DNA of 64,000 nucleotides from Desulfonatronospira thiodismutans ASO3-1 (GTDB taxonomy: Bacteria; Desulfobacterota; Desulfovibrionia; Desulfovibrionales; Desulfonatronovibrionaceae), in assembly GCF_000174435.1 (NCBI RefSeq), contig NZ_ACJN02000003.1, positions 202,263 through 266,262 on the forward strand, read 5' to 3'. Both the position numbers and the translations under genes were made by a program. The notes below the pieces were generated by a model. That model was not told the DNA's origin and did not search any database. It saw only the letters and a program-made list of their open reading frames with translations. Below, in pieces: positions 1-64,000 of this stretch. Numbering within the stretch: the first letter of the stretch is position 1; the number at the start of each line of letters is the position of its first letter.

Positions 1-1
1 G

Positions 2-838
2 GCTAAAAAAGCAGTGCTGGATCTTGTTGCACAAAGGCCTTTGACCCTGCACAGCCTTCTCAAGAAGATGCGCGTGAACCATCTGGTACAGCTCAATGTG
101 GAAGACCTGCTCCAGAAAAGAATCATCGGCGTATCCACCCTGACCCCCACGGATCTTCTGCATGTCCGGGGCGAACTGGACCTGGACAGCCAGGAAGCCT
201 CCAGGGCTGCCTTTAAGTATATCTGCGGGCTGTACGGACTGGAGGCCAAGGAATTCAACTCCAGGATCATGGACCACATTGTGGCTGAAATGACCAGGGA
301 GGCTTTTATTTTCCTGGCCAGGCAGGGACAGGAAGACCTGCCGGAAGACCTGGACGGCACCTGGTCCAGGTGGCTTTTTCAGGAAGGACTGCTGCAAAAC
401 GATGCCTACATGGGGATAAGCCTGACCAGCCGTTTTCCCCTCATCGGCATCGGGGCCCCTGCGGAAATCTTCGTCAGCAGAGTAGCCCGAAAACTGAACG
501 CCCGCTTTGAGCTTCCCAGATGTCCCGGAGTGGCCAATGCCGTGGGAGCGGTAGCCGGCTCGGTAATTGTGGACAAGGAAGCTCTTGTGTTTTTGCAGGA
601 ATCCGATTCTTCCAGATCCTACATTGTCCAGTTCGAGGGGGAAAAAAGCTCTTATGCGGAAATGGAAGAGGCCCTGGCCTACGCAGAAAAAACAGTCAAA
701 AGAGCTGCCAGGTGGTCCGCAGAGGAATCCGGCGCGGAAGAACCAATGGTAAGCGCCAGAAAAAACATCGAAGGCACCCTGCACCGGGTACAGGCCCGCG
801 CGGTAGGCAACCCCAGCCTTTCAGAGCAGTTCGGATAG
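2..838 (+). CDS. HyuA-type hydantoinase/oxoprolinase family protein, C-terminal part (5' truncated by window edge)
   Basis: The frame is open to the first base, so the true start lies upstream; 278 residues are visible. The C-terminal glycine-rich stretch (PLIGIGAPAE near codon 148, then CPGVANAVGAVAG) matches the end of the HyuA/oxoprolinase ASKHA-fold proteins. In anaerobes such proteins often occur beside corrinoid methyltransferase genes rather than hydantoin degradation genes, and the neighbours here (ACT protein, corrinoid activator, MtgA-like enzyme) fit that setting. The specific substrate cannot be told from the fragment. It ends in TAG, 43 bp before the next gene, so co-transcription is likely. 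Confidence 0.7.
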   Translation, partial: AKKAVLDLVAQRPLTLHSLLKKMRVNHLVQLNVEDLLQKRIIGVSTLTPTDLLHVRGELDLDSQEASRAAFKYICGLYGLEAKEFNSRIMDHIVAEMTREAFIFLARQGQEDLPEDLDGTWSRWLFQEGLLQNDAYMGISLTSRFPLIGIGAPAEIFVSRVARKLNARFELPRCPGVANAVGAVAGSVIVDKEALVFLQESDSSRSYIVQFEGEKSSYAEMEEALAYAEKTVKRAARWSAEESGAEEPMVSARKNIEGTLHRVQARAVGNPSLSEQFG

Positions 839-881
839 TCAATTGTAACTTCAACTCAAAAACCCTGACCAGAGAGACGCA

Positions 882-1430
882 ATGCAAAACCAGTACATTC
901 TTGCAGCAATGGGCAGCAACAGACCCGGTGTTGTCGCGGACGTGACCGGTTCCATATACAAGGCCGGATGCAATATTGAAAATTCCTTTATGACCCTCAT
1001 GGGCGTACATTTTACGCTCATGATCCATGTCATTGCCGAGGACGAGGACAAAGCGGACAGGTTGAACAGAAACCTTGAATCCCTGGAGCAAAAAGAGGAC
1101 CTCAAGGTGCATATATTTCCCATGGAAAGCGATGAAATCGAAATCTCCAGGGCCAGAAAAGACCAGCCCCGTTACGAAATAAGGGTCCGGGGCCAGGACA
1201 AGGCCGGAATAGTGTACCGGACTTCCAAGCTCCTGGCCAGCAGGGGCATCAATATCTTGAAGCTGAGCACCAAGGTGGACCGCTCCAAGCATCTGCAGCA
1301 GCCCATCTTTACCATGCGCATAGGAATCGAGGTCCCCAAAAATGTCGACGGGCACTCCCTGCGCATGGACCTGGAGTCCCTGGCCGAGGATACTCAGGAG
1401 ACCTTCACTTTAACCCGTAAACGAGACTAA
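882..1430 (+). CDS. Tandem ACT-domain regulatory protein (GcvR-like)
   Basis: A 182-residue protein built of two ACT modules. The first opens with ILAAMGSNRPGVVADVTGSI (residues 6-25), the second with IRVRGQDKAGIVYRTSKLLA around residues 100-119, both typical ACT beginnings followed by a G-x-N segment (CNIENS, GINILKL). Proteins of this layout include the glycine cleavage repressor GcvR and amino-acid-sensing regulators; they have no DNA-binding domain and act through ligand or partner binding. Its place between a HyuA-type gene and a corrinoid activator suggests it senses a glycine-related or C1 metabolite, which is inference. A purine-rich AGAGAG lies just upstream of the ATG. Confidence 0.7.
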   Translation: MQNQYILAAMGSNRPGVVADVTGSIYKAGCNIENSFMTLMGVHFTLMIHVIAEDEDKADRLNRNLESLEQKEDLKVHIFPMESDEIEISRARKDQPRYEIRVRGQDKAGIVYRTSKLLASRGINILKLSTKVDRSKHLQQPIFTMRIGIEVPKNVDGHSLRMDLESLAEDTQETFTLTRKRD

Positions 1431-1446
1431 ACCAAAAGGCTTATTT

Positions 1447-3165
1447 ATGCCACGAATTACTATCCAGCCCATAAATATCCGGGCTGACGCAAGGGAAGGC
1501 GAAACCCTGCGGGATATCCTGCTTCGCAGGGGGGTATACGTGGAAAGCCCCTGCAACGGCAACGGCACCTGCGGCAGTTGCGGAGTCTGGATTCAGGAAC
1601 ACCAGCAGGTGCCCTACACGCCCAACGAAAACATAACAGAGAGTGACCTGGAAAAGGGATACCGTCTCAGTTGCCAGGTGGTTCCTGAAGAAGATCTGAC
1701 GATAAACCTGCCCATGAACTTTCTGCGCGACGCCAAGCGCTTCCGGGAATCCCAGACCATTCTGGAAGGTGAAATCGCCCCGGTTTCCAGGCTGGTCAGC
1801 GCGGTGAAGATCCTGGACGAGCAGGATTATCCGGAGATGCTGTACGACAACTTTCCCGAGCCCCGGGTACTCAAGGTATGGGAGGACGAATATGAGCCCA
1901 AGGGACTGGCCATTGATCTGGGCACTACTACCATAGTGGTCACCCTGGTCTCCCTGGAAACCGGTGTGGTTCTCTCCACCGCCTCCAAGCTGAACCCTCA
2001 GATCAGTTTCGGCCATGATATCATGACCAGGATACAGCACGGCTCCACCCAGGAAGGTCTGCATGAGCTGGCTCAGGCAGTGCGCAAGGGCATAAACGAG
2101 CTGATCTACGAGGTATGCGTGGATTCGGATTCCAAGCGAAAGGAGATCCTGGATGTGGTGCTTGGGGGCAACACCACCATGCTGCAGATAATAGCCGAGA
2201 TAGACCCTGCTCCCCTGGGGCAGATCCCCTTTACCGTGGATATGAAGTCCGGCATCAGCTACCCGGTGCAGCAGTTCGGCATCAAGGTCAATCCTGATGC
2301 CCGGGTGTACATTCCCCCTGTCATGCACGCCTTTATCGGTTCGGATATCACTGCGGGCCTGCTTATTCACAGCGACTTTTTCGATGACACCAAGTCGGTT
2401 CTTTTTGTAGACGTTGGAACCAACGGCGAAATAGCACTGAATTATCTGGGCAGACGTTTGGCCTGTTCCGCAGCGGCAGGGCCGGCCTTCGAGGGCATGG
2501 GCCTTTCCTGCGGAATGCGGGCATCCTTCGGCGCTGTGGAATCAGTCAAGAGCAATTCGGACAGTATAACTTTCTCCACCGTGGCCGACAGCGAACCAAG
2601 AGGCATTTGCGGAAGCGGCATCGTGGATCTGGCGGCTGCTCTTCTGCGCCTGCAGGTAATTGATCCTACGGGAAGATTCTGCTCCCTGCCGTGCAATTCT
2701 GTCCCGGAAAGCATAAACACCCGCCTGAAGGAGGTGGATGGTCAGACAGTGTTTGAAATCGGTCCCCAGGTATCCTTCAGCCAGCGCGACGTCCGCCAGA
2801 TCCAGCTGGCCAAAGGGGCCATCAGGGCGGCCATCGATGTATTAATGGACGAGGCAGGATGCACTGTAGACGAACTGGACAACATAGTCATTGCCGGAGG
2901 TTTCGGCTTTTATCTTAACCCTGAGAACCTGGAAACCATCGGCATTATCCCAAGAGGGACCAAGGACAGGGTGGAGTTTGCAGGAAATGCCTGCCGCAGC
3001 GGGTGCGTCTGGATGCTAACGGACATATCCTACCGCCGGTTTCTGGAGATAAATCTGCAGGATATCGAGCATATCTCCATTGCCCAGTCCCCGAAATTCA
3101 TGGAACTCTACGCCGAGAGCATGGAATTCCGCGATGCCGAATTTGAAATAGCCGGCAAATCCTGA
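1447..3165 (+). CDS. Corrinoid-protein reductive activator (RACo-like ferredoxin/DUF4445 ASKHA protein)
   Basis: The 572-residue protein begins with a plant-type [2Fe-2S] ferredoxin domain; the cluster cysteines are visible as C36, C42, C45 and C76. After a linker, an actin-like ATPase fold begins near residue 155 (LAIDLGTTTIVVTLVS), with FVDVGTNGEIAL and IAGGFGFYLNPENL as the later phosphate and adenosine motifs. This arrangement is that of RACo, which uses ATP to return the inactive Co(II) corrinoid protein to Co(I). The gene lies directly before an MtgA-like methyltransferase, so it most likely serves a corrinoid protein encoded upstream of the window. There are 16 bp between the previous stop and the ATG; no strong Shine-Dalgarno sequence is seen. 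Confidence 0.85.
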   Translation: MPRITIQPINIRADAREGETLRDILLRRGVYVESPCNGNGTCGSCGVWIQEHQQVPYTPNENITESDLEKGYRLSCQVVPEEDLTINLPMNFLRDAKRFRESQTILEGEIAPVSRLVSAVKILDEQDYPEMLYDNFPEPRVLKVWEDEYEPKGLAIDLGTTTIVVTLVSLETGVVLSTASKLNPQISFGHDIMTRIQHGSTQEGLHELAQAVRKGINELIYEVCVDSDSKRKEILDVVLGGNTTMLQIIAEIDPAPLGQIPFTVDMKSGISYPVQQFGIKVNPDARVYIPPVMHAFIGSDITAGLLIHSDFFDDTKSVLFVDVGTNGEIALNYLGRRLACSAAAGPAFEGMGLSCGMRASFGAVESVKSNSDSITFSTVADSEPRGICGSGIVDLAAALLRLQVIDPTGRFCSLPCNSVPESINTRLKEVDGQTVFEIGPQVSFSQRDVRQIQLAKGAIRAAIDVLMDEAGCTVDELDNIVIAGGFGFYLNPENLETIGIIPRGTKDRVEFAGNACRSGCVWMLTDISYRRFLEINLQDIEHISIAQSPKFMELYAESMEFRDAEFEIAGKS

Positions 3166-3302
3166 TGCAGATACCTATCTGACTAATTTCGTAACAATTC
3201 ACCATCTGCTTCAGCTGGGCAAACCAAAGGCTGGTTGCGGATTCATGGTAACTATTTACCTTATTTCAACATTTTTATGTAAAAAAACAACAGGAGGAGA
3301 AA

Positions 3303-4109
3303 ATGCAGATAGTAGGAGAACTTATCAATGCCAGCAGAAAAAGTGTCGGCGAAGCCATCAAGGCCCAGGATGTGGATACCATAAAAAAGCTGGCCAGAGA
3401 TCAGGCCGAACACGGAGCCGATTATATCGATGTCAATGCCGGCATATTCGTGGGCAAAGAAAAGGATTACATGGACTGGCTCATAAAACTGGTACAGGAG
3501 GAAGTTGATGTACCTTGTTGTATAGACAGCCCGGACCCTCTTGTAGTAGAGTCCGCCCTCAAGCTGCACCAGGATAAGGCAGGCGTGCCCATGGTCAACT
3601 CCATATCCCTGGAAAGTGAGCGCTTTGACAACCTGCTGCCCATAATATCCGAACATAAGTGCAAGGTTGTGGCTCTTTGCATGAGCGACGAGGGCATGCC
3701 TGAAACCGCCGAAGACCGCTTCGCCATAGCGGAAAAACTGGTCAATGTACTGATGCAGAAAGGTGTCAAGGCCGATGACATTTACGTTGACCCCCTGGTT
3801 CAGCCCATCTCCACCAACAAAATGTATGGTGTGGAATTCTTGAATTCCATAGAAATGATCATGACCAGGCTGGAAGGTGTGCACACTGTCTGCGGCATGT
3901 CCAACATATCTTTCGGCATGCCCAAGAGGGCCATCCTCAACCGCAACTTCGTGGTCATGGCCGTGCTTAAAGGGCTGGATACGGCCATCATCAACCCCAT
4001 GGACGCCAACATGATGGCCAATATAATCGTGGCAGAGACCCTGGCCGGCAAGGACGAGTTCTGCATGAACTTCCTTGAGGCCTACAGGGCCAACAAGTTT
4101 GAACTGTAA
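3303..4109 (+). CDS. Methyltetrahydrofolate:corrinoid methyltransferase, MtgA/AcsE-like
   Basis: This 268-residue protein has the pterin-binding TIM-barrel features of the methyl-H4folate:corrinoid methyltransferases: an IVGELINASRKSV opening, then GADYIDVNAGI near residue 39, CCIDSPDP near residue 73, GVPMVNSISLE near residue 95, and CGMSNISFGMPKR near residue 198. Family members move a methyl group between a methyl-corrinoid protein and tetrahydrofolate in the cytoplasm. It has a strong ribosome-binding site (AGGAGGA seven bases before the ATG). The length equals AcsE and MtgA; with no acetyl-CoA synthase genes adjacent, an MtgA-like role in methylamine or betaine demethylation is favoured. 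Confidence 0.85.
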   Translation: MQIVGELINASRKSVGEAIKAQDVDTIKKLARDQAEHGADYIDVNAGIFVGKEKDYMDWLIKLVQEEVDVPCCIDSPDPLVVESALKLHQDKAGVPMVNSISLESERFDNLLPIISEHKCKVVALCMSDEGMPETAEDRFAIAEKLVNVLMQKGVKADDIYVDPLVQPISTNKMYGVEFLNSIEMIMTRLEGVHTVCGMSNISFGMPKRAILNRNFVVMAVLKGLDTAIINPMDANMMANIIVAETLAGKDEFCMNFLEAYRANKFEL

Positions 4110-4130
4110 CCAAGGACGGAACAACTAAGA

Positions 4131-4877
4131 ATGCTCAAGGGAGAAGATACCGGAGAGGATATCGGCGTCGAATCGCGTTCCCCGCGGGTGGTCATCGCCT
4201 GCGGGGCTCTAAGACCGGAACTGGAGCATCTGCGTCAGGGGCGTGAAAAAGAGGTGCAGACATTTTATCTGCCTCAGAACATGCACCGGGCACCGCATCA
4301 GCTTCCGGAGCTGATCCAGGAAAAAGTGGATCATGCCTCTAAATACGCCTCTAAGATCATCCTGGGATACGGCCTGTGCTCCAACGGAATTGTCGGCGTC
4401 CAGGCCCCGGAGCAGGGTCTGGTGATTACCCGGTCCCATGACTGTGTGGCCCTTTTTCTGGGCTCCCTTGAGAAGTACAGACAGATAAGCCGGGATCATC
4501 CCGGTACATATTATCTCACCCGGGGATGGCTTGATGAAGGCAAAGACCCTCTGGGAACCATGGAAAACGAATATATTCCCAGGCTGGGACGCGCCTGGGC
4601 CGAATGGGGAGCCAGGGAGGAAATTAAGCATTATACCCGGTTTGTTTTCATAAATACCGGGGTCGGGGATATAGAAGCCATGAGGGAAAGGTCTATGGAA
4701 AACGCCCGTTTCTTCCACAAGGAATACCAGGAGGTCCAGGGAGACCTTGAATACCTCCGTCGGATCATGTTCGGGCCTTACGACAAGGAGTACTTTTACC
4801 TTGTCCCTGCCTTTGAAAAGGTCCAGCAGCGCTGGTATGTGCTGGACGATGCTGAACCCCAACCCGCAAACAGCTAA
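4131..4877 (+). CDS. DUF1638 family protein
   Basis: A 248-residue cytoplasmic protein with features of DUF1638: VIACGALRPELEHL near the N terminus, KIILGYGLCSNGIVGV around residue 77 and SHDCVALFLGS around residue 104. Conserved Cys and His residues (YGLCSNG, SHDC) suggest metal or cofactor binding. No biochemical function is firmly assigned. The family recurs in corrinoid methyltransferase operons, and here it stands 21 bp after the MtgA-like gene and 11 bp before a SAM-dependent N-methyltransferase. A role in corrinoid or methyl-group handling is inferred from context only. Confidence 0.75.
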   Translation: MLKGEDTGEDIGVESRSPRVVIACGALRPELEHLRQGREKEVQTFYLPQNMHRAPHQLPELIQEKVDHASKYASKIILGYGLCSNGIVGVQAPEQGLVITRSHDCVALFLGSLEKYRQISRDHPGTYYLTRGWLDEGKDPLGTMENEYIPRLGRAWAEWGAREEIKHYTRFVFINTGVGDIEAMRERSMENARFFHKEYQEVQGDLEYLRRIMFGPYDKEYFYLVPAFEKVQQRWYVLDDAEPQPANS

Positions 4878-4888
4878 GGAGTTTTTTC

Positions 4889-5737
4889 ATGAGCGACAAT
4901 CAGGAATCAGTAATAAAGACCTGCAAATCATATTACGACAGTCACGATGCATGCATCTTTTACACCGAAGTCTGGGGCGGCGAGGAGCACCATCTGGGCA
5001 TCTACCGCCGGCCTGAAGACACCCTATATGAGGCCAGCAAGAGAACCATAGACCGTATGGCCTCTTACTCCCGCAATCTTAAAGAACTGAAAGACAAGGC
5101 CCGGGTGCTGGATCTTGGCTCCGGATACGGCGGAACTGCAAGGCACTTGGCCAAAACCTTCGGTTGCCGGGTGGTGGGCCTGAATCTAAGCGAAACGGAA
5201 AACAACCGCCATCGTGAAATGAACCGGGAGCAGGGACTCGACCACCTCATCGAAGTGGTGGACGGCAACTTTGAAAATGTCCCTTACGAGGACAACTCTT
5301 TTGATGTAGCCTGGTCCCAGGACGCCTTCCTGCACAGCCCGGACCGCAAAAAAGTGCTTGGCGAAGCCGCCCGGGTTATAAAGCCGGGAGGGGAGCTCAT
5401 CTTCACCGACCCCATGCAGACTGAGGATGCCTACGCAGAATACTTAGACCCCATTTTAAAACGCATCCACCTGACCTCCATGGCAACACCCACATTCTAC
5501 ATTCAGGCGGCTCAAGAAGCAGGGCTCAAACTCAAATCCTTTGAAAACCTGCAGGTACAGCTTGCCAACCACTATGCCAAGGTTCTGGAGGATACCATAA
5601 AAATGGAAGATGAGCTGCGCAAAAAAGACGTCAGCCAGGAATATCTGGACAACATGAAAAAAGGCCTGCAGCACTGGAGCACCGGCGGAAAGCACGGCCA
5701 CCTTACCTGGGCCATTTTCTGCTTCGAAAAAGCTTAG
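4889..5737 (+). CDS. SAM-dependent sarcosine/dimethylglycine N-methyltransferase (glycine betaine synthesis)
   Basis: This 282-residue protein has a class I methyltransferase fold with motif I VLDLGSGYGGTARHLA (from residue 72), the acidic loop VVGLNLSE, and FDVAWSQDAFLHSPD around residue 137. The N-terminal YYDSHDACIFYTEVWGGEEHHLGIY region is characteristic of sarcosine/dimethylglycine methyltransferases, which make glycine betaine using SAM. Betaine is a main osmolyte of halophiles, so the gene points to a salty habitat. It has a clear AAGGAG site and sits 11 bp after the DUF1638 gene, apparently in one operon with corrinoid methyl-transfer functions. The partner glycine/sarcosine methyltransferase is not in the window. 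Exact substrate choice needs assay. Confidence 0.75.
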   Translation: MSDNQESVIKTCKSYYDSHDACIFYTEVWGGEEHHLGIYRRPEDTLYEASKRTIDRMASYSRNLKELKDKARVLDLGSGYGGTARHLAKTFGCRVVGLNLSETENNRHREMNREQGLDHLIEVVDGNFENVPYEDNSFDVAWSQDAFLHSPDRKKVLGEAARVIKPGGELIFTDPMQTEDAYAEYLDPILKRIHLTSMATPTFYIQAAQEAGLKLKSFENLQVQLANHYAKVLEDTIKMEDELRKKDVSQEYLDNMKKGLQHWSTGGKHGHLTWAIFCFEKA

Positions 5738-5773
5738 ATTTCCTTGCAATCTTATTCGATGAAAGGGGATGGG

Positions 5774-5839
5774 CTTGCCCCGCACTTATATTCGCGGCGC
5801 CCACCTTCGTTCGTGCCGCGAATATAAGTGCGGGGCAAG
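5774..5839. repeat. Palindromic repeat (GCACTTA family) between convergent genes
   Basis: Two near-perfect 25-base arms (CTTGCCCCGCACTTATATTC and onward, and their complement) surround an 16-base loop. It lies between the convergent methyltransferase and rhodanese genes, so it could end transcription from both sides. The same CCCGCACTTA arm sequence recurs at about 31953, 44690, 46300 and 55434, which marks it as a member of a dispersed palindrome family. Confidence 0.8.
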
Positions 5840-5914
5840 AACTCCAGGACAGTCAACCAGCAAGGTTATCCTGCACTTCAGGTGCGAGTAGCCCCCCAGT
5901 TCTGGACAACTGGA

Positions 5915-6739
5915 TCATGCGCAATCTTTAAACAGCCGGGCTACAAGGCGCATGTGGCCCTTTTCCTGCTCGGAAAGCCTGAAAAAACATTCTGCTGCCT
6001 CCCGGGGATAGTCTTTGTTTTCTGCCAGATTGCGGTACATGTCATAGGCCATGGTTTCAATTTCCAGGGCAACCTCGAGAAAATACAGGCACAACTCTGA
6101 CTGATTAAGGTGTTTGAATTTTTGAGCCCAGCCGCTTACATTCAGGCCGCCTTCAACAATACTGTCCTCTGCTTTGCTGAAAAATGAGTCAAAGTCCTCA
6201 TCAAACAAGTGTTTTCCCTGGGCGAAAATAACCCGGGCATGCGCCCTTTCAAGCCCTGCCAGCTTTTGAAGCTGGTCTTTAAGGCTCTCATCTCTGATAC
6301 TTTCCAAAAATCCCGTATAGAATTTTTCCGCACCCTTTTCCAGGGACACGGCCCTGCTCAAAACTGTCTTTAAATCACTGGAACCGGAGAAAATGTCCAC
6401 CCTGGGATAATCCGGCAGCACTCTATTCTGATAGGCAGTTATTCCGCCCTCAAGATTTAAAATGTCTGTATCAAAAACCCCGCTGTCCCTGGCCAGAACA
6501 GCCGCTGTCATGGACCTCTTACCGCTTCGGCAGTAAAAGACCGCCTGCCTGCCCGGATCCAGCTCCCCAAGCCTTCCCTCCAGTTCATGCAGAGGTATCA
6601 ACCTGGCTCCGGGAATATGTTCCTGGGTATATTCCTGGGGCTGACGCACATCCACCAGCACATACTCGCTTTCTTTGTGCCGGGCTGAAAATTCAGCCAG
6701 TTCTTCCGGATAGATATTTTTTATCTCCGCCTTGCTCAT
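5915..6739 (-). CDS. Rhodanese-ferritin-like (rubrerythrin-type) fusion protein
   Basis: This 274-residue protein joins two domains. Residues 1-110 form a rhodanese domain with the active-site loop FYCRSGKRS (catalytic Cys70), expected to carry persulfide sulfur. Residues 130-274 form a ferritin-like four-helix domain with paired iron ligands visible as E in SLEKGAEKFY, LERAHARV, ALEIETMAYD and EQEKGHMR. Such fusions occur in sulfate reducers and link sulfur transfer with iron or peroxide chemistry; the exact reaction is unknown. The start is fixed by GGAGG seven bases before ATG. It is transcribed towards the palindrome at 5774. Confidence 0.85.
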   Translation of the reverse strand: MSKAEIKNIYPEELAEFSARHKESEYVLVDVRQPQEYTQEHIPGARLIPLHELEGRLGELDPGRQAVFYCRSGKRSMTAAVLARDSGVFDTDILNLEGGITAYQNRVLPDYPRVDIFSGSSDLKTVLSRAVSLEKGAEKFYTGFLESIRDESLKDQLQKLAGLERAHARVIFAQGKHLFDEDFDSFFSKAEDSIVEGGLNVSGWAQKFKHLNQSELCLYFLEVALEIETMAYDMYRNLAENKDYPREAAECFFRLSEQEKGHMRLVARLFKDCA

Positions 6740-6853
6740 CTGTTTTCCTCCATTGTTAACATTTCACTAACCCTGGCCGGTCGTTTTGTTTTTGCTGCTT
6801 ACAAACAAATACGGGGCGAGGCTTGCCCCTGTACTCACCTAAAGCTGGCTACG

Positions 6854-7070
6854 CCCGCACCCCATTTTTTTCACGCAAAGGCGCTAAGATCGCTAAGGAA
6901 GGCAGCCTTGTCCAAAGCCGTGTCCCGGTTTTGGACAATACACCTGCTTCGCGTCTTTGACTTTGCGTACTTTGCGTCTTAGCGTCTTTGCGTGAGAATT
7001 TTTTTGTTTTTAATGACCCCAGTGTATTGGAAGAAAATACACGGGGCAAGCAAGGTTTCAGGAGTAAGTC
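6854..7070 (+). repeat. Dispersed repeat, left copy of an inverted pair
   Basis: About 215 bp containing CACGCAAAGGCGCTAAGATC, a 'TTGTCCAAA...TTTTGGACAA' inverted repeat, CGTCTTTGCGTGAGAAT and a CCCCAGTGTATT / AATACACGGGG hairpin. A copy in the opposite orientation lies at 15177-15443 with roughly 90% identity by eye. It abuts the stop codon of the DUF4143 ATPase gene. No coding potential is evident. Confidence 0.8.
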
Positions 7071-7071
7071 A

Positions 7072-8418
7072 CTAAAAGTTTGATGACGTCATGATTTTTC
7101 CATGCTCAAGAATAGCCGGAATGGCCGATTCCAGTGGAACGAAGCGCACCGGACGATCCTGCACCATGACAGTCGTATCCAGGGTTAGATTGACCACGAA
7201 CAAAACTGACGGCTCATAGGCATCCAGGAAGCTCCTGGCGGAACGAGAGACGGCCGGACGACTCATGCGGCCGGCCTTGACTTCTACGGCGATGACTTGA
7301 TGGCCGTCACTAAGGACAAAATCCACTTCAGCTTTGGAGGTGGAACGCCAGTACTGCACGGACCATCTAATTGGCAGGTTCTTGAGCAGCTCGGACAGCA
7401 GCCAGTTCTCCACCAGCGCCCCGGTGTCCGGTCGCTCCAGGATATCCGGTTCTGAAACTTGACCCAGTAAGACGTTACGAATGCCGTTGTCCACAAAGTA
7501 GCATTTGGGATTGCGGGTCACTTCAGAACGCTTTCCCTCCTTAAAAGGCAAAATACGTCGTACAATATGGGTTTCTTCCAGGATATCCAGATAATTCTGG
7601 ACTGTCTTGCGATTCACACCGCAGTCCTGCGCCAGATTGGACATGTTCAGCAGGTTGCCGACGTCAAAGGCCAACAGCTTCAACAAACGGCGAAAGGCGT
7701 CTGGATACCGGACCTGGAACATGTCTGATGCGTCGCGCAGAATGAATGCCTCAATCAGCTCCCAGAGCACAGCCTCCGGAGCAGACGAGAACCAGACTTC
7801 CGGATACCCACCAAAAGTCAAGTGCCGCGCAAGCTGCCCGCGACGCTTGTCCATGACCAATGCCGGCGGCAAAGTTTTGGAGGGCGCAGCAGTCTCTTCC
7901 AGGGAAAACGGCAGAAGTCTATGCCGGATGGATCGACCAGCCAGTGACTCTCTAGTCCTGGCCATCAGGTGGAAGCTGGAGGAACCCGTAACTAAGATTT
8001 CTTCCGCATAACCCAGGTCCACAAGCCCTTTCAGGAACAGCCCGGCCTCGGGAAGGTGCTGGGCCTCTTCGAAAAATAGAGGTACAGGTCCGGGTACAAG
8101 TTCTTTTAGATCGCGCAGAAAAGGAACCGCCTCTTTGCACCAGGAGCGGATCAACATGTCCTCGCACAGGAGAAACAGCGGATGCCTGCCGGATTTTTGA
8201 AACATGCGCCAGGCCAGGGTTGACTTTCCGGCCTGTCGTGGCCCGATGAGCAGCCGCACCTTGGGCTTGCCGAGCATAGGTTCTTCAAGGCGGCTCTGCG
8301 CAAGGGAGCGCTGTACATAATTTTCAGGAATGTGTAATGCGACAAATTGCGAAGGCGTCACCTCATCCCGCAGCCAGGGATTCAGAAAAAGTATGCGTTG
8401 AACTAAGTGACTGTCCAT
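7072..8418 (-). CDS. ATP-binding protein, AAA_14/DUF4143 family
   Basis: The 448-residue protein has a P-loop (GPRQAGKST, residues 59-67), a Walker B-like PVPLFFEEAQHL near residue 110, the sensor LVTGSSSF, and then the DUF4143 region with the winged-helix like VNRKTVQNYLDILEETHIVR and a nuclease-like end (AEVDFVLSDGHQVIAVEVKA, residues 364-383). This is the common DUF4143 ATPase layout of anaerobes and archaea. The role is unknown; an accessory or defence function is often guessed because these genes move between genomes. A second intact copy (59114) and a broken one (about 61280-61625) are in the window. Confidence 0.85.
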   Translation of the reverse strand: MDSHLVQRILFLNPWLRDEVTPSQFVALHIPENYVQRSLAQSRLEEPMLGKPKVRLLIGPRQAGKSTLAWRMFQKSGRHPLFLLCEDMLIRSWCKEAVPFLRDLKELVPGPVPLFFEEAQHLPEAGLFLKGLVDLGYAEEILVTGSSSFHLMARTRESLAGRSIRHRLLPFSLEETAAPSKTLPPALVMDKRRGQLARHLTFGGYPEVWFSSAPEAVLWELIEAFILRDASDMFQVRYPDAFRRLLKLLAFDVGNLLNMSNLAQDCGVNRKTVQNYLDILEETHIVRRILPFKEGKRSEVTRNPKCYFVDNGIRNVLLGQVSEPDILERPDTGALVENWLLSELLKNLPIRWSVQYWRSTSKAEVDFVLSDGHQVIAVEVKAGRMSRPAVSRSARSFLDAYEPSVLFVVNLTLDTTVMVQDRPVRFVPLESAIPAILEHGKIMTSSNF

Positions 8419-8851
8419 ATATTCTCCCTTACGCCCTGGTCATTCTGCCGACGGGCTACTGCGCAGAGTCTGCAATGGCCATGTCGAGCGATCCCAAAAG
8501 CAAGAGACCATGTGTTTTATGCACGCTTAACACTGCCAAATGGTATCGTCAATACCGTTTAACGGGGTTATTCGCGACCAGTCCATGCTTCAATCTCTAC
8601 TTTCATCACCCGCTCGCACCACCCCCTCAGGCATAGTGGAACAATAATCTCCATCATCTTCCCCGGTAACCATTCAGAGGGTGCCGGAACCATGCAAATA
8701 AAGGCCTCTTGCTTTACAGGCGGGCAATACTTTTCTGGGGCTTTTTTTTTCTATAAATGTTGGAGCTTCTTTGAAACCCCTGCTATCTGTCAAGCCAAAC
8801 ACTCTCCTTCTCCCCCTTGAAATCCTGTAGTTTTCCTTTATAATTCAAGCC
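8419..8851. other. Intergenic region with one REP half-site
   Basis: This divergent intergenic stretch should hold the promoters of the ATPase (minus) and the AddB-like gene (plus). It carries one GGTAACCATTCAGAGGG half-site at about 8668, a member of the GTAACCATTCAGGGGG palindrome family. Short open frames here have no recognisable protein features. No clear -35/-10 pair can be named with confidence. Confidence 0.5.
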
Positions 8852-11566
8852 ATGCCCCAAACCCATTATCTTTCTGAAAAGGATGTTTTCCAGGCCCTGG
8901 AAGAGGGAGCTTTGCTGCTCACAGTAAACCGCAGGCTGAGCCGCAGCCTGCTGCAGCGCTTTACCAGCCACCAGGCTTCAACTGGCCGCACCGCCTGGGA
9001 GACTCCGGATATCCTGCCCTTGAGCAGCTGGATCATGCGCTGCATGGAAGAGATCACCTACCACCACCCGGATGTTTCCCACCCCTTGCCCATCACCCGG
9101 GACCAGGAGCTTTCTCTGTGGGAGGATATCATCCGGCAGTCCCCGCACTCCCGGGGACTTCTGCACCTGGAGGAAACAGCCCGCCAGGCGGCCCGGGCAT
9201 GGACCCTTTTTGAGCAATGGAACCTGCAGGACCAACAGGACCCGGCACTCTGGAGCTCTCCTGACCACAGGGCCTTTCTGGAATGGAGCACTGCTTTCAG
9301 GGATTATACCCAAGGCCGCGGCTGGATGGAGGAGGCAAGGCATACCCGGCATGTGGCCCGCATGTTTGAGAAGGGCTGCCTGCCTTGCCCCGCACACCTG
9401 GTTCTGGCCGGCCTGGAAAATCTAAGCCCGGTTCAGGAGCATATCCTGGATGTCCTGGATGGTCTTGGCTGTAAGATAAACCACCTGGAACCCGCCCGCA
9501 ACGACCCCGCAATAACCCTGATGCCCCTGGCAGACCGGGAGCAGGAGATGCGCACCTGTGCCCTGTGGGTGCGCACTAAGCTTGAATCAGACCATGAACA
9601 GCGCATAGGGGTGGTGGTCCCGGATCTCTACTCTGTGCGCCAGGAAATCATACACACCTTTGATGCGGTTTTGCATCCGGATACTGCCTTTGAACCCCTG
9701 CCCCCGGAAAAGCGGGCCTATGACCTGTCCCTGGGAAGACCGCTGTCCGGCTATCCCTTGATACGCTCTGCCCTGCACCTTCTGGATCTGCGCCTGGACC
9801 CCCTGCCCCTGGAGACAGTCAGTGCCGTCTTGAACTCCCCTTTCCTGAAAGGGGCAAAAAGTGAAACACCAGCCCGCAGCGGCCTGGAAACACTGCTGCG
9901 CAAAACCCGCGAACCACAGATCTCTTTTTCCTTCCTTCTGGACAAGGCCGCAGACAGTTCAAAATCCTGGTCCTGCCTTGTTCTTGCCCGGAGCCTCAAG
10001 GCCTTTCAGGCCAGGATCAAGGAGCTGCCATCAACCCAGCCTCCCAGTGCCTGGGCCCAGGATCTTGATCTTTTGCTGCAGGATCTGGGCTGGCCGGGGG
10101 ACATAACCCTCAGCAGTCATGAATACCAGACCGTGCAGGCCTTCAACGCCTGCCTCAAACGCCTGGCCGGCCTGGACCGGGTAATGCCCTCCACGGGCAT
10201 GTCCCAGGCGACTCAGACACTCAGCCGGATACTTAATGAGACCATATTTCAGCCGGAACCGCCTGAAGTCCGGGTACGCATAATGGGCATGCTGGAAGCG
10301 GAAAGCGAATCCTTTGACGAGTTGTGGATCATGGGGCTTACCGACCAGGCCTGGCCCCAGTCTCCCGAGCCCAGCCCCTTTCTGCCCGTATCTCTGCAGA
10401 AACACCTGGATATGCCCCGTTCAAGCCCGCAGCATGAACTGGATTACGCCCGCAGGATCATGCACAGGCTTTTGCAGAACACCTCCCGGGCCATACTCAG
10501 CTACCCCTGCCGGGAAGAGGATCTGGAACTTTTGCCCAGCCCCCTGTTAAGGGAGATATCAGGCCTGGAATTCAATGAGCCCGGGCTGTTGCCCGACCCG
10601 GACCCCTGGGCGGGACTTTCTCCAGGGGAGCAGCTTAAATATTTCCAGAATGAACAGGCCCCGCCCTTGAGCCAGGCATCCCGGGCTCCCGGAGGAACCG
10701 GGGTGCTTCGCTCCCAGGCACTCTGTCCCTTCCAGGCCTTTGCCCGTCACCGCATGCACGCCCGGAGCCTGGAAGAACCAGTCGTGGGCCTGGGTCCCCC
10801 CGAGAGGGGCATAATCATGCACGCGGCCCTGGAATATTTCTGGCAATCCTGCCGGGATCAGGCTGCTCTTCTTAATCTGACAGGCGACAGGCGTCTGCAG
10901 ATGATTGACCAGGCAGTGGATCAGGCCATCCGGGAAATGCATTCCCAGAGGCCGCAGACAATGACCTCCCGGTTTCAGGAACTGGAAAGAGAGCGCCTGC
11001 AGGATCTTTTGCAGGAATGGCTGGCCCTGGAGGAACAAAGACAGCCCTTCCAGGTGCAGGAACTGGAGAAACGCTCAAACATCAGCATCAATGGGCTGGA
11101 GCTGAATGTCGTGGCCGACAGGATGGATCGCCTGGAAGACGGAAGGCTGGTGGTAATTGACTACAAGTCCGGCAGGCATGCCATGTCCGAATGGTTCAAA
11201 AAGCGCCCGGTGGAGCCCCAGGTCCCCCTTTACACCCTGTTTTGCCCCGAACATGTAGCCGGGGTTTATTTCGGGGTTGTGCGCAAGGGAGAATGCGCCT
11301 TTGTGGGCCTGGGACAGGAGGACGGCATAGTGCCCGGCTGCAAGGGCTTTGCATCCCATAAGCTTACCAGTCATTACCAGCACTGGGACGAACTTTTGCA
11401 GGACTGGAAAAAAAGCCTGGAAAAGCTGGCCCAGGAATTCATGCAGGGCCAGGCCCGGGTTGATCCGGAAAGCCCTAACGCCTGCCGCCAGTGCGACCTG
11501 GAATCTATTTGCCGCATATTTGAAACCGGACAACCTTTTACACAGGAACCCCCTGATGTCACCTGA
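8852..11566 (+). CDS. AddB-like PD-(D/E)XK nuclease, probable double-strand break repair protein
   Basis: The 904-residue protein resembles the AddB-like partners of UvrD-type helicase-nucleases (TIGR03623-type). The C-terminal RecB-family nuclease is visible as ERGIIMHAALEYFW, the catalytic VVIDYKSG (around residue 768) and EPQVPLYTLF. Cysteines in ALCPFQAF (around 625) and NACRQCDLESIC (around 880) are placed like the iron-sulfur staple of AddB. Its end overlaps the start of the AddA-like gene by 11 bp, so the two are co-translated and presumably form one complex that processes DNA ends for recombination. Confidence 0.85.
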   Translation: MPQTHYLSEKDVFQALEEGALLLTVNRRLSRSLLQRFTSHQASTGRTAWETPDILPLSSWIMRCMEEITYHHPDVSHPLPITRDQELSLWEDIIRQSPHSRGLLHLEETARQAARAWTLFEQWNLQDQQDPALWSSPDHRAFLEWSTAFRDYTQGRGWMEEARHTRHVARMFEKGCLPCPAHLVLAGLENLSPVQEHILDVLDGLGCKINHLEPARNDPAITLMPLADREQEMRTCALWVRTKLESDHEQRIGVVVPDLYSVRQEIIHTFDAVLHPDTAFEPLPPEKRAYDLSLGRPLSGYPLIRSALHLLDLRLDPLPLETVSAVLNSPFLKGAKSETPARSGLETLLRKTREPQISFSFLLDKAADSSKSWSCLVLARSLKAFQARIKELPSTQPPSAWAQDLDLLLQDLGWPGDITLSSHEYQTVQAFNACLKRLAGLDRVMPSTGMSQATQTLSRILNETIFQPEPPEVRVRIMGMLEAESESFDELWIMGLTDQAWPQSPEPSPFLPVSLQKHLDMPRSSPQHELDYARRIMHRLLQNTSRAILSYPCREEDLELLPSPLLREISGLEFNEPGLLPDPDPWAGLSPGEQLKYFQNEQAPPLSQASRAPGGTGVLRSQALCPFQAFARHRMHARSLEEPVVGLGPPERGIIMHAALEYFWQSCRDQAALLNLTGDRRLQMIDQAVDQAIREMHSQRPQTMTSRFQELERERLQDLLQEWLALEEQRQPFQVQELEKRSNISINGLELNVVADRMDRLEDGRLVVIDYKSGRHAMSEWFKKRPVEPQVPLYTLFCPEHVAGVYFGVVRKGECAFVGLGQEDGIVPGCKGFASHKLTSHYQHWDELLQDWKKSLEKLAQEFMQGQARVDPESPNACRQCDLESICRIFETGQPFTQEPPDVT

Positions 11567-14500
11567 AATTGAAGACGCAGCACAGCGAAGTCAAGCCCTG
11601 GACCCTAAACGTTCATTCATAGTCCAGGCCCCGGCCGGATCGGGCAAGACCGAACTGCTGACCCAGCGCACCCTGGCCCTTCTATGCACTGTCCAGGCCC
11701 CGGAAGAGGTGGTGGCCATCACCTTCACCCGCAAGGCCGCCGGGGAGATGCGCACCCGCATCCTGCAGGCCCTCTCCCGGGCGGCTGACGGGGAAACACC
11801 CGGTGCACCCCATGAAAAGACCACCCTGGACCTGGCCGCCCGGGTCCTGGAAAGAAGCCGCAGCCTTGGCTGGGAACTGGAATCCTCCCCGGGCAGGCTG
11901 CGCATTCAGACCATAGATTCTCTTTGCTCCGGGCTTGTATCCCGCATGCCCCTCCTCTCCAGCCTGGGCGGCCAGGGAAGAATAAACGACAATCCCGGGG
12001 AAATGTATCTGCAGGCGGCCCGGTCCACTTTGGCCCAGCTGCACAACTCTTCCCCGGATGCAGGGCATTGGAGGGAATCCATCCGCGTCCTGCTTCGCCA
12101 CCTTGACAACGACCACGACAAGACCTGCCGCCTCATAGCCGGCATGCTCCCCCAGAGAGAGAAATGGCTTCGCCACCTGGCCGACCCGGGCAACAGCCGC
12201 CTGCAGCGACAATACCTGGAACAGGCCCTGACCCGGGCGGTAGAGGAGGAACTAAAGGAAGTAAGCCGGCTCATGCCCTTAGAGGAACTGCCAAGGATTG
12301 CTCGCCTGGCCGGGTTTGCAGCTTCAAACCTTCAGGATGAGGACCAGAAGTCCACCCTGGAAAGACTGGCCGGGCTTGACTCCCTTCCAGGCTGCAATTG
12401 CCGTGACCACCCGGCCTGGTTAGACCTGGCCCGGTTCTGCCTAACCAAGGGCGGGACAATCCGCCGCACTGCAGACAAGAGTCTGGGTTTTCCCGCCCCC
12501 TCCGGCACCCGGGACCCTGAACTCAAGGTCAGGCTGGAGGAAATGAAGGCGCAGTTCAAGGCCTGTATGCAGACTCTGGCCTGCATTCCCGGACTGGAAA
12601 TGCGGCTGCAGGAGGTACGCCTGCTGCCCGGGACCACGTATTCAGGCTCCCAGTGGCAGACCCTGGAAGCACTTTTTGACGTGCTTCGCCTGGCCGCGGC
12701 CTGCCTGCAGCTGGAATTTCAGGACCAGGGCAGCGTGGACTTCACCGAGATCACCACCCGGGCCAGGCAGGCCCTGGGCACGGATGAGGACCCCACAGAC
12801 CTGGCCCTGGTCCTGGACAGCCGCATCCAGCACCTGCTCATGGATGAATTTCAGGACACCAGCATCTCCCAGTACCAGCTCCTGCTGGCCCTGACCGCGG
12901 GCTGGACCCCGGGGGACGGCAGAACCTTCTTTGCAGTGGGGGACCCCATGCAGTCCATCTACGGCTTCAGGGAGGCCGAAGTGGGCCTTTTTCTCCAGGC
13001 CAGAAGCCAGGGTCTGGACCATATCCCCCTTGAGCCCCTGCGGCTCACGGTCAACTTCAGATCCCAGGCCGGCATAGTAGACTGGGCCAACCAGGCCTTT
13101 CCCCGGGTCCTGCCCGAGGTGGAAGATCAGATGACCGGAAGCGTGCCCTACTCCGGCTCCCATGCCTTTCTGCCCCCCCTGGAAGATCCTGCCGTACAGG
13201 TACATCCATTTTTCGATGCAGATTTCCAGCCGGAAAGCAGCCGGATTGTATCCCTGGTCCAGCAGGCCAGGCAGGAAGACCCCGGAGGCACCGTGGCCAT
13301 CCTGGTGCGAAGCAGGCCCCACCTGCAGGCCGCATTACCGGCCCTGCGCCAGAGCGGCCTTGAGTACCAGGCCGTGGAAATAGACCCCCTGAGCCGCCGC
13401 CCGGTAATCCAGGACCTGTGCTCCCTGGCCCGGGCCCTGACTCACCCGGGGCACAACCTGGCCTGGCTGGCGGTCCTGCGCGCCCCCTGGTGCGGTCTGG
13501 ACCTGGAGGACCTGGCCATCCTGGCCGCGGACAAGGATGCTTTCATTGTAAACCGCATCCAGGACCAGGACATTTTGTCCAGCCTGAGTCCTCAGGGCCG
13601 AAGACGCCTGGACAGGGTCAGGGAAATCCTCTTGAAATTTCTACAGCAAAGGCAGCGCAGCGGACTGCGCAGTCAGGTGGAGTCCTGCTGGAAGGCCCTG
13701 GGGGGACCGGACTGCCTGCACTCTCAAAGCCAGCGCCGGGACGCGGATGTTTTTTTCAGACTGCTGCAACAGCGTCTGGAACACTCTCCCCACAGGGTAG
13801 TAGACGAACTGGAAAACGCCGTTGCCGGGCTTTATGCAGGACCGGACACCTCCGCCGGCCAGGATCTGCAGGTCATGACCATCCACAAGGCCAAGGGACT
13901 GGAGTTTGACACCGTTATTATCCCCGGCCTGGGCCGGGCCCCGGGATCTGACGAAAACCCTCTCCTGGTCTGGATGGAGCGTACTTCGCCCCGGGGACAC
14001 ACCGACCTGCTCATGGCCCCCAAAACCGCCACCGGTGAGGATAAAGATCCGGTCTATGCCTATATCCAGCGCCTCATGGCCCGCAAGACCAGCCACGAGG
14101 ACGGCAGGCTTTTGTACGTGGCCTGCACCAGGGCCAGAAAAAGGCTGCACCTCCTGGGTCATACCGGACTGACGGAAAAAGGACTGCCGTCAAAGCCGGC
14201 CGGAGGCTCTCTTCTGGAGTCTTTGTGGCCGGCGGTAAAGGACGAATTTGAACGGGCTGCGGCCACCCCCCGGGATGATGCAGATACCCGGGAAGAACAC
14301 GGAGCTTCAGCAGGGCAGACACTTTACCGCCTGCATCAGGACTGGCAGCCTCCCCGGCTCCCTGCAGGAATCACCACCCCTTCAGACAGCCGGCCGGATC
14401 CCGGACAGGAAAGCATAGTCTTTGACTGGGCCGGGGAGACCATCCGCCTGGCCGGCACATGCGTGCACCGCTGGATGCTGACTATGGCCGAGGAGGGAAT

Positions 14501-14984
14501 TCACAAGTGGAGCGTAAAGAAAATCCGGGGGCTCAAGTCTGTCTTTGCCCGCCAGCTAATGGACCTGGGCATGCTGGAAAAGAGTCTCGAAGAAGGGGTG
14601 GACCTGGTGCAGCAGGCCCTGGAGAACACCCTGAACCATGATACAGGGCGCTGGATTCTGGGGCCAAGGCAGAGGGCGCGCAATGAATACGCCTTGAGCG
14701 GCCTGGACAACGGCCAGGCTGTTGCCGTATCCATGGACCGCACCTTTGTGGATGATGCCGGCCTGCGCTGGATCATAGACTACAAGATCAGCCGGCATTC
14801 AGGAAAAGATGTGCAGCGTTTCCTGGACCAGGAGCAGGCCCGCTACCAGGAGCGCATGCAGACCTATGCCCGGCTCATGCAGGCCGCAGAACCAGGGCCT
14901 GTAGAGCTCGGCCTTTATTTTCCCCTGCTCATGCAGTGGAGGCACTGGCCTGCAGGGGATTATTCCAAGTTGCAATCAAGATGA
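11556..14984 (+). CDS. AddA-like UvrD-family helicase-nuclease
   Basis: A 1142-residue protein, taken from the ATG at 11556 because APAGSGKTELLTQR (Walker A) follows at the distance usual for the family. Other superfamily 1 helicase motifs are visible: ITFTRKAAGEMRTRI, LLMDEFQDTSISQ (Walker B), VGDPMQSIYGFR, LTVNFRSQ, VMTIHKAKGLEFDTVIIPGL and LLYVACTRARKRL. The C terminus carries a RecB-like nuclease motif, WIIDYKISRH. It pairs with the overlapping AddB-like gene. The last codons and the stop (ATTCCAAGTTGCAATCAAG) resemble a dispersed motif also seen at 42985 and, reversed, at 15150-15175, so the end may have been rewritten by a repeat. Confidence 0.9.
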   Translation: MSPEIEDAAQRSQALDPKRSFIVQAPAGSGKTELLTQRTLALLCTVQAPEEVVAITFTRKAAGEMRTRILQALSRAADGETPGAPHEKTTLDLAARVLERSRSLGWELESSPGRLRIQTIDSLCSGLVSRMPLLSSLGGQGRINDNPGEMYLQAARSTLAQLHNSSPDAGHWRESIRVLLRHLDNDHDKTCRLIAGMLPQREKWLRHLADPGNSRLQRQYLEQALTRAVEEELKEVSRLMPLEELPRIARLAGFAASNLQDEDQKSTLERLAGLDSLPGCNCRDHPAWLDLARFCLTKGGTIRRTADKSLGFPAPSGTRDPELKVRLEEMKAQFKACMQTLACIPGLEMRLQEVRLLPGTTYSGSQWQTLEALFDVLRLAAACLQLEFQDQGSVDFTEITTRARQALGTDEDPTDLALVLDSRIQHLLMDEFQDTSISQYQLLLALTAGWTPGDGRTFFAVGDPMQSIYGFREAEVGLFLQARSQGLDHIPLEPLRLTVNFRSQAGIVDWANQAFPRVLPEVEDQMTGSVPYSGSHAFLPPLEDPAVQVHPFFDADFQPESSRIVSLVQQARQEDPGGTVAILVRSRPHLQAALPALRQSGLEYQAVEIDPLSRRPVIQDLCSLARALTHPGHNLAWLAVLRAPWCGLDLEDLAILAADKDAFIVNRIQDQDILSSLSPQGRRRLDRVREILLKFLQQRQRSGLRSQVESCWKALGGPDCLHSQSQRRDADVFFRLLQQRLEHSPHRVVDELENAVAGLYAGPDTSAGQDLQVMTIHKAKGLEFDTVIIPGLGRAPGSDENPLLVWMERTSPRGHTDLLMAPKTATGEDKDPVYAYIQRLMARKTSHEDGRLLYVACTRARKRLHLLGHTGLTEKGLPSKPAGGSLLESLWPAVKDEFERAAATPRDDADTREEHGASAGQTLYRLHQDWQPPRLPAGITTPSDSRPDPGQESIVFDWAGETIRLAGTCVHRWMLTMAEEGIHKWSVKKIRGLKSVFARQLMDLGMLEKSLEEGVDLVQQALENTLNHDTGRWILGPRQRARNEYALSGLDNGQAVAVSMDRTFVDDAGLRWIIDYKISRHSGKDVQRFLDQEQARYQERMQTYARLMQAAEPGPVELGLYFPLLMQWRHWPAGDYSKLQSR

Positions 14985-15503
14985 TTTTTCCAGACAGTTA
15001 TGAATATCACTATATTCGGAAAACCAGAAAAAAATTTTACCATAGAGGAAACAGAGGTACACAGATTTAGCAGTGTCATCTTATGCCTTTTTCTCTGTGA
15101 ATCTCTGTCATCTCTGTGGTGTCAAACATTTGATGACAACGGGCACAAAGATCATCTTGAATGCAAATCGGAATTAGACTTACTCCTGAAACCTTGCTTG
15201 TCACGCCTCTGGCGTGATAAATCTTCTTCCAATACACTGAGGTCACAAAAAACAAGAAAATTCTCACGCAAAGACGCCAAGTACGCAAAGTTAAAGACGC
15301 GAAGCAGGTGTATTGTCCAAAATCGGGCCACGGTTTTGGACAAGGCTGCCTTCCTTAGCGATCTTTGCTTGCCCGGTTAAATGCGTAAGCACCTCGAAGA
15401 GGATTTAACTGGGCGCCTTTGCGTGAAAAAAATGGGTTGCGGGCATGGCCCGCGTTAAATGCAAATGTTAAAAGTCAAAAAAACATCTTCGGATGGGAAA
15501 GCT
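14985..15503. other. Intergenic repeat tract between convergent genes
   Basis: No gene is seen. The stretch starts with CTCTGTGAATCTCTGTCATC-type sequence (about 15097), followed by the reversed dispersed motif at about 15150-15175 and the right copy of the long inverted repeat (15177-15443). The flanking genes AddA (plus) and SNF2 (minus) converge here. Confidence 0.7.
15177..15443 (-). repeat. Dispersed repeat, right copy of an inverted pair
   Basis: Reverse-complement copy of 6854-7070. It shares the TTTTGGACAA pair, the CACGCAAAGACG stretch and the GTGTATTGGAAGAAGAT segment. It has about 45 extra bases inside (a GGCGCCCAGTTAAATCCTC-type hairpin near 15375-15420) and a different core in the CAGTGTATT hairpin, where a small TCACGCC...GGCGTGA palindrome is inserted. 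With the left copy it encloses an 8-kb block holding the ATPase, AddB-like and AddA-like genes. Confidence 0.8.
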
Positions 15504-17420
15504 TTAAAACCCTGGCAGCCTGAACTTCATGGTCACCTCTCCGGTTTCCCTGTCCACCTTGAGCATGGGTTTGTCCTCTTCAGTCTTGTTCAGCTTCTGT
15601 CCAGTGGCCATTTCCAGAAGCCCGCTCATAAATTCCAGTCCCTGATTGAGCACAGCCTCCATCTTTTCCGGACTTTTATCAGGGACGCCAGGCTCACTTC
15701 CGGTGTCATGCCGGGACTGGCCTGCATCGTTTGCGGCCTGACTTTCCTCAGCCATTGCCGTCTGCTCACCCCCGGGCCTGTCTTCGGGTTCAGACGCGCC
15801 CTGGACCTGCGTCCCTGGAAAATCTTCCTGCTGTGATTCAGCCAGGGCCTGGGGATTTAAAAAATGCGGCGTATCCTCGGGGATATCCTCGGAGACCCTG
15901 GACTCTTTACCCCCAAGGTCTTCCTCCATTTCCTGGCCCATCATGGCCCGGAGCTCATTTAGCATCTGGTTGCGCTTTTCCCTGGAAAACTCCACCATAT
16001 CCACGCCGCCGTCAAACACGCCGCTGAAAAGCTCGGTCTTTAGATGAATTCCGGCCAGTATCTTTTCCTCAATGCTGTTTTTGCTCACCAGGTTGATGAC
16101 ATTTATGCTGGTGCTGGTCTGTCCTATGCGGTTCACCCGCCCGATACGCTGGTTCAGCCGGGCCGGGTTCCAGGGCAGCTCGAAGTTCAGCACGCAGTCC
16201 GCTGCCTGCAGGTTCAGCCCGGTCCCCCCGGAATCCGTGGACAGAAAAACTTTGCACTCCGGGTTATTGGTGAACTCGTCAATCAGGGCTTGGCGTTTGT
16301 GCACCGGAATCTTGCCGCTTAACTCCACAAAGTTGATGCCCATTCTGGATAGCTGTTTGGCTATGAGGTAGGTCATGGTGGTCCACTCGCTGAAAATGAC
16401 CATCTTACGCCCGCTTTGGACCACGATTTCATCCAGGATGCCCTCAAGTTCCTTTAGCTTGGGCGAGATCCTGGTGTTGCGGTCCACCAGGTAGGTGGAA
16501 TCACACACCCGGCGCATCTGCAGAAGCAGTTCCTGTATGCGGCGAACGTCCATGGGGGTCAAAAACTTCTTGTTTAAAAGGGGCAGCAGGTACTGCTTGT
16601 ACCCGTCGTGCATCTTGGCCTGAACTTCGGACAGATCTAAGTAATAGGTATTGGTGACCTGGTCCGGCAGATCCTTGAGTACATCTTCCTTGCGCCTGCG
16701 GATTACCAGAGGCTTTAACTTTTCATGCAGAAGATCCAGGTTTCGATACCCCAGGATCTTGTCCTTTTTCTCGCGGCTGAGCATAAAGTGATCCGCTGCA
16801 AACTTCCATAGCGGGGCCAGCATGTGCGGCTCCAGAAACTGCACAATGGAGTAAACATCCTCCAGCTTGTTCTCCAGGGGAGTGCCCGTAAGAACCAGTG
16901 CATGTTTGCGGGGCAGGCTCTTGACCACATCTGCGGTCTTGGTGGCGAAATTCTTGATCCTCTGGGCCTCGTCCAGGATGACCAGGTCAGGCTTGAAGCG
17001 GCGCAGGGTACTCACATCTCGCAGCACAGCCTCATAGTTGGTTATCTTGAACAGGCTTTCATCCTGAAAATAGGTCTGCTGGCGCATTCCGGCCGATCCG
17101 GCCACCACCACGGCCTGCTCCCGGGTAAATTTTTCAATCTCCCGCTTCCACTGCTCCTTGAGAGAGGCCAGGGTGATTACCAGGACCCGGTTGAAGCCGA
17201 ACACCTCTTTTTTTAAAATACCCAGGGCAATAGCCTGCAGGGTCTTTCCCAGACCCATCTCATCACCGATCAGTGCGGCCTTTCGATACAGCCCGAAACG
17301 CACCCCCTCTATCTGGTAGGGATAAAGGGCCGTACTTATGCCCTCAAGAGAGGGAAGCTCTTCCCGGGAAAGCTCATCTACTTCCTGCTTCAAAAGATAC
17401 TCATCCACCCGGTTGTGCAC
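15504..17420 (-). CDS. SNF2-family DNA translocase/helicase (C-terminal part of an amber-interrupted SWIM-SNF2 frame)
   Basis: Read from the GTG at 17420 this is 638 residues. SNF2 motifs are clear: LIGDEMGLGKTLQAIAL (Walker A), LVILDEAQRIKN, LVLTGTPLENKLEDVYSI, STDSGGTGLNLQAADCV and NQRIGRVNRIGQ. An acidic, repeat-free tail of about 130 residues follows. The frame continues upstream without a break into the SWIM zinc-finger gene except for one TAG at 17424-17426. Homologous bacterial SNF2 proteins commonly carry the SWIM domain in the same chain, so this is either a mutated single gene, a stop read through, or a real split with a restart at GTG. No good ribosome-binding site precedes the GTG. 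Confidence 0.8.
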   Translation of the reverse strand: MHNRVDEYLLKQEVDELSREELPSLEGISTALYPYQIEGVRFGLYRKAALIGDEMGLGKTLQAIALGILKKEVFGFNRVLVITLASLKEQWKREIEKFTREQAVVVAGSAGMRQQTYFQDESLFKITNYEAVLRDVSTLRRFKPDLVILDEAQRIKNFATKTADVVKSLPRKHALVLTGTPLENKLEDVYSIVQFLEPHMLAPLWKFAADHFMLSREKKDKILGYRNLDLLHEKLKPLVIRRRKEDVLKDLPDQVTNTYYLDLSEVQAKMHDGYKQYLLPLLNKKFLTPMDVRRIQELLLQMRRVCDSTYLVDRNTRISPKLKELEGILDEIVVQSGRKMVIFSEWTTMTYLIAKQLSRMGINFVELSGKIPVHKRQALIDEFTNNPECKVFLSTDSGGTGLNLQAADCVLNFELPWNPARLNQRIGRVNRIGQTSTSINVINLVSKNSIEEKILAGIHLKTELFSGVFDGGVDMVEFSREKRNQMLNELRAMMGQEMEEDLGGKESRVSEDIPEDTPHFLNPQALAESQQEDFPGTQVQGASEPEDRPGGEQTAMAEESQAANDAGQSRHDTGSEPGVPDKSPEKMEAVLNQGLEFMSGLLEMATGQKLNKTEEDKPMLKVDRETGEVTMKFRLPGF

Positions 17421-17423
17421 TTC

Positions 17424-18245
17424 CTACCGGATGCGCACCTGCTTGCGCTCCCGCACCGCATCCATAAAATCCAGCATGCGTCCCAGGTTTTCAAACCTGA
17501 AAATGCCTTCCTGGTCAAAATATTTCTCCAGTACCGGGGCAATCTCCTGAATCTCGCCTGGAGGGCGTTCACAGAAAAGCCTGGGCAGGCCCTGGGCAGA
17601 GTCCCAGTATACATCCACAAAGGGAAAGAGTTCCTCCCGGCCCTGCTCCAGATCCTTTTTTCTAAGGAGCTGTTCCTTAAGGGCCAGAAGGTGCTTGCAG
17701 GTGCCCAGCTGATTGGTATTGAAATCCGGGCAGGAACAATGTCCCAGCCCGTTAGCCGGGTCATGCAGGGTTACCCTGTACTGCCTGCCCTGCTCTGTTT
17801 CCAGGAGATGATCCCCCTTGATCATGTCCCCGCGGATCAGTTTGAACTCTTCTTTTCTGGCCCGGTTGCGGCGGTCCTCCATGGCTTTTTCCCGGATTTC
17901 TTCAGGAGTAAGATAGTCCGAAAGCTTTTCCGGCTCCTGGGTACTGGACTTGTCCTGCCAATCCTGGACCCGGTCCAGCACATCCAGGGCCACTGCCACC
18001 ACGTGCTTGCACCCCGGGCCGGGATACGGGCAGTCGCAGGAACAGTCCAGGCCATTATCCCCCACAACCACTACAGTGGAATAGTCCCCGTAGTTGCCGT
18101 CCACCTGGTACTCATACCTGCCCTCTTCCGGGAGGGCCTCCATGCACATGTAGGCCCCGTCCTCGTATAAAGTGCGCCCCCGCTGAAAAATCACACTGCT
18201 GTCAGCCACCTGGTCGCGAATTGTCAGCTCATCAAAATCAAGCAT
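17424..18245 (-). CDS. SWIM zinc-finger protein (N-terminal part of the same interrupted frame)
   Basis: The 273-residue protein has two CxC-type zinc signatures: LDCSCDCPYPGPGCKHVVA (around residue 60) and GHCSCPDFNTNQLGTCKHLLA (around residue 168), both fitting SWIM zinc fingers (CxCx(n)CxH). SWIM domains bind nucleic acid or protein and are usual N-terminal parts of bacterial SNF2 helicases. Here the frame stops at TAG (17424-17426), and the same frame resumes as the SNF2 protein two codons later (Glu-Val-His-Asn). The joined product would be about 913 residues, close to single-chain relatives. Confidence 0.8.
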   Translation of the reverse strand: MLDFDELTIRDQVADSSVIFQRGRTLYEDGAYMCMEALPEEGRYEYQVDGNYGDYSTVVVVGDNGLDCSCDCPYPGPGCKHVVAVALDVLDRVQDWQDKSSTQEPEKLSDYLTPEEIREKAMEDRRNRARKEEFKLIRGDMIKGDHLLETEQGRQYRVTLHDPANGLGHCSCPDFNTNQLGTCKHLLALKEQLLRKKDLEQGREELFPFVDVYWDSAQGLPRLFCERPPGEIQEIAPVLEKYFDQEGIFRFENLGRMLDFMDAVRERKQVRIR

Positions 18246-18830
18246 ATTCAGGCTCCTGTCTTGAAATTATCATAAGTCATCGCCGGGAAGTTTCTTTGAA
18301 ATCCATGCCTTCTGTCAAGTTAAACAGGGCCTGTCACGCCCGGTCCAGATACGCCTGCCAAAATTTTTTTTTGCAGGCGCATCTTCATAGCGCTTTCCGG
18401 AGTAAGCCATCTGGAACCGGGCTTGATAATCAAAGGCAGATAAAATCCCCTTGTCAAAATCAAGCGTAAGCATTCAGGGGGTCCTCGGTGGTGACTAATG
18501 GCACAAGGCCAGGGGACTGTCCCCCGCTAAGTAATGATTATGCAGCGTCACAAAATTTTGCGTCTGTACTTTGTGAATTTGTGCAGGACAAGTGTCGCGG
18601 GGACTGTCCCTTTGGCCGGTACCTGCCCCCCTGAATGGTTACAATCAAGCTGTAAAAAATATGCCATTTTTTCCAAGGGGCTGTCTTTGTATCGGAATTG
18701 CATCAGGCCTGCGCCGTATGCAAGCAGGAACCGGTACACGCCCAGCCTCTCCCACTGAACAAGGTACACCAGTTCATGAAAATATAGACTCTCGGTCTGA
18801 CGGGAGTGGCCTATAGTGTTCTTTAAATAA
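18246..18830. other. Non-coding stretch with paired REP half-sites
   Basis: No gene is supported. It holds a composite repeat (18466-18642), a GGGGACTGTCCCCC-like palindrome near 18514 and a second GGGGACTGTCCC at about 18599. The rest shows no recognisable signal. Confidence 0.6.
18466..18642. repeat. REP composite: GTAAGCATTCAGGGGG ... CCCCCCTGAATGGTTAC
   Basis: Inverted half-sites of the GTAACCATTCAGGGGG family at 18466-18481 and 18626-18642 bracket two GGGGACTGTCCC palindromes. Similar arms occur at 8668, 43772-43836, 44631, 45057 and 46220. The layout is like REP doublets, which are moved by RAYT transposases in other bacteria; no such transposase gene is in the window. Confidence 0.7.
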
Positions 18831-19349
18831 TTACTTTTTCATCCGCTCGTTAAGCCATCTTTTCAATGAACTGGGACTCTCTGCGGATCTATGTCCGGCT
18901 ATAATACCAGAAACCGTCAAGTCTTCGTCCAGCTCAGGCCAATGAATGTATTCACCGTCTCCAATGATTTGATAATTGTTTCTTTCTTCCGGGGTCCCAT
19001 ACCACAAGCGTGGATACCACATTAAGGGAACTATGGTTGTGCGGCCGTCAGTAAGATCGATTTGTAGCGAAGCATCACTGACAAAAATATTTTGAGCCCG
19101 TGCTCCCTGTTTTTCAACGGCTAAAGAACTCATTCCATTTCTCCATGAAAAATTGTTGATTTCGTTGACCAGCTTTGCAATGGCATTTAATTCATTGCGT
19201 CCAAACCCGCCTATGTTCTGCAGCACAACCGGATCAAGCCAGAGTTTGGCAACCATTTTTTCCCGTTGAACATGTATATGTGGAGGCTCTGCCTGATCAA
19301 GGGCCACAAAGAAAAAACGGTATGGACCGCGCCTTAACACTGTGGGCAT
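18831..19349 (-). CDS. DUF4160-DUF2442 fusion protein
   Basis: This 172-residue protein starts with a typical DUF4160 sequence (MPTVLRRGPYRFFF, then DQAEPPHIHVQRE, residues 18-30) and ends with a DUF2442 region (SLQIDLTDGRTTIVPLMWYP, around residues 93-112). The two families are usually encoded side by side as small gene pairs in accessory regions and are suspected toxin-antitoxin-like units; here both are in one chain. Their activity has not been settled. It heads a run of small toxin-antitoxin genes on the same strand. Confidence 0.75.
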   Translation of the reverse strand: MPTVLRRGPYRFFFVALDQAEPPHIHVQREKMVAKLWLDPVVLQNIGGFGRNELNAIAKLVNEINNFSWRNGMSSLAVEKQGARAQNIFVSDASLQIDLTDGRTTIVPLMWYPRLWYGTPEERNNYQIIGDGEYIHWPELDEDLTVSGIIAGHRSAESPSSLKRWLNERMKK

Positions 19350-19688
19350 GCTTTATTCCTTTCCATTTCAATCTGCATCCTCCATCCCCTCCGAAATTGT
19401 CGGGTGTAATCTGCATTGGGGAAACCCTGTCTGCAGCCAAGGCATCAACTGGAACTTGTTTGCACATTTTTATTTGTTGTCTTACGTGCCGCCAAAAGTC
19501 AATGATGGGTTTAAGCGGGTTAGCGGGGGGAACATTTCCATGCGCTCCGCTGCACATTCAGCGCTTGACCTAAAGTGTGCAATAATCAACAGCAATCCTT
19601 CCGACCAGTACGGATGGCGATTTACTTTATTGGCTGGGTCCGACCCGATCTGATCACCGAACAAACAGTGGACAAATGCAGTGCCAAC
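19350..19688. other. Intergenic region between small accessory genes
   Basis: No gene is supported. A TTGGCTGGGTCCGACCCGAT palindrome-bearing segment at about 19630 recurs as TTGGCTTGGTCCGACCCGA at about 21150, beside the HicAB pair. The repeated flank suggests that these small genes were acquired as cassettes. Confidence 0.5.
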
Positions 19689-19955
19689 TTATTCATAGTG
19701 GGACCACATGCGAATGATCTTGACCACTTTTTCATCATCTAAAATCTGATACACTAAGCGATGTTGTATATTTATACGACGCGAACAGGCTCCAGTTAAG
19801 TCGCCTGCAAGCTTTTCACAGGGAGGAGGTGACTGATAGGGGTTTTTACGCAAAATTTCCAGCAATATCTGGGCATTTGACTGCAATTTCGCAGCTGATA
19901 ATTTTTTTGCGTCTCTTTGAGCCTGCTTGGCAAAAACGACTCTCCACATTACCAC
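19689..19955 (-). CDS. Txe/YoeB family mRNA interferase toxin
   Basis: An 88-residue basic protein with YoeB features: WRVVFAKQAQRDAKKL at the start, LLEILRKNPYQSPPPCEKLAGDL in the middle, SRRINIQHRLVYQI and the C-terminal KVVKIIRMWSHYE. Family members cut mRNA at the ribosome A site. It overlaps the end of the YefM-like antitoxin by 7 bp, the usual toxin-antitoxin arrangement. The length is normal, so it appears intact. Confidence 0.9.
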   Translation of the reverse strand: MVMWRVVFAKQAQRDAKKLSAAKLQSNAQILLEILRKNPYQSPPPCEKLAGDLTGACSRRINIQHRLVYQILDDEKVVKIIRMWSHYE

Positions 19956-20191
19956 TCAATTTCCTCAGAGCATTCTTCAATCGGAGTGGCCAGGCCTTTA
20001 CGAATTGATTCGCGCATCCCAGGGATATTCAGCAGGTACAGAGTTTCCTGGATGGAACGCCAGTCATCTTCCGAGACCAGGACGGCGCTGCCCCGTTTAC
20101 CTGTTATCACAATCGGCTCGTGGGATGTCTTTGCCTCGTCAATCAGGCGATAAAGTTTGGATCTTGCTTCAGTTGCCGTTAATGTGGGCAT
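19949..20191 (-). CDS. YefM/Phd family antitoxin
   Basis: Taken from the ATG at 20191, giving MPTLTATEARSKLYRLIDEA, the standard Phd/YefM DNA-binding start; an upstream extension to 20272 is in frame but has no family resemblance. It is 80 residues long, with ITGKRGSAVLVSEDDWRSIQETLYLL as the conserved middle. It should neutralise the overlapping YoeB toxin and repress the pair's promoter, which would lie in 20192-20270. Confidence 0.9.
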   Translation of the reverse strand: MPTLTATEARSKLYRLIDEAKTSHEPIVITGKRGSAVLVSEDDWRSIQETLYLLNIPGMRESIRKGLATPIEECSEEIEW

Positions 20192-20373
20192 ATTTGACCT
20201 CGACAAACAATGTTTAATTTTTAATTTAGTACGACTTAACGTACGCTTTGTCAAGTGAACAAATTTTAGCATAACGCCAGGCTTCAGCCGCCGGGGAGCA
20301 GCAGCAAAGCGAAGCGGGGCCGCTGTTTCCCGGTCGGTGATGCTGTGGTTGTGTGTGGTGCCGGTACTATCGG

Positions 20374-20703
20374 CTATTGACTTAGCTTTGAGCTGGCAAT
20401 TCGATTCAGGCTGATACCGGATTCGGCCGCCTGAATAGCTAACTTTCTGTGGACATGAGGCGGAATCCTCACCATAAACTTTCCGCTATAACGCTTGCAT
20501 GCTATCGGTTCAGGAATAGTTTCTTTGTTTTCACCCATATCAGATATAACCTCTGCCACCGTCTTCCGGATACCCTTTAAAGCTTTCTCAGGCGTATCCG
20601 CCAACCAGCTCAAGCCTGGAAATTCAGCACATAGTCCAACATATTCATTATCCTCTTCAGACCATGTAACCCTGTATGTATATTTATCATTTTTTTGTGC
20701 CAT
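20374..20703 (-). CDS. HicB family antitoxin
   Basis: The start at 20703 (MAQKNDKYTYRVTWSEEDNEYV) is preferred over one seven codons upstream. The protein shows a HicB partial RNase H-like domain (EFPGLSWLADTPEKALKGIRK) and a C-terminal ribbon-helix-helix like segment (SGKFMVRIPPHVHRKLAIQAAESGISLNRI). It overlaps the end of the HicA gene by 17 bp. HicB binds HicA and the operator. Confidence 0.9.
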   Translation of the reverse strand: MAQKNDKYTYRVTWSEEDNEYVGLCAEFPGLSWLADTPEKALKGIRKTVAEVISDMGENKETIPEPIACKRYSGKFMVRIPPHVHRKLAIQAAESGISLNRIASSKLSQ

Positions 20704-20947
20704 GATTGCCCTCCAGTTTTTCAATAGCCAAAAGAACCTGTTTAACCTGATATGTTTTGGCCTTTCCTTTCGAATTTTGAATATTTACTCGTGGATCACC
20801 CTCCCATGGAGTTTTGTAAATTCGATGGCTGCTTTTTTTCTGTCGGGGTTCGCCAAAAAAATGGTCACAAATCTTGCATAAATCAGAATAGCGAACATCC
20901 TTGGGGTTCCACCGAATCTTTTCAAGCATGTCATCGATTTTTGTCAT
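20687..20947 (-). CDS. HicA family mRNA interferase toxin
   Basis: An 86-residue protein in the HicA position ahead of hicB. It has the double-stranded RNA-binding-like pattern SDLCKICDHFFGEPRQKKSSHRIYKTPW with the conserved catalytic histidine (SSHRIY, about residue 41), and ends VKQVLLAIEKLEG. HicA toxins cleave mRNA. The lengths and overlap are normal for an active pair. Confidence 0.88.
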   Translation of the reverse strand: MTKIDDMLEKIRWNPKDVRYSDLCKICDHFFGEPRQKKSSHRIYKTPWEGDPRVNIQNSKGKAKTYQVKQVLLAIEKLEGNHGTKK

Positions 20948-21217
20948 ATTAAGATAGCATCAATAATGATATCAATGTCAATAGGTAGAAGCATTTTTAT
21001 GACACATAACGCCGCTAACCCCATGTGTAAGGATAGTTGTCGCCCTGGAGAATAGAACTTTAGAACCACTTTTTCCATATCAAAATGGCGGTTCTAAGAC
21101 TCAAAATCAAGCAAAAAAAGAACTCTTATCAAATATTTTCAATATATTGGCTTGGTCCGACCCGAACAGCCGAACAAAGAAATTTGAATGATTTTCAAAA
21201 TATGAAGGCAGGCGCAG

Positions 21218-21523
21218 TTACGACTTTAGGATATCTTTGATCTGCTGCAGTTCATCCCTGATGTTTGCAAGGATGCCTGCCATGCGGGCTTCTTCTTCCA
21301 GGCGCATTTTTGCTCCCTCGATGGTCAGCTTGTCCTGGTAAAGAAGTTTTTTGATACGGGCAAGGAGCTGAATATGCTCAGATGTGTAAAGGCGCTGGCC
21401 CTTGGGGGTGCGCATGGGGCGCAGCTGGGGGAACTCGCTTTCCCAGAAGCGCAGCACGTAGGGTTCAAGCTCAAGAAGCTCTGCGGCCTGGCCTATTTTC
21501 AGATATTCTTTTTCCTCTGACAT
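21218..21523 (-). CDS. MerR family transcriptional regulator
   Basis: This 101-residue protein has an N-terminal winged helix (YLKIGQAAELLELEPYVLRFWESEF) and the second half YTSEHIQLLARIKKLLYQDKLTIEGAKMRL, with a short coiled tail and no sensor domain. Small MerR proteins of this type are commonly found just after pheT or ihfA in proteobacteria. It starts 31 bp after pheT on the same strand, so it is likely the last gene of the translation operon. Its target is not known. Confidence 0.85.
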   Translation of the reverse strand: MSEEKEYLKIGQAAELLELEPYVLRFWESEFPQLRPMRTPKGQRLYTSEHIQLLARIKKLLYQDKLTIEGAKMRLEEEARMAGILANIRDELQQIKDILKS

Positions 21524-21554
21524 GGGATAAAGATTAACCAGGCCGGCACAAAAA

Positions 21555-23951
21555 TCAAGGAAATCCCACCGGCAACTTTTTAAGAAGCAGATCAGCCAGC
21601 TTCTGCTGCTCTTTGTCCACTTCGCTGTCCTTGAGGGTCCTTTCAGGATGGCGGTAAGTCAGGCGCAGGGTAAGCTTCTTTTCCTGCTGTTCCGGTGGCA
21701 GATAAACATCCACCAGGGAGAGATCTTCCAGTATGTCCAGCCCGGCGTTTTCCACAACCTGGCGCAGCTGGTCATAGCCAAGTTCCATAGGGGTAACTAC
21801 GGTCATGTCCCTCTTGACCACGGGGAACCTGGGCAACGGCTGAAACTGCGGCCTGGAAAGGCTGCCGAGGCTTTGCAGTAAATCCAGGTCCAGGTCGCAG
21901 TACCAGATATCTTTTCTGGCCTTGTACGCCCTGGCTTTTTCCTGGCGCACCCGGCCTAGCATCCCCAGGCTTTCTTCCCGGCATATGCACTCCACCGCCG
22001 GATCCAGGTAAGGATGCTCCTTGTGCAGGACAAAACGTCCCTCATGGCCGACAAAAACTCCCAAAAGATTTTCCACAAGCCCCTTGAGGTCATAAAAATC
22101 CGCGTCATCTTCAGGATGCGGCCAGTGCCCCCTGTGCCTGCGCCCGTAAAGAAGAAGGGCCAGGCGGTTGTTTTCCCGCACCCCGGTCTCTGAAGACTCG
22201 TCCTGTTCAAAGCTTCTGGCGACTTCAAAGAGCTTGAGCCTGGTATTGCCCTGGCCCAGGTTGTGCTTCAGGGTCTGCAAAAGCCCCGGCAGAAGATGGG
22301 TACGCATCACGTCCTGCTCTTCGCTTAAGGGGTTGAAGACTTTTACCCTGCCTTCCAGGGGAACCCCCAGAAAATCCAGGTCAGACATGCCCACAAAACT
22401 GTAGTTGATGACTTCCTGCAGACCAAGGCCTCTGGCCCACTGCTTTATATCCCCCAGAAACCGGTATTCGCTGTCCCAGGCTTCCTGGTGCAGGGATTTC
22501 TGCACCTTGGGCAGGTGCTCCGGGGTCTTGTCCAGGCCGTAAATCCGACCGATCTCCTCTATGAGATCCACTTCCCGGGTGATATCCGGGCGATAGCTGG
22601 GAACTGTAACCTGCATCCCCCCGCCCTCTTCCTGTACTTCACAGCCAAGAGAGGTCAAAACCCTGCGGCAGTAATTCTGGTCCACATCCAGGGCCAGCAG
22701 GCTGTTGGCCCGCTCGCGGCGGAAATAAACCTGCACCGGCTTGCAGGGCCTGGGTTCAGCCCTGGATACTCCCTGGTACACCCTGCCCAGACCCAGCTCC
22801 GACATGAGCTTTGCTGCCCGGTCCAGGGCAAAGGGGGCATTGGCCTGATCCACGCCCCGCTCGAAACGGAAAGAGGATTCACTGTGCAGCCCCAGTCTCC
22901 TGGCGGTCTGCCTGATGTCTAAGGGGTTGAATACAGCACATTCCAGCAGCACCTCGGTACTCTGGTCATTTATTTCCGTATTGGCCCCGCCCATGACTCC
23001 TGCCAGGGCCACGGGCTTCTCGCTGTCCCAGATGAGCAGATCGCGGTCATTTAGTTCCCTTTCCTGCTGGTCCAGGGTGGTAAACTTAAATCCCGGCCGG
23101 GACCGGTCCACCCTGATTTTATGGCCCTCCAGGAGGTGGCGGTCAAAGGCATGCAGGGGCTGGCCCTGCTCCAGCATGACGTAGTTGGTTATATCCACTA
23201 TATTGTTGATGGGCCGGACACCTACAGCCATGAGCCTGTAGCGCATCCAGTCCGGGCTGGGCTTTATGGAGCACCCGGAGATTATCCGGGCCTGGTACAG
23301 GGGGCATCCCGAAGGATCTTCTATATCTATGTGCACTTCATCCGGGCAGTGCCTGGACTTGTCTTCCTGCAGCGCCGGGTCCGGCTTGTAGAGGGGCAGG
23401 TCGAACAGGGCGGCCACTTCCCTGGCCAGGCCCAGAACGCTTAAACAGTCAGGCCTGTTGGGGGTGACCCCGATATCCAGGACGAATTCCTCCAGGTCCA
23501 GGGCCTGACAGAGCCCTGTTCCCGGCACAAGGGAGTCGTCTAAGACCATTATCCCGGATGGATCCTGGCCCAGTTCCAGCTCTGTCTCGGAACAGATCAT
23601 TCCCTGGGAGGTCTCACCCCTGATTTTGCTTTTTTTTATCACCTGGCCGCCGGGAAGCTCTGTCCCCTCCAGGGCCACGGCCACGTTCTGGCCGGCCTGT
23701 ACATTGGGAGCGCCGCACACTATGCTGAGACTTTCACCAGAGCCCGTGTCCACACTGCAAAGGGACAGTTTGTCCGCCCCGGGGTGCTGTCTTTTCTCCA
23801 CAACCCGGCCCACCACCATGGGTGCCAGATGGGTAAAAGGCCGGACAATCTCCTCCACCTCCAGGCCCACCATGGTCAGCCTGTGGGATAGCTCGTCTAT
23901 GCTGCCTTTGTAAGGTGTAAACTCCCGCAGCCAGGATAAACTTAAAAGCAT
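21555..23951 (-). CDS. pheT: Phenylalanine-tRNA ligase beta subunit
   Basis: At 798 residues this is full length. Domains are visible in order: N-terminal B1, then tRNA-binding EMAP/Trbp111-like (VVGRVVEKRQHPGADKLSLCSVDTG, residues 46-70), B3/B4 editing (RPDCLSVLGLAREVAALF), B5 (RPDITREVDLIEEIGRIYG), the class II-like catalytic core and the ferredoxin-fold anticodon-binding end (FPVVKRDMTVVTP). It works as an alpha2-beta2 enzyme with PheS, encoded 45 bp upstream on the same strand. Confidence 0.97.
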   Translation of the reverse strand: MLLSLSWLREFTPYKGSIDELSHRLTMVGLEVEEIVRPFTHLAPMVVGRVVEKRQHPGADKLSLCSVDTGSGESLSIVCGAPNVQAGQNVAVALEGTELPGGQVIKKSKIRGETSQGMICSETELELGQDPSGIMVLDDSLVPGTGLCQALDLEEFVLDIGVTPNRPDCLSVLGLAREVAALFDLPLYKPDPALQEDKSRHCPDEVHIDIEDPSGCPLYQARIISGCSIKPSPDWMRYRLMAVGVRPINNIVDITNYVMLEQGQPLHAFDRHLLEGHKIRVDRSRPGFKFTTLDQQERELNDRDLLIWDSEKPVALAGVMGGANTEINDQSTEVLLECAVFNPLDIRQTARRLGLHSESSFRFERGVDQANAPFALDRAAKLMSELGLGRVYQGVSRAEPRPCKPVQVYFRRERANSLLALDVDQNYCRRVLTSLGCEVQEEGGGMQVTVPSYRPDITREVDLIEEIGRIYGLDKTPEHLPKVQKSLHQEAWDSEYRFLGDIKQWARGLGLQEVINYSFVGMSDLDFLGVPLEGRVKVFNPLSEEQDVMRTHLLPGLLQTLKHNLGQGNTRLKLFEVARSFEQDESSETGVRENNRLALLLYGRRHRGHWPHPEDDADFYDLKGLVENLLGVFVGHEGRFVLHKEHPYLDPAVECICREESLGMLGRVRQEKARAYKARKDIWYCDLDLDLLQSLGSLSRPQFQPLPRFPVVKRDMTVVTPMELGYDQLRQVVENAGLDILEDLSLVDVYLPPEQQEKKLTLRLTYRHPERTLKDSEVDKEQQKLADLLLKKLPVGFP

Positions 23952-23996
23952 CTGCAGTATCCTTGAGGATGGTTTTGGTTATTGTGCCTGGAAGGC

Positions 23997-25049
23997 TCAG
24001 GCGAACTGGTTCAAAAACTTGATGTCGTTTTCAAAAAACATGCGCAGGTCATTGATCCCGTACTTGAGCATGGCCACCCTTTCCACACCCAGGCCGAAAG
24101 CAAATCCGGTATACATTTCCGGATCATATCCCACCTGCAGAAACACCTCGGGGTCGATCATGCCGCATCCCAGCACTTCCACCCACCCGGTTTCCTTGCA
24201 CACCCTGCAGGTTGTGCCGTCTTCATTTCTGCCGCGCCCCTGGCACATGACGCAGCTGATGTCCACTTCTGCACTGGGCTCGGTAAAGGGGAAGAAACTG
24301 GGCCTGAAACGCACCTTGACCTCGGAGTCAAAAATCTGCTGGGCAAAAGCGGTCAAAGTGCCTCGCAGGTCAGCCATGCTGACATGGGTATCCACCAGGA
24401 AGCCTTCAATCTGGTGAAACATAGGGGTATGGGTCAGATCTGAGTCCCTGCGGTAGACCTTGCCCGGGGCAATGGCCGCCAGGGGGGGACGCCTTTTCTC
24501 CATGGTCCTGATCTGAAGCGGGGAGGTATGGGTGCGCAGCACTAAGGACTCGGAAATGTACAGAGTATCCTGCATGTCCCGGGCCGGATGTCCCGGGGGG
24601 AGATTTAAGGCCTCGAAATTGTAGAAATCCGTCTCCACTTCCGGTCCGGTGACGATTTCAAAACCAAGGCCTGTAAAAATATCGCTTATATCCTGGATCA
24701 CCCGGGTCACTGGATGCACAGACCCCATATCCGGGGTGCGACCCGGCAGGGTGGGGTCAAAGGTTTTATCTCCCTCAGAAGCGGCCTGCTTTTCCAGCTC
24801 TGCTTTTCTGCTTTCCAGGATTCTGCCCAGCTCGGTCTTGACCTCGTTGGCTGTCCTGCCGGCTTCGGGCCTGTCTGCAGGGTCCAGCTCCGGAAGCCTG
24901 GACATGATCCGGGCCAGCCTGCCCTTGCGTCCAAGGAAAGCCACCCTGGCCTCTTCAAGGTCCTGCAAAGAAGAAGCCTGATCCAGAACATGCTTAAATT
25001 CCTGGATCAGGCTTTTCAGGCTGGAATTGATTTCCTGGACGGCATTCAT
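23997..25049 (-). CDS. pheS: Phenylalanine-tRNA ligase alpha subunit
   Basis: The 350-residue protein has an N-terminal coiled coil, then class II motifs: [20 protein letters not shown] (motif 1), [10 protein letters not shown] (motif 2) and [18 protein letters not shown] (motif 3). A Cys-rich insert, [22 protein letters not shown], is present, as in many alpha subunits. Its ATG overlaps the rplT stop codon by one base, so translation is probably coupled to ribosomal protein L20. Confidence 0.97.
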
Positions 25050-25402
25050 CAGTTGGCCCCGGTCCTGGCCATCTCCGCCAGCCGGGCAAAAGCGGCCTTT
25101 TCATGTACAGCCATGTCAGCCAGAACCTTGCGGTTCAGTTCCACGCCGGCCTTGCTCAGCCCGCTCATGAAACGGCTGTAGGACATGCCGTGCTCCCGGG
25201 CTGCGGCATTGATGCGGATTATCCACAGTTTGCGGAAATCGCGCTTTTTCTGCCTGCGGTCCCGGTATGCATAGCAAAGGGCCCTTTCCACAGTTTCCTT
25301 GGCAGTATAAAACAGCCTGCTTCTGGAGCCACGGTAGCCCTTGGCCATCTTCAAGTATTTCTTATGCCGCTTGTTGGCGGTCTTGCCTCTCTTGACCCGC
25401 AT
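25049..25402 (-). CDS. rplT: 50S ribosomal protein L20
   Basis: The 117-residue basic protein is a standard bL20: [55 protein letters not shown], and the conserved end. It binds 23S rRNA early in assembly and in many bacteria represses its own operon by binding its mRNA. A GGGAGAG site precedes the ATG. The usual short gap after rpmI is enlarged by a 183-bp inverted-repeat element, which could disturb or replace the normal L20 control. Confidence 0.98.
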
Positions 25403-25486
25403 AAGTATCTCTCCCTGTTGTATTATTTCTTATGTTCAGCTTTAGCCGGGTAAATTGAAAACGGCATCCCCGGCAAATTTAGAAAG

Positions 25487-25669
25487 TTTCCATCCGGAAA
25501 GCCTTTCTTTCCGGATGTTGAAGCTATTGGTTTTCTTTACGGAAACGAGGAGTTTTTTCTTTTGGCAAGGAAATCAAGCAATTATGAGGAGGCGTATCTT
25601 AATACGGTGACGAATAATTGTGCAGATTGACGCCGCCAAAAGGAAAAAGAACCGTTTCCGGATGAAAAC
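25487..25669 (-). mobile_element. MITE-like intercistronic element, copy 1 (rpmI-rplT)
   Basis: A 183-bp element with ends TTTCCATCCGGAAA and TTTCCGGATGAAAAC, flanked by direct repeats TAGAAAG (25480-25486 and 25670-25676), as left by transposition. Inner arms (GGAAACGAGGAGTTTTTTCT and AGGAAAAAGAACCGTTTCC) pair too, so the whole folds as one long hairpin around the core CAATTAT-GAGGAG-GCGTAT-CTTA-ATACGG-TGACGA-ATAATTG. A second copy lies at 29706-29909. It carries no gene. On the minus strand it sits at the rpmI stop codon: removing it and one flank restores TAA in place of the present TAG. Confidence 0.85.
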
Positions 25670-25869
25670 TAGAAAGCGTGGGGCAACATCCTTTTAACAG
25701 AGGACATGTTGGCCTTGTCCACGATAGCCGGCTTGCCCAGCCTGCGCTTTCTTTTGGCATTTTTCTTGGTCAGAATGTGCCGCTTGTTCTGCTGCCGTCT
25801 TTTGACCTTGCCGCTTCCGGTTATGGAAAAACGCTTGGCGGCGCAGCGCCTGGTCTTTATTTTAGGCAT
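25669..25869 (-). CDS. rpmI: 50S ribosomal protein L35
   Basis: A 66-residue standard bL35 (MPKIKTRRCAAKRFSITGSGKVKRRQQNKRH at the start, ending KRMLPHAF). A GGAGG lies ahead of the ATG, and the gene is 42 bp after infC. The stop codon TAG is formed at the junction with the inserted element; the pre-insertion sequence would have read TAA. Confidence 0.98.
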   Translation of the reverse strand: MPKIKTRRCAAKRFSITGSGKVKRRQQNKRHILTKKNAKRKRRLGKPAIVDKANMSSVKRMLPHAF

Positions 25870-25911
25870 GTTATCCTCCTGGAGTTAAAATCATATTGTA
25901 CAGATGGTAAA

Positions 25912-26439
25912 TCAGGCCTTTTTGGGTCCCACCGGGGAAAGAAGCAGGTGCATGGTCCTGCCTTCATAGCGGGGTTCCTGTTCCACCCTGGCCACGTCCG
26001 AGGTCTGCTCCACCACCTTGTTTAAAATATCTGCTCCGCGGTCCTTGTGAGCCATCTCCCGGCCCCTGAAAAAAACCGAGACTTTAACCCTGTCTCCTTC
26101 TTCAATAAATTTGCGGATATGGCGGACCTTGGTGTTCAGGTCGTTTACGTCGGTTTTGGGACGAACCTTGATTTCCTTGACCTGGACTCTGGACTGCTTT
26201 TTCTTGGCTTCCTGCTTTTTCTTCTGCTGCTGATACTGGTATTTGCCGAAATCCATAATCCGGCATACAGGGGGATCAGCGTTGGGGGCCACTTCCACGA
26301 GATCAAAGCCCGAACTCTGAGCCATGTCCAGGGCCTGGCCGGTGTCCATAATGCCCAGCTGCTCGCCTTCGCCATTGATTACACGTACCTTCCTCGCCAT
26401 GATCTGCTTATTGCGGCGAGCCTTAGTAGAGGTATCTAT
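25912..26439 (-). CDS. infC: Translation initiation factor IF-3
   Basis: The first ATG (26400) would drop the conserved RRNKQI segment that precedes [12 protein letters not shown] in this family. Upstream in frame there is ATA at 26437-26439, eight bases after GGGAGG, and a stop codon just before it; no ATG, GTG or TTG lies between. An AUA start is therefore proposed, like the AUU/AUC/AUA starts through which IF-3 limits its own synthesis in other bacteria. The product is then 175 residues with both IF-3 domains ([22 protein letters not shown] linker, [16 protein letters not shown]). The start overlaps the end of thrS by 17 bp. Confidence 0.93.
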
Positions 26440-28363
26440 AACTCAATCCTCCCTTCTTAAACGGTTCATCCATGTCCTGAAAAATCTGATCCGCAACTTC
26501 CTGGATGCTCATAAGCCCCAGGTTTTTGCCGCCCCTTAAACGCACGTTCAGGCCAGACTCCTGAACCTCCTGGTCTCCGGCCACCAGCACGTATGGAATC
26601 TTTTCCATCTGGGCCTCGCGCACCTTGTACCCAAGCTTTTCGTTACGGTCGTCCACTTCCACCCGGATACCCATCTGCCTAAAGCGGTCCGCACAATCAT
26701 GAACATACCCGGCCTGGGCATCGGTAATATTCATGATACGGGCCTGCACAGGGGCCAGCCATGTGGGAAATGCTCCGCCGTAGTGCTCTATAAGCACACC
26801 TAGAAAGCGCTCTATAGCACCAAGGACCACTCTATGCAACATTACCGGCCTGTATTTCCTGCCGTCTTCACCGGTATATGTCAGGTCAAAACGCTCCGGC
26901 AGGGTGAAATCGCATTGCACCGTGGCGCACTGCCATTTGCGGTCCAGGGCATCCTTTAGCTTGATATCTATCTTGGGGCCGTAGAATGCGCCGTCCCCTG
27001 GATTTATCTCATAGGGCATATCCAGTGCATCCAGGGCGCTGGTCAGGGCCCTTGTGGATTTCTCCCATGCCTCGCTGGATCCGATGTGCTTTTCCGGACG
27101 GGTGCTCACCTCCACCACGTACTCAAACCCGAAAAGTCCCATGACGTCCCGGACAAAATTGACCACCCCGGTAATCTCGTCCTGCAGCTGATCCGGACGG
27201 CAAAGGATATGCGCATCGTCCTGGGTAAACTCCCGTACCCGCAGCAGGCCGTGCAGAACGCCGGACTTTTCATGCCGGTGCACCCGGCCCAGCTCAAAAT
27301 AACGCAGAGGCAGGTCGCGGTAGCTGCGCAGCTTAGATTTGTATATAAGCATGTGGGAGAGGCAGTTCATGGGTTTTACGCCGTAGACCTGCTCATCTAT
27401 GTGCGTAAAATACATGTTCTCCCGGTAATTATCGTAATGCCCGGACTTTTCCCAGAGCTCCCTGCGCAGTATCTGAGGACCCTGCACAATCTGATACCCG
27501 CGCCTTAAATGCTCCTTGCGCTCAAAATCCTCGAGAATGGTGCGGATAAGCGCCCCTTTGGGATGAAAAATGGGCATTCCCGGACCGGCCTCTTCGCTGA
27601 AACTGAAAAGATCCAGCTGCGCCCCCAGTTTGCGGTGATCGCGCTTTCTGGCTTCCTCCAGGCGGGTCAGATGCTTTTTGAGCTCTTTGTCTGAGGCAAA
27701 AGCTGTGCCGTAGATCCTCTGCAGCATGGGACGTTTTTCATCCCCGCGCCAGTATGCCCCGGCCACAGAGGTGAGTTTGAAGGACTTTACATAACCTGTG
27801 CTCGGCACATGCGGACCGCGACAGAGGTCGATAAAATCACCGTGCCTGTATAAAGACACCTCATCTTCTTCCAGTTCGTCCAGGATCTCCAGCTTGTAGG
27901 TCTCGTTCATATCCAGAAAGACCTTTTTGGCTTCTTCCCTGGACATGACCACCCTTTCAAAAGGCTGATCCTGGGCGATGCTCCGGGCCATTTCGGCCTC
28001 TATCTTCTCCAGGTCTTCCGGGGTGAAGGGACGTTCATAATCGAAATCGTAATAGAAGCCATGCTCAATGTCCGGGCCGATGGTCACCCTGGCCGACGGA
28101 AAAATGGTCTTCACCGCCTCGGCCATGATATGGGCCGCACTGTGCCTGAGCACCTTGAGTCCTTCCGGGCTGGAAAGGGAAACCGGCTCAAGCACCCCGC
28201 ACTGCTCATCAACCTCCGAACCCAGGTCGTACAGGCGGTCTTCACAGCGGCAGGCCACCGCTTCTTTAAATTTTTTCCCGGACAGGGCCTTGGACAGGAT
28301 TTCCCGGCAGGTCGCCCCGGTGCTCAACTGGATCTCTTCCGGGGCTCCGGACACTTTAACCAT
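26423..28363 (-). CDS. thrS: Threonine-tRNA ligase
   Basis: The full-length 646-residue enzyme contains the TGS domain (residues 1-60), the editing domain with [11 protein letters not shown] (zinc/editing motif, around residue 72) and TDPYY-like region, the class II core ([41 protein letters not shown]-type motif as [20 protein letters not shown]) and the anticodon-binding domain. It heads the thrS-infC-rpmI-rplT-pheST-merR order that is widely conserved. A GGGAGG..CCTCCC hairpin lies 27 bp upstream of the start. Confidence 0.98.
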
Positions 28364-28389
28364 TTTTTCTCCAGTTTATAAACAGATAA

Positions 28390-28408
28390 GGGAGGCTTGG
28401 GACCTCCC
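28390..28408 (-). terminator. Hairpin between tRNA-Val and thrS
   Basis: On the minus strand the sequence GGGAGG-TCCCAAG-CCTCCC is followed by TTATCTGTTT. It lies just after the tRNA-Val gene and just before the thrS start. It may end tRNA transcription, or act as a leader hairpin for thrS; the short stem and T-rich tail fit a modest terminator. Confidence 0.5.
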
Positions 28409-28425
28409 TGGCAAAACAGTAAGCG

Positions 28426-28500
28426 TGGTAGGCGCGAGGAGATTTGAACTCCTGACCCCTTGCGCGTCAAGCAAGTGCTCTCCCCCTGAGCTACGCGCCT
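28426..28500 (-). tRNA. tRNA-Val (anticodon GAC)
   Basis: A full cloverleaf can be drawn on the minus strand: acceptor AGGCGCG pairing with CGCGCCT, D arm GCTCAGGGGGAGAGC, anticodon stem CTTGC/GCAAG around loop TTGACGC (anticodon GAC), T arm CAGGAGTTCAAATCTCCTG-like, discriminator A and an encoded CCA. It is placed between pdxA and thrS. Confidence 0.95.
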
Positions 28501-28606
28501 GTAGTGCTGCTGAGCGCAAATACTTATCAGCATTGATAACCCTCTGTCAAGAACCTGGGAGTTAAGAGTTATCAGTTATTTGTTAAAAGTTGATAAAAAA
28601 TCACGC

Positions 28607-28697
28607 CCCCTGACCTCCGACCTCTGACTCCTGACCCCTGACCCCTGACCCCTGATTTCTGATCCCTGACTCCTGACCCCTGACTCCTGACCCCTGA
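28607..28697. repeat. Heptamer tandem repeat (CTGACCC and variants)
   Basis: About twelve 7-base units CTGACCC, CTGACTC, CTGATTT and similar stand directly after the pdxA stop codon. Seven-base tandem arrays of this sort are known as STRR sequences in cyanobacteria. Related arrays with other units are seen at 61940-61985, 62795-62895 and 63291-63504. Confidence 0.85.
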
Positions 28698-29693
28698 CTA
28701 CATCCCATCTTCCGGGGCCAGGCGCAGGGCCAGATCCAGCGCCTTTTCCAGGCTGCGGGGACTGGCCCGGCCAGTGCCGACAAGCTCAAACCCGGTGCCG
28801 TGGTCCACTGAAGTCCGGACCACCGGCAGCCCCAGGGTGACATTTGCGCACCGGCCGAACTCCACAAGCTTCAGGGGAGCCAGCCCCTGGTCATGATACA
28901 TGGCCAGCACGGCGGAAAACTCGTTATTCCAGGCCCGGTAAAAAACCGTATCCGCAGGAAAGGGGCCCTGAACATTAATTTTTTCGCTTCTGGCCTGTTC
29001 TATTGCCGGAATGACGGTTTCCGTCTCTTCAGTACCTGTCTTGCCGCCCTCCCCGGCATGAGGGTTCAGGCCGCACACCGCCAGGGGCTTGTGCCCCTCA
29101 CCCAGCCGGACCATGAAGGCGTGGGTCAGGCGCAGGCAGCGCAGTATTTTTTTCTGGGTGACAAGCTCCGGGACCAGGTGCAGTGGGGGGTGGGTTGTGA
29201 CCAGGCTTACCCGCAGCCTGTCTCCGCACAGGTGCATGCAGACCTGGTCCTGGGCCATGCCGAACTGGTGGGCCAGAAATTCGGTATGACCGGGAAAGTC
29301 GAACCCGGCCTCCTGTAGAAGATTTTTGTTCAAGGGACCGGTGGTCAGCACAACGTTCTGGTTGTACTTTAAAAATTCACAGGCGGTGCTCAGGGAAACA
29401 CCGGCAGCAAAACCGCCCTGGACATCCTCTTTTCCCGGGGCAGGCTCAAAATCCTTCAGCCCTTCAGGCTCAAAAAGATAAATCCCGGGTTTATCAAGCC
29501 TGTCCCGGTCCAGGGAGTCAATCCTCTTCCAGAACTTCTGTGCATCCATCTGCCTGCAGTGATGTTCCAGGGCTTTTTCCGGACCAATGACAAGCAGAGC
29601 GTGATCCCGGACAAACCTGTCTAAGTCTGCAAGCATGAGCAGTTCCGGGCCAAGGCCGTTGGGATCCCCTGGAGTATACAGAACAAGAGACAT
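28698..29693 (-). CDS. pdxA: 4-hydroxythreonine-4-phosphate dehydrogenase
   Basis: The 331-residue protein has the PdxA pattern: YTPGDPNGLGPEL (residues 6-18), TGPLNKNLLQEAGFDFPGHTEFLA with the metal/substrate residues, CGLNPHAGEGG, AMYHDQGLAPLKLV (metal-binding His) and VRTSVDHGTGFELVG. The enzyme oxidises 4-phosphohydroxy-threonine in the DXP-dependent vitamin B6 pathway. It stands downstream of the SAP-domain gene; before the insertion of the element at 29706 its ATG would have been five bases after that gene's stop, a tight operon. Confidence 0.95.
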   Translation of the reverse strand: MSLVLYTPGDPNGLGPELLMLADLDRFVRDHALLVIGPEKALEHHCRQMDAQKFWKRIDSLDRDRLDKPGIYLFEPEGLKDFEPAPGKEDVQGGFAAGVSLSTACEFLKYNQNVVLTTGPLNKNLLQEAGFDFPGHTEFLAHQFGMAQDQVCMHLCGDRLRVSLVTTHPPLHLVPELVTQKKILRCLRLTHAFMVRLGEGHKPLAVCGLNPHAGEGGKTGTEETETVIPAIEQARSEKINVQGPFPADTVFYRAWNNEFSAVLAMYHDQGLAPLKLVEFGRCANVTLGLPVVRTSVDHGTGFELVGTGRASPRSLEKALDLALRLAPEDGM

Positions 29694-29705
29694 AAGTTAG
29701 TCTTG

Positions 29706-29909
29706 TTTCCATCCGGAAATTCTTTATTTCCGGATGCTGAAATTGGTGGTTTTCTTTCCGGAAACGAGGAATTTTTTCTTTTGGCAAGGAAATCAAGCAA
29801 TTATGAGGAGGCGTATCTTAATACGTTGACGAATAATTGTGTAGATTAACCACGCGAGGCGCGTGGCAGGCTCAGCCAAAAGGAAAAAGAACCGTTTCCG
29901 GATGAAAAC
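29706..29909 (-). mobile_element. MITE-like intercistronic element, copy 2 (SAP gene-pdxA)
   Basis: A 204-bp copy of the element at 25487-25669, with a central block of about 75 bases that is nearly unchanged (one G/T and one C/T difference in the hairpin region). It is flanked by TAGTCTTG (29698-29705) and TAATCTTG (29910-29917), an 8-base target duplication with one change. It has an extra CCACGCG-AGG-CGCGTGG palindrome inside. As in copy 1 it sits at the stop codon of the upstream gene and would have changed an original TAA into TAG. Confidence 0.85.
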
Positions 29910-30109
29910 TAATCTTGAGGGGAAAGCTTCAGACATTCCTGGTAAAAAAGGCAGCCGTGCTGGTCACACTCACCCTCCACCACCCTGGCGAAACAGTCTG
30001 AATTGCCCTCGGCAATCTGTATCAGGCGAACCGCCTGTACCTTGCTTACCGCGTAAGGCAGTTTTACGGATCTTTCCCTGGCCAGGTCCCTTATCTCCTT
30101 CATTTTCAT
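29909..30109 (-). CDS. Small SAP-domain protein
   Basis: Taken from the ATG at 30109 (MKMKEIRDLARERSVKLPYA), preferred over one five codons upstream because the SAP motif normally starts the protein. It is 66 residues: a SAP-like helix-turn-helix (residues 1-38) followed by AEGNSDCFARVVEGECDQHGCLFYQECL, whose four cysteines could bind a metal. Similar small proteins are frequent in deltaproteobacteria; SAP domains usually bind DNA. The stop codon TAG is produced at the element junction. Confidence 0.75.
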   Translation of the reverse strand: MKMKEIRDLARERSVKLPYAVSKVQAVRLIQIAEGNSDCFARVVEGECDQHGCLFYQECLKLSPQD

Positions 30110-30180
30110 AACTATAACCTCCACCGGGCATGCTTTTTACACGCCTCAATTATGCTCCTGGAAACCAGGAAATACAAAAA

Positions 30181-31647
30181 TCAGATTTCTCCTGTGCCAT
30201 CTCCCAGTTCCTGGTACAACCGGGCGTATTCACGGGCGGATCTGGACCAGGAGAAGTCCTGGTGCATTCCACGTACAACCATCTTTTTCCAGGCATCGGC
30301 ATCCTGGTACAGGGCCAGGGCATTTTGAATCGCACCCCAGAAGGATCTGGCCGTGGGTTCAGGGAATACAAAGCCCGTTGAATTTTCCTCGGGGTAGGGT
30401 ATTATTGTGTCTTTCAACCCACCCACTGCTGTTGCCACCGGGGGAGTGCCGTAGCGCAGGCTGTACATCTGGGTCAGCCCGCATGGCTCATATCTGGACG
30501 GCATGAGAAATATATCCGTGCCGGCCTGTATCTTGTGGGCCATTTCCTCGGTGTACCCCACTATACCAGCCACGTGCCCGGGGTAAGCCTCCACCAGGTT
30601 CATGAGCTCGTTCTCGTACTCGGCGTCACCTTCTCCCAGGACCACAATGCCCACATCCTGGCGGACCAGGTCGGGCATAAGCTCGATTAGAAGATCAATG
30701 CCTTTCTGGCTGCGAAACCTCCCGATAAACCCCAGGACGGGCCGGGAGAGGAGCCTTTCAGGCAAACAGAGGGTCTCCAGGAGTTCTTTTTTGCACAGGT
30801 ACTTGCCGTAAAGATCCCTGGAGGAATAGCCGGCCTCCAGATACCTGTCCTTGGACGGGTCCCATACATCGTAGTCGGAACCGTTTAAAATCCCCACAAG
30901 GTCCTTACTGCGTTTCTGCAGGACGCTTTCCAGGCCGCAGCCGTATTCAGGAGTCAGGATTTCCTCGGCATAGGACGGACTTACCGTAGTGATCCTGTCT
31001 GCGTAGGAAATGCCGCCCTTGAGCAGGTTGAATGAGTCGTAAAACTCAACACCGTCCATACTCCAGGCATCATACGGCAGACCGCAGTCCCAGAAGAGGC
31101 GCACGGAAAAACGTCCCTGGAAAGCCAGGTTGTGAATGGTGAAAACGGACCTGGTATTCTTCCAGTACGGGTCGGTCCTGCGCTGGTAATAAAGATAGGG
31201 TGAAACCAGGGCTGCATGCCAGTCGTGTGCATGAATTATTCTGGGAGCTTTTCCGAAGGCCTTCATCAGGGACATGGCCGCCCGGCAGAAAAATATGAAA
31301 CGCTCGCAGTTGTCGAAATAGTCCCCTTTATATGTGCAGTAGTAATACCTGCGGTCAAAGTACTCCCCTCTGTCCAGGAAATAAACAGGCATGCCCCTGA
31401 ATTCCGCCTGCAGGACATCGGTGGTGATCCCCGGCCAAGGATACCCGACATTCAGGTCCTCGTAAACAAGCCTGGGGCTGTAGGCGCTGGTGGATATGCG
31501 GCCGTAAAGCGGTGTAATTACGCATACGTTGTAGCCCATATTGTGAAGAGTCAGGGGCATCACCCCCAGTACATCCGCAAGCCCTCCTGTTTTGGAGAAA
31601 GGGTAGATTTCAGAAGCCACAAAACATATATCAGGTGGAGAATACAT
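30181..31647 (-). CDS. glgA: Glycogen synthase (ADP-glucose starch synthase)
   Basis: The 488-residue GT5 enzyme shows the N-terminal ADP-glucose binding motif SKTGGLADVLG (KTGGL, residues 19-29), a HAHDWHAAL motif near 141, and in the C-terminal lobe GFIGRFRSQKGIDLLIELMP, PSRYEPCGLTQMYSLRYGTPPVA and VGGLKDTI. It elongates alpha-1,4-glucan. A ROK sugar kinase and a Nudix hydrolase follow upstream on the same strand, so a carbohydrate storage or sugar-nucleotide theme is possible, though a repeat-rich 500-bp gap lies between. Confidence 0.96.
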   Translation of the reverse strand: MYSPPDICFVASEIYPFSKTGGLADVLGVMPLTLHNMGYNVCVITPLYGRISTSAYSPRLVYEDLNVGYPWPGITTDVLQAEFRGMPVYFLDRGEYFDRRYYYCTYKGDYFDNCERFIFFCRAAMSLMKAFGKAPRIIHAHDWHAALVSPYLYYQRRTDPYWKNTRSVFTIHNLAFQGRFSVRLFWDCGLPYDAWSMDGVEFYDSFNLLKGGISYADRITTVSPSYAEEILTPEYGCGLESVLQKRSKDLVGILNGSDYDVWDPSKDRYLEAGYSSRDLYGKYLCKKELLETLCLPERLLSRPVLGFIGRFRSQKGIDLLIELMPDLVRQDVGIVVLGEGDAEYENELMNLVEAYPGHVAGIVGYTEEMAHKIQAGTDIFLMPSRYEPCGLTQMYSLRYGTPPVATAVGGLKDTIIPYPEENSTGFVFPEPTARSFWGAIQNALALYQDADAWKKMVVRGMHQDFSWSRSAREYARLYQELGDGTGEI

Positions 31648-31777
31648 AAGCCCTCAAGGAAAATTTAGACTGGTTGCCGGTGGTTACTGGTAGTGATCAA
31701 CAAAGTCGGGAAAATTCTAACTCAATACGCCATAAAAAAGCAAATCAAAAAAATTCTGCTGCCAAAGTAACTATTCA

Positions 31778-32048
31778 CCAGGGTCCGGAGACTTCGCAAA
31801 CAGGACGTAAAAACTCACTCCTATGAAGCGTAAATCAAAACCTATACACGAGTTTTTAAGCCAGAATGATTTATATAACCTGCTCTAAATCAAGTTCGGT
31901 GTCTTACGGTTTTGATTAATCACGCCACAGGCGTGACTCCGCGTTGTTCAGATCCCGCACTTACTTTTTGGCAAATCTTGATTTGAAAATTGATCAGTCA
32001 TAGAAAAAGTAAGTGCGGGACCCTGTTTGCAAAGCCCCCGGACCCTGG
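31778..32048. mobile_element. MITE-like element with GGTCCGG ends, copy 1, carrying a nested palindrome
   Basis: A 271-bp unit with 27-base terminal inverted repeats CCAGGGTCCGGAGACTTCGC and GCAAAGCCCCCGGACCCTGG. Inner sequence GACGTAAAAACTCACTCC and GTAAATCAAAACCTA matches, in reverse, the interior of the unit at 34992-35186. A 68-bp palindrome of the GCACTTA family (31953-32020) and a small TCACGCCACAGGCGTGA palindrome are inserted into it. No coding capacity. Confidence 0.8.
31953..32020. repeat. Nested GCACTTA-family palindrome
   Basis: Arms TCCCGCACTTACTTTTT and AAAAAGTAAGTGCGGGA enclose about 34 A/T-rich bases. It lies inside the larger MITE-like unit, so it arrived later. Confidence 0.8.
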
Positions 32049-32140
32049 ATATCAGCGGTACGCAGAGATTAACCAATGTTATCAGATGATGAATAGTTAG
32101 CTGCAAAAAAACTGTATCGTGAAAAAAGGCAGGCAAAAAA

Positions 32141-33034
32141 TCACTGCTGCATCAGGTAGCCCATACCCCACAGTGCGCTCATTTGAGGGTCCGGCGACAG
32201 TTCGATCCTGTCTGGAATCAGCCAGGGCCTTGTTTTCAGCCTGAAGTTTATGCTTTGGGGCACCACCTCGGAAAAACAGGGTCCCAGCCTGCTCAGCCCC
32301 CCGCTCAGGCCGATATTTTTTATCCCGAAAATGGAGACCATCTGGCTTAGAAAAAGCCCCAGCCTCCTGCCGTACTGCTGCATGGTCACAAGAGCCTTTT
32401 CATCCTTTTTCTCAAGATAAATATCCAGATCTTTCAGGCTGGCCAGGGAAAGTCCGTTCTGCATGGCCAGTTCTTTCAGGGCAGCGGCATTGAGCCAGGT
32501 CTCGGCGCACCCTGTCTGTCCACAGCCGCACCTTTTTCCCCTGTTTGGCCCCATATAGACATGTCCCAGCTCAGGTCCTGCGTCCAGCCTGCCTCGCCAT
32601 ACCCTCCTGTCCATTATGACCCCTGAACCCAGCCCTGTGCCCAGGGTAAACACCAGGGCATCCTTTTCCCCGGCCAGACAGCCATTGAATATCTCCCCCA
32701 GGGCCGCGGCCTGGGCATCATTCTCCAGGACGGGCCTGATGCCGAAAATCCCGGATACGAATCCGGCCAGGTCAAACCCCTTGAGTTCCGGCATGTTGGT
32801 CGGGGTAAAGTATATGCCCTGTTCCAGGTTCAAAGGCCCTGCACTGGCGATGCCGATATTATTTACAGCCCCCGGGGATTTCTGCATCACATTCTGGATG
32901 AGTCCAGCCAGGGCCTTTTTGGTGCCTGCCAGCTCTCTGGGCCTGGGCACGTTCAGCACCTCCCCGCACCGGCCATCCCGGTCCATCCAGGTACCCCGGA
33001 TATTGCTTCCTCCAAGATCTATGCAGATATACAT
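32141..33034 (-). CDS. ROK family sugar kinase (glucokinase-like)
   Basis: Taken from the ATG at 33034, because MYICIDLGGSNIRGTWMD is the normal ROK start and the codons before it overlap the Nudix gene. The 297-residue protein has the phosphate loop DLGGSNIRG, the sugar-binding PELKGF/GAENDAQA-type region as VLENDAQAAALGE, the TLGTGLGSGVI loop, and the ROK zinc motif CGCGQTGCAETW. It should phosphorylate a hexose such as glucose with ATP. The start follows the Nudix stop by 7 bp, so the two genes are likely one transcript. Confidence 0.88.
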   Translation of the reverse strand: MYICIDLGGSNIRGTWMDRDGRCGEVLNVPRPRELAGTKKALAGLIQNVMQKSPGAVNNIGIASAGPLNLEQGIYFTPTNMPELKGFDLAGFVSGIFGIRPVLENDAQAAALGEIFNGCLAGEKDALVFTLGTGLGSGVIMDRRVWRGRLDAGPELGHVYMGPNRGKRCGCGQTGCAETWLNAAALKELAMQNGLSLASLKDLDIYLEKKDEKALVTMQQYGRRLGLFLSQMVSIFGIKNIGLSGGLSRLGPCFSEVVPQSINFRLKTRPWLIPDRIELSPDPQMSALWGMGYLMQQ

Positions 33035-33041
33035 ACCGGGC

Positions 33042-33494
33042 TCACTTGAATCTATCCAGTTTACAGGTGAAATCAGCCAGAATCTCTTTATGGTCAAAGG
33101 CCAGTTCCGGAAGGTTGTCCAGGTCGAAAATGCCTGCTCTGCCGGCGTCGTCTCCGGGGCTCAGCTCCTGTCCGGCCAAAGGGTGTGCCACAAACACGAC
33201 GCTCATGGTATGCTGCCTGGGATCACGCCGGGGATGGGAATAAACACCTGTTAGATCAGTCAGGGTTACCTGGAGACCTGTTTCCTCCAGGGCTTCACGG
33301 ACAGCAGCGCTTTCCACCGTCTCCCCGTAATCCACAAACCCGCCCGGCAGAGCCCAGCCATGGGGCGGATTCTTCCTTTCTATCAAAACGATGCCCCTGG
33401 GCGGAAAGTGAATTATAATATCCACAGTGGGCACAGGATTTCTAAATACTGCAACCGGATGCCCGCAGGAGGGGCAGGGCTTTTCAATGGACAT
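33042..33494 (-). CDS. Nudix hydrolase (ADP-ribose pyrophosphatase-like)
   Basis: A 150-residue protein with an intact Nudix box, [24 protein letters not shown] (shown in part: GX5E at 71-77, REALEETG at 86-93). The N terminus has CPSCGHPV, half of a zinc ribbon. The [17 protein letters not shown] segment fits ADP-ribose/NADH-type Nudix enzymes. Substrate cannot be fixed from sequence. It is divergent from the glycosyltransferase gene at 33521, with only 26 bp between the start codons. Confidence 0.85.
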
Positions 33495-33520
33495 GCCAGC
33501 ATCCCGGGTTTATAAGTCAT

Positions 33521-34477
33521 ATGGATCAAACGCTCACATTCAAGAACTCTCTAATGAAAAAACTTCCTTCTGACAACATTATATTGACGCATAAAGGCGC
33601 TCTGGGGGATTTTCTTCTGGCCTGGCCGGCCTTTCTGTCCATAAGGACCTTTTTCAGCCAGGCGGAAATATTCTGGCACGGCAGGGATGACTTCCTGCCC
33701 TGGCTGCGTCCGTTGAACATTAAAAAAGTGCCTCACCGGACAGCCTCTGCCTTAGACGGGCTTTACAGCCGCTCAACATGGCCGGAATCACTAAGAAAAT
33801 CTACGGTATTCTGGTTCGGGCTGGACCGGGTTACAATTGCCTGCAGCCATCCACAACTCTTTTTCCTGACTGCAGTGGATTTTGCCCGTAAAAGACATGT
33901 CCGGTATAATTATCTGTACCAGCTTGAGAAGCTGGGAATTTCTTTTTACCGGAATTGGCAAGAAAGCTGGAAGGATATGTTCGCCAAGCAGGATACGCAG
34001 GACCTGGCCCTTATTTTTCCAGGCTCAGGCAACCCGGCGAAAAACTGGCCGGTAAAAAACTTTATATGGGCCGGGAAGCGCTTTCAAAGCGCAGGGCTGA
34101 AGCCCCTGCTGGTGCTTGGCCCTGCCGAGGAAAAAAACGGTATTTCCGAAAGCAGTCTGCAGCAGACAACATGCTCCAGTCTGGAAGACCTGCAGGGCCT
34201 GATCCTCAAGTCGCGCGTGCTGCTGGGCAACGACTCCGGACCTATGCACCTGGGAGCCATGTTCAGCAAGCCGGGGCTGGTCCTCTTCGGCCCCACCCCT
34301 CTTTATATGTGGCGTCCACAGGGAATGAGGGTCCTGAAGTCCCCGGCACATTGTGCCCCCTGCTCCAAAACGGCCCGCGTCCAGTGCCAGGAACCCACGT
34401 GCATGCAGGCCATAACCAGAGAAAAGGTCCAGGCCTGGATGGATAAATTTTTGTACTGTCAGCGTACCGGCCTTTGA
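33521..34477 (+). CDS. Glycosyltransferase family 9 (heptosyltransferase-like)
   Basis: The 318-residue protein has GT9 features: HKGALGDFLLAWPAFLSIRTFF at the N terminus, LALIFPGSGNPAKNWPVKNF around residue 165, and the nucleotide-sugar region VLLGNDSGPMHLGAMFSKPGLVLFGPT (around 233-259). GT9 enzymes add heptose to lipopolysaccharide core at the inner membrane. A start at 33554 (MKKLPSDN) is equally possible because no Shine-Dalgarno sequence marks the first ATG. Cysteines near the C terminus (HCAPCSKTARVQCQEPTC) are typical of the subfamily. Confidence 0.85.
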   Translation: MDQTLTFKNSLMKKLPSDNIILTHKGALGDFLLAWPAFLSIRTFFSQAEIFWHGRDDFLPWLRPLNIKKVPHRTASALDGLYSRSTWPESLRKSTVFWFGLDRVTIACSHPQLFFLTAVDFARKRHVRYNYLYQLEKLGISFYRNWQESWKDMFAKQDTQDLALIFPGSGNPAKNWPVKNFIWAGKRFQSAGLKPLLVLGPAEEKNGISESSLQQTTCSSLEDLQGLILKSRVLLGNDSGPMHLGAMFSKPGLVLFGPTPLYMWRPQGMRVLKSPAHCAPCSKTARVQCQEPTCMQAITREKVQAWMDKFLYCQRTGL

Positions 34478-34499
34478 TTTTCATACCCCCAAAACAAAA

Positions 34500-34533
34500 C
34501 CGGCTTCCCTGTCTGACATAACAGAGAAGCCGG
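34500..34533 (+). terminator. Probable terminator after the GT9 gene
   Basis: CCGGCTTC-C-CTGT ... ACAG-A-GAAGCCGG forms a 12-pair stem with one mismatch, followed by CTTT. It lies 23 bp after the stop codon. The T-run is short, so strength is uncertain. Confidence 0.55.
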
Positions 34534-34734
34534 CTTTGGCAAAAGGAGGAAGAAACGTTATTTAAATAGATGCAATCAGCGGGCCAAAACTCATGGGCTC
34601 ATAAAATCCAGGCTGGCCCTCGCTTTTACGACTCACCCCCTTCTTGTCCAGGTAAAAAAAATTTGACACCATTACCAAAGCCCCCTCTCCGCCTCCATAC
34701 AGGGTAAAATTTTTTATACTTTTCCCAGGCCAAT

Positions 34735-34892
34735 ATATCACTACAGCGAAACTTATAAAATTTTATGCCTGCCTCAATTGGGGACAGGCACCCCTCACTT
34801 ATTTTTATTAAATGATCTTGGTTTTATTGGAAAAAATATGTGAGGGGAGCCAGTCCCCGGAGGTAAATAAATAAGTTTCGCTGTAGTGATAT
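34735..34892. mobile_element. Double-palindrome element (GGGGACAGGCAC type), copy A
   Basis: Outer arms ATATCACTACAGCGAAACTTA and the exact complement at 34872-34892 enclose a core with GGGGACAGGCACCCCTCACTT and, at the other side, GTGAGGGGAGCCAGTCCCC. The core design 'GGGGACAGGCAC ... GAGCCAGTCCCC' is shared with the elements at 55361 and 61728 though the outer arms differ. No coding capacity. Confidence 0.8.
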
Positions 34893-34991
34893 TAAGTAAG
34901 ACACAAGCAATCCGCGCCAGGACAAAAAATCTCTACCCTTTTTGTAAATATTCACCATTTGCCACAACTGATCAATATAACATCAAGCTGC

Positions 34992-35186
34992 AAGGTCCGG
35001 GGGCTTTGCAAACTGGGCGTAAACTGTCTGAACGACGTAGAAAGCGTTGATCAAAACCGTAAAACACAAAACCTGATTCAAAGCATATTACAGAATATAC
35101 CCCGGATATCGAATCAGTGTGTAGGTTTTGATTTACGCTTTCTTGGAGTGAGTTTTTACGTCCTGTTTGCAAAGTCCCCGGACCTT
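34992..35186. mobile_element. MITE-like element with GGTCCGG ends, copy 2
   Basis: A 195-bp unit with imperfect 30-base inverted ends AAGGTCCGGGGGCTTTGCAA and TTGCAAAGTCCCCGGACCTT. The interior GTGTAGGTTTTGATTTACGC and GAGTGAGTTTTTACGTC match copy 1 (31778-32048) in reverse. No target duplication could be recognised by eye. Confidence 0.8.
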
Positions 35187-35244
35187 AATTAATAATTAAT
35201 TATATCTTTCTTTCTGCACCCTGCCACCACGCGGCTCAACGCGG

Positions 35245-35883
35245 TCAACCATGATCTGTTTTGTACACCGTCTCCCACCCCCGCGATTCGAGATCCTGCC
35301 TGGATATCCTGCCTTCTCTCAAAATTTCAATTTTACCGCCCCCAAAAACCCTGACCAGGGTCGAGGGCAGCCCCCCCGCCGGGGCGTGGCCATGCTCAAA
35401 GACCATGTCCACCTTTCTAAGAAGCTCACTGTCCAGTTCTTCAAACACTGCGCAGGATTTTTCACCACTTATATTGGCGCTGGTTGCTATAAGCGGGGTC
35501 CCCGCGTCCAGGCAGAGTCTCGCCGCATCCTGATGCGGTGTGACTCTGATGGAAACCATGCCCTGCTCATCCCTTACACCGGGGGCAAGCATATCCAGGG
35601 CCCGGCAAAGTATGGAAACAGGGCCAGGCCAGAACTGCCCGGCCAGCTCAAGACTTTCTGGATCCATGGCCACAAAACTCCTGGCCTGTTCCAGGGTGCC
35701 TGCAATGAGAGGAAATGGCTTGTGCACCGGCCTTTTTTTCAGCTCCCTGATTTTCTGCACCACTGCCTTGCTGGTCCCGGTTCCGCCCATGCCCCACAAG
35801 GTTTCCGTAGGGTAGATTAGAATTTTTTCGGATTTAATAATTTGAACCGCTTGAAAAATTGACCCACTCATATTAAATTCCAT
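35245..35883 (-). CDS. Sua5/YciO/YrdC family L-threonylcarbamoyladenylate synthase
   Basis: A 212-residue YrdC-domain protein: EKILIYPTETLWGMGGTGTSKAVVQKIRELKKRPVHKPFPLIAG holds the KxR...SxN-type nucleotide site residues, with the later TPLIATSANISGEKSC and PSTLVRVFGG motifs. These enzymes make threonylcarbamoyl-AMP for the t6A37 modification of tRNA. The length is that of YrdC without the Sua5 C-terminal domain. The gene is single, between repeat-rich stretches; whether it is the main synthase or a paralogue is not decided. Confidence 0.88.
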   Translation of the reverse strand: MEFNMSGSIFQAVQIIKSEKILIYPTETLWGMGGTGTSKAVVQKIRELKKRPVHKPFPLIAGTLEQARSFVAMDPESLELAGQFWPGPVSILCRALDMLAPGVRDEQGMVSIRVTPHQDAARLCLDAGTPLIATSANISGEKSCAVFEELDSELLRKVDMVFEHGHAPAGGLPSTLVRVFGGGKIEILREGRISRQDLESRGWETVYKTDHG

Positions 35884-35953
35884 TTAATAACTTCCGATAA
35901 AGGTAATAACAACCCGGCCGGCAAAAGTCTTGAACAAAGGATTTTTTCATTGT

Positions 35954-35969
35954 TGGCAGGAAAGTTGCT
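35954..35969 (+). promoter_or_regulatory. Sigma-54 type -24/-12 promoter
   Basis: TGGCAGGAAAGTTGCT matches the sigma-54 consensus TGGCAC-N5-TTGCW with a single change and correct spacing. It lies about 60 bp upstream of the gene at 36028 and points towards it. In this bacterial group sigma-54 controls many flagellar and nitrogen genes. Confidence 0.75.
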
Positions 35970-36027
35970 TTTTTAATTTCAAAGGCAAGAGCCTGGGTAA
36001 TATTTTCCACCCACGAAAGGAGCCGCC

Positions 36028-36498
36028 ATGAAAATCAATTCAGAATACCAGAACCAGATAAATCAAAGCCAGGAAAGCACTCAGAAAAAGAAGCCTGCTG
36101 AAGAATTCTCCAGGATGCTGGACCAGGAACTATCCAGAAGCACCGGTGCCGGGCAGGGGGAAAAGGCTTCAAATACAGCCAGGGCGGATATGCTGCATCC
36201 TGCCCAGCTTCTGGGGAATTCCATTCTAACCCAACAAAAGCAGGAACCTTCTTTTATGAACCAGATGGATGATCTTCTTAGCAAGTGGGAAAATTATGCC
36301 GCTGAAATGAACTCCCCGGAATCCAGCCTCAAAGAGATATACGGCCATCTGGAGCACATCCTTGAAGGCGTGCGCGAAATGAAGGACTCAAAGTCCTTTG
36401 AGGACCAGCGCCCCGAGCTCAGGTCCCTGGTGGAAGAACTGGAAGTCCTGGCCACAGCCGAAGTGGTCAAGATAAACAGGGGGGATTACCTGGCTTAA
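36028..36498 (+). CDS. Conserved hypothetical protein preceded by a sigma-54 promoter
   Basis: I do not recognise the family with certainty. The 156-residue protein is polar and Gln/Ser/Glu-rich at the N terminus, helical afterwards (MNQMDDLLSKWENYAAEMN, SLKEIYGHLEHILEGVREMKD) and ends ELEVLATAEVVKINRGDYLA. There is no signal peptide or membrane segment. AAAGGAG stands ahead of the ATG. A sigma-54 promoter and the helical, low-complexity build are reminiscent of flagellar export substrates or chaperones, but this is only inference. Confidence 0.75.
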   Translation: MKINSEYQNQINQSQESTQKKKPAEEFSRMLDQELSRSTGAGQGEKASNTARADMLHPAQLLGNSILTQQKQEPSFMNQMDDLLSKWENYAAEMNSPESSLKEIYGHLEHILEGVREMKDSKSFEDQRPELRSLVEELEVLATAEVVKINRGDYLA

Positions 36499-37064
36499 CC
36501 GGCACCGGACCGGTGCAGCGGCTTGTGCGCCAGGACGCTGTATTCCGGTCCTGCGGGGGTAAGGCGGCTCTGCCAGAGATTGATCCGCTCCGCGTTGAAC
36601 TCGGGCCAGCCCATATTTTCCACGTAATCTGAAAATTCTTTCCAGGGATCATCAGCCACGAAATTCTTTATCCGGGCCAGGGTAAGATGGGCCTTGAAAG
36701 GCCTTTTTTCCGGCTCAAACCCAAAGCCCTCAAGCTCCTTTTCCAAAGTACGGGCCAGGTTCATCAGCTTCTGCACCTCCCCGTCGACTCCAAGCCAGGC
36801 CACCCTGTACTGCCCAGCGCTTCCGAAATACCCGCTTTTGCTTCCCTGAAGACAGAAATCTTCAAATTCAACCCGGTCCAGGCAAACCTTTACCTGGGGC
36901 AAAAGATCGTCCTGCACTTCCCCCAGGAACCTGAGGGTAATATGCCAGTTCCCCGGCCTGGTCCAGGAAAGCCTGGACCTGAACCTTTTCTTCCATTCAT
37001 TGCGTGCCTGCCCGAGCATCTGCTGATACACTTCCGGCAGGGGAATTCCAAAAAATATTCGCAT
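36495..37064 (-). CDS. thpR: RNA 2',3'-cyclic phosphodiesterase (2H family)
   Basis: This 189-residue 2H phosphoesterase has both catalytic tetrapeptides: HITLRFLG (residues 42-49) and HLTLARI (residues 126-132). It starts IFFGIPLPEVYQQML, as ThpR proteins do. The family hydrolyses 2',3'-cyclic phosphodiesters, with a substrate still debated in vivo. It converges with the sigma-54 gene (4-bp overlap at the ends) and follows the CinA-type gene on the same strand by 14 bp. Confidence 0.9.
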   Translation of the reverse strand: MRIFFGIPLPEVYQQMLGQARNEWKKRFRSRLSWTRPGNWHITLRFLGEVQDDLLPQVKVCLDRVEFEDFCLQGSKSGYFGSAGQYRVAWLGVDGEVQKLMNLARTLEKELEGFGFEPEKRPFKAHLTLARIKNFVADDPWKEFSDYVENMGWPEFNAERINLWQSRLTPAGPEYSVLAHKPLHRSGAG

Positions 37065-37078
37065 AACTTTGTTTTCCG

Positions 37079-37585
37079 TTACCTCTTTGCGGCTTCCAGG
37101 TTCATATCCTGCAAATAATCCACAAGTCCCTGAACAGCGTATTCAGCAGACTGCATTTTCACCTCTTTCCTGCTGCCCTGAAACAACTTTTTCTCCCCAC
37201 GGGTCCGGCCCAGAACAAACCAGCCAAAACATACAGTGCCCACGGGCTTATCCTGTGTCCCGCCACCGGGGCCGGCTATCCCGGAAACAGCCAGGGCCGC
37301 TCCTGCCCCGCAAAGACCGGCCGCGCCCCGGGCCATGGCTTCGGCGCATTCAGGGCTTACCGCCCCGTAAGCATCCAGAAGTTCCCGGTCCACATTCAAA
37401 ACAGAGATTTTAAGCTCATTACTGTATGCCACCACCCCGCCCAGATACCAGTCTGAACTCCCGGGCTCATTGGTGATAAGATGCCCTATGAGTCCGCCGG
37501 TGCAGGACTCGGCAGTAGCCAGCATGATACTCTTCTTCTTCAAAATATCCGCCAGCAGGCTCATGTCTGATTGCACAATAGGCAT
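37079..37585 (-). CDS. CinA C-terminal domain protein, nicotinamide-nucleotide amidohydrolase
   Basis: The 168-residue stand-alone CinA-C domain shows MLATAESCTGGLIGHLITNEPGSSDWYLGGVVAYSNELK, GAVSPECAEAMARGA and AVSGIAGPGGGTQDKPVGTVCFGW, the standard PncC signatures. Members deamidate nicotinamide mononucleotide to nicotinate mononucleotide in pyridine nucleotide salvage. It is the first gene of a pair with thpR. Confidence 0.92.
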   Translation of the reverse strand: MPIVQSDMSLLADILKKKSIMLATAESCTGGLIGHLITNEPGSSDWYLGGVVAYSNELKISVLNVDRELLDAYGAVSPECAEAMARGAAGLCGAGAALAVSGIAGPGGGTQDKPVGTVCFGWFVLGRTRGEKKLFQGSRKEVKMQSAEYAVQGLVDYLQDMNLEAAKR

Positions 37586-37603
37586 TAGCAGACACCTTGT
37601 TTA

Positions 37604-38029
37604 TCAGTTAAGCAAAAAATTCTCCACGATGGGCCAGCCTGTGTACACCTGGTAAAGGGCAACCCCCAGAAGAAGGACATTGTTCGCCGCATGCACCAAG
37701 GGCAGGGCTGTCCTTCTGGCCTTGCGCCGGTCCATGTAGGTTCCGCTGACGTAGGCTATGAGCATAAGCGGGGTCATGACCATGGCCCCCTGGTTATGAT
37801 CGGCGAATATGCCCATCATGCCCATTTCAGCATTTACGGCCATCTTGCCCACCGCCAGTCCCAGGAGCCAGCCGATGATCACCCACCTGCCCATGACCAC
37901 GTGCCGCTTCCAGTTGAAAGGCACCCTGTGACCCAGGTGAGCGCTTCTGAACCTTTGCAGTCCCAGATAAAAAACATAAAATGCGCCTATAGTCACCAGG
38001 GCCTGAAGAATGGGATGAATCCAGAGCAT
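37604..38029 (-). CDS. DUF4079 membrane protein
   Basis: The ATG at 38029 is chosen because AGGAGG lies six bases before it. The 141-residue protein has about four membrane segments (ILQALVTIGAFYVFYLGLQ, VVMGRWVIIGWLLGLAVGK, AMVMTPLMLIAYVSGTYMD, NNVLLLGVALYQVYTGW) with histidines near helix ends (WIHP, HVVMG, DHNQGA, VHAANN), a layout like cytochrome b561 relatives. It is therefore probably a membrane protein that could bind haem; function unknown. Confidence 0.8.
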   Translation of the reverse strand: MLWIHPILQALVTIGAFYVFYLGLQRFRSAHLGHRVPFNWKRHVVMGRWVIIGWLLGLAVGKMAVNAEMGMMGIFADHNQGAMVMTPLMLIAYVSGTYMDRRKARRTALPLVHAANNVLLLGVALYQVYTGWPIVENFLLN

Positions 38030-38388
38030 AAAGTCCTCCTGCCGATACTGCATACGGCTTTTGTTCTTTATTACAATCACGACATACACATGAGCAAGGA
38101 CAAATATTATGACAATCCACTTAAATTTACCTTAAAATGAGAAAAAATTACAGTAAGTTGAAAAAATTTAATGAAACCCTGGATTAATTTAAAATTTTAG
38201 GTTAATATTGACAGTTCTGAGCAGGACATAGCAATTTACCGATGCCAGAATGCCGTTCACCTGAAAGAGCTTCGTTCATGCTGGCTGTTTGCTGAAGGTT
38301 CTGCATATGTAATCGTGTTTGGACTTAAAAACAGCATAAATTCTAGTTTTTAATCCAGGTTAACCCTAAACTCAGGAGCAGTACAACT

Positions 38389-38928
38389 ATGTGGGAAATC
38401 AGACTGCATGGCAGAGGAGGCCAGGGGGCAGTTACCTCGGCAGAGCTTCTGGCCCGCGCCGCTATTTCCAGGGAAAAATTCGCCCAGGCTTTTCCCAGCT
38501 TCGGCCCGGAAAGAAGAGGAGCACCGGTACAGGCCTTTGTCCGTGTGGACGACAAAAAGATTCGCAAAAGGGAAAAAATTTATCAGCCGGACATGGTCCT
38601 GGTCCTGGACCCTTCACTGCTGGATGTCGTCAATGTTGCTGAAGGACTCAAGGAAGACGGCATTGTTGTCGTCAATTCACCCCAGGACAGCGCAGAGCTC
38701 AAGCAGAAGCACAACTGGCCCGGAGCATACACAGTGGATGCCACCAAGATTGCCATGGACATTCTTTCCGTGCCCATCACCAACACCACCATGCTTGGAG
38801 CCCTGCTCAAGGCTTCAGGCATACTGGAACCCCAGGACATGGAAGAGGTTATAATGGACCGTTTCGGACCCAAGCTTGGCCCCAAGAACTTTGAGGCCCT
38901 CAAAAAAGCCTATGAGCTGGCAAACTAA
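38389..38928 (+). CDS. porC: Pyruvate:ferredoxin oxidoreductase, gamma subunit
   Basis: This 179-residue gamma domain begins MWEIRLHGRGGQGAVTSAELLARAA and continues FAQAFPSFGPERRGAPVQAFVR, the signature of 2-oxoacid:acceptor oxidoreductase gamma subunits. It is the first of four genes in the order gamma-delta-alpha-beta, as in archaeal-type pyruvate synthases. The cytoplasmic enzyme interconverts pyruvate with acetyl-CoA, CO2 and reduced ferredoxin. Confidence 0.93.
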   Translation: MWEIRLHGRGGQGAVTSAELLARAAISREKFAQAFPSFGPERRGAPVQAFVRVDDKKIRKREKIYQPDMVLVLDPSLLDVVNVAEGLKEDGIVVVNSPQDSAELKQKHNWPGAYTVDATKIAMDILSVPITNTTMLGALLKASGILEPQDMEEVIMDRFGPKLGPKNFEALKKAYELAN

Positions 38929-38942
38929 ATCAGGAGTTGAAT

Positions 38943-39227
38943 ATGGCTAATCTAGCTTTATGCGCATGGGAAAAACTGGAACTGGGTACAGCCATCACCG
39001 AGCCGGGCAACGCAGCCCAGCTCAAGACCGGTGACTGGAAGACCCTGCATCCGGTGACTGACCAGGAAAAATGCATCAAGTGCGGCATGTGCCAGGTTTT
39101 CTGTCCCGAGTTCTGTATCCATGAAGACAGCGAGGGATTTTACCCGGCTGATCTTTATTACTGCAAGGGCTGCGGCATCTGCGCCAACGAATGCCCCAAA
39201 AAGGCAATCACCATGACCATGGGCTAA
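38943..39227 (+). CDS. porD: Pyruvate:ferredoxin oxidoreductase, delta subunit (2 x 4Fe-4S ferredoxin)
   Basis: The ATG at 38943 has AGGAG seven bases upstream and is preferred to the TTG two codons before it. The 94-residue protein carries CIKCGMCQVFCPEFC and CKGCGICANECPKKA, two complete CxxCxxCxxxC/P binding sites. It passes electrons from the catalytic subunits to ferredoxin. It lies 14 bp after porC. Confidence 0.95.
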   Translation: MANLALCAWEKLELGTAITEPGNAAQLKTGDWKTLHPVTDQEKCIKCGMCQVFCPEFCIHEDSEGFYPADLYYCKGCGICANECPKKAITMTMG

Positions 39228-39291
39228 AGCCCGGGGTCAGCAGAATATGTACAGAAAAAATAATCATCCATCTTAAAGAACGGAGGAAAAA

Positions 39292-40467
39292 ATGAGCAAG
39301 GCTATCGGGTTGGAAGTCTCGCTGGCCGTCGCGGAAGCGGTGAAGCAGGCCAACGTGGACGTTATTTCAGCCTATCCCATCACTCCTCAGACCCATATCG
39401 TGGAAGAGCTGTCGGTATATGTTGCCAATGGAGAACTGGATGCGGAATACATTCCGGTGGAATCCGAGCACTCGGCCATGAGTGCAGCCATCGGCTCCAG
39501 CGCGGCAGGAGCCAGGTCCTACACGGCCACTGCGGCCCAGGGACTGGCCTATATGCATGAAACCCTGTTCATAGCTTCGGGCATGCGTCTGCCCATAGTC
39601 ATGACCGTGGCCAACAGGGCCCTTTCCGCGCCCATCTCCATCTGGAACGACCACAGCGACATCATGGCTGAACGGGATGTAGGCTGGGTTCAGTTATTCG
39701 GGGAAAACGGCCAGGAAGCATACGAACTGTCCATCATCGCCTTTAAGATCGCCGAAGATCACCGGGTGCTTCTCCCGGCCATCGTCAACATTGACGGCTT
39801 CATCCTGACGCACATGATTGAGCCCGTCACTTTCCTGGACCAGGCCAAAATCGATGAGTTCCTGCCTCCATTCAAGCCCGCCCTGACCCTGAACCCGGAA
39901 AAACCGGTGACCATGGGGCCTGTGGGCGTGCCTGAAGTATACACCGAATCCCGCAAGCAGTGCGAGCAGGCTCTATGGAATTCCCTGGAGGTTGTCCGGG
40001 AAGTGTTTGACGAATGGAAGCAGAAGTTTGACCATGAGTACAAGCTCATCGAGAAAAACGGCGATCCTCAGGGCAAGACACTCTTCATAACCATGGGTTC
40101 CCAGGGTGAAACCACCATGAACGCCGTGGAAGACCTGCAGGCCCAGGGCGAATCAGTGGGCCAGGTCCGCATCAGGCTTTGGCGGCCTTTCCCCAGGGAG
40201 GACTTTTTGCAGGCCATCAAGGGAGCAGAAAAAATTATCGTCATTGACCGGGCCTTGAGCCCCGGCGCGTACAGCGGACCTGTGGCCCAGGAAATCCTGG
40301 CCCTTCTTTATTCCCAGGAGACCAGGCCCAGGGTGTACAACGTAATAGCCGGCCTTGGCGGACGCGACGTGACCGTCAACGACTTCAAGGAAATGTATGC
40401 CCAGGCCCAGAAGGACAGCCTGGATCCAAACTATACAATATGGGGGGTTTGTTCAGATGCTAAATAG
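39292..40467 (+). CDS. porA: Pyruvate:ferredoxin oxidoreductase, alpha subunit
   Basis: The 391-residue protein opens with the pyrimidine-binding region VISAYPITPQTHIVEELS and VPVESEHSAMSAAIGSSAAGARSYTATAAQGLAYMHE (shown by parts), and contains NRALSAPISIWNDHSDIMAERDVGW, typical for pyruvate- rather than 2-oxoglutarate-specific alpha subunits. GGAGG precedes the ATG by six bases. It overlaps the beta subunit gene by 11 bp. Confidence 0.94.
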   Translation: MSKAIGLEVSLAVAEAVKQANVDVISAYPITPQTHIVEELSVYVANGELDAEYIPVESEHSAMSAAIGSSAAGARSYTATAAQGLAYMHETLFIASGMRLPIVMTVANRALSAPISIWNDHSDIMAERDVGWVQLFGENGQEAYELSIIAFKIAEDHRVLLPAIVNIDGFILTHMIEPVTFLDQAKIDEFLPPFKPALTLNPEKPVTMGPVGVPEVYTESRKQCEQALWNSLEVVREVFDEWKQKFDHEYKLIEKNGDPQGKTLFITMGSQGETTMNAVEDLQAQGESVGQVRIRLWRPFPREDFLQAIKGAEKIIVIDRALSPGAYSGPVAQEILALLYSQETRPRVYNVIAGLGGRDVTVNDFKEMYAQAQKDSLDPNYTIWGVCSDAK

Positions 40468-41410
40468 TAGCGCCCTAGAAAACTTGGAAAAAATAACCCA
40501 GAAAAACATGCCCAGAGAGGACATGATTTCTCCGGGTCACAGGGCCTGCCAGGGATGCGCCGAAGTCCTGGCCATGGCCATGGTCATGAAAGTGGCCGGG
40601 CCCAATACCATTGTGGCCAACGCCACTGGATGCATGGAAATCATCACCTCGCCCTTTCCCCAGACCGCCTGGAAGATTCCCTGGATGCATGTGGCCTTCA
40701 ACAACACCTCTGCCGTGGCCTCGGGCATTGAAGCCGGTATAAAGGCCCTGGAAAGAAAAGGCAGAATTCCCGCCAAAAAGCCAAACATCATAGCTGTAGG
40801 CGGCGACGGGGCCACCTTCGATATCGGGATTCAGGCCCTGTCCGGTGCCCTGGAGCGGGGACACAACTTCCTGTATCTCTGCCTGGACAACGAGGCCTAC
40901 ATGAATACCGGAGTGCAGCGCTCCAGCGCCACGCCCCTGGGAGCCATGACCACCACTTCCCCGGTGGGATCAAAGTTCCAGGGACAGCAGACCTGGAAAA
41001 AAGATATGCCCGGCATTGCCGCAGCGCACAATATACCTTACGTGGCCACTGCCAACCCGGGATTTCACCTGGATCTCATGAACAAGGTGCAAAAGGCCCT
41101 TGCTGTTGACGGTCCGGCTTATCTGCACGTCTACTCCGCCTGTCCCACAGGCTGGAGGAGCAAGCCCGAAAAGAGCATAGAGATCTCCAAGCTGGCGGTG
41201 CAGACCAATATCTTCCCTCTCTACGAGATAATCGAGGGCAAGCTGACCATCACCAAGAATATCAAAAAACCCAAGCCGGTGGTTGATTACCTCAAGACCC
41301 AGAGAAGGTTCGCCCACCTGAAAGAAGACGACCTCAAGTTCATTCAGGAACAGACAGACGCCAACCTGGCCAGGCTGAAAAAGCTCGAGGCCGATTCCAG
41401 TCCTGAATAA
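40457..41410 (+). CDS. porB: Pyruvate:ferredoxin oxidoreductase, beta subunit
   Basis: Taken from ATG 40457 inside the end of porA. The 317-residue protein has the thiamine diphosphate motif GGDGATFDIGIQALSGALER ... NEAYMNTG, and cysteines for the third 4Fe-4S cluster (ACQGCAEV around residue 30, CMEIIT around 57 and CPTGWR around 229). It completes the PorCDAB complex. A hairpin follows at 41428. Confidence 0.95.
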   Translation: MLNSSALENLEKITQKNMPREDMISPGHRACQGCAEVLAMAMVMKVAGPNTIVANATGCMEIITSPFPQTAWKIPWMHVAFNNTSAVASGIEAGIKALERKGRIPAKKPNIIAVGGDGATFDIGIQALSGALERGHNFLYLCLDNEAYMNTGVQRSSATPLGAMTTTSPVGSKFQGQQTWKKDMPGIAAAHNIPYVATANPGFHLDLMNKVQKALAVDGPAYLHVYSACPTGWRSKPEKSIEISKLAVQTNIFPLYEIIEGKLTITKNIKKPKPVVDYLKTQRRFAHLKEDDLKFIQEQTDANLARLKKLEADSSPE

Positions 41411-41427
41411 ATTAAAACTGCAGGCTC

Positions 41428-41464
41428 CGCCGCCCGGAGGATAAATACAGCCCGGGCGGCGACC
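41428..41464 (+). terminator. Hairpin after porB
   Basis: CGCCGCCCGG ... CCGGGCGGCG makes a strong GC stem about 20 bp after the porB stop. A T-run (ATTTTTATCC) follows about ten bases further, so it may act as a terminator or as a 3' stabilising structure. Confidence 0.6.
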
Positions 41465-41711
41465 CGCATGCAATTTTTATCCTCTCCATTCCTGCTCAAT
41501 CCCTTCTCAGCTATTGACATTTTCCTTTTTATCCTGTTGGATATTCAGGGTTATACAGGGGATTTTTAACCCGGCATCCAGCAATCAGCATGCTGAATCA
41601 GCATATCTGGCTTGTTTCCTCCCCTTTTATGATTTTATTCACAAACTTGTGTTTGCAATTTTTTTCTTTATAAGGATAAAAAAGGGATAACAATTAAGGA
41701 GGAATTTTACT

Positions 41712-42791
41712 ATGGTCGGACTTTATATCGGATCTACGCACGGCTTTTCCGGCAAGAACCTCATCACCCTCGCCCTGGGCAAAAAATTCAAGGACGACGG
41801 GATCAAGATCGGGTACATGAAGCCTGTTGGTGCTGTACCAAGGGAAATTGAAGGCAGGATGGTGGACGAGGACGCTTATGAAGCCCTGAAATTTTTGGAC
41901 ATAAAAGTGGACGATCCGGCCTCTGTTACACCGGTACTCATATCCCAGGATTTCATGCAGAAAGCATATACCGGCGAATGCCTGCTCTACATGCAGGACA
42001 TAAAAAAGGCCTTTGATCAGCTTCATAAAGACAACGAGCTCATGCTCATCGGAGGCTCGGGCAGCTACCTCTACACCGGTAAATACTGCAACCTTGACGG
42101 TATGAGCATAAGCCGGGCCCTGGGTTCCAAGGTGATTCTCATTGACCGCTACAAGCAGGAACTCAATTACGACTACCTCATTGCAGCCAAGGAAATGCTT
42201 GGAGACGACCTGGTGGGTGTAATTCTAAACGACGTCCCCGAAAATTTCATGCGCGAAGCCAAGGAATATGTAACCCCCATGCTGGAGCACAGGCAGGTCA
42301 ATGTACTGGGGACAATCCCCCACGATCCCCTGCTCAAGGCTATCAGTGTTGGAGACCTGGCCAAGGAACTCGGTGGCAGGATCATCTCCATGCAGAGCAA
42401 ATCGGACCAGGTGATTCAGAACTTTCTCATAGGCACCATGCAGATTGAAAACTTTATGGCCCATTTCCACAAAAACAAGAACTCTGCGGTCATAGTGGGC
42501 GGTGACCGTTCAGACCTGCACCTGGTGGCCATGGAAGGCAACTGCCCCTGTCTGATCCTCACCGGCAATATTTACCCCAACGATATCGTTCTCACCAGGT
42601 CCGAAGTCCTGGGCATCCCGGTTATAGTAGCTCGTGAGGACACCTTCACAGTAGCCCAGAAAATGGAAAAGATCCTGAACCGCACCAAGCTCAGAGAAGA
42701 AGTCAAAATCAAGCAGGGCTGCCAGGTGGTAAACGACAACCTGGACTACAAAACCCTGTACAAGAACCTGGGCATACAAGGCAAAGGATAG
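41712..42791 (+). CDS. Phosphotransacetylase-family/BioD-like AAA_26 and DRTGG domain protein
   Basis: The 359-residue protein starts like a dethiobiotin-synthetase-type P-loop ATPase (GLYIGSTHGFSGKNLITLALG, residues 3-23; GYMKPVG; LMLIGGSGSYLYTG) and ends with a DRTGG domain (AVIVGGDRSDLHLVAMEGNCPCLILTG). This pair of domains forms the N-terminal part of long phosphate acetyltransferases, but no acetyltransferase domain is present. Beside porCDAB it probably relates to acetyl-CoA/acetate metabolism, perhaps as a regulator. AGGAGG stands upstream of the ATG and a strong terminator follows. Confidence 0.8.
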   Translation: MVGLYIGSTHGFSGKNLITLALGKKFKDDGIKIGYMKPVGAVPREIEGRMVDEDAYEALKFLDIKVDDPASVTPVLISQDFMQKAYTGECLLYMQDIKKAFDQLHKDNELMLIGGSGSYLYTGKYCNLDGMSISRALGSKVILIDRYKQELNYDYLIAAKEMLGDDLVGVILNDVPENFMREAKEYVTPMLEHRQVNVLGTIPHDPLLKAISVGDLAKELGGRIISMQSKSDQVIQNFLIGTMQIENFMAHFHKNKNSAVIVGGDRSDLHLVAMEGNCPCLILTGNIYPNDIVLTRSEVLGIPVIVAREDTFTVAQKMEKILNRTKLREEVKIKQGCQVVNDNLDYKTLYKNLGIQGKG

Positions 42792-42857
42792 CTTTTTTCA
42801 GCATCACAAAGCCTGAGGACACTAAACATCCCTTTGTCCATCAGCTTCAGAACAAAA

Positions 42858-42890
42858 AAGGGGCGTCTCATCAAAGACGCCCCTTCCTTA
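42858..42890 (+). terminator. Rho-independent terminator
   Basis: AAGGGGCGTCT-CATCAA-AGACGCCCCTT is a perfect 11-pair stem followed by CCTTATT, about 65 bp after the stop codon of the DRTGG gene. The A-run ahead of it makes it potentially bidirectional. Confidence 0.85.
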
Positions 42891-42891
42891 T

Positions 42892-43175
42892 TGTTCCCAC
42901 GCTCCGCGTGGGAACATTCTTCGGACGCTCCGCGTCCAAAATGACCGCGGGAGCGCTCAGGCTAATCCGCAATTCTTTTCCTCTTATTCCAATCTGCAAT
43001 CAAGATGATCTTAATGTTTATCACTACAAACCCTTTGGCAATGCTTTTCTTATCTGCGGAGATCTGCGCAATCAGCGGCCAAGATTCTTTGCCTTTGATG
43101 TTATCAGTTGCATGAAGAAGAAAGATGTTAGCCGCTGATCTACGCTGATAAAATCATTTTGATAGCAATCTAGAA
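42892..43175. repeat. REP-like GTTCCCACGC repeat and associated dispersed sequence
   Basis: It begins with GTTCCCACGCTCCGCGTGGGAAC and CGGACGCTCCGCGTCC, two adjoining palindromes of a family also found at 53530, 53580, 58490, 60780, 60880-60932 and 61073. Then follows ATTCCAATCTGCAATCAAGATGATC (about 42985; given in part), a motif shared with the end of the AddA-like gene and, reversed, with 15150-15175. AATCAGCGG/CCGCTGAT stretches complete it. No gene is seen. Confidence 0.75.
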
Positions 43176-43697
43176 TTACTTCTGCAGACAATACACTTCC
43201 AGCTTGTCCATCTGGAAATTTGCTTCCTCTACGAATGAACTGCCGACTTTCACGCCGTTTTCATTCTGTTCAATATGCTCTGCTCTGCATTTCAGCCGAA
43301 AAAGGGTACTGTTGCCGGACAGGTATGAAATCACTTCAAACTCGGACTGCGGCTTTGCAAACTGCATACCTCCGTTCTTTCCAGCAGGTACCACCAGCCT
43401 GAGACCTCCCCTGGAAATATCAAAAATTGTGGTGGATATATATCTGCCCATGTCAAAATCTTCCCCGTTGCCGCCATTCTGGGTCTTTTCATACACCAGT
43501 GCCGGAATCACCACCTTCTTCCGGGCAGACTTTCTTTTCTCTTCCAGCTGATCATAACCATTTCGGCTTTCAAGGTATTTGGTAAAAATATGGTTCAAAA
43601 GAGTGCTCAGGCTGAGGCTGTTTTTTTTTGCCAGCATCTCGAGCTTGTCCAGAATATTTTCTTTAATATAGACTGTTTTTTCCAGATAGCGGGTCAT
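43176..43697 (-). CDS. PilZ domain protein with N-terminal ribbon-helix-helix-like segment
   Basis: The start at 43697 (MTRYLEKTVYIKENILDKLE) is set by GGAGGAG nearby. The 173-residue protein has an N-terminal stretch like a CopG-type ribbon-helix-helix (residues 1-45), then a PilZ region with RKSARKKVVIPALVYE (RxxxR motif) and ISRGGLRLVVP (D/NxSxxG). PilZ domains bind cyclic di-GMP. A paralogue lies at 45113-45616, and a diguanylate cyclase gene follows at 46412, so the three may form one signalling set. Confidence 0.82.
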   Translation of the reverse strand: MTRYLEKTVYIKENILDKLEMLAKKNSLSLSTLLNHIFTKYLESRNGYDQLEEKRKSARKKVVIPALVYEKTQNGGNGEDFDMGRYISTTIFDISRGGLRLVVPAGKNGGMQFAKPQSEFEVISYLSGNSTLFRLKCRAEHIEQNENGVKVGSSFVEEANFQMDKLEVYCLQK

Positions 43698-43771
43698 CTT
43701 GTCTCCTCCATTTATCCCCGGATTATGCATCACCAGGATTGTTCCTGATTATCAGCTGTTGACGCACCTGG

Positions 43772-43836
43772 GGTAACCATTCAGGGGGTCCTTGGTGCTG
43801 ACTGATGGCCGGTACCTGCCCCCCTGAATGGTTACC
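43772..43836. repeat. REP palindrome GGTAACCATTCAGGGGG
   Basis: Perfect arms GGTAACCATTCAGGGGG (43772-43788) and its complement (43820-43836) surround about 31 bases that include GGCCGGTACCTGCC. It is the most complete example of this family in the window. Confidence 0.85.
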
Positions 43837-43887
43837 ACCTGGAACTAAACGGTCAAGTTATGTCTTTAAAGTGGCTCACCCCGGGGA

Positions 43888-44553
43888 TCAGTAGGTAAAT
43901 CTTCTGGCCTGTTTTCTCTGTACCCTGCCCAGGATAAAGCCTATAAGCGCGGTGAAGGCTATGGTGCCGCCCCCGGCCAGGAACCAGTACATGTTCTTTT
44001 CCGTGCGCAGCTCCTGGTTTTCCTGTTCAAGGTCCATGATATGCACTTCTTTCTGCTCCAGGGACCTGGTGGCGCGCTCCAGGTCCTGCTTGATACCGTC
44101 AATGTTCCCGGAATCCTCCAGCAGGGTCTGGTATCTCTTTGTCAGCTCACTCAGTTCCTGTTCCAGGGTCATAAGTTTTGTCCTGACTTCACTGTTTTCT
44201 TTTTCCAGATCAGCGGCCTTTTGTTCGCTAACCGGAAGCCTTTCCTGCAATCGGCTGATGTTTGATTCCAGCTGACGGATGACCATTTCCCTCGGTGTCC
44301 TGTCCATGGCATACTGTTTCAGCACCCATCCTTCATTGCCGTCAGTGATGCGGACACGGTAGTAGTCTCCGGACTCCTCCAGGACCTGAAATGAGGTGCC
44401 CGATGGCAACATCCTGACCACCCTGTGCTGGAGGCTGGGGCCGGTACGCATGGTGATGCTCAGCTCATCAGTGACATATAGGGTTCTTCCCTGAACCTGG
44501 CTGCACAAAAGAAAAACAAGAATCAATATCATTGGAATTATTTTGAAGAACAT
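43888..44553 (-). CDS. TIGR04211-type SH3 domain membrane protein
   Basis: The 221-residue protein has a signal peptide (IIPMILILVFLLCSQVQG), an SH3b domain (YVTDELSITMRTGPSLQHRVVRMLPSGTSFQVLEESGDYYRVRITDGNEGWVLKQY, residues 25-80), a long coiled coil (85-185) and a C-terminal membrane helix (WFLAGGGTIAFTALIGFILG) with a basic tail. This is the standard layout of the family, placed in the periplasm and anchored in the inner membrane. Function is not established; envelope roles are supposed. Confidence 0.9.
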   Translation of the reverse strand: MFFKIIPMILILVFLLCSQVQGRTLYVTDELSITMRTGPSLQHRVVRMLPSGTSFQVLEESGDYYRVRITDGNEGWVLKQYAMDRTPREMVIRQLESNISRLQERLPVSEQKAADLEKENSEVRTKLMTLEQELSELTKRYQTLLEDSGNIDGIKQDLERATRSLEQKEVHIMDLEQENQELRTEKNMYWFLAGGGTIAFTALIGFILGRVQRKQARRFTY

Positions 44554-45112
44554 TATCCTGAGCCTCTTTCTTTAAATTTCGGACGATATTTTATCGTTTC
44601 CGAAACTTTGTCAACATACATTTGCAAAAAGTAACCATTCAGGGGGTCCTCGGTGTTGATTACTGGCACAAGGCCCGGGACTGTCCCGCACTTATTTTTT
44701 TAATGAACAATTGACAGATGTAAGCGTTAGTTGTGACTTACTCCTGAAACCTTGTCACAAAAAACAAGAAAAATTTGAGCCATGACGGGGTTTAGCACTT
44801 GGCACTGGGACTGTTTCATTTTTGGACACTAAGCTCAGGTGCTCTCCCCGCCGCGCATGCGGCTGATGCCTTTTCCTTGCGGGTTCTTATTCCCGCAAGG
44901 AAAAAACATGCTTCTTCAATCTCTTTTATCTGTGTCAATCTGTGTGATCTGTGGGCTAAAAACTCTTTTCTTATCTGGGTTGCGGGCAAAGCCCGCCTTG
45001 GAAAATAAGTGCGGGAATGTCCCCAGTCACGCCAGAGGCGTGATTCCGGCACCAGCCCTGAATGGTTACTGCAAAAAACTTTCTGGAGGCGCATCATGGC
45101 GGACCCGTCGGG
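44554..45112. other. Repeat-rich intergenic region
   Basis: Bounded by GTAACCATTCAGGGGG (44631) and CCCTGAATGGTTAC (45056), each followed or preceded by TGCAAAAA. Inside are GGGACTGTCCCGCACTTATT, a fragment of the long inverted repeat (GACTTACTCCTGAAACCTTG, about 44736) and a small TCACGCCAGAGGCGTGA palindrome (about 45026). No gene is supported. Confidence 0.65.
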
Positions 45113-45616
45113 CTACTGTGTAAGGTACTGACTCAGCTTGTCATGACTGTCCGCCGGGGCTTGCACAAAGGAGCCTCCAACCTTGAGGGTGTAATCGTCC
45201 CTGGAGGCGTAATGCGGGATGCACTTGAAGCGGGAAAGTTCCTCCGATCCTGAAAGATAACAGATTACCTCATACTCGGACCTGGATTTAAGGAACTCGA
45301 TTTTACCCTCCCTTTCCAGGGGAAAGGCAAGACATATGCCCCCAACGGAAATATCATAGACCGTGGTGGCAAAGTACCTGCCCACATTGGGATCATCTGA
45401 CCCTTCATAAACCATGGCCGGCAGGACAACGCTTTTTCTTCTGAATCTTCTTTTATCATCAGCTTTCATGTCTATAAATTCCTTTTCCTGGATATAATCA
45501 TTGAGTATACTTTCCAGGAGAACACTCGGGCGTAGATTTTCCTGCAGGGCGACAAGATTGAGTTTATGGTGCAATTCTTCCTTGATGTGAACTCTTTTTT
45601 TGCTTTGGCCGGCCAT
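45113..45616 (-). CDS. PilZ domain protein, paralogue of the one at 43176
   Basis: The start at 45616 (MAGQSKKRVHIKEELHHKLN) has GGGAGGAGCAGGGA just upstream. The 167-residue protein shares the layout of the protein at 43176-43697: a ribbon-helix-helix-like start, DDKRRFRRKSVVLPAMVYEG, ATTVYDISVGGICLAFPLE and a C-terminal KVGGSFVQA. It probably binds cyclic di-GMP. The pair look like an old duplication now separated by the SH3 gene and repeats. Confidence 0.82.
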   Translation of the reverse strand: MAGQSKKRVHIKEELHHKLNLVALQENLRPSVLLESILNDYIQEKEFIDMKADDKRRFRRKSVVLPAMVYEGSDDPNVGRYFATTVYDISVGGICLAFPLEREGKIEFLKSRSEYEVICYLSGSEELSRFKCIPHYASRDDYTLKVGGSFVQAPADSHDKLSQYLTQ

Positions 45617-46411
45617 TCCCTGCTCCTCCCATAAATATTTCATTCCAGATGTACCTGAAAAAAGTCGGGGAATGAAAAATTCAGAAATCAACAATCTACA
45701 TAACTCTTTGATTTCACTGATCTCTGAACTCTGATCTCTGACGTCTGTGACTGCAAAATTGACTTTTTGCAGTCACATCATTCCACGCCACCCGAAATAT
45801 CATAGGAAATTACATGCCAAATATAATAACCTGTTATTTTCCTTATGGTTACGATTATTTTCAGCACACAGGCCAGGCCGGAATGCATAACTGTCTGCAA
45901 TTTGAGGACATAGCTGATATGTAGCCATTCAAGGGCGGTCGGTGGTGGCTAATGGCACAAGGCCAGGGCACTGTCCCCGCGTAACCCATCAGGGGGGAGA
46001 CATGCCAATTTGCCTGTCTGCCATGCGGGTAATGCCTTGCTAAGGATCTTTGTTCTTCAAAACCGTGGGTGCGGAGCACCCCAGTGAAGCCTGTAGGCTT
46101 CCCGTGCCTAAGAATTTTTTTTGGCACTGGCAGCCTTGGGCTGCACACGGGCGGCTCTGCCGCTCACGGCTGGGCTGGGGAGTACGCCTCAGGCCTATTC
46201 CCGGTGGCGATTGCTGGCACCCCCTGAATGGTTACGCTGATATGACTGCAAAAATTCTTTTCGCAACCACATCAAGGATGATTGGCATGTTTAGAGAAAT
46301 AAGTACGGGGAGAGCCAGTCCCCCTCCGGGCTGTATGCCTCCAGGCAGGAAGCCATGCCACATGCAAATGTCTGAACTGTTCTTTAGCACAATTCTTGAA
46401 TAGGGAACTCA
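45617..46411. other. Repeat-rich intergenic region upstream of the GGDEF gene
   Basis: No gene is supported. It contains CTGA-rich heptamer-like sequence at about 45720, ACTGCAAAATTGACTTTTTGCAGT (about 45751, an inverted repeat), two degenerate members of the GTAACCATTCAGGGGG family (45923 and 46220), and an AGAGCCAGTCCCC... GGCAGGAAGCCATGCCACAT segment (46310-46370) that repeats in reverse at 55375-55435. Confidence 0.65.
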
Positions 46412-47896
46412 ATGGACAATAAAAAGCAGGCAGAAACCGATAAAAATTCTCCGTTTTCATCCAGGCCTGTCGTCAGGCTGGAGGCTCCGGTTCTTCCCCA
46501 CTATGTCAGAACTCTCCTGGATGAACTGGAACTGAGCATCATCCTGCTCAATGAAAACGACCGGATTACTTATATAAACCAGACAGTCATGGATTTTCTG
46601 GGCCTGAAAGAAGAGCAGCTTCAGAGTCTACGCGAGTCCCCCTTTTACCTGCTTGGGCCATTAAGCCATATCTACGAATCATACAAACAGAAAAAAGTCC
46701 CTCAAAAGTTCGAATATATCCCTGTAAACCTTGGAAACGACAGGCAAAAATATATATCCGGATTTATCAGACCTGTTTACAAGGATGATTTTTTCCTGGG
46801 CACCCTGTGCACTTTTCTGGATATAACCGACCTGATCCAGTCCAAGGATTTTCTGATAGACTACTTCTTAAGCCTTGAGAGCACCCTGGCCAGAAAAACC
46901 AAAAACCTGGTCAAGCAAAACACCAAACTGCAGCAGGAATTAAAAAAGCACTTTGCCGACAAAAAGGAACTATCCAGTTCCCTCAAACACATGCAGAAAA
47001 TATTTCACAGACTCAATTACGGGACATGCAGGTTTACGCCTGACGGGATGCTTCTGGAAGCCAACAGGGCACTGTCTGCCATGCTTGGATTTTCTTCTCC
47101 CCAGGAACTTATGGATGCAGTAAACCTCCAGGGATGGGAAATTTTTCATGACCAGGAATTATGGCAACTGACCACTGAAGAAATTATTAAAAGGAAAAAA
47201 ATCATCCGCATCGAAGCCCAGCTGAACCTGAAAAAAAAGACTGCCCTCTGGGCCGAGATTTCAGCTTTCTCCGTAACTACAAAGCGCGGACAAACCGTTC
47301 TGGATATGATTTTTTCGGACATCTCCAAAAGGAAGGAAAACGAACTGCTGCTTTACAGCAAGTCCACAATGGACCCCCTGACCGGCATACCCAACAGGGC
47401 CCTCTGGAGTGACCGCCTGGACCAGACCGTAAAAAAAGCCAGACGATACTCAGAGAGCTTTGCAGTAATCTACTTAGATCTGGACGGCTTCAAGGAGGTC
47501 AATGACCGTCTGGGACACGAATACGGGGACAAGGTTCTCATAACCGTGTCCAGAAGACTGCAGAAAAAAATAAGGGAATCGGACACCCTGGCCCGCATCG
47601 GCGGAGATGAGTTCTGCATTTTGGTAAACAACATCAAAAAGGCCAACCTGTCCCGCATGGCCCGATCCATAATAGACAGCCTGACCAGACCCATAAAGGT
47701 CAACAAGTCCCAGCCGCAGGTGGGCGTAAGCATCGGTATATGCCTGTTTGACGATCCGGACCTGACTTCAGCAGAAATCATGCACAGGGCGGACAAGGCC
47801 ATGTACATGGCCAAAACCCGGGGCGGGAACAGATATATGATCCACGGTAACGATGCGTCCGGCCAGCAAGACCAGCCAGAGCCTTCAAAGATGTGA
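46412..47896 (+). CDS. PAS-domain diguanylate cyclase
   Basis: The 494-residue protein contains two PAS-like sensor regions (about residues 28-140 and 190-310, the second with GTCRFTPDGMLLEANRALSAMLGF) joined by a coiled coil, then a complete GGDEF domain: DPLTGIPNRALWSDRL, AVIYLDLDGFKEVND, RIGGDEFCILV (catalytic) with an inhibitory-site RESD five residues ahead. It should make cyclic di-GMP from two GTP. It has no membrane segment. The two nearby PilZ proteins are candidate receptors and the pilus-like machine downstream a candidate output. Confidence 0.92.
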   Translation: MDNKKQAETDKNSPFSSRPVVRLEAPVLPHYVRTLLDELELSIILLNENDRITYINQTVMDFLGLKEEQLQSLRESPFYLLGPLSHIYESYKQKKVPQKFEYIPVNLGNDRQKYISGFIRPVYKDDFFLGTLCTFLDITDLIQSKDFLIDYFLSLESTLARKTKNLVKQNTKLQQELKKHFADKKELSSSLKHMQKIFHRLNYGTCRFTPDGMLLEANRALSAMLGFSSPQELMDAVNLQGWEIFHDQELWQLTTEEIIKRKKIIRIEAQLNLKKKTALWAEISAFSVTTKRGQTVLDMIFSDISKRKENELLLYSKSTMDPLTGIPNRALWSDRLDQTVKKARRYSESFAVIYLDLDGFKEVNDRLGHEYGDKVLITVSRRLQKKIRESDTLARIGGDEFCILVNNIKKANLSRMARSIIDSLTRPIKVNKSQPQVGVSIGICLFDDPDLTSAEIMHRADKAMYMAKTRGGNRYMIHGNDASGQQDQPEPSKM

Positions 47897-47933
47897 CAAA
47901 AATGTCTTCAGGGTGGTTGTATGCCAGGCAGCA

Positions 47934-48281
47934 TTATAAAAATCCGCTACCCAGAATAATGGCAATTATGGTCACCAGCTGGGCAAACATCAGTCCCGTC
48001 ACCCAGCGCAGAACCTTTTGATTGCCGGCAGCGATATCCGTCTTTAACTCAGTGCGCAGCCTTTCTATCTCTATCTTCATCTCCGCCCGGATCTGCTCTA
48101 TCTCTTTTTGCAGGCGCAGTTCGCTTTCACGCACTCCGCTGGCTGTAGCCAGATCCTTGAGCTCGGGGTAACGGTCTTCAAGGCGCTCAAAGGCCCCGGC
48201 TATAATTCTGGCCCTGGCCCTCTCGTCTTCAGCGGCCAGGAGGCTGTCGTAAAGGTCAATAACAGAAGCTGGCTGGCTCAT
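47934..48281 (-). CDS. Coiled-coil protein with C-terminal membrane helix (DUF1640-like)
   Basis: A 115-residue protein: a helical N terminus (SVIDLYDSLLAAEDERARARIIAGAFERLE), a coiled coil (RESELRLQKEIEQIRAEMKIEIERLRTELKTDI) and one membrane helix at the end (VTGLMFAQLVTIIAIILGSGF). This is the layout of DUF1640/CCDC90-type proteins, often found as several copies in sulfate reducers, sometimes near DUF4143 or nuclease genes. Function unknown. It converges with the diguanylate cyclase gene. Confidence 0.75.
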   Translation of the reverse strand: MSQPASVIDLYDSLLAAEDERARARIIAGAFERLEDRYPELKDLATASGVRESELRLQKEIEQIRAEMKIEIERLRTELKTDIAAGNQKVLRWVTGLMFAQLVTIIAIILGSGFL

Positions 48282-48403
48282 CTATTTCTCCTTTTCTGGG
48301 TGCCTTTATGTTTTGCTATACAAGCATTTCATAAATGCATTGTCAACAAAAACGCTTCCACTCCCTCATACCTGCCGCAAAAAACGTAAATAGATGCAGC
48401 CAT

Positions 48404-48649
48404 TCAGGAAATGCCGTAATCGGCCTGGGGAAGTTCCTCACCTATTTTTTCTGATAAACAATTTAGAGCTGTCAAAAATGATTTAAACCAGCGTAAATCA
48501 TTCCACTCTGCCTGCCATGTGTACCTTCTGCCAGTACACCGGGGTAAAATCAGCGTCTTCCCGGATATTAAGGTTTGACAAGCACTTTCCGGAAGGTTAA
48601 GCACCTTGAAGGGGTGTTGAACTTTATTCTTGTCCAGGCAGAGCAGCAT
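48404..48649 (-). CDS. Possible small hypothetical protein
   Basis: An open frame of 81 codons (MLLCLDKNKVQHPFKVLNLP at the start, TGRRYTWQAEWNDLRWFKSF inside). Base usage looks coding, but no ribosome-binding site is seen and I do not recognise a family. It could be a fragment of a lost gene in the 620-bp gap before the pilus cluster. Confidence 0.3.
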   Translation of the reverse strand: MLLCLDKNKVQHPFKVLNLPESACQTLISGKTLILPRCTGRRYTWQAEWNDLRWFKSFLTALNCLSEKIGEELPQADYGIS

Positions 48650-48902
48650 TTATAAATGTCCATTTGATGTTCAGCCATTCATACTCACCAGCACTGCAAA
48701 AAATACATATCCAGCCAAACCCGCCGCAAGGCGGGGACGGAAAGCCACGGGCCCCCGGGATTTAAAAGTCATAGCATACGCGGGCAGCCGGGTTGCCGGA
48801 TGAAGTCCTCTGACAGCTGCTCTGAAGTTCTTCATTTGGTTGTCCATAAGAGGCTTTTAAAACCTGTAAAATGATTATGAAGGGTGGAGAATCATTTCCA
48901 TA

Positions 48903-50756
48903 ATGGCAACCCGAAATGATATCGATTCCACAGAAAAACTCTTAAATCTCATCCGCAAGGGTCCTTCTCAGTCCGTTACAGAAGGTCATGCTCCCAGACG
49001 GTCTGCATCACCTCTCTGGACAAGCTTGAGAAACCGCGTCCTGCCTTTCAGGTCCACAAAGGTGATGGGACTGGAGATTCTAAGAGACAGCCTGCACCTT
49101 GCCCTTTCCGAGCAGACCCGTTCCGGATGGAGGCTTCTTCATGCCTCCTCAGTGGATATTCCCGCCGACATGACCGTTGATACCCCGGAGTTTAAAGATT
49201 TCCTGCAAAACCAGCTGCAGGACCTGGATCCCCGGAAAACAGCAGAAGTATGGTTCGCCCTGCCCGCATCCAGAGGGGAGATCTGGAGCATACGTGTTCC
49301 CAGGGTAAAAAAGGGCATGGCCAACGTGGTGTACTGGTCCGCCCGCAAAGAAAAAAACTTTGACCCCCAGCAGCATATTTTCAATTTCCGTCTGGGCAGA
49401 GAAGTAGATGAAGGCGGAGTCCGCAAGATTCAGGCCGAAATATGCCTGGCCCCGGCGGAAGACATCCAGAAGTACAGGCAGCTCATCACCGACACAGGCT
49501 ACAGGCTGCGCGGCATTACCCTGCCTGCTGCCTCCCTGGACAATCTTTTCCAGCATGCACGTGATGATTACCTGGATAAACCCTACGCTATACTGTATAT
49601 TGGGGAAGACAGTTCCTGTATAAAATTTTACAGTGCTGGAACAGTTCTGTTCAGCCGGGTTATAAGGATGGGCCAGGACAGTTTTCTGGACTCCATCAAC
49701 ATGGAGCACTCCCGCCAGGACCAGGAAGGCCATGATCTTTCAGACCTGCAGGTTTCCTCTTCAACAAATCTTCTGGAGGAAAGCAGCGGCAGCAGGGAGA
49801 AGGCCCTGCAGATACTTAAACAGCTGCAGCATGACGGTCGCAAATCTTCAGAGGATGATGACAAATCGCCCTCAAGTGCCCTGGACTTGATTTACCCGGC
49901 CCTGGAAAGGCTTTCCAGGCAGCTCGAGAGAACCATTGACCAACTGGTCAAGGTAATGGACCATCCCGCTCCAGAAGAACTCTTCATCTGCGGGAAAATT
50001 GCCTTTCTGCAGGGTATTGCGGACTTTTTCAGCCAGAACCTGGATATTCCGGCTCAAATACTGGATGTGCCCTCTTCACCCAATGTCCAGGTTGAAAACA
50101 CCATTACCGAAATGGAACCGGACGAGCGCCTGTCTTTGGTATCCACTGTGGGGCTGACCATGCCCTGGTCCGGCACGGTCAACTTCCTGCACACCGCCAT
50201 GGACAAAGAGAGGGAAGCCGCCGCCATGCGCAACACAAATCTGGTAGCCGCCGGTTGCGCTCTGGCCTTTGTCGTGGTAGCCGGTTACTGGGCATGGATG
50301 GGTCACCAGCTGGAGCAGGCCAGGGAAGAAACCCTCTCTCTGCAGGATCAGCTGAGTGAATACAGCCCCAGACTGACCCGGGATATGCTGCAGGATCTGG
50401 TGGAAGAACACCAGGACTTCAAGGATACGGTAATAAACCGGGCCCAAAGGCTGCAGGCGGTGGCCCTGATTGGAGAGATCGGTCGCATAACCCCGGATGA
50501 TTTCAGGCTGCTGGAAATGATTCTGGAACTGGACAGTCAGACAGATGAAGATGAGCGTCGTCAGAACCTCATAGTTGAAGGCTTTATCCGCGGCGAGGGC
50601 GACAACTTTGAAACCAGGATGACCAGCTACCTGGTAGACCTTAGAAACTCCCCTCTCTTTAGAAGTGCCCATATCCATAGAAGCAGCAGGGGCACCCTGG
50701 AAGAGGAAGGTGAAGTATTCAGGTTTGTTCTAAATATTGATCCGGAGAGGATCTAG
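48903..50756 (+). CDS. PilM-PilN-like fusion protein of a type IV pilus / type II secretion-like machine
   Basis: The 617-residue protein has a cytoplasmic actin-like part resembling PilM/GspL (MGLEILRDSLHLALSEQTRSGWRLL near residue 55; PYAILYIGEDSSCIKFYSAGTVLFSRVIRMG near 225), a membrane helix (LVAAGCALAFVVVAGYWAWM, about 445-464), and a PilN-like periplasmic coiled coil and ferredoxin-like end. In most systems PilM and PilN are separate, so this is a fusion like GspL. It should link the cytoplasmic ATPase to the inner-membrane platform. It leads six genes of the same machine. Confidence 0.8.
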   Translation: MATRNDIDSTEKLLNLIRKGPSQSVTEGHAPRRSASPLWTSLRNRVLPFRSTKVMGLEILRDSLHLALSEQTRSGWRLLHASSVDIPADMTVDTPEFKDFLQNQLQDLDPRKTAEVWFALPASRGEIWSIRVPRVKKGMANVVYWSARKEKNFDPQQHIFNFRLGREVDEGGVRKIQAEICLAPAEDIQKYRQLITDTGYRLRGITLPAASLDNLFQHARDDYLDKPYAILYIGEDSSCIKFYSAGTVLFSRVIRMGQDSFLDSINMEHSRQDQEGHDLSDLQVSSSTNLLEESSGSREKALQILKQLQHDGRKSSEDDDKSPSSALDLIYPALERLSRQLERTIDQLVKVMDHPAPEELFICGKIAFLQGIADFFSQNLDIPAQILDVPSSPNVQVENTITEMEPDERLSLVSTVGLTMPWSGTVNFLHTAMDKEREAAAMRNTNLVAAGCALAFVVVAGYWAWMGHQLEQAREETLSLQDQLSEYSPRLTRDMLQDLVEEHQDFKDTVINRAQRLQAVALIGEIGRITPDDFRLLEMILELDSQTDEDERRQNLIVEGFIRGEGDNFETRMTSYLVDLRNSPLFRSAHIHRSSRGTLEEEGEVFRFVLNIDPERI

Positions 50757-50758
50757 AA

Positions 50759-51292
50759 ATGAAATGGCTGGCCTCAGCGGCTGCAAAAAGATCCCTGGGC
50801 TATATTGCCTTTACCGTTCCCGTCCTGGGCCTGCTTATCGTGCTGGGGGTCATGCCTGTCAGGGAAGATCTGACCTCCCAGGAGCAGGAAAAGGCCCGTC
50901 TCCAGGCGGAGATAAAGCGCCAGGAAGTTTTTCAGCCTTTGTATGCAGAGATAATGCAGCGCAGGGAAGAGCCGGAGCCCCCGGACGCTGTAAAAGATCA
51001 CCACAGGGACATTGCAGATGCTCCAAGTATTGACGTTATAGCTGACAGGCTGGGAGCAATGGCTGCAGACTCTGGCCTGGACAATATCTCATTTTCTCCG
51101 GTTCCCCAGTCCCTGGACAACGACTCCGGACTTTTGCTGGTAAACGGTCAAATGCAGGGTCCTCTGCAGAATTTCAGGGAACTGCTGCTTCGGCTGGCAG
51201 GCACTGAAGCCTTTGAAGGCCTTGAGGACCTGGAAATCCACGGCACTGAATCCTTACCCCGGTACTCACTGAGCCTCTGGGTCAGGCTTTAA
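50759..51292 (+). CDS. PilO-like inner-membrane assembly protein
   Basis: A 177-residue protein with one N-terminal membrane helix (YIAFTVPVLGLLIVLGVMPV), a coiled coil and a C-terminal ferredoxin-like domain (GQMQGPLQNFRELLLRLAGTEAFEGLEDLEIHGTE), the layout of PilO/GspM. It starts two bases after the previous stop codon, so the two are translated together and should form the inner-membrane alignment subcomplex. Confidence 0.75.
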   Translation: MKWLASAAAKRSLGYIAFTVPVLGLLIVLGVMPVREDLTSQEQEKARLQAEIKRQEVFQPLYAEIMQRREEPEPPDAVKDHHRDIADAPSIDVIADRLGAMAADSGLDNISFSPVPQSLDNDSGLLLVNGQMQGPLQNFRELLLRLAGTEAFEGLEDLEIHGTESLPRYSLSLWVRL

Positions 51293-51349
51293 GGATGCGG
51301 CTTGTAAAAGACCGGCCCGGAAATACAAAGCGTAAGCTTAAAAAAATAT

Positions 51350-51838
51350 ATGGGCATCAGAGAAAAAATACTGGTTACAATGATGGTCCTGGCCCTGGCA
51401 TACGGTGCCTTTGAGCTGTTTTATTCACCTGCGGACCCTGTTGAAGAAAAAGATCCGGAACAGGAGGTCCAGGAAGCGCAGCAGTTCAGCCAGAGCATGA
51501 GCCAGGACCTGCAGGAAGCAGACATAACCGAGGCCCAAAAGAGAATACTGCAGGCGGCCGCCCGGGACTGGCCCGGGGAGATCTTTCACGAATTTCCCGA
51601 TGCAGAGCTCCTGGAAGAAGAAACAGTCCAGGAAGAAACTGACTTCGGCCCTTTGCGGTACAGCGGATATGTACAGATGGGTGATCAAAAGATAGCCATC
51701 ATCAATGCCCGCGAGTACAGCAGGGGAGAAGAACTCAAAGATGAGCCGGCCAGAGTAGTGGAAATCACCTCGGAAAAGGTTCTGCTGGAATCCCTGGAAA
51801 CCGGGCAACAGGTGCCGGTGCCCTATGAGGGAGACTGA
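51350..51838 (+). CDS. PilP/GspC-like periplasmic linker protein
   Basis: The 162-residue protein has an N-terminal membrane helix (KILVTMMVLALAYGAFELFY), an acidic linker, and an end (LRYSGYVQMGDQKIAIINAREYSRGEELKD, then ITSEKVLLESLETGQQVPVPY) that reads like the HR-type beta domain of PilP/GspC/MshK. Such proteins connect the inner-membrane platform with the secretin. Assignment rests on this pattern and on gene order. Confidence 0.7.
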   Translation: MGIREKILVTMMVLALAYGAFELFYSPADPVEEKDPEQEVQEAQQFSQSMSQDLQEADITEAQKRILQAAARDWPGEIFHEFPDAELLEEETVQEETDFGPLRYSGYVQMGDQKIAIINAREYSRGEELKDEPARVVEITSEKVLLESLETGQQVPVPYEGD

Positions 51839-51947
51839 TCCTCTGGCCGCCAGGAGCAGGTGGATATAATACCGCTTTGCATTCTGCAGACAGATAGGAC
51901 TGCGTTTGCATCAGACAAACATTTTAGTTACAACTCACAAATATTAT

Positions 51948-53462
51948 ATGCGTCACATTTACATAATCTTAACCAGACATGAAAAAAAAGTTTTCGCTCT
52001 GACAGCTGCATCTTCCCGAACGTACTCTGTCTGCACCCTGCTGATCCTGTTCATCCTGGCAGCAGCCATTGCAGGCTGTACCGGCACAAGGGATCAGGAA
52101 GAGCCTTTCATGACCCAGTGGTGGGATCTGGCAGAAGAGTCCCGGGGACACACCCACGAGGTTGAAGAAAGAGAATCTCTGGATATTGAGCCATCACACA
52201 TTGACCTTGAAGACATTGAACCCGAGCCTGCCCATGAACTGCCCCGGGACAGGGTCACCCTGAACATGCAGCAGGCTCCGGTGGCCACAATACTTAGGGC
52301 CCTGTCCAGAATAGCCGATCAGAATATCATTGTCAGCGAAACAGTTGAAGGTACGGCCAACCTCAATATCAGAGATGTCCCCTGGGACCAGGCCTTTAAA
52401 AGCATAATCGCCTCCCAGGGCCTCAGCTACGTCTGGGAAGGGGAAATACTGCGCATCAAAAGCATGCAGGACCTGCAGCATGAACTGGACCGGGCCGGCC
52501 TGAAGGAGGATATCGGCCGCAGAAAACTGGCTGCCGAACTCACCGCCCCCTTGATGCACCGGATAGTCAAGCTCAACTATGCAGACCCGGAAAAACTTCA
52601 GGACAATCTCATCCGTTTTCTTAGCCGGGATGGCGACGGGGAACCCCACGGGAGTATAGTCGTGGACGAAGAGACCAACTCCCTCATGATTCAGGCCACC
52701 AGGAATGACATGGAAAGGGTGCACAAGGCTATCAACCACCTGGACCGTCCCAGGCCCCAGATCCTCATGGAAGCCAACATAGTCGAAGCCACCCAGCGAA
52801 CCGCGCGGGAACTCGGGGTACGCTGGAGCGGCAGATACGTTACTCCATTATCTTTCGAGGACGAGGTGGGGTTTGGAGATCTTTTAAGAGATGAAGCAGG
52901 CTATACCGGTGACATGGATCTTTCTGTAATCTCCGCCCGTCTGCCGGGGAGCGTACTTTACGCCCACCTGCAGGCACTGGAAAGGGATGGAGAAGTAAAC
53001 ATCCTGACCAGCCCCTCCATCACCACCATGGACAACCAGATGGCCTTTACCGAGCACGGCCAGAGAGTACCTTATGAAACCGTTGATGAAGATGGAAGCC
53101 GCACCGTGGAATTCGAGGATGCAGTTCTGCGGCTGGAGGTGGTTCCAAGCGTCATGGAGGGCAATCACCTGAAAATGGACATCCGGGTAAACAAGGACGA
53201 GGTGGATTTTACCCGGGACGTCCGCGGCCAGCCGGTGATACGGACCAAACACACTGAAACCAACCTCGTGGTCCGCGATGGAGAAACCATTGTCATTTCC
53301 GGGCTTTCCAAGGAGACCCTTTCGGACACCGAGCGAGGAGTCATGGGCCTGAGGGATCTCCCGGGCCTGGGCTGGTTGTTTAAAAGTCGGGAACAGGAAC
53401 AGGAGATGGAGGAGTTTCTCATTTTCATCACCCCCACCATTCTGGAACCCCAGAGACGCTGA
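51948..53462 (+). CDS. Secretin (PilQ/MshL/GspD family outer-membrane channel)
   Basis: The ATG at 51948 is the likely start; a TTG at 51906 is in frame. A lipoprotein-like signal (LLILFILAAAIAGCTG) fits pilotin-free secretins such as MshL. Then come an STN/N0 domain (QNIIVSETVEGTANLNIRDVPWDQAFKSIIASQGLSY), an N1/NHN domain (VDEETNSLMIQATRNDMERV) and the secretin core with EANIVEATQRTARELGVRW, LTSPSITTMDNQMAFTEHGQRVPYET, RTKHTETNLVVRDGETIVISGLSKE and LPGLGWLFKS. About 505 residues, normal for MshL. It forms the outer-membrane pore. Confidence 0.92.
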   Translation: MRHIYIILTRHEKKVFALTAASSRTYSVCTLLILFILAAAIAGCTGTRDQEEPFMTQWWDLAEESRGHTHEVEERESLDIEPSHIDLEDIEPEPAHELPRDRVTLNMQQAPVATILRALSRIADQNIIVSETVEGTANLNIRDVPWDQAFKSIIASQGLSYVWEGEILRIKSMQDLQHELDRAGLKEDIGRRKLAAELTAPLMHRIVKLNYADPEKLQDNLIRFLSRDGDGEPHGSIVVDEETNSLMIQATRNDMERVHKAINHLDRPRPQILMEANIVEATQRTARELGVRWSGRYVTPLSFEDEVGFGDLLRDEAGYTGDMDLSVISARLPGSVLYAHLQALERDGEVNILTSPSITTMDNQMAFTEHGQRVPYETVDEDGSRTVEFEDAVLRLEVVPSVMEGNHLKMDIRVNKDEVDFTRDVRGQPVIRTKHTETNLVVRDGETIVISGLSKETLSDTERGVMGLRDLPGLGWLFKSREQEQEMEEFLIFITPTILEPQRR

Positions 53463-53717
53463 CAAGCCTGGCGCAGGTAATAGAAAAGTGGACTAACTCA
53501 AGGTATTACAGCTTGTAAAAGAGCCTTTTATTGTTCCCACGCTCTGTCCCGCCAGGGCGGAAATATATTCTTTCTTCTTATTGTTCCCACGCTCTGCGTG
53601 GGAACAATCTCCGGACGCTCCGCGTCCAAGAAGATAAAGAGCGTGGGAACGATCAAGAAGATAAAGAGCGTAGGAACGATCAAAAAAAGATCATGTAATA
53701 CTCTTAAGGCCTTAGAT
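53463..53717. repeat. REP-like cluster between secretin and ExeA-type genes
   Basis: GTTCCCACGCTCTGTCCCGC (53534), then GTTCCCACGCTCTGCGTGGGAAC with CGGACGCTCCGCGTCC (53583-53630), then two further direct copies of AAGATAAAGAGCGT(G/A)GGAACGATC (53633 and 53660). The array sits inside the operon and separates the secretin from the ExeA-type ATPase by 255 bp; it could cut the transcript into two stability segments. Confidence 0.8.
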
Positions 53718-55334
53718 ATGGACTACTATAAACTCCTGCAGCTTGCCAGAGAGCCATTCGCCAACACCCCGGACCCGGACATGTTCTATCCGGCCAATCA
53801 GCACGCCCATTGCCTGCAGAAGCTGGAAGTAGCTGTCCGGCTGCGCCGTGGGCTCTGCGTTGTCAGCGGCGAAGTGGGCACCGGCAAGACCACGGTATGC
53901 AGATATCTTTACAGGTATCTGTCCGGGGATGATCTGTTCTGCACCCACCTGGTCCTGGATCCCTGCTTTGAAAACTCCTCGGATTTTGCAGCCCGCCTGA
54001 ACCAGGAGCTCAACGGCCGGGAGGCATCCCTTGGCTGCTCCAGCCAGTGCCAGCACAAGGAACAGATCCAGGAATTTATCCTGCGCCTCGGAGAGGAAGA
54101 AGGCCGCATAGTCACCCTGATAATCGACGAAGGGCAGAAACTTTCTGAGGACTGCCTGGAGTTCTTGCGGGAACTGCTCAACTTTGAGACCAACGAACAC
54201 AAGTTGTTGCAGATAATTATCTTTGCCCAGGATGAGTTCCTGGATATCCTGAAGCAGATGCCCAACCTGCAGGACCGGGTGGCTCTTCATTACCGCCTTG
54301 AACCCTTGAGCCGCAAAGACACCACCAGCTTTATCCTGCACAGGATCCAGGCCTCATCCACGGATCCTTCCAGACCTCCGGCGGTTACTTTTTCCCTGGC
54401 AGCCAGGAGGCTTATCTACAAAATGACCAGGGGGTATCCGCGCCGGATAATTCATCTGGGCCACAACATCCTGCTTACCCTGGTCATGCTGGAACGTACC
54501 AGGATCACCCGCAAAGTGGTCCACCGGGCGGCGGACAGTGTCTCCAGCCGCGAGATACCCCGGAGATCCTCCAGACCCCTGGCCCTGGCAGCCGGTACAG
54601 TAGCGGTGCTGCTGGCCCTGGGCTTGCTCTACCAGGCCGGACACCTGGAACAGGCCAAATCCCGCTGGCTTGCTTTCATTGCTTCGCATTATGATGCCGG
54701 GGATCCCCCTTCTCAGGACAGCAGTCGATACCGGGCTCCTGTCTCCCCAGCCCCGGACAGTTCCCCTGACCAGCAGGATCGGCCGGTACCGGCATATTCT
54801 TTAACGGCAAAAAACAGCCCTGACAACGACAGTCAGCCTGTCAGCACCCTGGATGCCTCTGCTGACCGGGACACCCTGGGCAAAGTCACAGTCATCAGCC
54901 GGGAAAGCCTCTGGACACTGGCGGATGCAGTCTACGGCAGAGGCAGTGTCGCGGCCGTGCAGCAGGTGGCTGAGGCCAATCCCTGGCTGACCAATCCGGA
55001 CATAATCCACGCCGGGCAGCAGATCACCCTCCCGGTCATCTCCCTCAAAAGCCCGTCTTCAAAGCAGCAGGTCTGGATCAGGCTTGCCTGGGCCAGGGAC
55101 CTGGACCAGGCCTACCAGCAGGCGTACAATGCCGGGCTGGACAGCTTCAGGGTGCTGGCCCTTAATGATGCCCAAGCTGGATTCGCCTTCTGGGTGGTGC
55201 ACCGGGAGTCCTTTGATGACCCATCTTCGGCCCGGCAGGTTCTGGACAGTAAATCAAGCTCCCTGATCCAGGAAGCGGAGATAGTCTCCCTGGAAGATTT
55301 CGACCGCACCTGGAAGCTGGCCGGGCTTGAATAA
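53718..55334 (+). CDS. ExeA/GspA/MshM-type AAA ATPase with LysM and SPOR-like C terminus
   Basis: Taken from ATG 53718 (MDYYKLLQLAREPFANTPDP), the family's normal start; codons upstream are repeat-derived. The 538-residue protein has Walker A GEVGTGKTT (about 51-59), Walker B TLIIDEGQKL (about 133-142), a membrane helix (LALAAGTVAVLLALGLLYQAG, about 289-309), a proline-rich linker, a LysM domain (SLWTLADAVYGRGSVAAVQQVAEANPWL) and a C-terminal SPOR-like part. ExeA-type proteins bind peptidoglycan and help place the secretin through the cell wall. Confidence 0.85.
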   Translation: MDYYKLLQLAREPFANTPDPDMFYPANQHAHCLQKLEVAVRLRRGLCVVSGEVGTGKTTVCRYLYRYLSGDDLFCTHLVLDPCFENSSDFAARLNQELNGREASLGCSSQCQHKEQIQEFILRLGEEEGRIVTLIIDEGQKLSEDCLEFLRELLNFETNEHKLLQIIIFAQDEFLDILKQMPNLQDRVALHYRLEPLSRKDTTSFILHRIQASSTDPSRPPAVTFSLAARRLIYKMTRGYPRRIIHLGHNILLTLVMLERTRITRKVVHRAADSVSSREIPRRSSRPLALAAGTVAVLLALGLLYQAGHLEQAKSRWLAFIASHYDAGDPPSQDSSRYRAPVSPAPDSSPDQQDRPVPAYSLTAKNSPDNDSQPVSTLDASADRDTLGKVTVISRESLWTLADAVYGRGSVAAVQQVAEANPWLTNPDIIHAGQQITLPVISLKSPSSKQQVWIRLAWARDLDQAYQQAYNAGLDSFRVLALNDAQAGFAFWVVHRESFDDPSSARQVLDSKSSSLIQEAEIVSLEDFDRTWKLAGLE

Positions 55335-55360
55335 AAGCATATTATTGAATAATATCAGGA

Positions 55361-55528
55361 TAACAGTTTAGCCATTTACATGTGGCATGGCTTCCTGCCT
55401 GGAGGCATACAGCCCGGAGGGGGACTGGCTCTCCCCGCACTTATTTTTAAAACATGTCAATCATCCCACAGAAAAATAAGTGCGGGGGTGCCTGTCCCCT
55501 GCTTTCGTTAAAAAGAGCTAAACTGTTA
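55361..55528. mobile_element. Double-palindrome element (GGGGACAGGCAC type), copy B
   Basis: Outer arms TAACAGTTTAGC and GCTAAACTGTTA enclose GGGACTGGCTCTCCCCGCACTTATTTTT and its counterpart AAAATAAGTGCGGGGGTGCCTGTCCCC. A TGTGGCATGGCTTCCTGCCT segment near the left arm repeats in reverse at 46340-46370. It ends only 20 bases before the gspE-like start codon, so the ribosome-binding site just escapes it. Confidence 0.8.
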
Positions 55529-55548
55529 CATAGCAGGAGACTTAATCT

Positions 55549-57252
55549 ATGCGTACAAAAATGCGCCTGGGAGAAATGCTCATCCAGGAAGGTCTTTTGA
55601 CCCAGCAGCAGCTGGAAAAATCCCTGTCCGCCAACAGGGGGACCGGGCTCAAGCTTGGCCAGTTCCTGGTACGCAACAATATCTGCCGCGAGGACAACAT
55701 TGTGGACATGCTCAGCCGCCAGCTGCGCATTGACCGCTACGATCCCTCCCGCTATCCGGTGGACAGCAGCCTTGCAGACCTTATCACCTCCGACCAGGCC
55801 AGGGAGTACAACACCGTTCCCCTGGCCAGATCCGGAAAGCTGCTGCGTGTAGCCACCCCGGACCCCCTGGACCTGGAATCCCTGGACGCCCTGGAGGTGG
55901 TCACCGGCCTGGAGATAGAGCCCGTGGTCTGCACCGAGTCAGACTTCGAGCAGGTGTACGGCTCCTTGTACGGCATGTACTGGAACATAGATGACGTCCT
56001 GGAAGACGTGGAGCAGGAGGAGCTAAGCGTCGAGGACCAGCAGGGAGGCGGCGGAGAAACCCAGGACATACACACCCTGGAAGAAGAAGCAGACCAGGGT
56101 CCGGTAATCAAGCTGGTCAACTCCATCCTGGCCCAGGCGGTGAAGCAGGGAGCAAGCGACGTGCATCTGAGCCCGGAAAAAAACAGGGTCCAGGCCAGGT
56201 TCCGGGTGGACGGCAAGCTAAGGGAAGTCCCTTCCCCGCCTTTAAATATGATGCCTTCCATTGTTTCCAGGATCAAGGTCCTGGCCGGAATGGACATTTC
56301 CGTATCGCGCATGCCCCAGGACGGGCGCTTTACCGTGGGCATGAAGGGCAGGGAGATCCATGTCCGGGCCTCCTGCATCCCCACCATACACGGGGAAAAC
56401 GTGGTCCTGCGCCTTCTGGACCTGAGCGCCAGGACCTTTGAGCTGGAAGAACTGGGCATGAACAGTGATGATTACCAGAAGATGAGCGAGGCCATTGACA
56501 CTCCCTATGGCATGATCCTGGCATCCGGTCCCACCGGCAGCGGCAAGAGCACCAGTCTGTATGCCATCCTGCGGCGCATAAACCAGCCGGACATAAATAT
56601 CATCACCCTGGAAGACCCTGTGGAATACCGGGTGCAGGGCGTGCGCCAGGTGCAGCTCAACACCCGCTCGGGCATGACCTTTGCCTCGGGCCTGCGCTCC
56701 ATCCTGCGCCAGGACCCGGACGTGATCATGGTCGGGGAAATGCGCGACGCCGAGACTGCCCGCATAGGCGTGCAGGCGGCCATGACCGGGCACCGGGTGT
56801 TGTCCACCCTGCATACCAATGACGCTGCAGGCGCAGTGGCCAGGTTCATAGACATGGGCATAGAGCACTACCTGGTCTCCTCAGTCCTGGTAGTTTCCTT
56901 TGCCCAGCGCCTCATGCGTAAAAACTGCTCCAAGTGCGCAAAACCGTACACACCGTCAGACAGGGCCCTAAAGGCCATGGGCCTGGAAAACTCCACTGAC
57001 TGCACCTTTATGCAGGGCCAGGGCTGCTACTCCTGCATGAATACGGGCTTTAGCGGACGTACAGCCGCCTTTGAGGTCTTAAGGGTTGACGACGAAGTCC
57101 GGGAAATGATCCAGACCGGAACCACCGGAACCCAGATGGGCCGGAGTCTCTCCCGGTCCGGCAAACTGCATGACCTGCGAAGCGACGCCGCCCGCAAAGT
57201 CTGCCAGGGGATGACTACTGTGGAGGAGGCCATGACTGTCGTCATGACTTGA
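55549..57252 (+). CDS. GspE/PilB/MshE-type secretion ATPase
   Basis: The 567-residue protein has the N-terminal GspE domain (LGEMLIQEGLLTQQQLEKSL), Walker A GPTGSGKST (about 326-334), an Asp box (NIITLEDPVEYRVQGVRQVQ), Walker B (LRSILRQDPDVIMVGEMRDAETA), a His box (GHRVLSTLHTNDAAGAVARF) and a zinc tetracysteine (CSKCAKPYT ... GCYSCMNTG). It powers pilin or pseudopilin polymerisation from the cytoplasm. GGAGA lies eight bases before the ATG; the next gene starts 4 bp after its stop. Confidence 0.95.
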   Translation: MRTKMRLGEMLIQEGLLTQQQLEKSLSANRGTGLKLGQFLVRNNICREDNIVDMLSRQLRIDRYDPSRYPVDSSLADLITSDQAREYNTVPLARSGKLLRVATPDPLDLESLDALEVVTGLEIEPVVCTESDFEQVYGSLYGMYWNIDDVLEDVEQEELSVEDQQGGGGETQDIHTLEEEADQGPVIKLVNSILAQAVKQGASDVHLSPEKNRVQARFRVDGKLREVPSPPLNMMPSIVSRIKVLAGMDISVSRMPQDGRFTVGMKGREIHVRASCIPTIHGENVVLRLLDLSARTFELEELGMNSDDYQKMSEAIDTPYGMILASGPTGSGKSTSLYAILRRINQPDINIITLEDPVEYRVQGVRQVQLNTRSGMTFASGLRSILRQDPDVIMVGEMRDAETARIGVQAAMTGHRVLSTLHTNDAAGAVARFIDMGIEHYLVSSVLVVSFAQRLMRKNCSKCAKPYTPSDRALKAMGLENSTDCTFMQGQGCYSCMNTGFSGRTAAFEVLRVDDEVREMIQTGTTGTQMGRSLSRSGKLHDLRSDAARKVCQGMTTVEEAMTVVMT

Positions 57253-57256
57253 GCCC

Positions 57257-58471
57257 ATGCCACCATTTAAGTACAAAGCCATAAACGATCAAGGTGCCAC
57301 AGTCTCCGGCACTATAGATGCCGCAGATCCCGGTGAGGCCCAGGAAAAGCTGGTCCGGCAGGGGCTTATTCCGCAGCAGGTCAGTACATCCAGGGAAGTG
57401 TTCGGGGATTTGAGCGGCAGGATCAACCTGTTTCTGGCCCGGGTCAGGCTCACAGACCTGGTCATATTCACCAAGCAGTTTCGCACCCTGATGAAGGCCG
57501 GCCTGCCCATGGGATCTTTGCTGGATGTCCTGGAGGAGCAGACCGAAAACCTGAAGCTCAAAAGAACAGCCGCCAGGATGAAAAAGGATATCCAGGAGGG
57601 TGGTACCCTGGCCGAGGCTTTTGAAAAGGAGCCCCAGATATTTTCTCAGTTGTACTGCAACATGATCCGGGCCGGCGAAAGCAGCGGACGCATGGTGGAC
57701 GTACTGGACCGCCTCATCTACCTTATGCAGCACGAGCACAAGGTAAAATCGGATATAAAAAGCGCTCTGCGCTACCCGGTCATCGTGGTCATCGCCCTGT
57801 TTGCGGCGTTTCTTTTTCTGCTCACCTTTGTCATCCCCCAGTTTGTGGGCATATTCGAGGGGGCAGGCATTGAACTGCCCCTGCCCACGCGCATCAGCCT
57901 GGCTCTTTATCAGTGGATAGTGGTCTACTGGCCGGTGAGCGTGGGAACTGTCATTTCCCTGGCTGCAGGGCTGTATATCTTTTTGAGGACTGAAAAGGGG
58001 CAGTACGTCAAGGACCTGGTATTACTCAGGATCCCGGTGCTTGGCCCTGTTCTTCTAAAAGCGGCCATGTCCAGGTTTGCCTCCATCTTTTCCATTCTCC
58101 AGGCCAGCGGAGTCTCAGTCTTAAACGCCATGGACGTACTCACCGGGACCATAGGCAACAAGGTCATTTCCGGCGAATTCCAGCGCATCCAGGCAGAGCT
58201 GCGCCAGGGCAGAGGGATATCCGGCCCCCTGGGTCAGTCCAGGTTCTTCACCCCCATGGTCATCAGCATGGTGGCCACCGGGGAGGAAGCCGGAAACCTG
58301 GACGAAATGCTCTCCGAGGTCTCCATCCATTACGACGACGAGGTGGAATACGCTGTCAGCCGCATGTCCGAGACCCTGGGTCCGGTACTCATCGCCATGC
58401 TGGCCGGGGTGGTGGGCTTCTTCGCCCTGGCCATCTTTCTGCCCATGTGGGACATGGTGCAGACCATTTGA
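57257..58471 (+). CDS. GspF/PilC/MshG-type inner-membrane platform protein
   Basis: A 404-residue protein with two T2SSF repeats: FTKQFRTLMKAGLPMGSLLDVLEEQTEN and MSRFASIFSILQASGVSVLNAMDVLTG, and membrane helices at about 173-193 (PVIVVIALFAAFLFLLTFVIPQF), 223-242 and 375-398. It is the rotor-like platform that works with the ATPase. It is the last gene of the machine in the window; no pilin, pseudopilin or prepilin peptidase gene follows. Confidence 0.95.
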   Translation: MPPFKYKAINDQGATVSGTIDAADPGEAQEKLVRQGLIPQQVSTSREVFGDLSGRINLFLARVRLTDLVIFTKQFRTLMKAGLPMGSLLDVLEEQTENLKLKRTAARMKKDIQEGGTLAEAFEKEPQIFSQLYCNMIRAGESSGRMVDVLDRLIYLMQHEHKVKSDIKSALRYPVIVVIALFAAFLFLLTFVIPQFVGIFEGAGIELPLPTRISLALYQWIVVYWPVSVGTVISLAAGLYIFLRTEKGQYVKDLVLLRIPVLGPVLLKAAMSRFASIFSILQASGVSVLNAMDVLTGTIGNKVISGEFQRIQAELRQGRGISGPLGQSRFFTPMVISMVATGEEAGNLDEMLSEVSIHYDDEVEYAVSRMSETLGPVLIAMLAGVVGFFALAIFLPMWDMVQTI

Positions 58472-58708
58472 TGGAAAGGGGCATTCTTATTGTTCCCACG
58501 CTCTGCGTGGGAACATTCTCCGGACGCTCAGCGTCCACGAATGACCGCGGGAGTGGCCCAAAGACATTCCCTTTTTCTTATGATCCAGCACTCACTTTTA
58601 AATGCTTTTATTTTCCTGGTACTTCTCCATTGCCAAAAGTGAGTGCTGGATCGAAAGACGTCCCCACGCAGAGCGTGGGAACGATAAAAGAAAAGACAGA
58701 TACCGGAT
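58472..58708. repeat. REP-like unit split by a 71-bp palindrome
   Basis: GTTCCCACGCTCTGCGTGGGAAC and CGGACGCTCAGCGTCC (58494-58540), then the 71-bp palindrome at 58582-58652, then a reversed half GCAGAGCGTGGGAACGAT. The outer halves are those of one REP unit, so the palindrome probably inserted into it. Confidence 0.8.
58582..58652 (+). mobile_element. 71-bp palindromic mini-element, copy 1
   Basis: Arms GATCCAGCACTCACTTTT and AAAAGTGAGTGCTGGATC (18 bases, perfect) flank a 35-base centre. The copy at 60811-60881 is its exact reverse complement over all 71 bases. It is placed within a GTTCCCACGC-type REP unit in both cases. Confidence 0.9.
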
Positions 58709-59006
58709 ATGCAGACTTACAAAAAAGAAGAACTGATGATTCAACGGATATCGTGAGGAATTTCATTTCTGTCCTGGAAAGCATTAAAAATAAGAAAAGA
58801 GACAAGATCGCTGTGCTGCGGAAAATAAGCTTGAAGCTGTTATTCTTACCATTGAAGAACATGAAAGAATACAGAAACTTGCCGACATCATGGAGCATCT
58901 GCAGCTTTCTAAGTTGATTAAAGAACGAGAAAAAACACCTATAGACGAGTACGTTGATTTTTAGCAGCTTTTATCCAAGCACGGGCTTGGAAGAGATGAA
59001 CTATAA
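58709..59006 (+). pseudogene. Decayed Phd/YefM-type antitoxin
   Basis: Pieces of one antitoxin are readable in shifted frames: MQTYKKEELMI, then STDIVRNFISVLESIKNKKR, then KLEAVILTIEEHERIQKLAD, IMEHLQLSKLIKEREKTPID, EYVDF, a TAG codon at 58962-58964, and QLLSKHGLGRDEL to a TAA at 59004. Two frameshifts (near 58738 and 58820) and one in-frame TAG break it. The end overlaps a start codon at 58996 followed by NYKLKFN, the opening of a RelE-like toxin that is otherwise lost. Confidence 0.7.
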
Positions 59007-59022
59007 GCTCAAATTCAATGTT
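58996..59022 (+). pseudogene. N-terminal remnant of a RelE-like toxin
   Basis: ATG followed by codons for NYKLKFNV, the common opening of RelE/YafQ-type toxins, overlapping the end of the decayed antitoxin by 11 bases in the usual way. After about nine codons the similarity ends and a palindrome follows. Confidence 0.4.
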
Positions 59023-59049
59023 CAACCTGTTCTGCACTTGACATTGTCC

Positions 59050-59082
59050 ATGAAAATTCATACTCATCATATGAATTTTCAT
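59050..59082. promoter_or_regulatory. Inverted repeat upstream of the DUF4143 ATPase gene
   Basis: ATGAAAATTCATA and TATGAATTTTCAT form perfect 13-base arms around seven bases, 31 bases before the likely start of the ATPase gene. It could be an operator, or just another palindromic repeat; only one copy is seen in the window. Confidence 0.35.
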
Positions 59083-59113
59083 GCATGATCACGCCTCCAG
59101 GCAGCAGCACAAC

Positions 59114-60289
59114 ATGAGCCAGACAGTCATTCCAAGAGCCATTGATCTTCACAGGATCACCCGACTGATGGAAATATTCCCGGTGACCGCCATCCTTGGC
59201 GCCAGACAGTGCGGCAAGACGACCATGGCCGGTTTTTTCCATGCCGACCACCTCTTCGACCTGGAAAATCCCAGGGACATGGCCAGGCTGGAGACCCCAC
59301 AGCTGGCTCTGGAAGAACTCACCGGGCTCGTAGTCATCGACGAAATCCAGCGCCTGCCTGATCTCTTTCCCCTGCTCAGGCACCTTGTAGACACCATCCC
59401 GGACCAGAAATACCTGATACTGGGCAGCGCATCCAGAGAGCTTCTTCGGCAAGGCAGCGAATCCCTTGCCGGTCGGATGGGCTTGTACCATCTGGGCTGC
59501 CTGCACACCCTGGATGTGACTTCTTCCAGTGACCTCTGGCTGCGTGGCGGCTACCCCAGGGCCCTTCTGGCCAAAGACGATTTCTCGGCCTTTCTCTGGC
59601 TTGAAAACTATATCACTGCCTTTCTGGAGCAGGACATCCCGGCCCTGGGCATTGTAATTCCCGCCAGAACACTGCGCCGGTTCTGGTCCATGCTCAGTCA
59701 TTATCACGGGCAGCTGCTCAACTACTCTGAGCTGTCAACTTCCTTTGGCATCAGCGACATGACGGCGAGGAAATACCTGGATATCCTGGCTGGAACCTTC
59801 ATGGTCCGTACACTTCAGCCCTGGCACCCCAACGTTTCCAAACGACTGGTAAAGCGCCCCAAGCTCTACATCCGGGATTCGGGTCTGTTCCACTCACTCA
59901 TGGGCATCGACTCCATGGACACCCTGCTGGGCCATCCTAAGCTCGGGGCCTCGTGGGAGGGATTTGCCCTGGAAAATGTTTGCTTCTGCCTGGGCAAACA
60001 CGACCAGGAACTGGCTTTTTACCGCACCCATGGAGGTGCTGAACTCGATCTGTTCTGGAAGCACGGTGGACGAAACTGGGGAGTGGAATTCAAGTTTGCC
60101 GACGCCCCGCGAAAAACCAAATCCATGGATGTGGTCAGGAAAGACCTTGACCTGGCTCATCTCTGGGTAGTCTATCCAGGTCGGGACAGATACAGGCTGT
60201 CCGAGGATATAACCGTACTGCCGCTGCGCGACATCCGGGCCGGGTGGGAATACAGTATTGTTCACACGCTCTGTCACGCCAAGGGGTGA
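59114..60289 (+). CDS. ATP-binding protein, AAA_14/DUF4143 family
   Basis: Taken from ATG 59114 (MSQTVIPRAIDLHRITRLME); an ATG 11 codons upstream is also in frame. The P-loop is LGARQCGKTT (about residues 27-36), followed by LVVIDEIQRLPDLFPLLR, LILGSASRELLRQGSESLAGR, and the DUF4143 part with DMTARKYLDILAGTFMVRTLQPW, LYIRDSGLFHSLMG and the nuclease-like AELDLFWKHGGRNWGVEFK. The function is unknown. The last residues (SIVHTLCHAKG) are encoded by a degenerate GTTCCCACGC-type repeat, so the original end of the gene has been replaced. Confidence 0.85.
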   Translation: MSQTVIPRAIDLHRITRLMEIFPVTAILGARQCGKTTMAGFFHADHLFDLENPRDMARLETPQLALEELTGLVVIDEIQRLPDLFPLLRHLVDTIPDQKYLILGSASRELLRQGSESLAGRMGLYHLGCLHTLDVTSSSDLWLRGGYPRALLAKDDFSAFLWLENYITAFLEQDIPALGIVIPARTLRRFWSMLSHYHGQLLNYSELSTSFGISDMTARKYLDILAGTFMVRTLQPWHPNVSKRLVKRPKLYIRDSGLFHSLMGIDSMDTLLGHPKLGASWEGFALENVCFCLGKHDQELAFYRTHGGAELDLFWKHGGRNWGVEFKFADAPRKTKSMDVVRKDLDLAHLWVVYPGRDRYRLSEDITVLPLRDIRAGWEYSIVHTLCHAKG

Positions 60290-60483
60290 GAACATTATAA
60301 AAGAAGCAAAAAAACTGACTTTTTGCAGGTTCAGCTTGCCAGGCTTGCCCGCCAGGATTACAATGTCATGTAAACTAACGCGGGCCATGCCCGCAACCCA
60401 AGAAACAAAGAAACCTTAACCGCCAGTTCGCCCTGGTTGAATGGCTACGCCTACACTTCGGGATCACCGTAACGGAGGAGAAA

Positions 60484-60693
60484 ATGAGCCCAATAGAAAC
60501 CGATCATGAAACTATTAAAAGGATATTCAAGGAGTCTCTGGCTGAGACCTTGCATGAAAACAGGCAATTGTTTGAGGAAATAATCACGGACGTGTTTGAG
60601 GATCTCGCCCTCTCCGAGGCGATTAAAGAAGGAAAGGAAACTGAAAAAGTAAGTCGTGAAGAAATATTCAGGACTTTGGAGCAAAGGCAGTAA
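60484..60693 (+). CDS. Small antitoxin-like protein
   Basis: This 69-residue acidic helical protein (MSPIETDHETIKRIFKESLA, ending SREEIFRTLEQRQ) has an excellent ribosome-binding site (GGAGG seven bases before ATG). Small acidic proteins like this precede RelE/ParE toxins, and a RelE-like N-terminal fragment indeed lies downstream at 60975, now separated by a repeat array. I do not recognise a named antitoxin family, so the call is from build and context. Confidence 0.6.
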   Translation: MSPIETDHETIKRIFKESLAETLHENRQLFEEIITDVFEDLALSEAIKEGKETEKVSREEIFRTLEQRQ

Positions 60694-60774
60694 GTAGAAA
60701 TAATCTTTACAATAATATTGACTTCTCGTTTTGTGCAGACGCCGATGGCATAGAGTGGGGTTAAAAACTCTTCT

Positions 60775-60934
60775 CTTATCGTTCCCACGCTCTGCGTGGG
60801 AACGTTTTTCGATCCAGCACTCACTTTTGGCAATGGAGAAGTACCAGGAAAATAAAAGCATTTAAAAGTGAGTGCTGGATCATTTTGGACGCGGAGCGTC
60901 CGAAGAATGTTCCCACGCGGAGCGTGGGAACAAT
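60775..60934. repeat. REP unit split by the 71-bp palindrome
   Basis: GTTCCCACGCTCTGCGTGGGAAC (60781-60803), the 71-bp palindrome in reverse orientation (60811-60881), then GGACGCGGAGCGTCC and GTTCCCACGCGGAGCGTGGGAAC (60887-60931). The nested order mirrors the one at 58490-58683. Confidence 0.85.
60811..60881 (-). mobile_element. 71-bp palindromic mini-element, copy 2 (inverted)
   Basis: Exact reverse complement of 58582-58652; the arms are again GATCCAGCACTCACTTTT and AAAAGTGAGTGCTGGATC. The flanking bases differ from those of copy 1 and no target duplication is obvious. Confidence 0.9.
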
Positions 60935-60974
60935 AAGGCAACGTATAGGTTATTATTACTTACTTCCAAAGTCA

Positions 60975-61061
60975 ATGAAGGTTGCCTTCAGAGCCAGCTT
61001 CCACCGCGACCTTAAGAAGGTAAAGGATAAAGCTACACTCCAGATGGTGGGCACCACTTAA
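60975..61061 (+). pseudogene. Truncated RelE/ParE-type toxin
   Basis: ATG followed by codons for KVAFRASFHRDLKKVKDKAT, a typical RelE/ParE opening (F-x-x-S-F-x-R-D-L-K-K). The frame ends after 28 codons, where a GTTCCCACGC-type repeat begins (61073). The catalytic C-terminal half is missing, so it cannot act as a toxin. It belonged with the antitoxin at 60484. Confidence 0.7.
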
Positions 61062-61072
61062 AAGGATATTGT

Positions 61073-61210
61073 TCCCACGCTCTGTCCCGCCAGGGCGGGA
61101 GAACATCCCCCGGACGCTCCGTGTCCACAGAGAAGAGATATTGCCCACGCAACACCCCAGTGTATTAAAGGAGAATACACGGGGCAGGCCCGGAAGGACA
61201 CGGAAAATTT
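61073..61210. repeat. REP unit and CCCCAGTGTATT hairpin
   Basis: GTTCCCACGCTCTGTCCCGC with CGGACGCTCCGTGTCC, then CACAGAGAAGAGATATTGCCC and a hairpin CCCCAGTGTATT / AATACACGGGG (61157-61187). The part from 61123 to 61210 is repeated at 63118-63285 with about 75 extra bases, and the hairpin also occurs at 7018. Confidence 0.75.
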
Positions 61211-61279
61211 TGAAGCGTTGCGGAGCAACGAAAATTCCTCCTGGAGGTTATTCAGAAATTTTTTGGTATAAGCGGTGAG

Positions 61280-61625
61280 GCCCGGTATGGCGGGTGATAT
61301 CATCGGCAGGTACGGCAGAACCGGTCAGGATGAACTGGCCAGGCTACCCCCGCTCGTCAACCGCAAGCCGGATATGATTCCAGATGGCTGGTTCAATCTG
61401 CCATTCATCAATAAGACGCGGGGTAGCGCCCGCCAATACCAGGCGAGGGTCAATGACTACAGCCTGACGGGCATTCTCATCGACATCAAGCAATACTTCA
61501 CTGGCGGCCAGATTCCGGGCAGTAGCCGTTTTTCCGCAGGCTTTCGGCCCTTCAATGACCACGGCGCCGGTGGATGACAGGTGCTGCCGCAATTCGCCGA
61601 CCACCACTCTTGAGCGATAGTGCAT
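61280..61625 (-). pseudogene. Broken DUF4143-family ATPase, N-terminal fragment with in-frame TAG
   Basis: Read on the minus strand from 61625: MHYRSRVVVGELRQHLSSTG, then the P-loop IEGPKACGKTATARNLA, then LLDVDENARQAVVID and LIDEWQIEPAIWNHIRLAVDERG. At 61344-61346 a TAG interrupts, after which the same frame continues PGQFILTGSAVPADDITRHT, the expected sensor region. About 20 codons later the similarity ends in unrelated sequence. The remaining two thirds of the protein are lost. Confidence 0.8.
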
Positions 61626-61727
61626 GCCAGCCTCATAAATCCCGAAACATGAAGATTAACGATTGCAATTACTTTAGATAAATCTTTGCAATGGATTTAG
61701 ATTAATAAATGCAACAGAACTATTATG

Positions 61728-61877
61728 TATCTGTTTAGCGCTTTTAAGGAAAGCAGGGGACAGGCACTCCGGGACCCACTTGAGCATCATTTTGTGCTTA
61801 AAATATCTCATTTTTTGGGACAAGTGGGTCCCGGAAGAGCCAGTCCCCATGCCACATGCAAAGCGCTAAACAGATAC
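61728..61877. mobile_element. Double-palindrome element (GGGGACAGGCAC type), copy C, with target duplication
   Basis: Outer arms TATCTGTTTAGCGCTTT and AAAGCGCTAAACAGATA; inner arms GGGACCCACTTG and CAAGTGGGTCCC; between them GGGGACAGGCAC and GAGCCAGTCCCC. It is flanked on both sides by the nine bases ACTATTATG (61719-61727 and 61878-61886), good evidence that the 150-bp unit transposed as a whole. Confidence 0.85.
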
Positions 61878-61939
61878 ACTATTATGATAACTGCAATTGC
61901 GTTGTCAATAGCAATCCGCTGACCACTGGCTCTTGGTCC

Positions 61940-61985
61940 TGGTTCGGCAGCTGCGCTGCTGCTCCTGGTTCCTGGTTCCTGGTTA
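61940..61985. repeat. Heptamer tandem repeat (GGTTCCT type)
   Basis: Units CTGGTTC, CTGGTTCC and GGTTCCT follow each other several times. A longer, more degenerate relative lies at 62795-62900. Confidence 0.7.
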
Positions 61986-62010
61986 ACGAAGAACGAAGAA
62001 CTGTTCTTGA

Positions 62011-62265
62011 TCAAGCATGCTCTTGAAGGAGCATATTAACTAATGTTTCTGTAGATACTCCCTGGTGCTTGGCCTTATTCCGTACTTTTTCAAGAACAGA
62101 TTCTGCTACAGGAATAAGATAAACATGACGGTTAATATCAACATTAAACTGAACATCTTCCATATAAGCTTCGTAATCAGCAGAATCATGGCTTTCCCAG
62201 AAATCTGCCGCATCAGCTATAGAATCAAAAGATACAGGCAACTCATCTCTATGATAATTTTTCAT
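62011..62265 (-). CDS. BrnA/CopG-type antitoxin
   Basis: Taken from the ATG at 62265 (MKNYHRDELPVSFDSIADAA); one six codons upstream is in frame. The 84-residue protein has the FWESHD motif common in this antitoxin family (AADFWESHDSADYEAYMEDV) and a C-terminal ribbon-helix-helix (VYLIPVAESVLEKVRNKAKHQGVSTETLVNMLLQEH). It ends next to the BrnT toxin gene and should block it. It is similar in build to the orphan antitoxin at 63516. Confidence 0.85.
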   Translation of the reverse strand: MKNYHRDELPVSFDSIADAADFWESHDSADYEAYMEDVQFNVDINRHVYLIPVAESVLEKVRNKAKHQGVSTETLVNMLLQEHA

Positions 62266-62266
62266 T

Positions 62267-62554
62267 TTATTTTCTTTTTGCATATATTTTCTTCTCCTTT
62301 TCAGTCATATCACGAGCTGATATCACCAGAGCTTCATGTGTTCGTTTATAAATGAAAAATACGACAAGGTATCTGCCAGAATCTGTCCTTCCAAGAGCCC
62401 TGTAAACATGTTCTCCCTTGACCTTACCTCTTTCTATCCTGTGAAAAACAGGAAGATCTTTAAAAATATTCTCGACGTCATTCGTAGTGACAGCATGTTT
62501 CTTCTCCAGTTTATCGATAATATCAGAAAGCCAGATAATACTATTAATAAGCAT
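62267..62554 (-). CDS. BrnT family toxin (DUF497-like)
   Basis: This 95-residue protein has the BrnT pattern: a helical start, KLEKKHAVTTNDVENIF, GEHVYRALGRTDSGRYLVVFFIYKR and VISARDMTEKEKKIYAKRK at the end. BrnT toxins resemble RelE RNases and stop translation. The gene ends one or two bases before the antitoxin start. The pair appears intact. Confidence 0.85.
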   Translation of the reverse strand: MLINSIIWLSDIIDKLEKKHAVTTNDVENIFKDLPVFHRIERGKVKGEHVYRALGRTDSGRYLVVFFIYKRTHEALVISARDMTEKEKKIYAKRK

Positions 62555-63515
62555 GTCGATCTCCCCTCATAAATTGGGCTGATGCAAGCATCCCGCCGAT
62601 TTGGCAATCACGGCCCAGACGATGCCTCGTAATTTAAATCCATCCCGTATGCGGCTTCGCCGTGGTTCGTGGTGAGGTTAGCAGGACACGACATCACCGA
62701 TTCACTGACTTCTTACTGTCTTCTGAACATCTGACTTATAAATCAGGATTTACTCTTACAACTCAATATATTTCTTTGCAACAATCTCAGGCGTTATTCT
62801 TGGTTCTGCGGCTTCGCCGCTGTTCCTGGTTAGTCGTTCTTGGTTCGGCCTTCGGCGTTCCTCGTTCCTGGTTCCTGGTTCGTGGTTCGTAGTTAATGAT
62901 GAACGCGGCTTCGCCGTGGATCTTGGTTTTATGGGCAAATTATGCTGTCGGTAGTAGTCAAAGCACAGGGTTTCGGCGCAGCGTTTGCCCTAATCATAGC
63001 AAGCCCGCCGACCGATGGGATTAACATTACCCCAATAGCTTTCCGGCTGGGGAATGTAAACTCAAAACATGCAGACTATGCTATCTTTACACTTCGCGAT
63101 TAATTTCGGGGAAATACTCCGCGTCCACAGAGAAGAGATATTACCCACCCCAGTACCATCACAAGGATGAGCTACCCCTATAAAATCGGCAGAGCCGGCA
63201 CTTCGTGCATTTCATGGGGCAGCCGCAACACCCCAGTGTATTAAAGGAGAATACACGGGGCAGGCCCGGAAAGACACGGAAAAGTTAATCCCCCAATCCC
63301 TCAATTCCTAAATTCCTAAATTCCCCAATTCCTTCCTAAATCCCTGCCTCTTCCCCATGCCCCATGCCCTATGCCTTCTTCCCCAATCCCCCAATCCCTC
63401 AATTCCTAAATTCCTAAATTCCCCAATTCCTTCCTAAATCCCTGCCTCTTCCCCATGCCCCATGCCCTATGCCTTCTTCCCCAATCCCCCAATCCCTCAA
63501 TTCCCTGCATTCCAG
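62555..63515. other. Long non-coding stretch of mixed repeats
   Basis: No gene is supported. It holds CGGCTTCGCCG-type short palindromes and GGTTC heptamer sequence (62795-62900), a second copy of the CACAGAGAAGAGATATT / CCCCAGTGTATT block (63118-63285) and the 98-bp tandem repeat (63291-63504). Base composition is pyrimidine-rich on the plus strand in the last 200 bases. Confidence 0.65.
63291..63504. repeat. 98-bp tandem repeat made of short CCCCAAT/CCTAAATT-type units
   Basis: Two full units (from 63291 and from 63389) and a partial third (from 63487), each starting CCCCAATCCCTCAATTCC and passing through CCTAAATTCC and CCCCATGCCCCATGCCC. Inside each unit the sequence itself consists of 7-8 base repeats. 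It is almost purely C/T/A on the plus strand. It lies just after the orphan antitoxin gene. Confidence 0.9.
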
Positions 63516-63791
63516 TCACCCATCTTTTTCCATGGATAAACGTTCAGCTACCCACATATTTACCAGCGTTTGAGGCAATAATCCCCGGGAACGGGCCTGA
63601 GATTCAACCTGGCTGAATATATCCGGGTCCAAAGTGATACGCCGCCTTTGTTCTGCCCTGACCTCCAAATGCACTTCACTGGTTTCATTCCAGTATTCGG
63701 CCAGGCTATGAGTATCCCAGAATTCAGAGACAGCCTCCAATGAATCTGCCTGAGAAATGCTGGTTTTTTGTGGATATTCATTTTTTTTCAT
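63516..63791 (-). CDS. BrnA/CopG-type antitoxin, orphan
   Basis: The 91-residue protein has the same layout as the antitoxin at 62011: ADSLEAVSEFWDTHSLAEYW near the N terminus and a ribbon-helix-helix like end (RITLDPDIFSQVESQARSRG, LLPQTLVNMWVAERL). No intact toxin precedes it; the bases just upstream, read on the minus strand, encode MTKRKRYGQERKETL ending in TGA that overlaps its ATG, which looks like the last residues of a lost BrnT toxin. A GGAG lies before the ATG. Confidence 0.75.
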   Translation of the reverse strand: MKKNEYPQKTSISQADSLEAVSEFWDTHSLAEYWNETSEVHLEVRAEQRRRITLDPDIFSQVESQARSRGLLPQTLVNMWVAERLSMEKDG

Positions 63792-63850
63792 AGAGTCTCC
63801 TTTCTTTCTTGTCCATATCTCTTGCGCTTTGTCATCCCTGTCCTCGTTTT
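63788..63850 (-). pseudogene. Possible C-terminal remnant of a BrnT toxin
   Basis: Codons for RTGMTKRKRYGQERKETL run into a TGA overlapping the antitoxin start as ATGA. The end resembles the ARDMTEKEKKIYAKRK tail of the intact BrnT at 62267. Upstream all frames are closed within 60 bases, so the rest is gone. Confidence 0.35.
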
Positions 63851-64000
63851 CAAAAAAAGTTATCCCACCAAAACAGTATGTTGAAAATACAAGACCAAAA
63901 CCACCATAATCGTTGATTACTTATGATAATAAGGCAATATGGGATTGAAAACAAGAACCCTCTAAGAGCCAGAAACCCGGCCACCCTGGAACACAATCCG
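63851..64000. other. Unassigned end of window
   Basis: No gene or repeat is recognised in the last 150 bases. Confidence 0.5.

Follow-up and report, generated by a model that had tools for sequence, protein, structure and literature searches.

Gene organization of the DUF4143-AddB-AddA locus

The window, i.e., the entire 64,000-nucleotide stretch of Desulfonatronospira thiodismutans ASO3-1 DNA analyzed herein, harbors a DUF4143/AAA_14 ATPase gene (7072..8418, minus strand), an AddB-like gene (8852..11566, plus strand) and a gene for an AddA/RecB-like UvrD-type helicase (11349..14984, plus strand, start uncertain), which are enclosed by two inverted repeats just as the sequence-only reading had described. 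The AddB-like protein matched TIGR03623 (probable DNA repair protein) with 925.6 bits against a cut-off of 299.6 and carried a C-terminal PDDEXK_1 domain. As the best NCBIfam equivalog score of the helicase was 228.9 bits, below the addA_alphas cut-off of 860.75, this protein is named only AddA-like, and since most alignments with its relatives begin only near residue 60, the true start may lie further in. Outside the repeats, genes for a SNF2-family helicase (15504..17420) and a SWIM zinc-finger protein (17424..18245) follow on the minus strand. The GC content of AddBA was 61% versus 53% for the window, and thus AddBA itself may have been acquired. Judging from their families, AddB and AddA are most simply regarded as the nuclease-helicase of the cell for double-strand-break repair, and nothing indicated their cooperation with the repeats.

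Architecture of the inverted repeats

Global alignment of the left copy (6839..7072, plus strand, 234 bp) with the reverse complement of the right copy (15175..15458, minus strand, 284 bp) gave 209 identical bases among the 226 aligned (92%), confirming the long inverted pair estimated earlier at about 90% identity and correcting the earlier copy length of ~215 bp. The complementarity resided in four blocks (I1-I4, 89-93%) that form the inverted arms 6840-7070/15177-15457. Both copies folded far more stably than their 200 dinucleotide shuffles (z of -7.2 for the left and -5.9 for the right copy), none of which equaled either copy. The left copy consists of a CTAA, a left-end hairpin, arms of the CGCAAAG type, which the pair carries, a central hairpin and the right end GTTTCAGGAGTAAGTCAC. 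It indeed touches the DUF4143 stop codon as previously noted, because the CTAA at 7072-7075 holds the complement of the TAG stop. The copies differ in their nested hairpins: a tagged hairpin of ~46 bp (CCCAGTTAAAT...GGGCAAGC, 15367..15413, minus strand) is present in the right copy and missing from the left one, and the tagged hairpin CCCCAGTG...CACGGGGCAAGC of the left copy (7017..7051, plus strand) corresponds in position to another, dissimilar hairpin of the right copy (about 15196-15218).

The window contains a third member of this family with CACAGAT-type arms (44733..45001, minus strand). In addition, an unstranded element of a second kind (14960..15174), having 28-bp inverted ends and CAGAG-type periodic inner arms, abuts the right copy; the AddA stop codon lies inside its left arm, and a 90% copy of it was found in a relative (G006:C227). 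No RNA element or tRNA was detected at the repeats; among such features, the window holds only a c-di-GMP riboswitch and a tRNA-Val, both located away from them.

Genomic distribution of the repeat family

A search of the host genome with the left copy returned 48 matches at 39 separate places, which is a lower bound as 40 of the 98 candidates were scored. The right end of the family occurred 62 times in the 4.1-Mb genome versus once for a control pattern; for 60 of these 62, the left end was present 183-671 bp away, and a left-end GCGGGC...GCCCGC hairpin, of the form GCGGGC...GCCCGCAACCCA, was likewise found in 60/62. The two outer ends show no inverted-repeat relationship. When elements were placed at random, the share of simulated genomes with one or more inverted pairs inside 8.4 kb ranged from 25% for 18 long copies to 78% for 39 places; at so high a copy number, chance alone is thus expected to bring two inverted copies within 8 kb.

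These results bear directly on the first option of the sequence-only reading, which takes the repeats as the termini of a composite or invertible element carrying DUF4143-AddB-AddA. Although the copies are inverted and 92% identical, so that recombination could in principle flip the block, each belongs to a family of 62 copies and has ends of its own, their pairing is explained by chance, no transposase gene lies between them, and the block was not a unit in any relative examined (see below). Copy number, chance placement and the gene orders of relatives thus left this option unsupported, and we rejected it as very improbable. The data instead show the alternative that the reading had offered, namely that the block was caught between two members of a dispersed repeat. 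Very probably, a single type of short, gene-less, dispersed mobile element inserted twice independently and enclosed DUF4143-AddB-AddA by coincidence. This removes a false lead, in that inverted repeats around a gene block are to be expected in such a genome and are uninformative on the mobility of the block.

Insertion sites

The joined flanks of 12 of the 60 elements aligned across the junction in a relative. Three of these empty-site alignments reached 96-98% identity, one of them with a single gap and the others gap-free; two further ones were gap-free at 81-85%, and those of others were gapped or weak; a relative carried 39 extra bases at the site of one element, and an alignment at 71% (C2:588365) was not counted. 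The alignments show that sister copies entered CTAA-like sites as discrete insertions, leaving no duplication of the target visible. For the window copies at 6839-7072 and 15175-15458, no empty site was found in the relatives.

The block in relatives

The DUF4143-AddB-AddA block is no conserved unit in the relatives examined, none of which has it as a unit or flipped between repeats, the comparison that the sequence-only reading had called for. In the closest relative (G006), the order is SNF2-SWIM-AddB, with AddB head-to-head with SWIM/SNF2, and the DUF4143 relative lies on another contig. Within the stretches fetched, none of ten other AddB loci had DUF4143, SNF2 or SWIM nearby, and no repeat end was found at the six of them with adjacent AddA. 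Much of what the sequence-only reading had named as evidence against itself was thereby found, as the genes occur elsewhere without the repeats and many unrelated copies of the repeat exist.

A different boundary is suggested by a 28-bp sequence upstream of AddB (8767..8794, plus strand), a near-copy of which (24/28 identical) lies upstream of SWIM (18292..18319, plus strand). The real mobile or rearranging unit might be 8767-18319 (AddB-AddA plus SNF2-SWIM), bounded by these direct repeats and circularized, or duplicated and trimmed: the G006 order is a circular permutation of the window order, two G006 contigs (C410 and C483) join SWIM-upstream to AddB-upstream DNA via a single 28-bp copy, and in G001 the SNF2-SWIM homology stops at the 28-bp sequence. 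However, the two 28-bp copies are not identical and could represent a regulatory sequence common to both upstream regions, and G006 is a 530-contig MAG in which the outer flanks of its copy are unassembled; we regard such a unit as unlikely.

The suggested defense function of the block was examined with the PADLOC profiles, which gave single-protein matches only. DUF4143 matched the candidate PDC-S01 (276 bits), the SNF2 protein matched DpdE/ZorD-type helicases, and SWIM weakly matched PDC-S62 (39 bits). AddB, on the other hand, had no match, AddA matched generic UvrD-type models with GajB as the best, the DUF4143-AddB association did not recur in the ten loci above, and the genome holds 25 DUF4143 matches. 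As the matches were generic or to single-gene candidates, a defense island was rejected; an anti-phage module is an unsupported and highly improbable reading.

Periodic arms and nested hairpins

The arms of the dispersed elements are inverted and composed of ~9-bp units of exchangeable sequence, with hairpins inserted within them. Across the 60-element family, arm autocorrelation was 0.50 at lag 9 versus 0.15-0.29 at the other lags between 3 and 15. On both sides, the ACAGGAT type, the commonest, was present in 37/60 and CGCAAAG in 10/60; 11/60 interiors fell into no motif class, and the inverted-repeat score was below 15 in 23/60. Hairpins of the form CCC[AG]GT...GGGCARGC, a pattern shaped after examples already seen, gave 39 rows (at least one spurious) in ~240 kb versus 1 with a control tail. 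Only this specific form was enriched: a window-wide scan for stem-7 hairpins followed by CARGC showed no excess over control tails, and CAGGC did not stand out when every tail was ranked at stem 10. Among the literature matches listed for the arm sequences, only the shortest 9-letter term appeared, in unrelated papers.

Arms of the same design enclose GxxExxY nuclease genes

Inverted arms of the same design were found to enclose genes of the GxxExxY family (TIGR04256, PF13366 PDDEXK_3) in 24 of the 49 scored loci, versus 5 of 130 other ORFs; this ORF control replaced a first null from mixed flanks (95% point 16.5, maximum 28.5), and one control ORF scored 29.5, higher than every GxxExxY gene. 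All 24 pairs scoring at least 15 peaked at lag 8-10. The PD-(D/E)XK residues were nearly invariant (D 47/48, E 48/48, K 48/48). A sequence search of the Protein Data Bank for relatives gave nothing significant (best E 0.75), and a mobile-element role was not found in the accessible parts of the literature naming the family or its accessions.

Gene-less arms occupy some sister sites of the GxxExxY loci. Four of six scored sister segments had periodic arms with modest scores of 8 to 14; that at the L254 site (G157) had a different palindrome with a higher score (21.5), and that at the L292 site (G134) had no such palindrome. Other sequence occupied two additional sister sites (G100 and G129). 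The gene-less arms at some sister sites make descent of the window repeats from a GxxExxY-gene element plausible. The interior of the window repeats shares the architecture of these loci, although the repeats themselves lack the gene, and because their inner arms are of the same class, the core of the dispersed element is most readily interpreted as a putative gene-less GxxExxY derivative carried between the outer ends.

A GxxExxY gene together with its arms is probably a mobile element of ~440 bp. We tentatively propose, at somewhat less than an even chance, that GxxExxY genes with their 8-10-bp-periodic inverted arms constitute an undescribed class of minimal mobile element. Such an element would comprise ~430-500 bp with one predicted PD-(D/E)XK nuclease gene, freely exchange its arm sequence while keeping the periodic layout, slip between operon genes in sense orientation, occur in several phyla, and leave gene-less descendants, which the repeats flanking AddAB would carry inside a second element. 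Intergenic palindromes with such periodicity are widespread among genomes and are not known to have a named origin. Their link to a conserved small nuclease gene, if true, would provide a testable source for them and might uncover an autonomous mobile element that ranks among the smallest; the constant layout with changing arm sequence also raises the question of how the GxxExxY protein would recognize its arms.

Proposed mode of movement

The dispersed element is laid out as CTAA target, left-end hairpin, inverted arms of ~9-bp units, internal hairpins and right end. We consider the chances about even that a Y1/HUH transposase of the IS200/IS605-RAYT superfamily acts in trans and moves it in the form of single-stranded DNA with hairpin ends. 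The host genome has 31 Y1_Tnp matches. Among the 20 loci fetched, none was bracketed by both ends, a left end lying close to one of them and a right end close to another, so that no fetched Y1 gene was accepted as the parent of the repeats and the Y1 mover is a guess.

Alternatively, the putative GxxExxY nuclease might move the elements: GxxExxY genes sit within arms of matching design, their PD-(D/E)XK residues are conserved, and the single GxxExxY gene of the host lies beside arms of the ACAGGAT type, the commonest in the family. That gene, however, is located between neighboring palindromes and not inside one (inverted-repeat score 13), and tetranucleotide insertion without duplication together with a left-end hairpin suits Y1 chemistry better, making this mover somewhat unlikely.

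Comparison with known systems

The palindrome-associated transposable elements (PATEs), which are ends-only derivatives of IS200/IS605, are described as short and gene-less, with a left-end hairpin and tetranucleotide-adjacent insertion without target duplication (PMC7290912). The window family shares all these features, the absence of visible duplication being judged from sister copies, but differs in lacking a parent Y1 gene among the 20 fetched loci and in having a palindromic interior with exchangeable ~9-bp-unit arms. As no matching Y1 gene was among these loci, the dispersed element is said to work like a PATE, not to be one.

With the REP/REPIN/BIME sequences and their RAYT transposases, the family has in common the intergenic location, many copies and small tagged hairpins. 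REPs are tagged and frequently bulged (PMC8266576), the tag being GTAG or CGTC (PMC3733652). The CCC[AG]GT...GGGCARGC hairpins are similarly tagged on one side and contain, close to their base, a mismatch or wobble pair, whereas their tag is CARGC and they sit inside larger elements.

Bacterial MITEs, gene-less elements of 70-300 bp with inverted ends near genes (PMC3733652), resemble the family in small size, lack of a gene and gene proximity; the outer ends of the window family, unlike theirs, are not mutual inverted repeats, and no target duplication was seen. TIRtrons contain Y1 genes between long inverted repeats (TIR repeats) and have dispersed repeat-only copies (PMC3733652). In the GxxExxY arrangement, long inverted repeats likewise enclose a gene and also occur as dispersed gene-less copies, but the arms have a period of 8-10 bp and what they enclose is the gene of a PD-(D/E)XK protein.

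Dispersal of the Inverted Repeats

Delimited by the ends of their family, the inverted repeats on either side of the DUF4143-AddB-AddA block were assigned to 6839-7072 (+, left copy) and 15175-15458 (-, right copy), and their identity (209 of 226 aligned bases) was far above chance. The sequence-only reading, which had placed a ~215-bp repeat at 6854-7070 and, reversed, at 15177-15443, was thus right about the inverted pair and inexact about its limits. The three enclosed genes were recovered as it had named them, namely a DUF4143/AAA_14 ATPase, a TIGR03623 AddB-like protein and an AddA-like helicase. Both copies are strong palindromes (z -7.2 for the left and -5.9 for the right, folding against 200 shuffles), and the alignment revealed the extra hairpin of the right copy as a precise insertion relative to the left one.

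In the host genome (4.1 Mb in 5 contigs, the window being part of contig C3), the left copy gave at least 48 matches, merging into at least 39 places, a lower bound with 40 of 98 candidates scored. When two mismatches were allowed, a 17-base right end occurred 62 times, versus once for the reversed control pattern, and the left end CTAAnGCGGGCnnnGCCCGCAACCCA lay upstream of 60 of these 62, delimiting gene-less elements of 183-671 bp, hereafter the R family. Pieces matching the repeat were found in 18 of the 41 genomes searched, the own genome counted. In 5000 simulations of random placement, an inverted pair within 8.4 kb arose at least once in 25% of trials with 18 long copies and in 78% with 39 places. 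Since the repeat is dispersed, an inverted pair is expected from random placement and the block differs in the relatives examined, the proposal that the repeats form the ends of a composite or invertible segment was abandoned in favor of its alternative, a block merely trapped between two dispersed repeats. The block is ordinary, a repair gene pair between two dispersed elements; it is the element itself that is of interest, with its periodic arms of exchangeable sequence, the hairpins nested inside it and its link to a nuclease gene that is conserved. At G000:C3:460200-462400 of the host genome, three R-family elements stand in tandem, with CTAA junctions common to neighbors.

The AddBA Block in Relatives

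Of 40 relatives, 11 have a full-length AddB homolog, four of the six members of the genus among them; all other matches were short. The closest named match (98% identical) comes from a Desulfonatronospira MAG, on a contig of 3.1 kb. Adjacent AddB and AddA matches were obtained in six of ten stretches fetched from relatives, and no R-family end was found in these six. The DUF4143-AddB-AddA order did not prove to be a conserved unit: none of the ten AddB stretches, two being short contigs (5.7 and 6.9 kb), contained a DUF4143, SNF2 or SWIM match, and in G006, the closest relative (a 530-contig MAG), AddB lies beside SWIM, with a DUF4143 relative (89%) on the 3.8-kb contig C380 without AddB. On two G006 contigs, the DNA upstream of SWIM is linked to that upstream of AddB via a single copy of a 28-bp sequence, of which the window has two near-identical direct copies (8767-8794 and 18292-18319) bounding a 9.5-kb AddBA plus SNF2/SWIM segment; the gene orders of the window and G006 are therefore circular permutations of each other. 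In the relative G001, SNF2/SWIM homology stops at the 28-bp sequence, with other ORFs beyond. The GC content of AddBA (8852-14984) is 61% versus 53% for the window, and the AddB of G018, from another family, is as similar to the window protein (54%) as are the AddB proteins of the genus (51-56%, G006 apart), and hence its history may include transfer.

The last AddA codons have been replaced by a second element (14960-15174) with inverted ends of 28 bp, whose left arm contains the AddA stop codon, and the AddA C-terminus of the relative G002 differs from that in the window. Another dispersed repeat, of the GGGACTGTCCC type (18465-18642), recurs several times in the stretches fetched from the own genome and G006. 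A c-di-GMP-I-GGC riboswitch lies at 48705-48801, and the host genome has 25 DUF4143 matches.

Structure and Insertion of the R-Family Elements

By motif, the arms on both sides are of ACAGGAT type in 37 of the 60 elements and of CGCAAAG type in 10, and two elements have a single arm; on reading, periodic arms of other types (CACAGAT, CACGAAG) were seen in several of the 11 left unclassified. Arm autocorrelation was 0.50 at lag 9 versus 0.15-0.29 at other lags from 3 to 15, and the inverted-repeat score reached 15 or more in 37 of 60 (median 17.5), versus no more than 10 in sequences whose bases had simply been shuffled. The elements contain small hairpins with a CARGC end, and reading copies that have a given hairpin against copies that lack it indicated precise hairpin insertion. 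The pattern gave 39 rows versus one with a control tail in ~240 kb of the host genome picked around repeats, which is not a genome-wide rate, and at least one of the 39 looks spurious (C4:136582). Outside the R family, near-identical tagged hairpins (CCCCAGTG...GGGGCAGGC) occur ~2 kb apart at 61155-61189 and 63231-63265.

The joined flanks of all 60 elements were aligned with 30 loci from three relatives, which had been found with 17 of the 60 as queries, and a junction-spanning alignment was obtained for 12 of 60. Three junctions against G006 (342-, 343- and 283-bp elements) aligned at 96-98% identity, two gap-free and one with a single gap, and placed the insertion at CTAA; the target duplications considered in the sequence-only reading were absent from these three empty sites of sister elements, and the joined-flank comparison yielded no empty site for either window copy. 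C4:161635 and C3:390794 aligned gap-free at 81-85%; the remaining alignments were gapped, the relative having 39 additional bases at C2:938620. C2:588365 (71%) was left uncounted as an empty site. With GTAA in the relative and on the left side of the element, and CTAA on the right side, C3:420186 suggests that the target is the tetranucleotide on the left, the one on the right being part of the element. C3:178300 and C1:350568, where the right side has CTGA and the relative CTAA, point less clearly in the same direction.

The host genome has 31 Y1_Tnp transposase matches, some being two pieces of one gene, and the Y1 proteins fall into three similarity groups, which we take to be RAYT-like. 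None of 20 fetched Y1 loci was bracketed by both R-family ends; one had a left end and another a right end, each at a distance. TnpA-REP proteins are reported to cleave CT dinucleotides and to recognize a tagged hairpin, bulged in E. coli (PMC8266576), and IS200/IS605 elements to insert, without duplication, on the 3' side of a four- or five-nucleotide target (PMC7290912). Movement of the R family by Y1 chemistry is our leading inference and not a result.

GxxExxY Genes Between Periodic Arms

The single host gene for GxxExxY, a small PD-(D/E)XK nuclease family, lies beside ACAGGAT arms, between adjacent palindromes rather than within one. The gene occurred in 54 of 148 genomes drawn from the phylum, and 51 loci were sampled (30 best matches, 20 from multi-copy or sister-bearing genomes and the host's own), of which 50 contained 51 genes; 49 were scored and two dropped. 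The nuclease residues were conserved among 48 aligned proteins (PF13366; D in 47, E and K in all). An inverted repeat scoring 15 or more within ~130 bp on each side was found around 24 of 49 GxxExxY genes versus 5 of 130 other mechanical ORFs of the same loci (Mann-Whitney p ~3e-10); the top control ORF (29.5) exceeded every GxxExxY gene. In all 24 high-scoring pairs, the best lag among 4-12 was 8, 9 or 10. The same test gave 0/25 for DUF4143 and 0/8 for SNF2, and 2/8, 2/10 and 3/14 for host Y1 genes in three overlapping queries, their repeats not appearing periodic. By the longest-ORF rule, the upstream ORF ran in the same direction as GxxExxY in 36 of 50 cases (five opposed, nine undetermined) and the downstream ORF in 40 of 50 (five and five).

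Among seven plasmid loci read from eight records, three scored 18 or more (Bernardetia, Gemmatirosa and Bacteroides), the Gemmatirosa arms being part of palindromes beside the gene; in Sphingomonas an arm was recognized on the upstream side only, and the other three had no convincing arms. In records filed as plasmids, GxxExxY lies between fabD and fabG in Sphingomonas parapaucimobilis (L335) and directly after radA in Bacteroides finegoldii (L337).

A joined-flank search of 16 of 23 loci in two genera against seven sister genomes gave junction-spanning alignments at three: L286 (460 bp), L275 (440 bp) and L291. L286 aligned at 94%, with 7 gap bases, to a second position on its own contig and at 85% to a sister genome; the L275 alignment was at 79% with 11 gap bases, and that of L291 had 29. 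ATTTTC stands on both sides of the L286 unit, and L275 shows no visible duplication. Gene-less shorter segments of the same arm design (scores 8-14) occupy sister sites of L254, L256/L257 and L284; further sister sites carry either a palindrome of another kind or other sequence. These comparisons of sequence provide good, though not conclusive, evidence that GxxExxY plus arms constitute a mobile unit.

In the literature searched, which covered few subscription papers, GxxExxY (PDDEXK_3, PF13366 or TIGR04256) is named in three papers, and passages on it from two of these do not deal with mobility; novelty is hence provisional. The nearest parallel is provided by Y1 genes flanked by long inverted repeats (PMC3733652), in which, as with GxxExxY, the gene lies between inverted arms.
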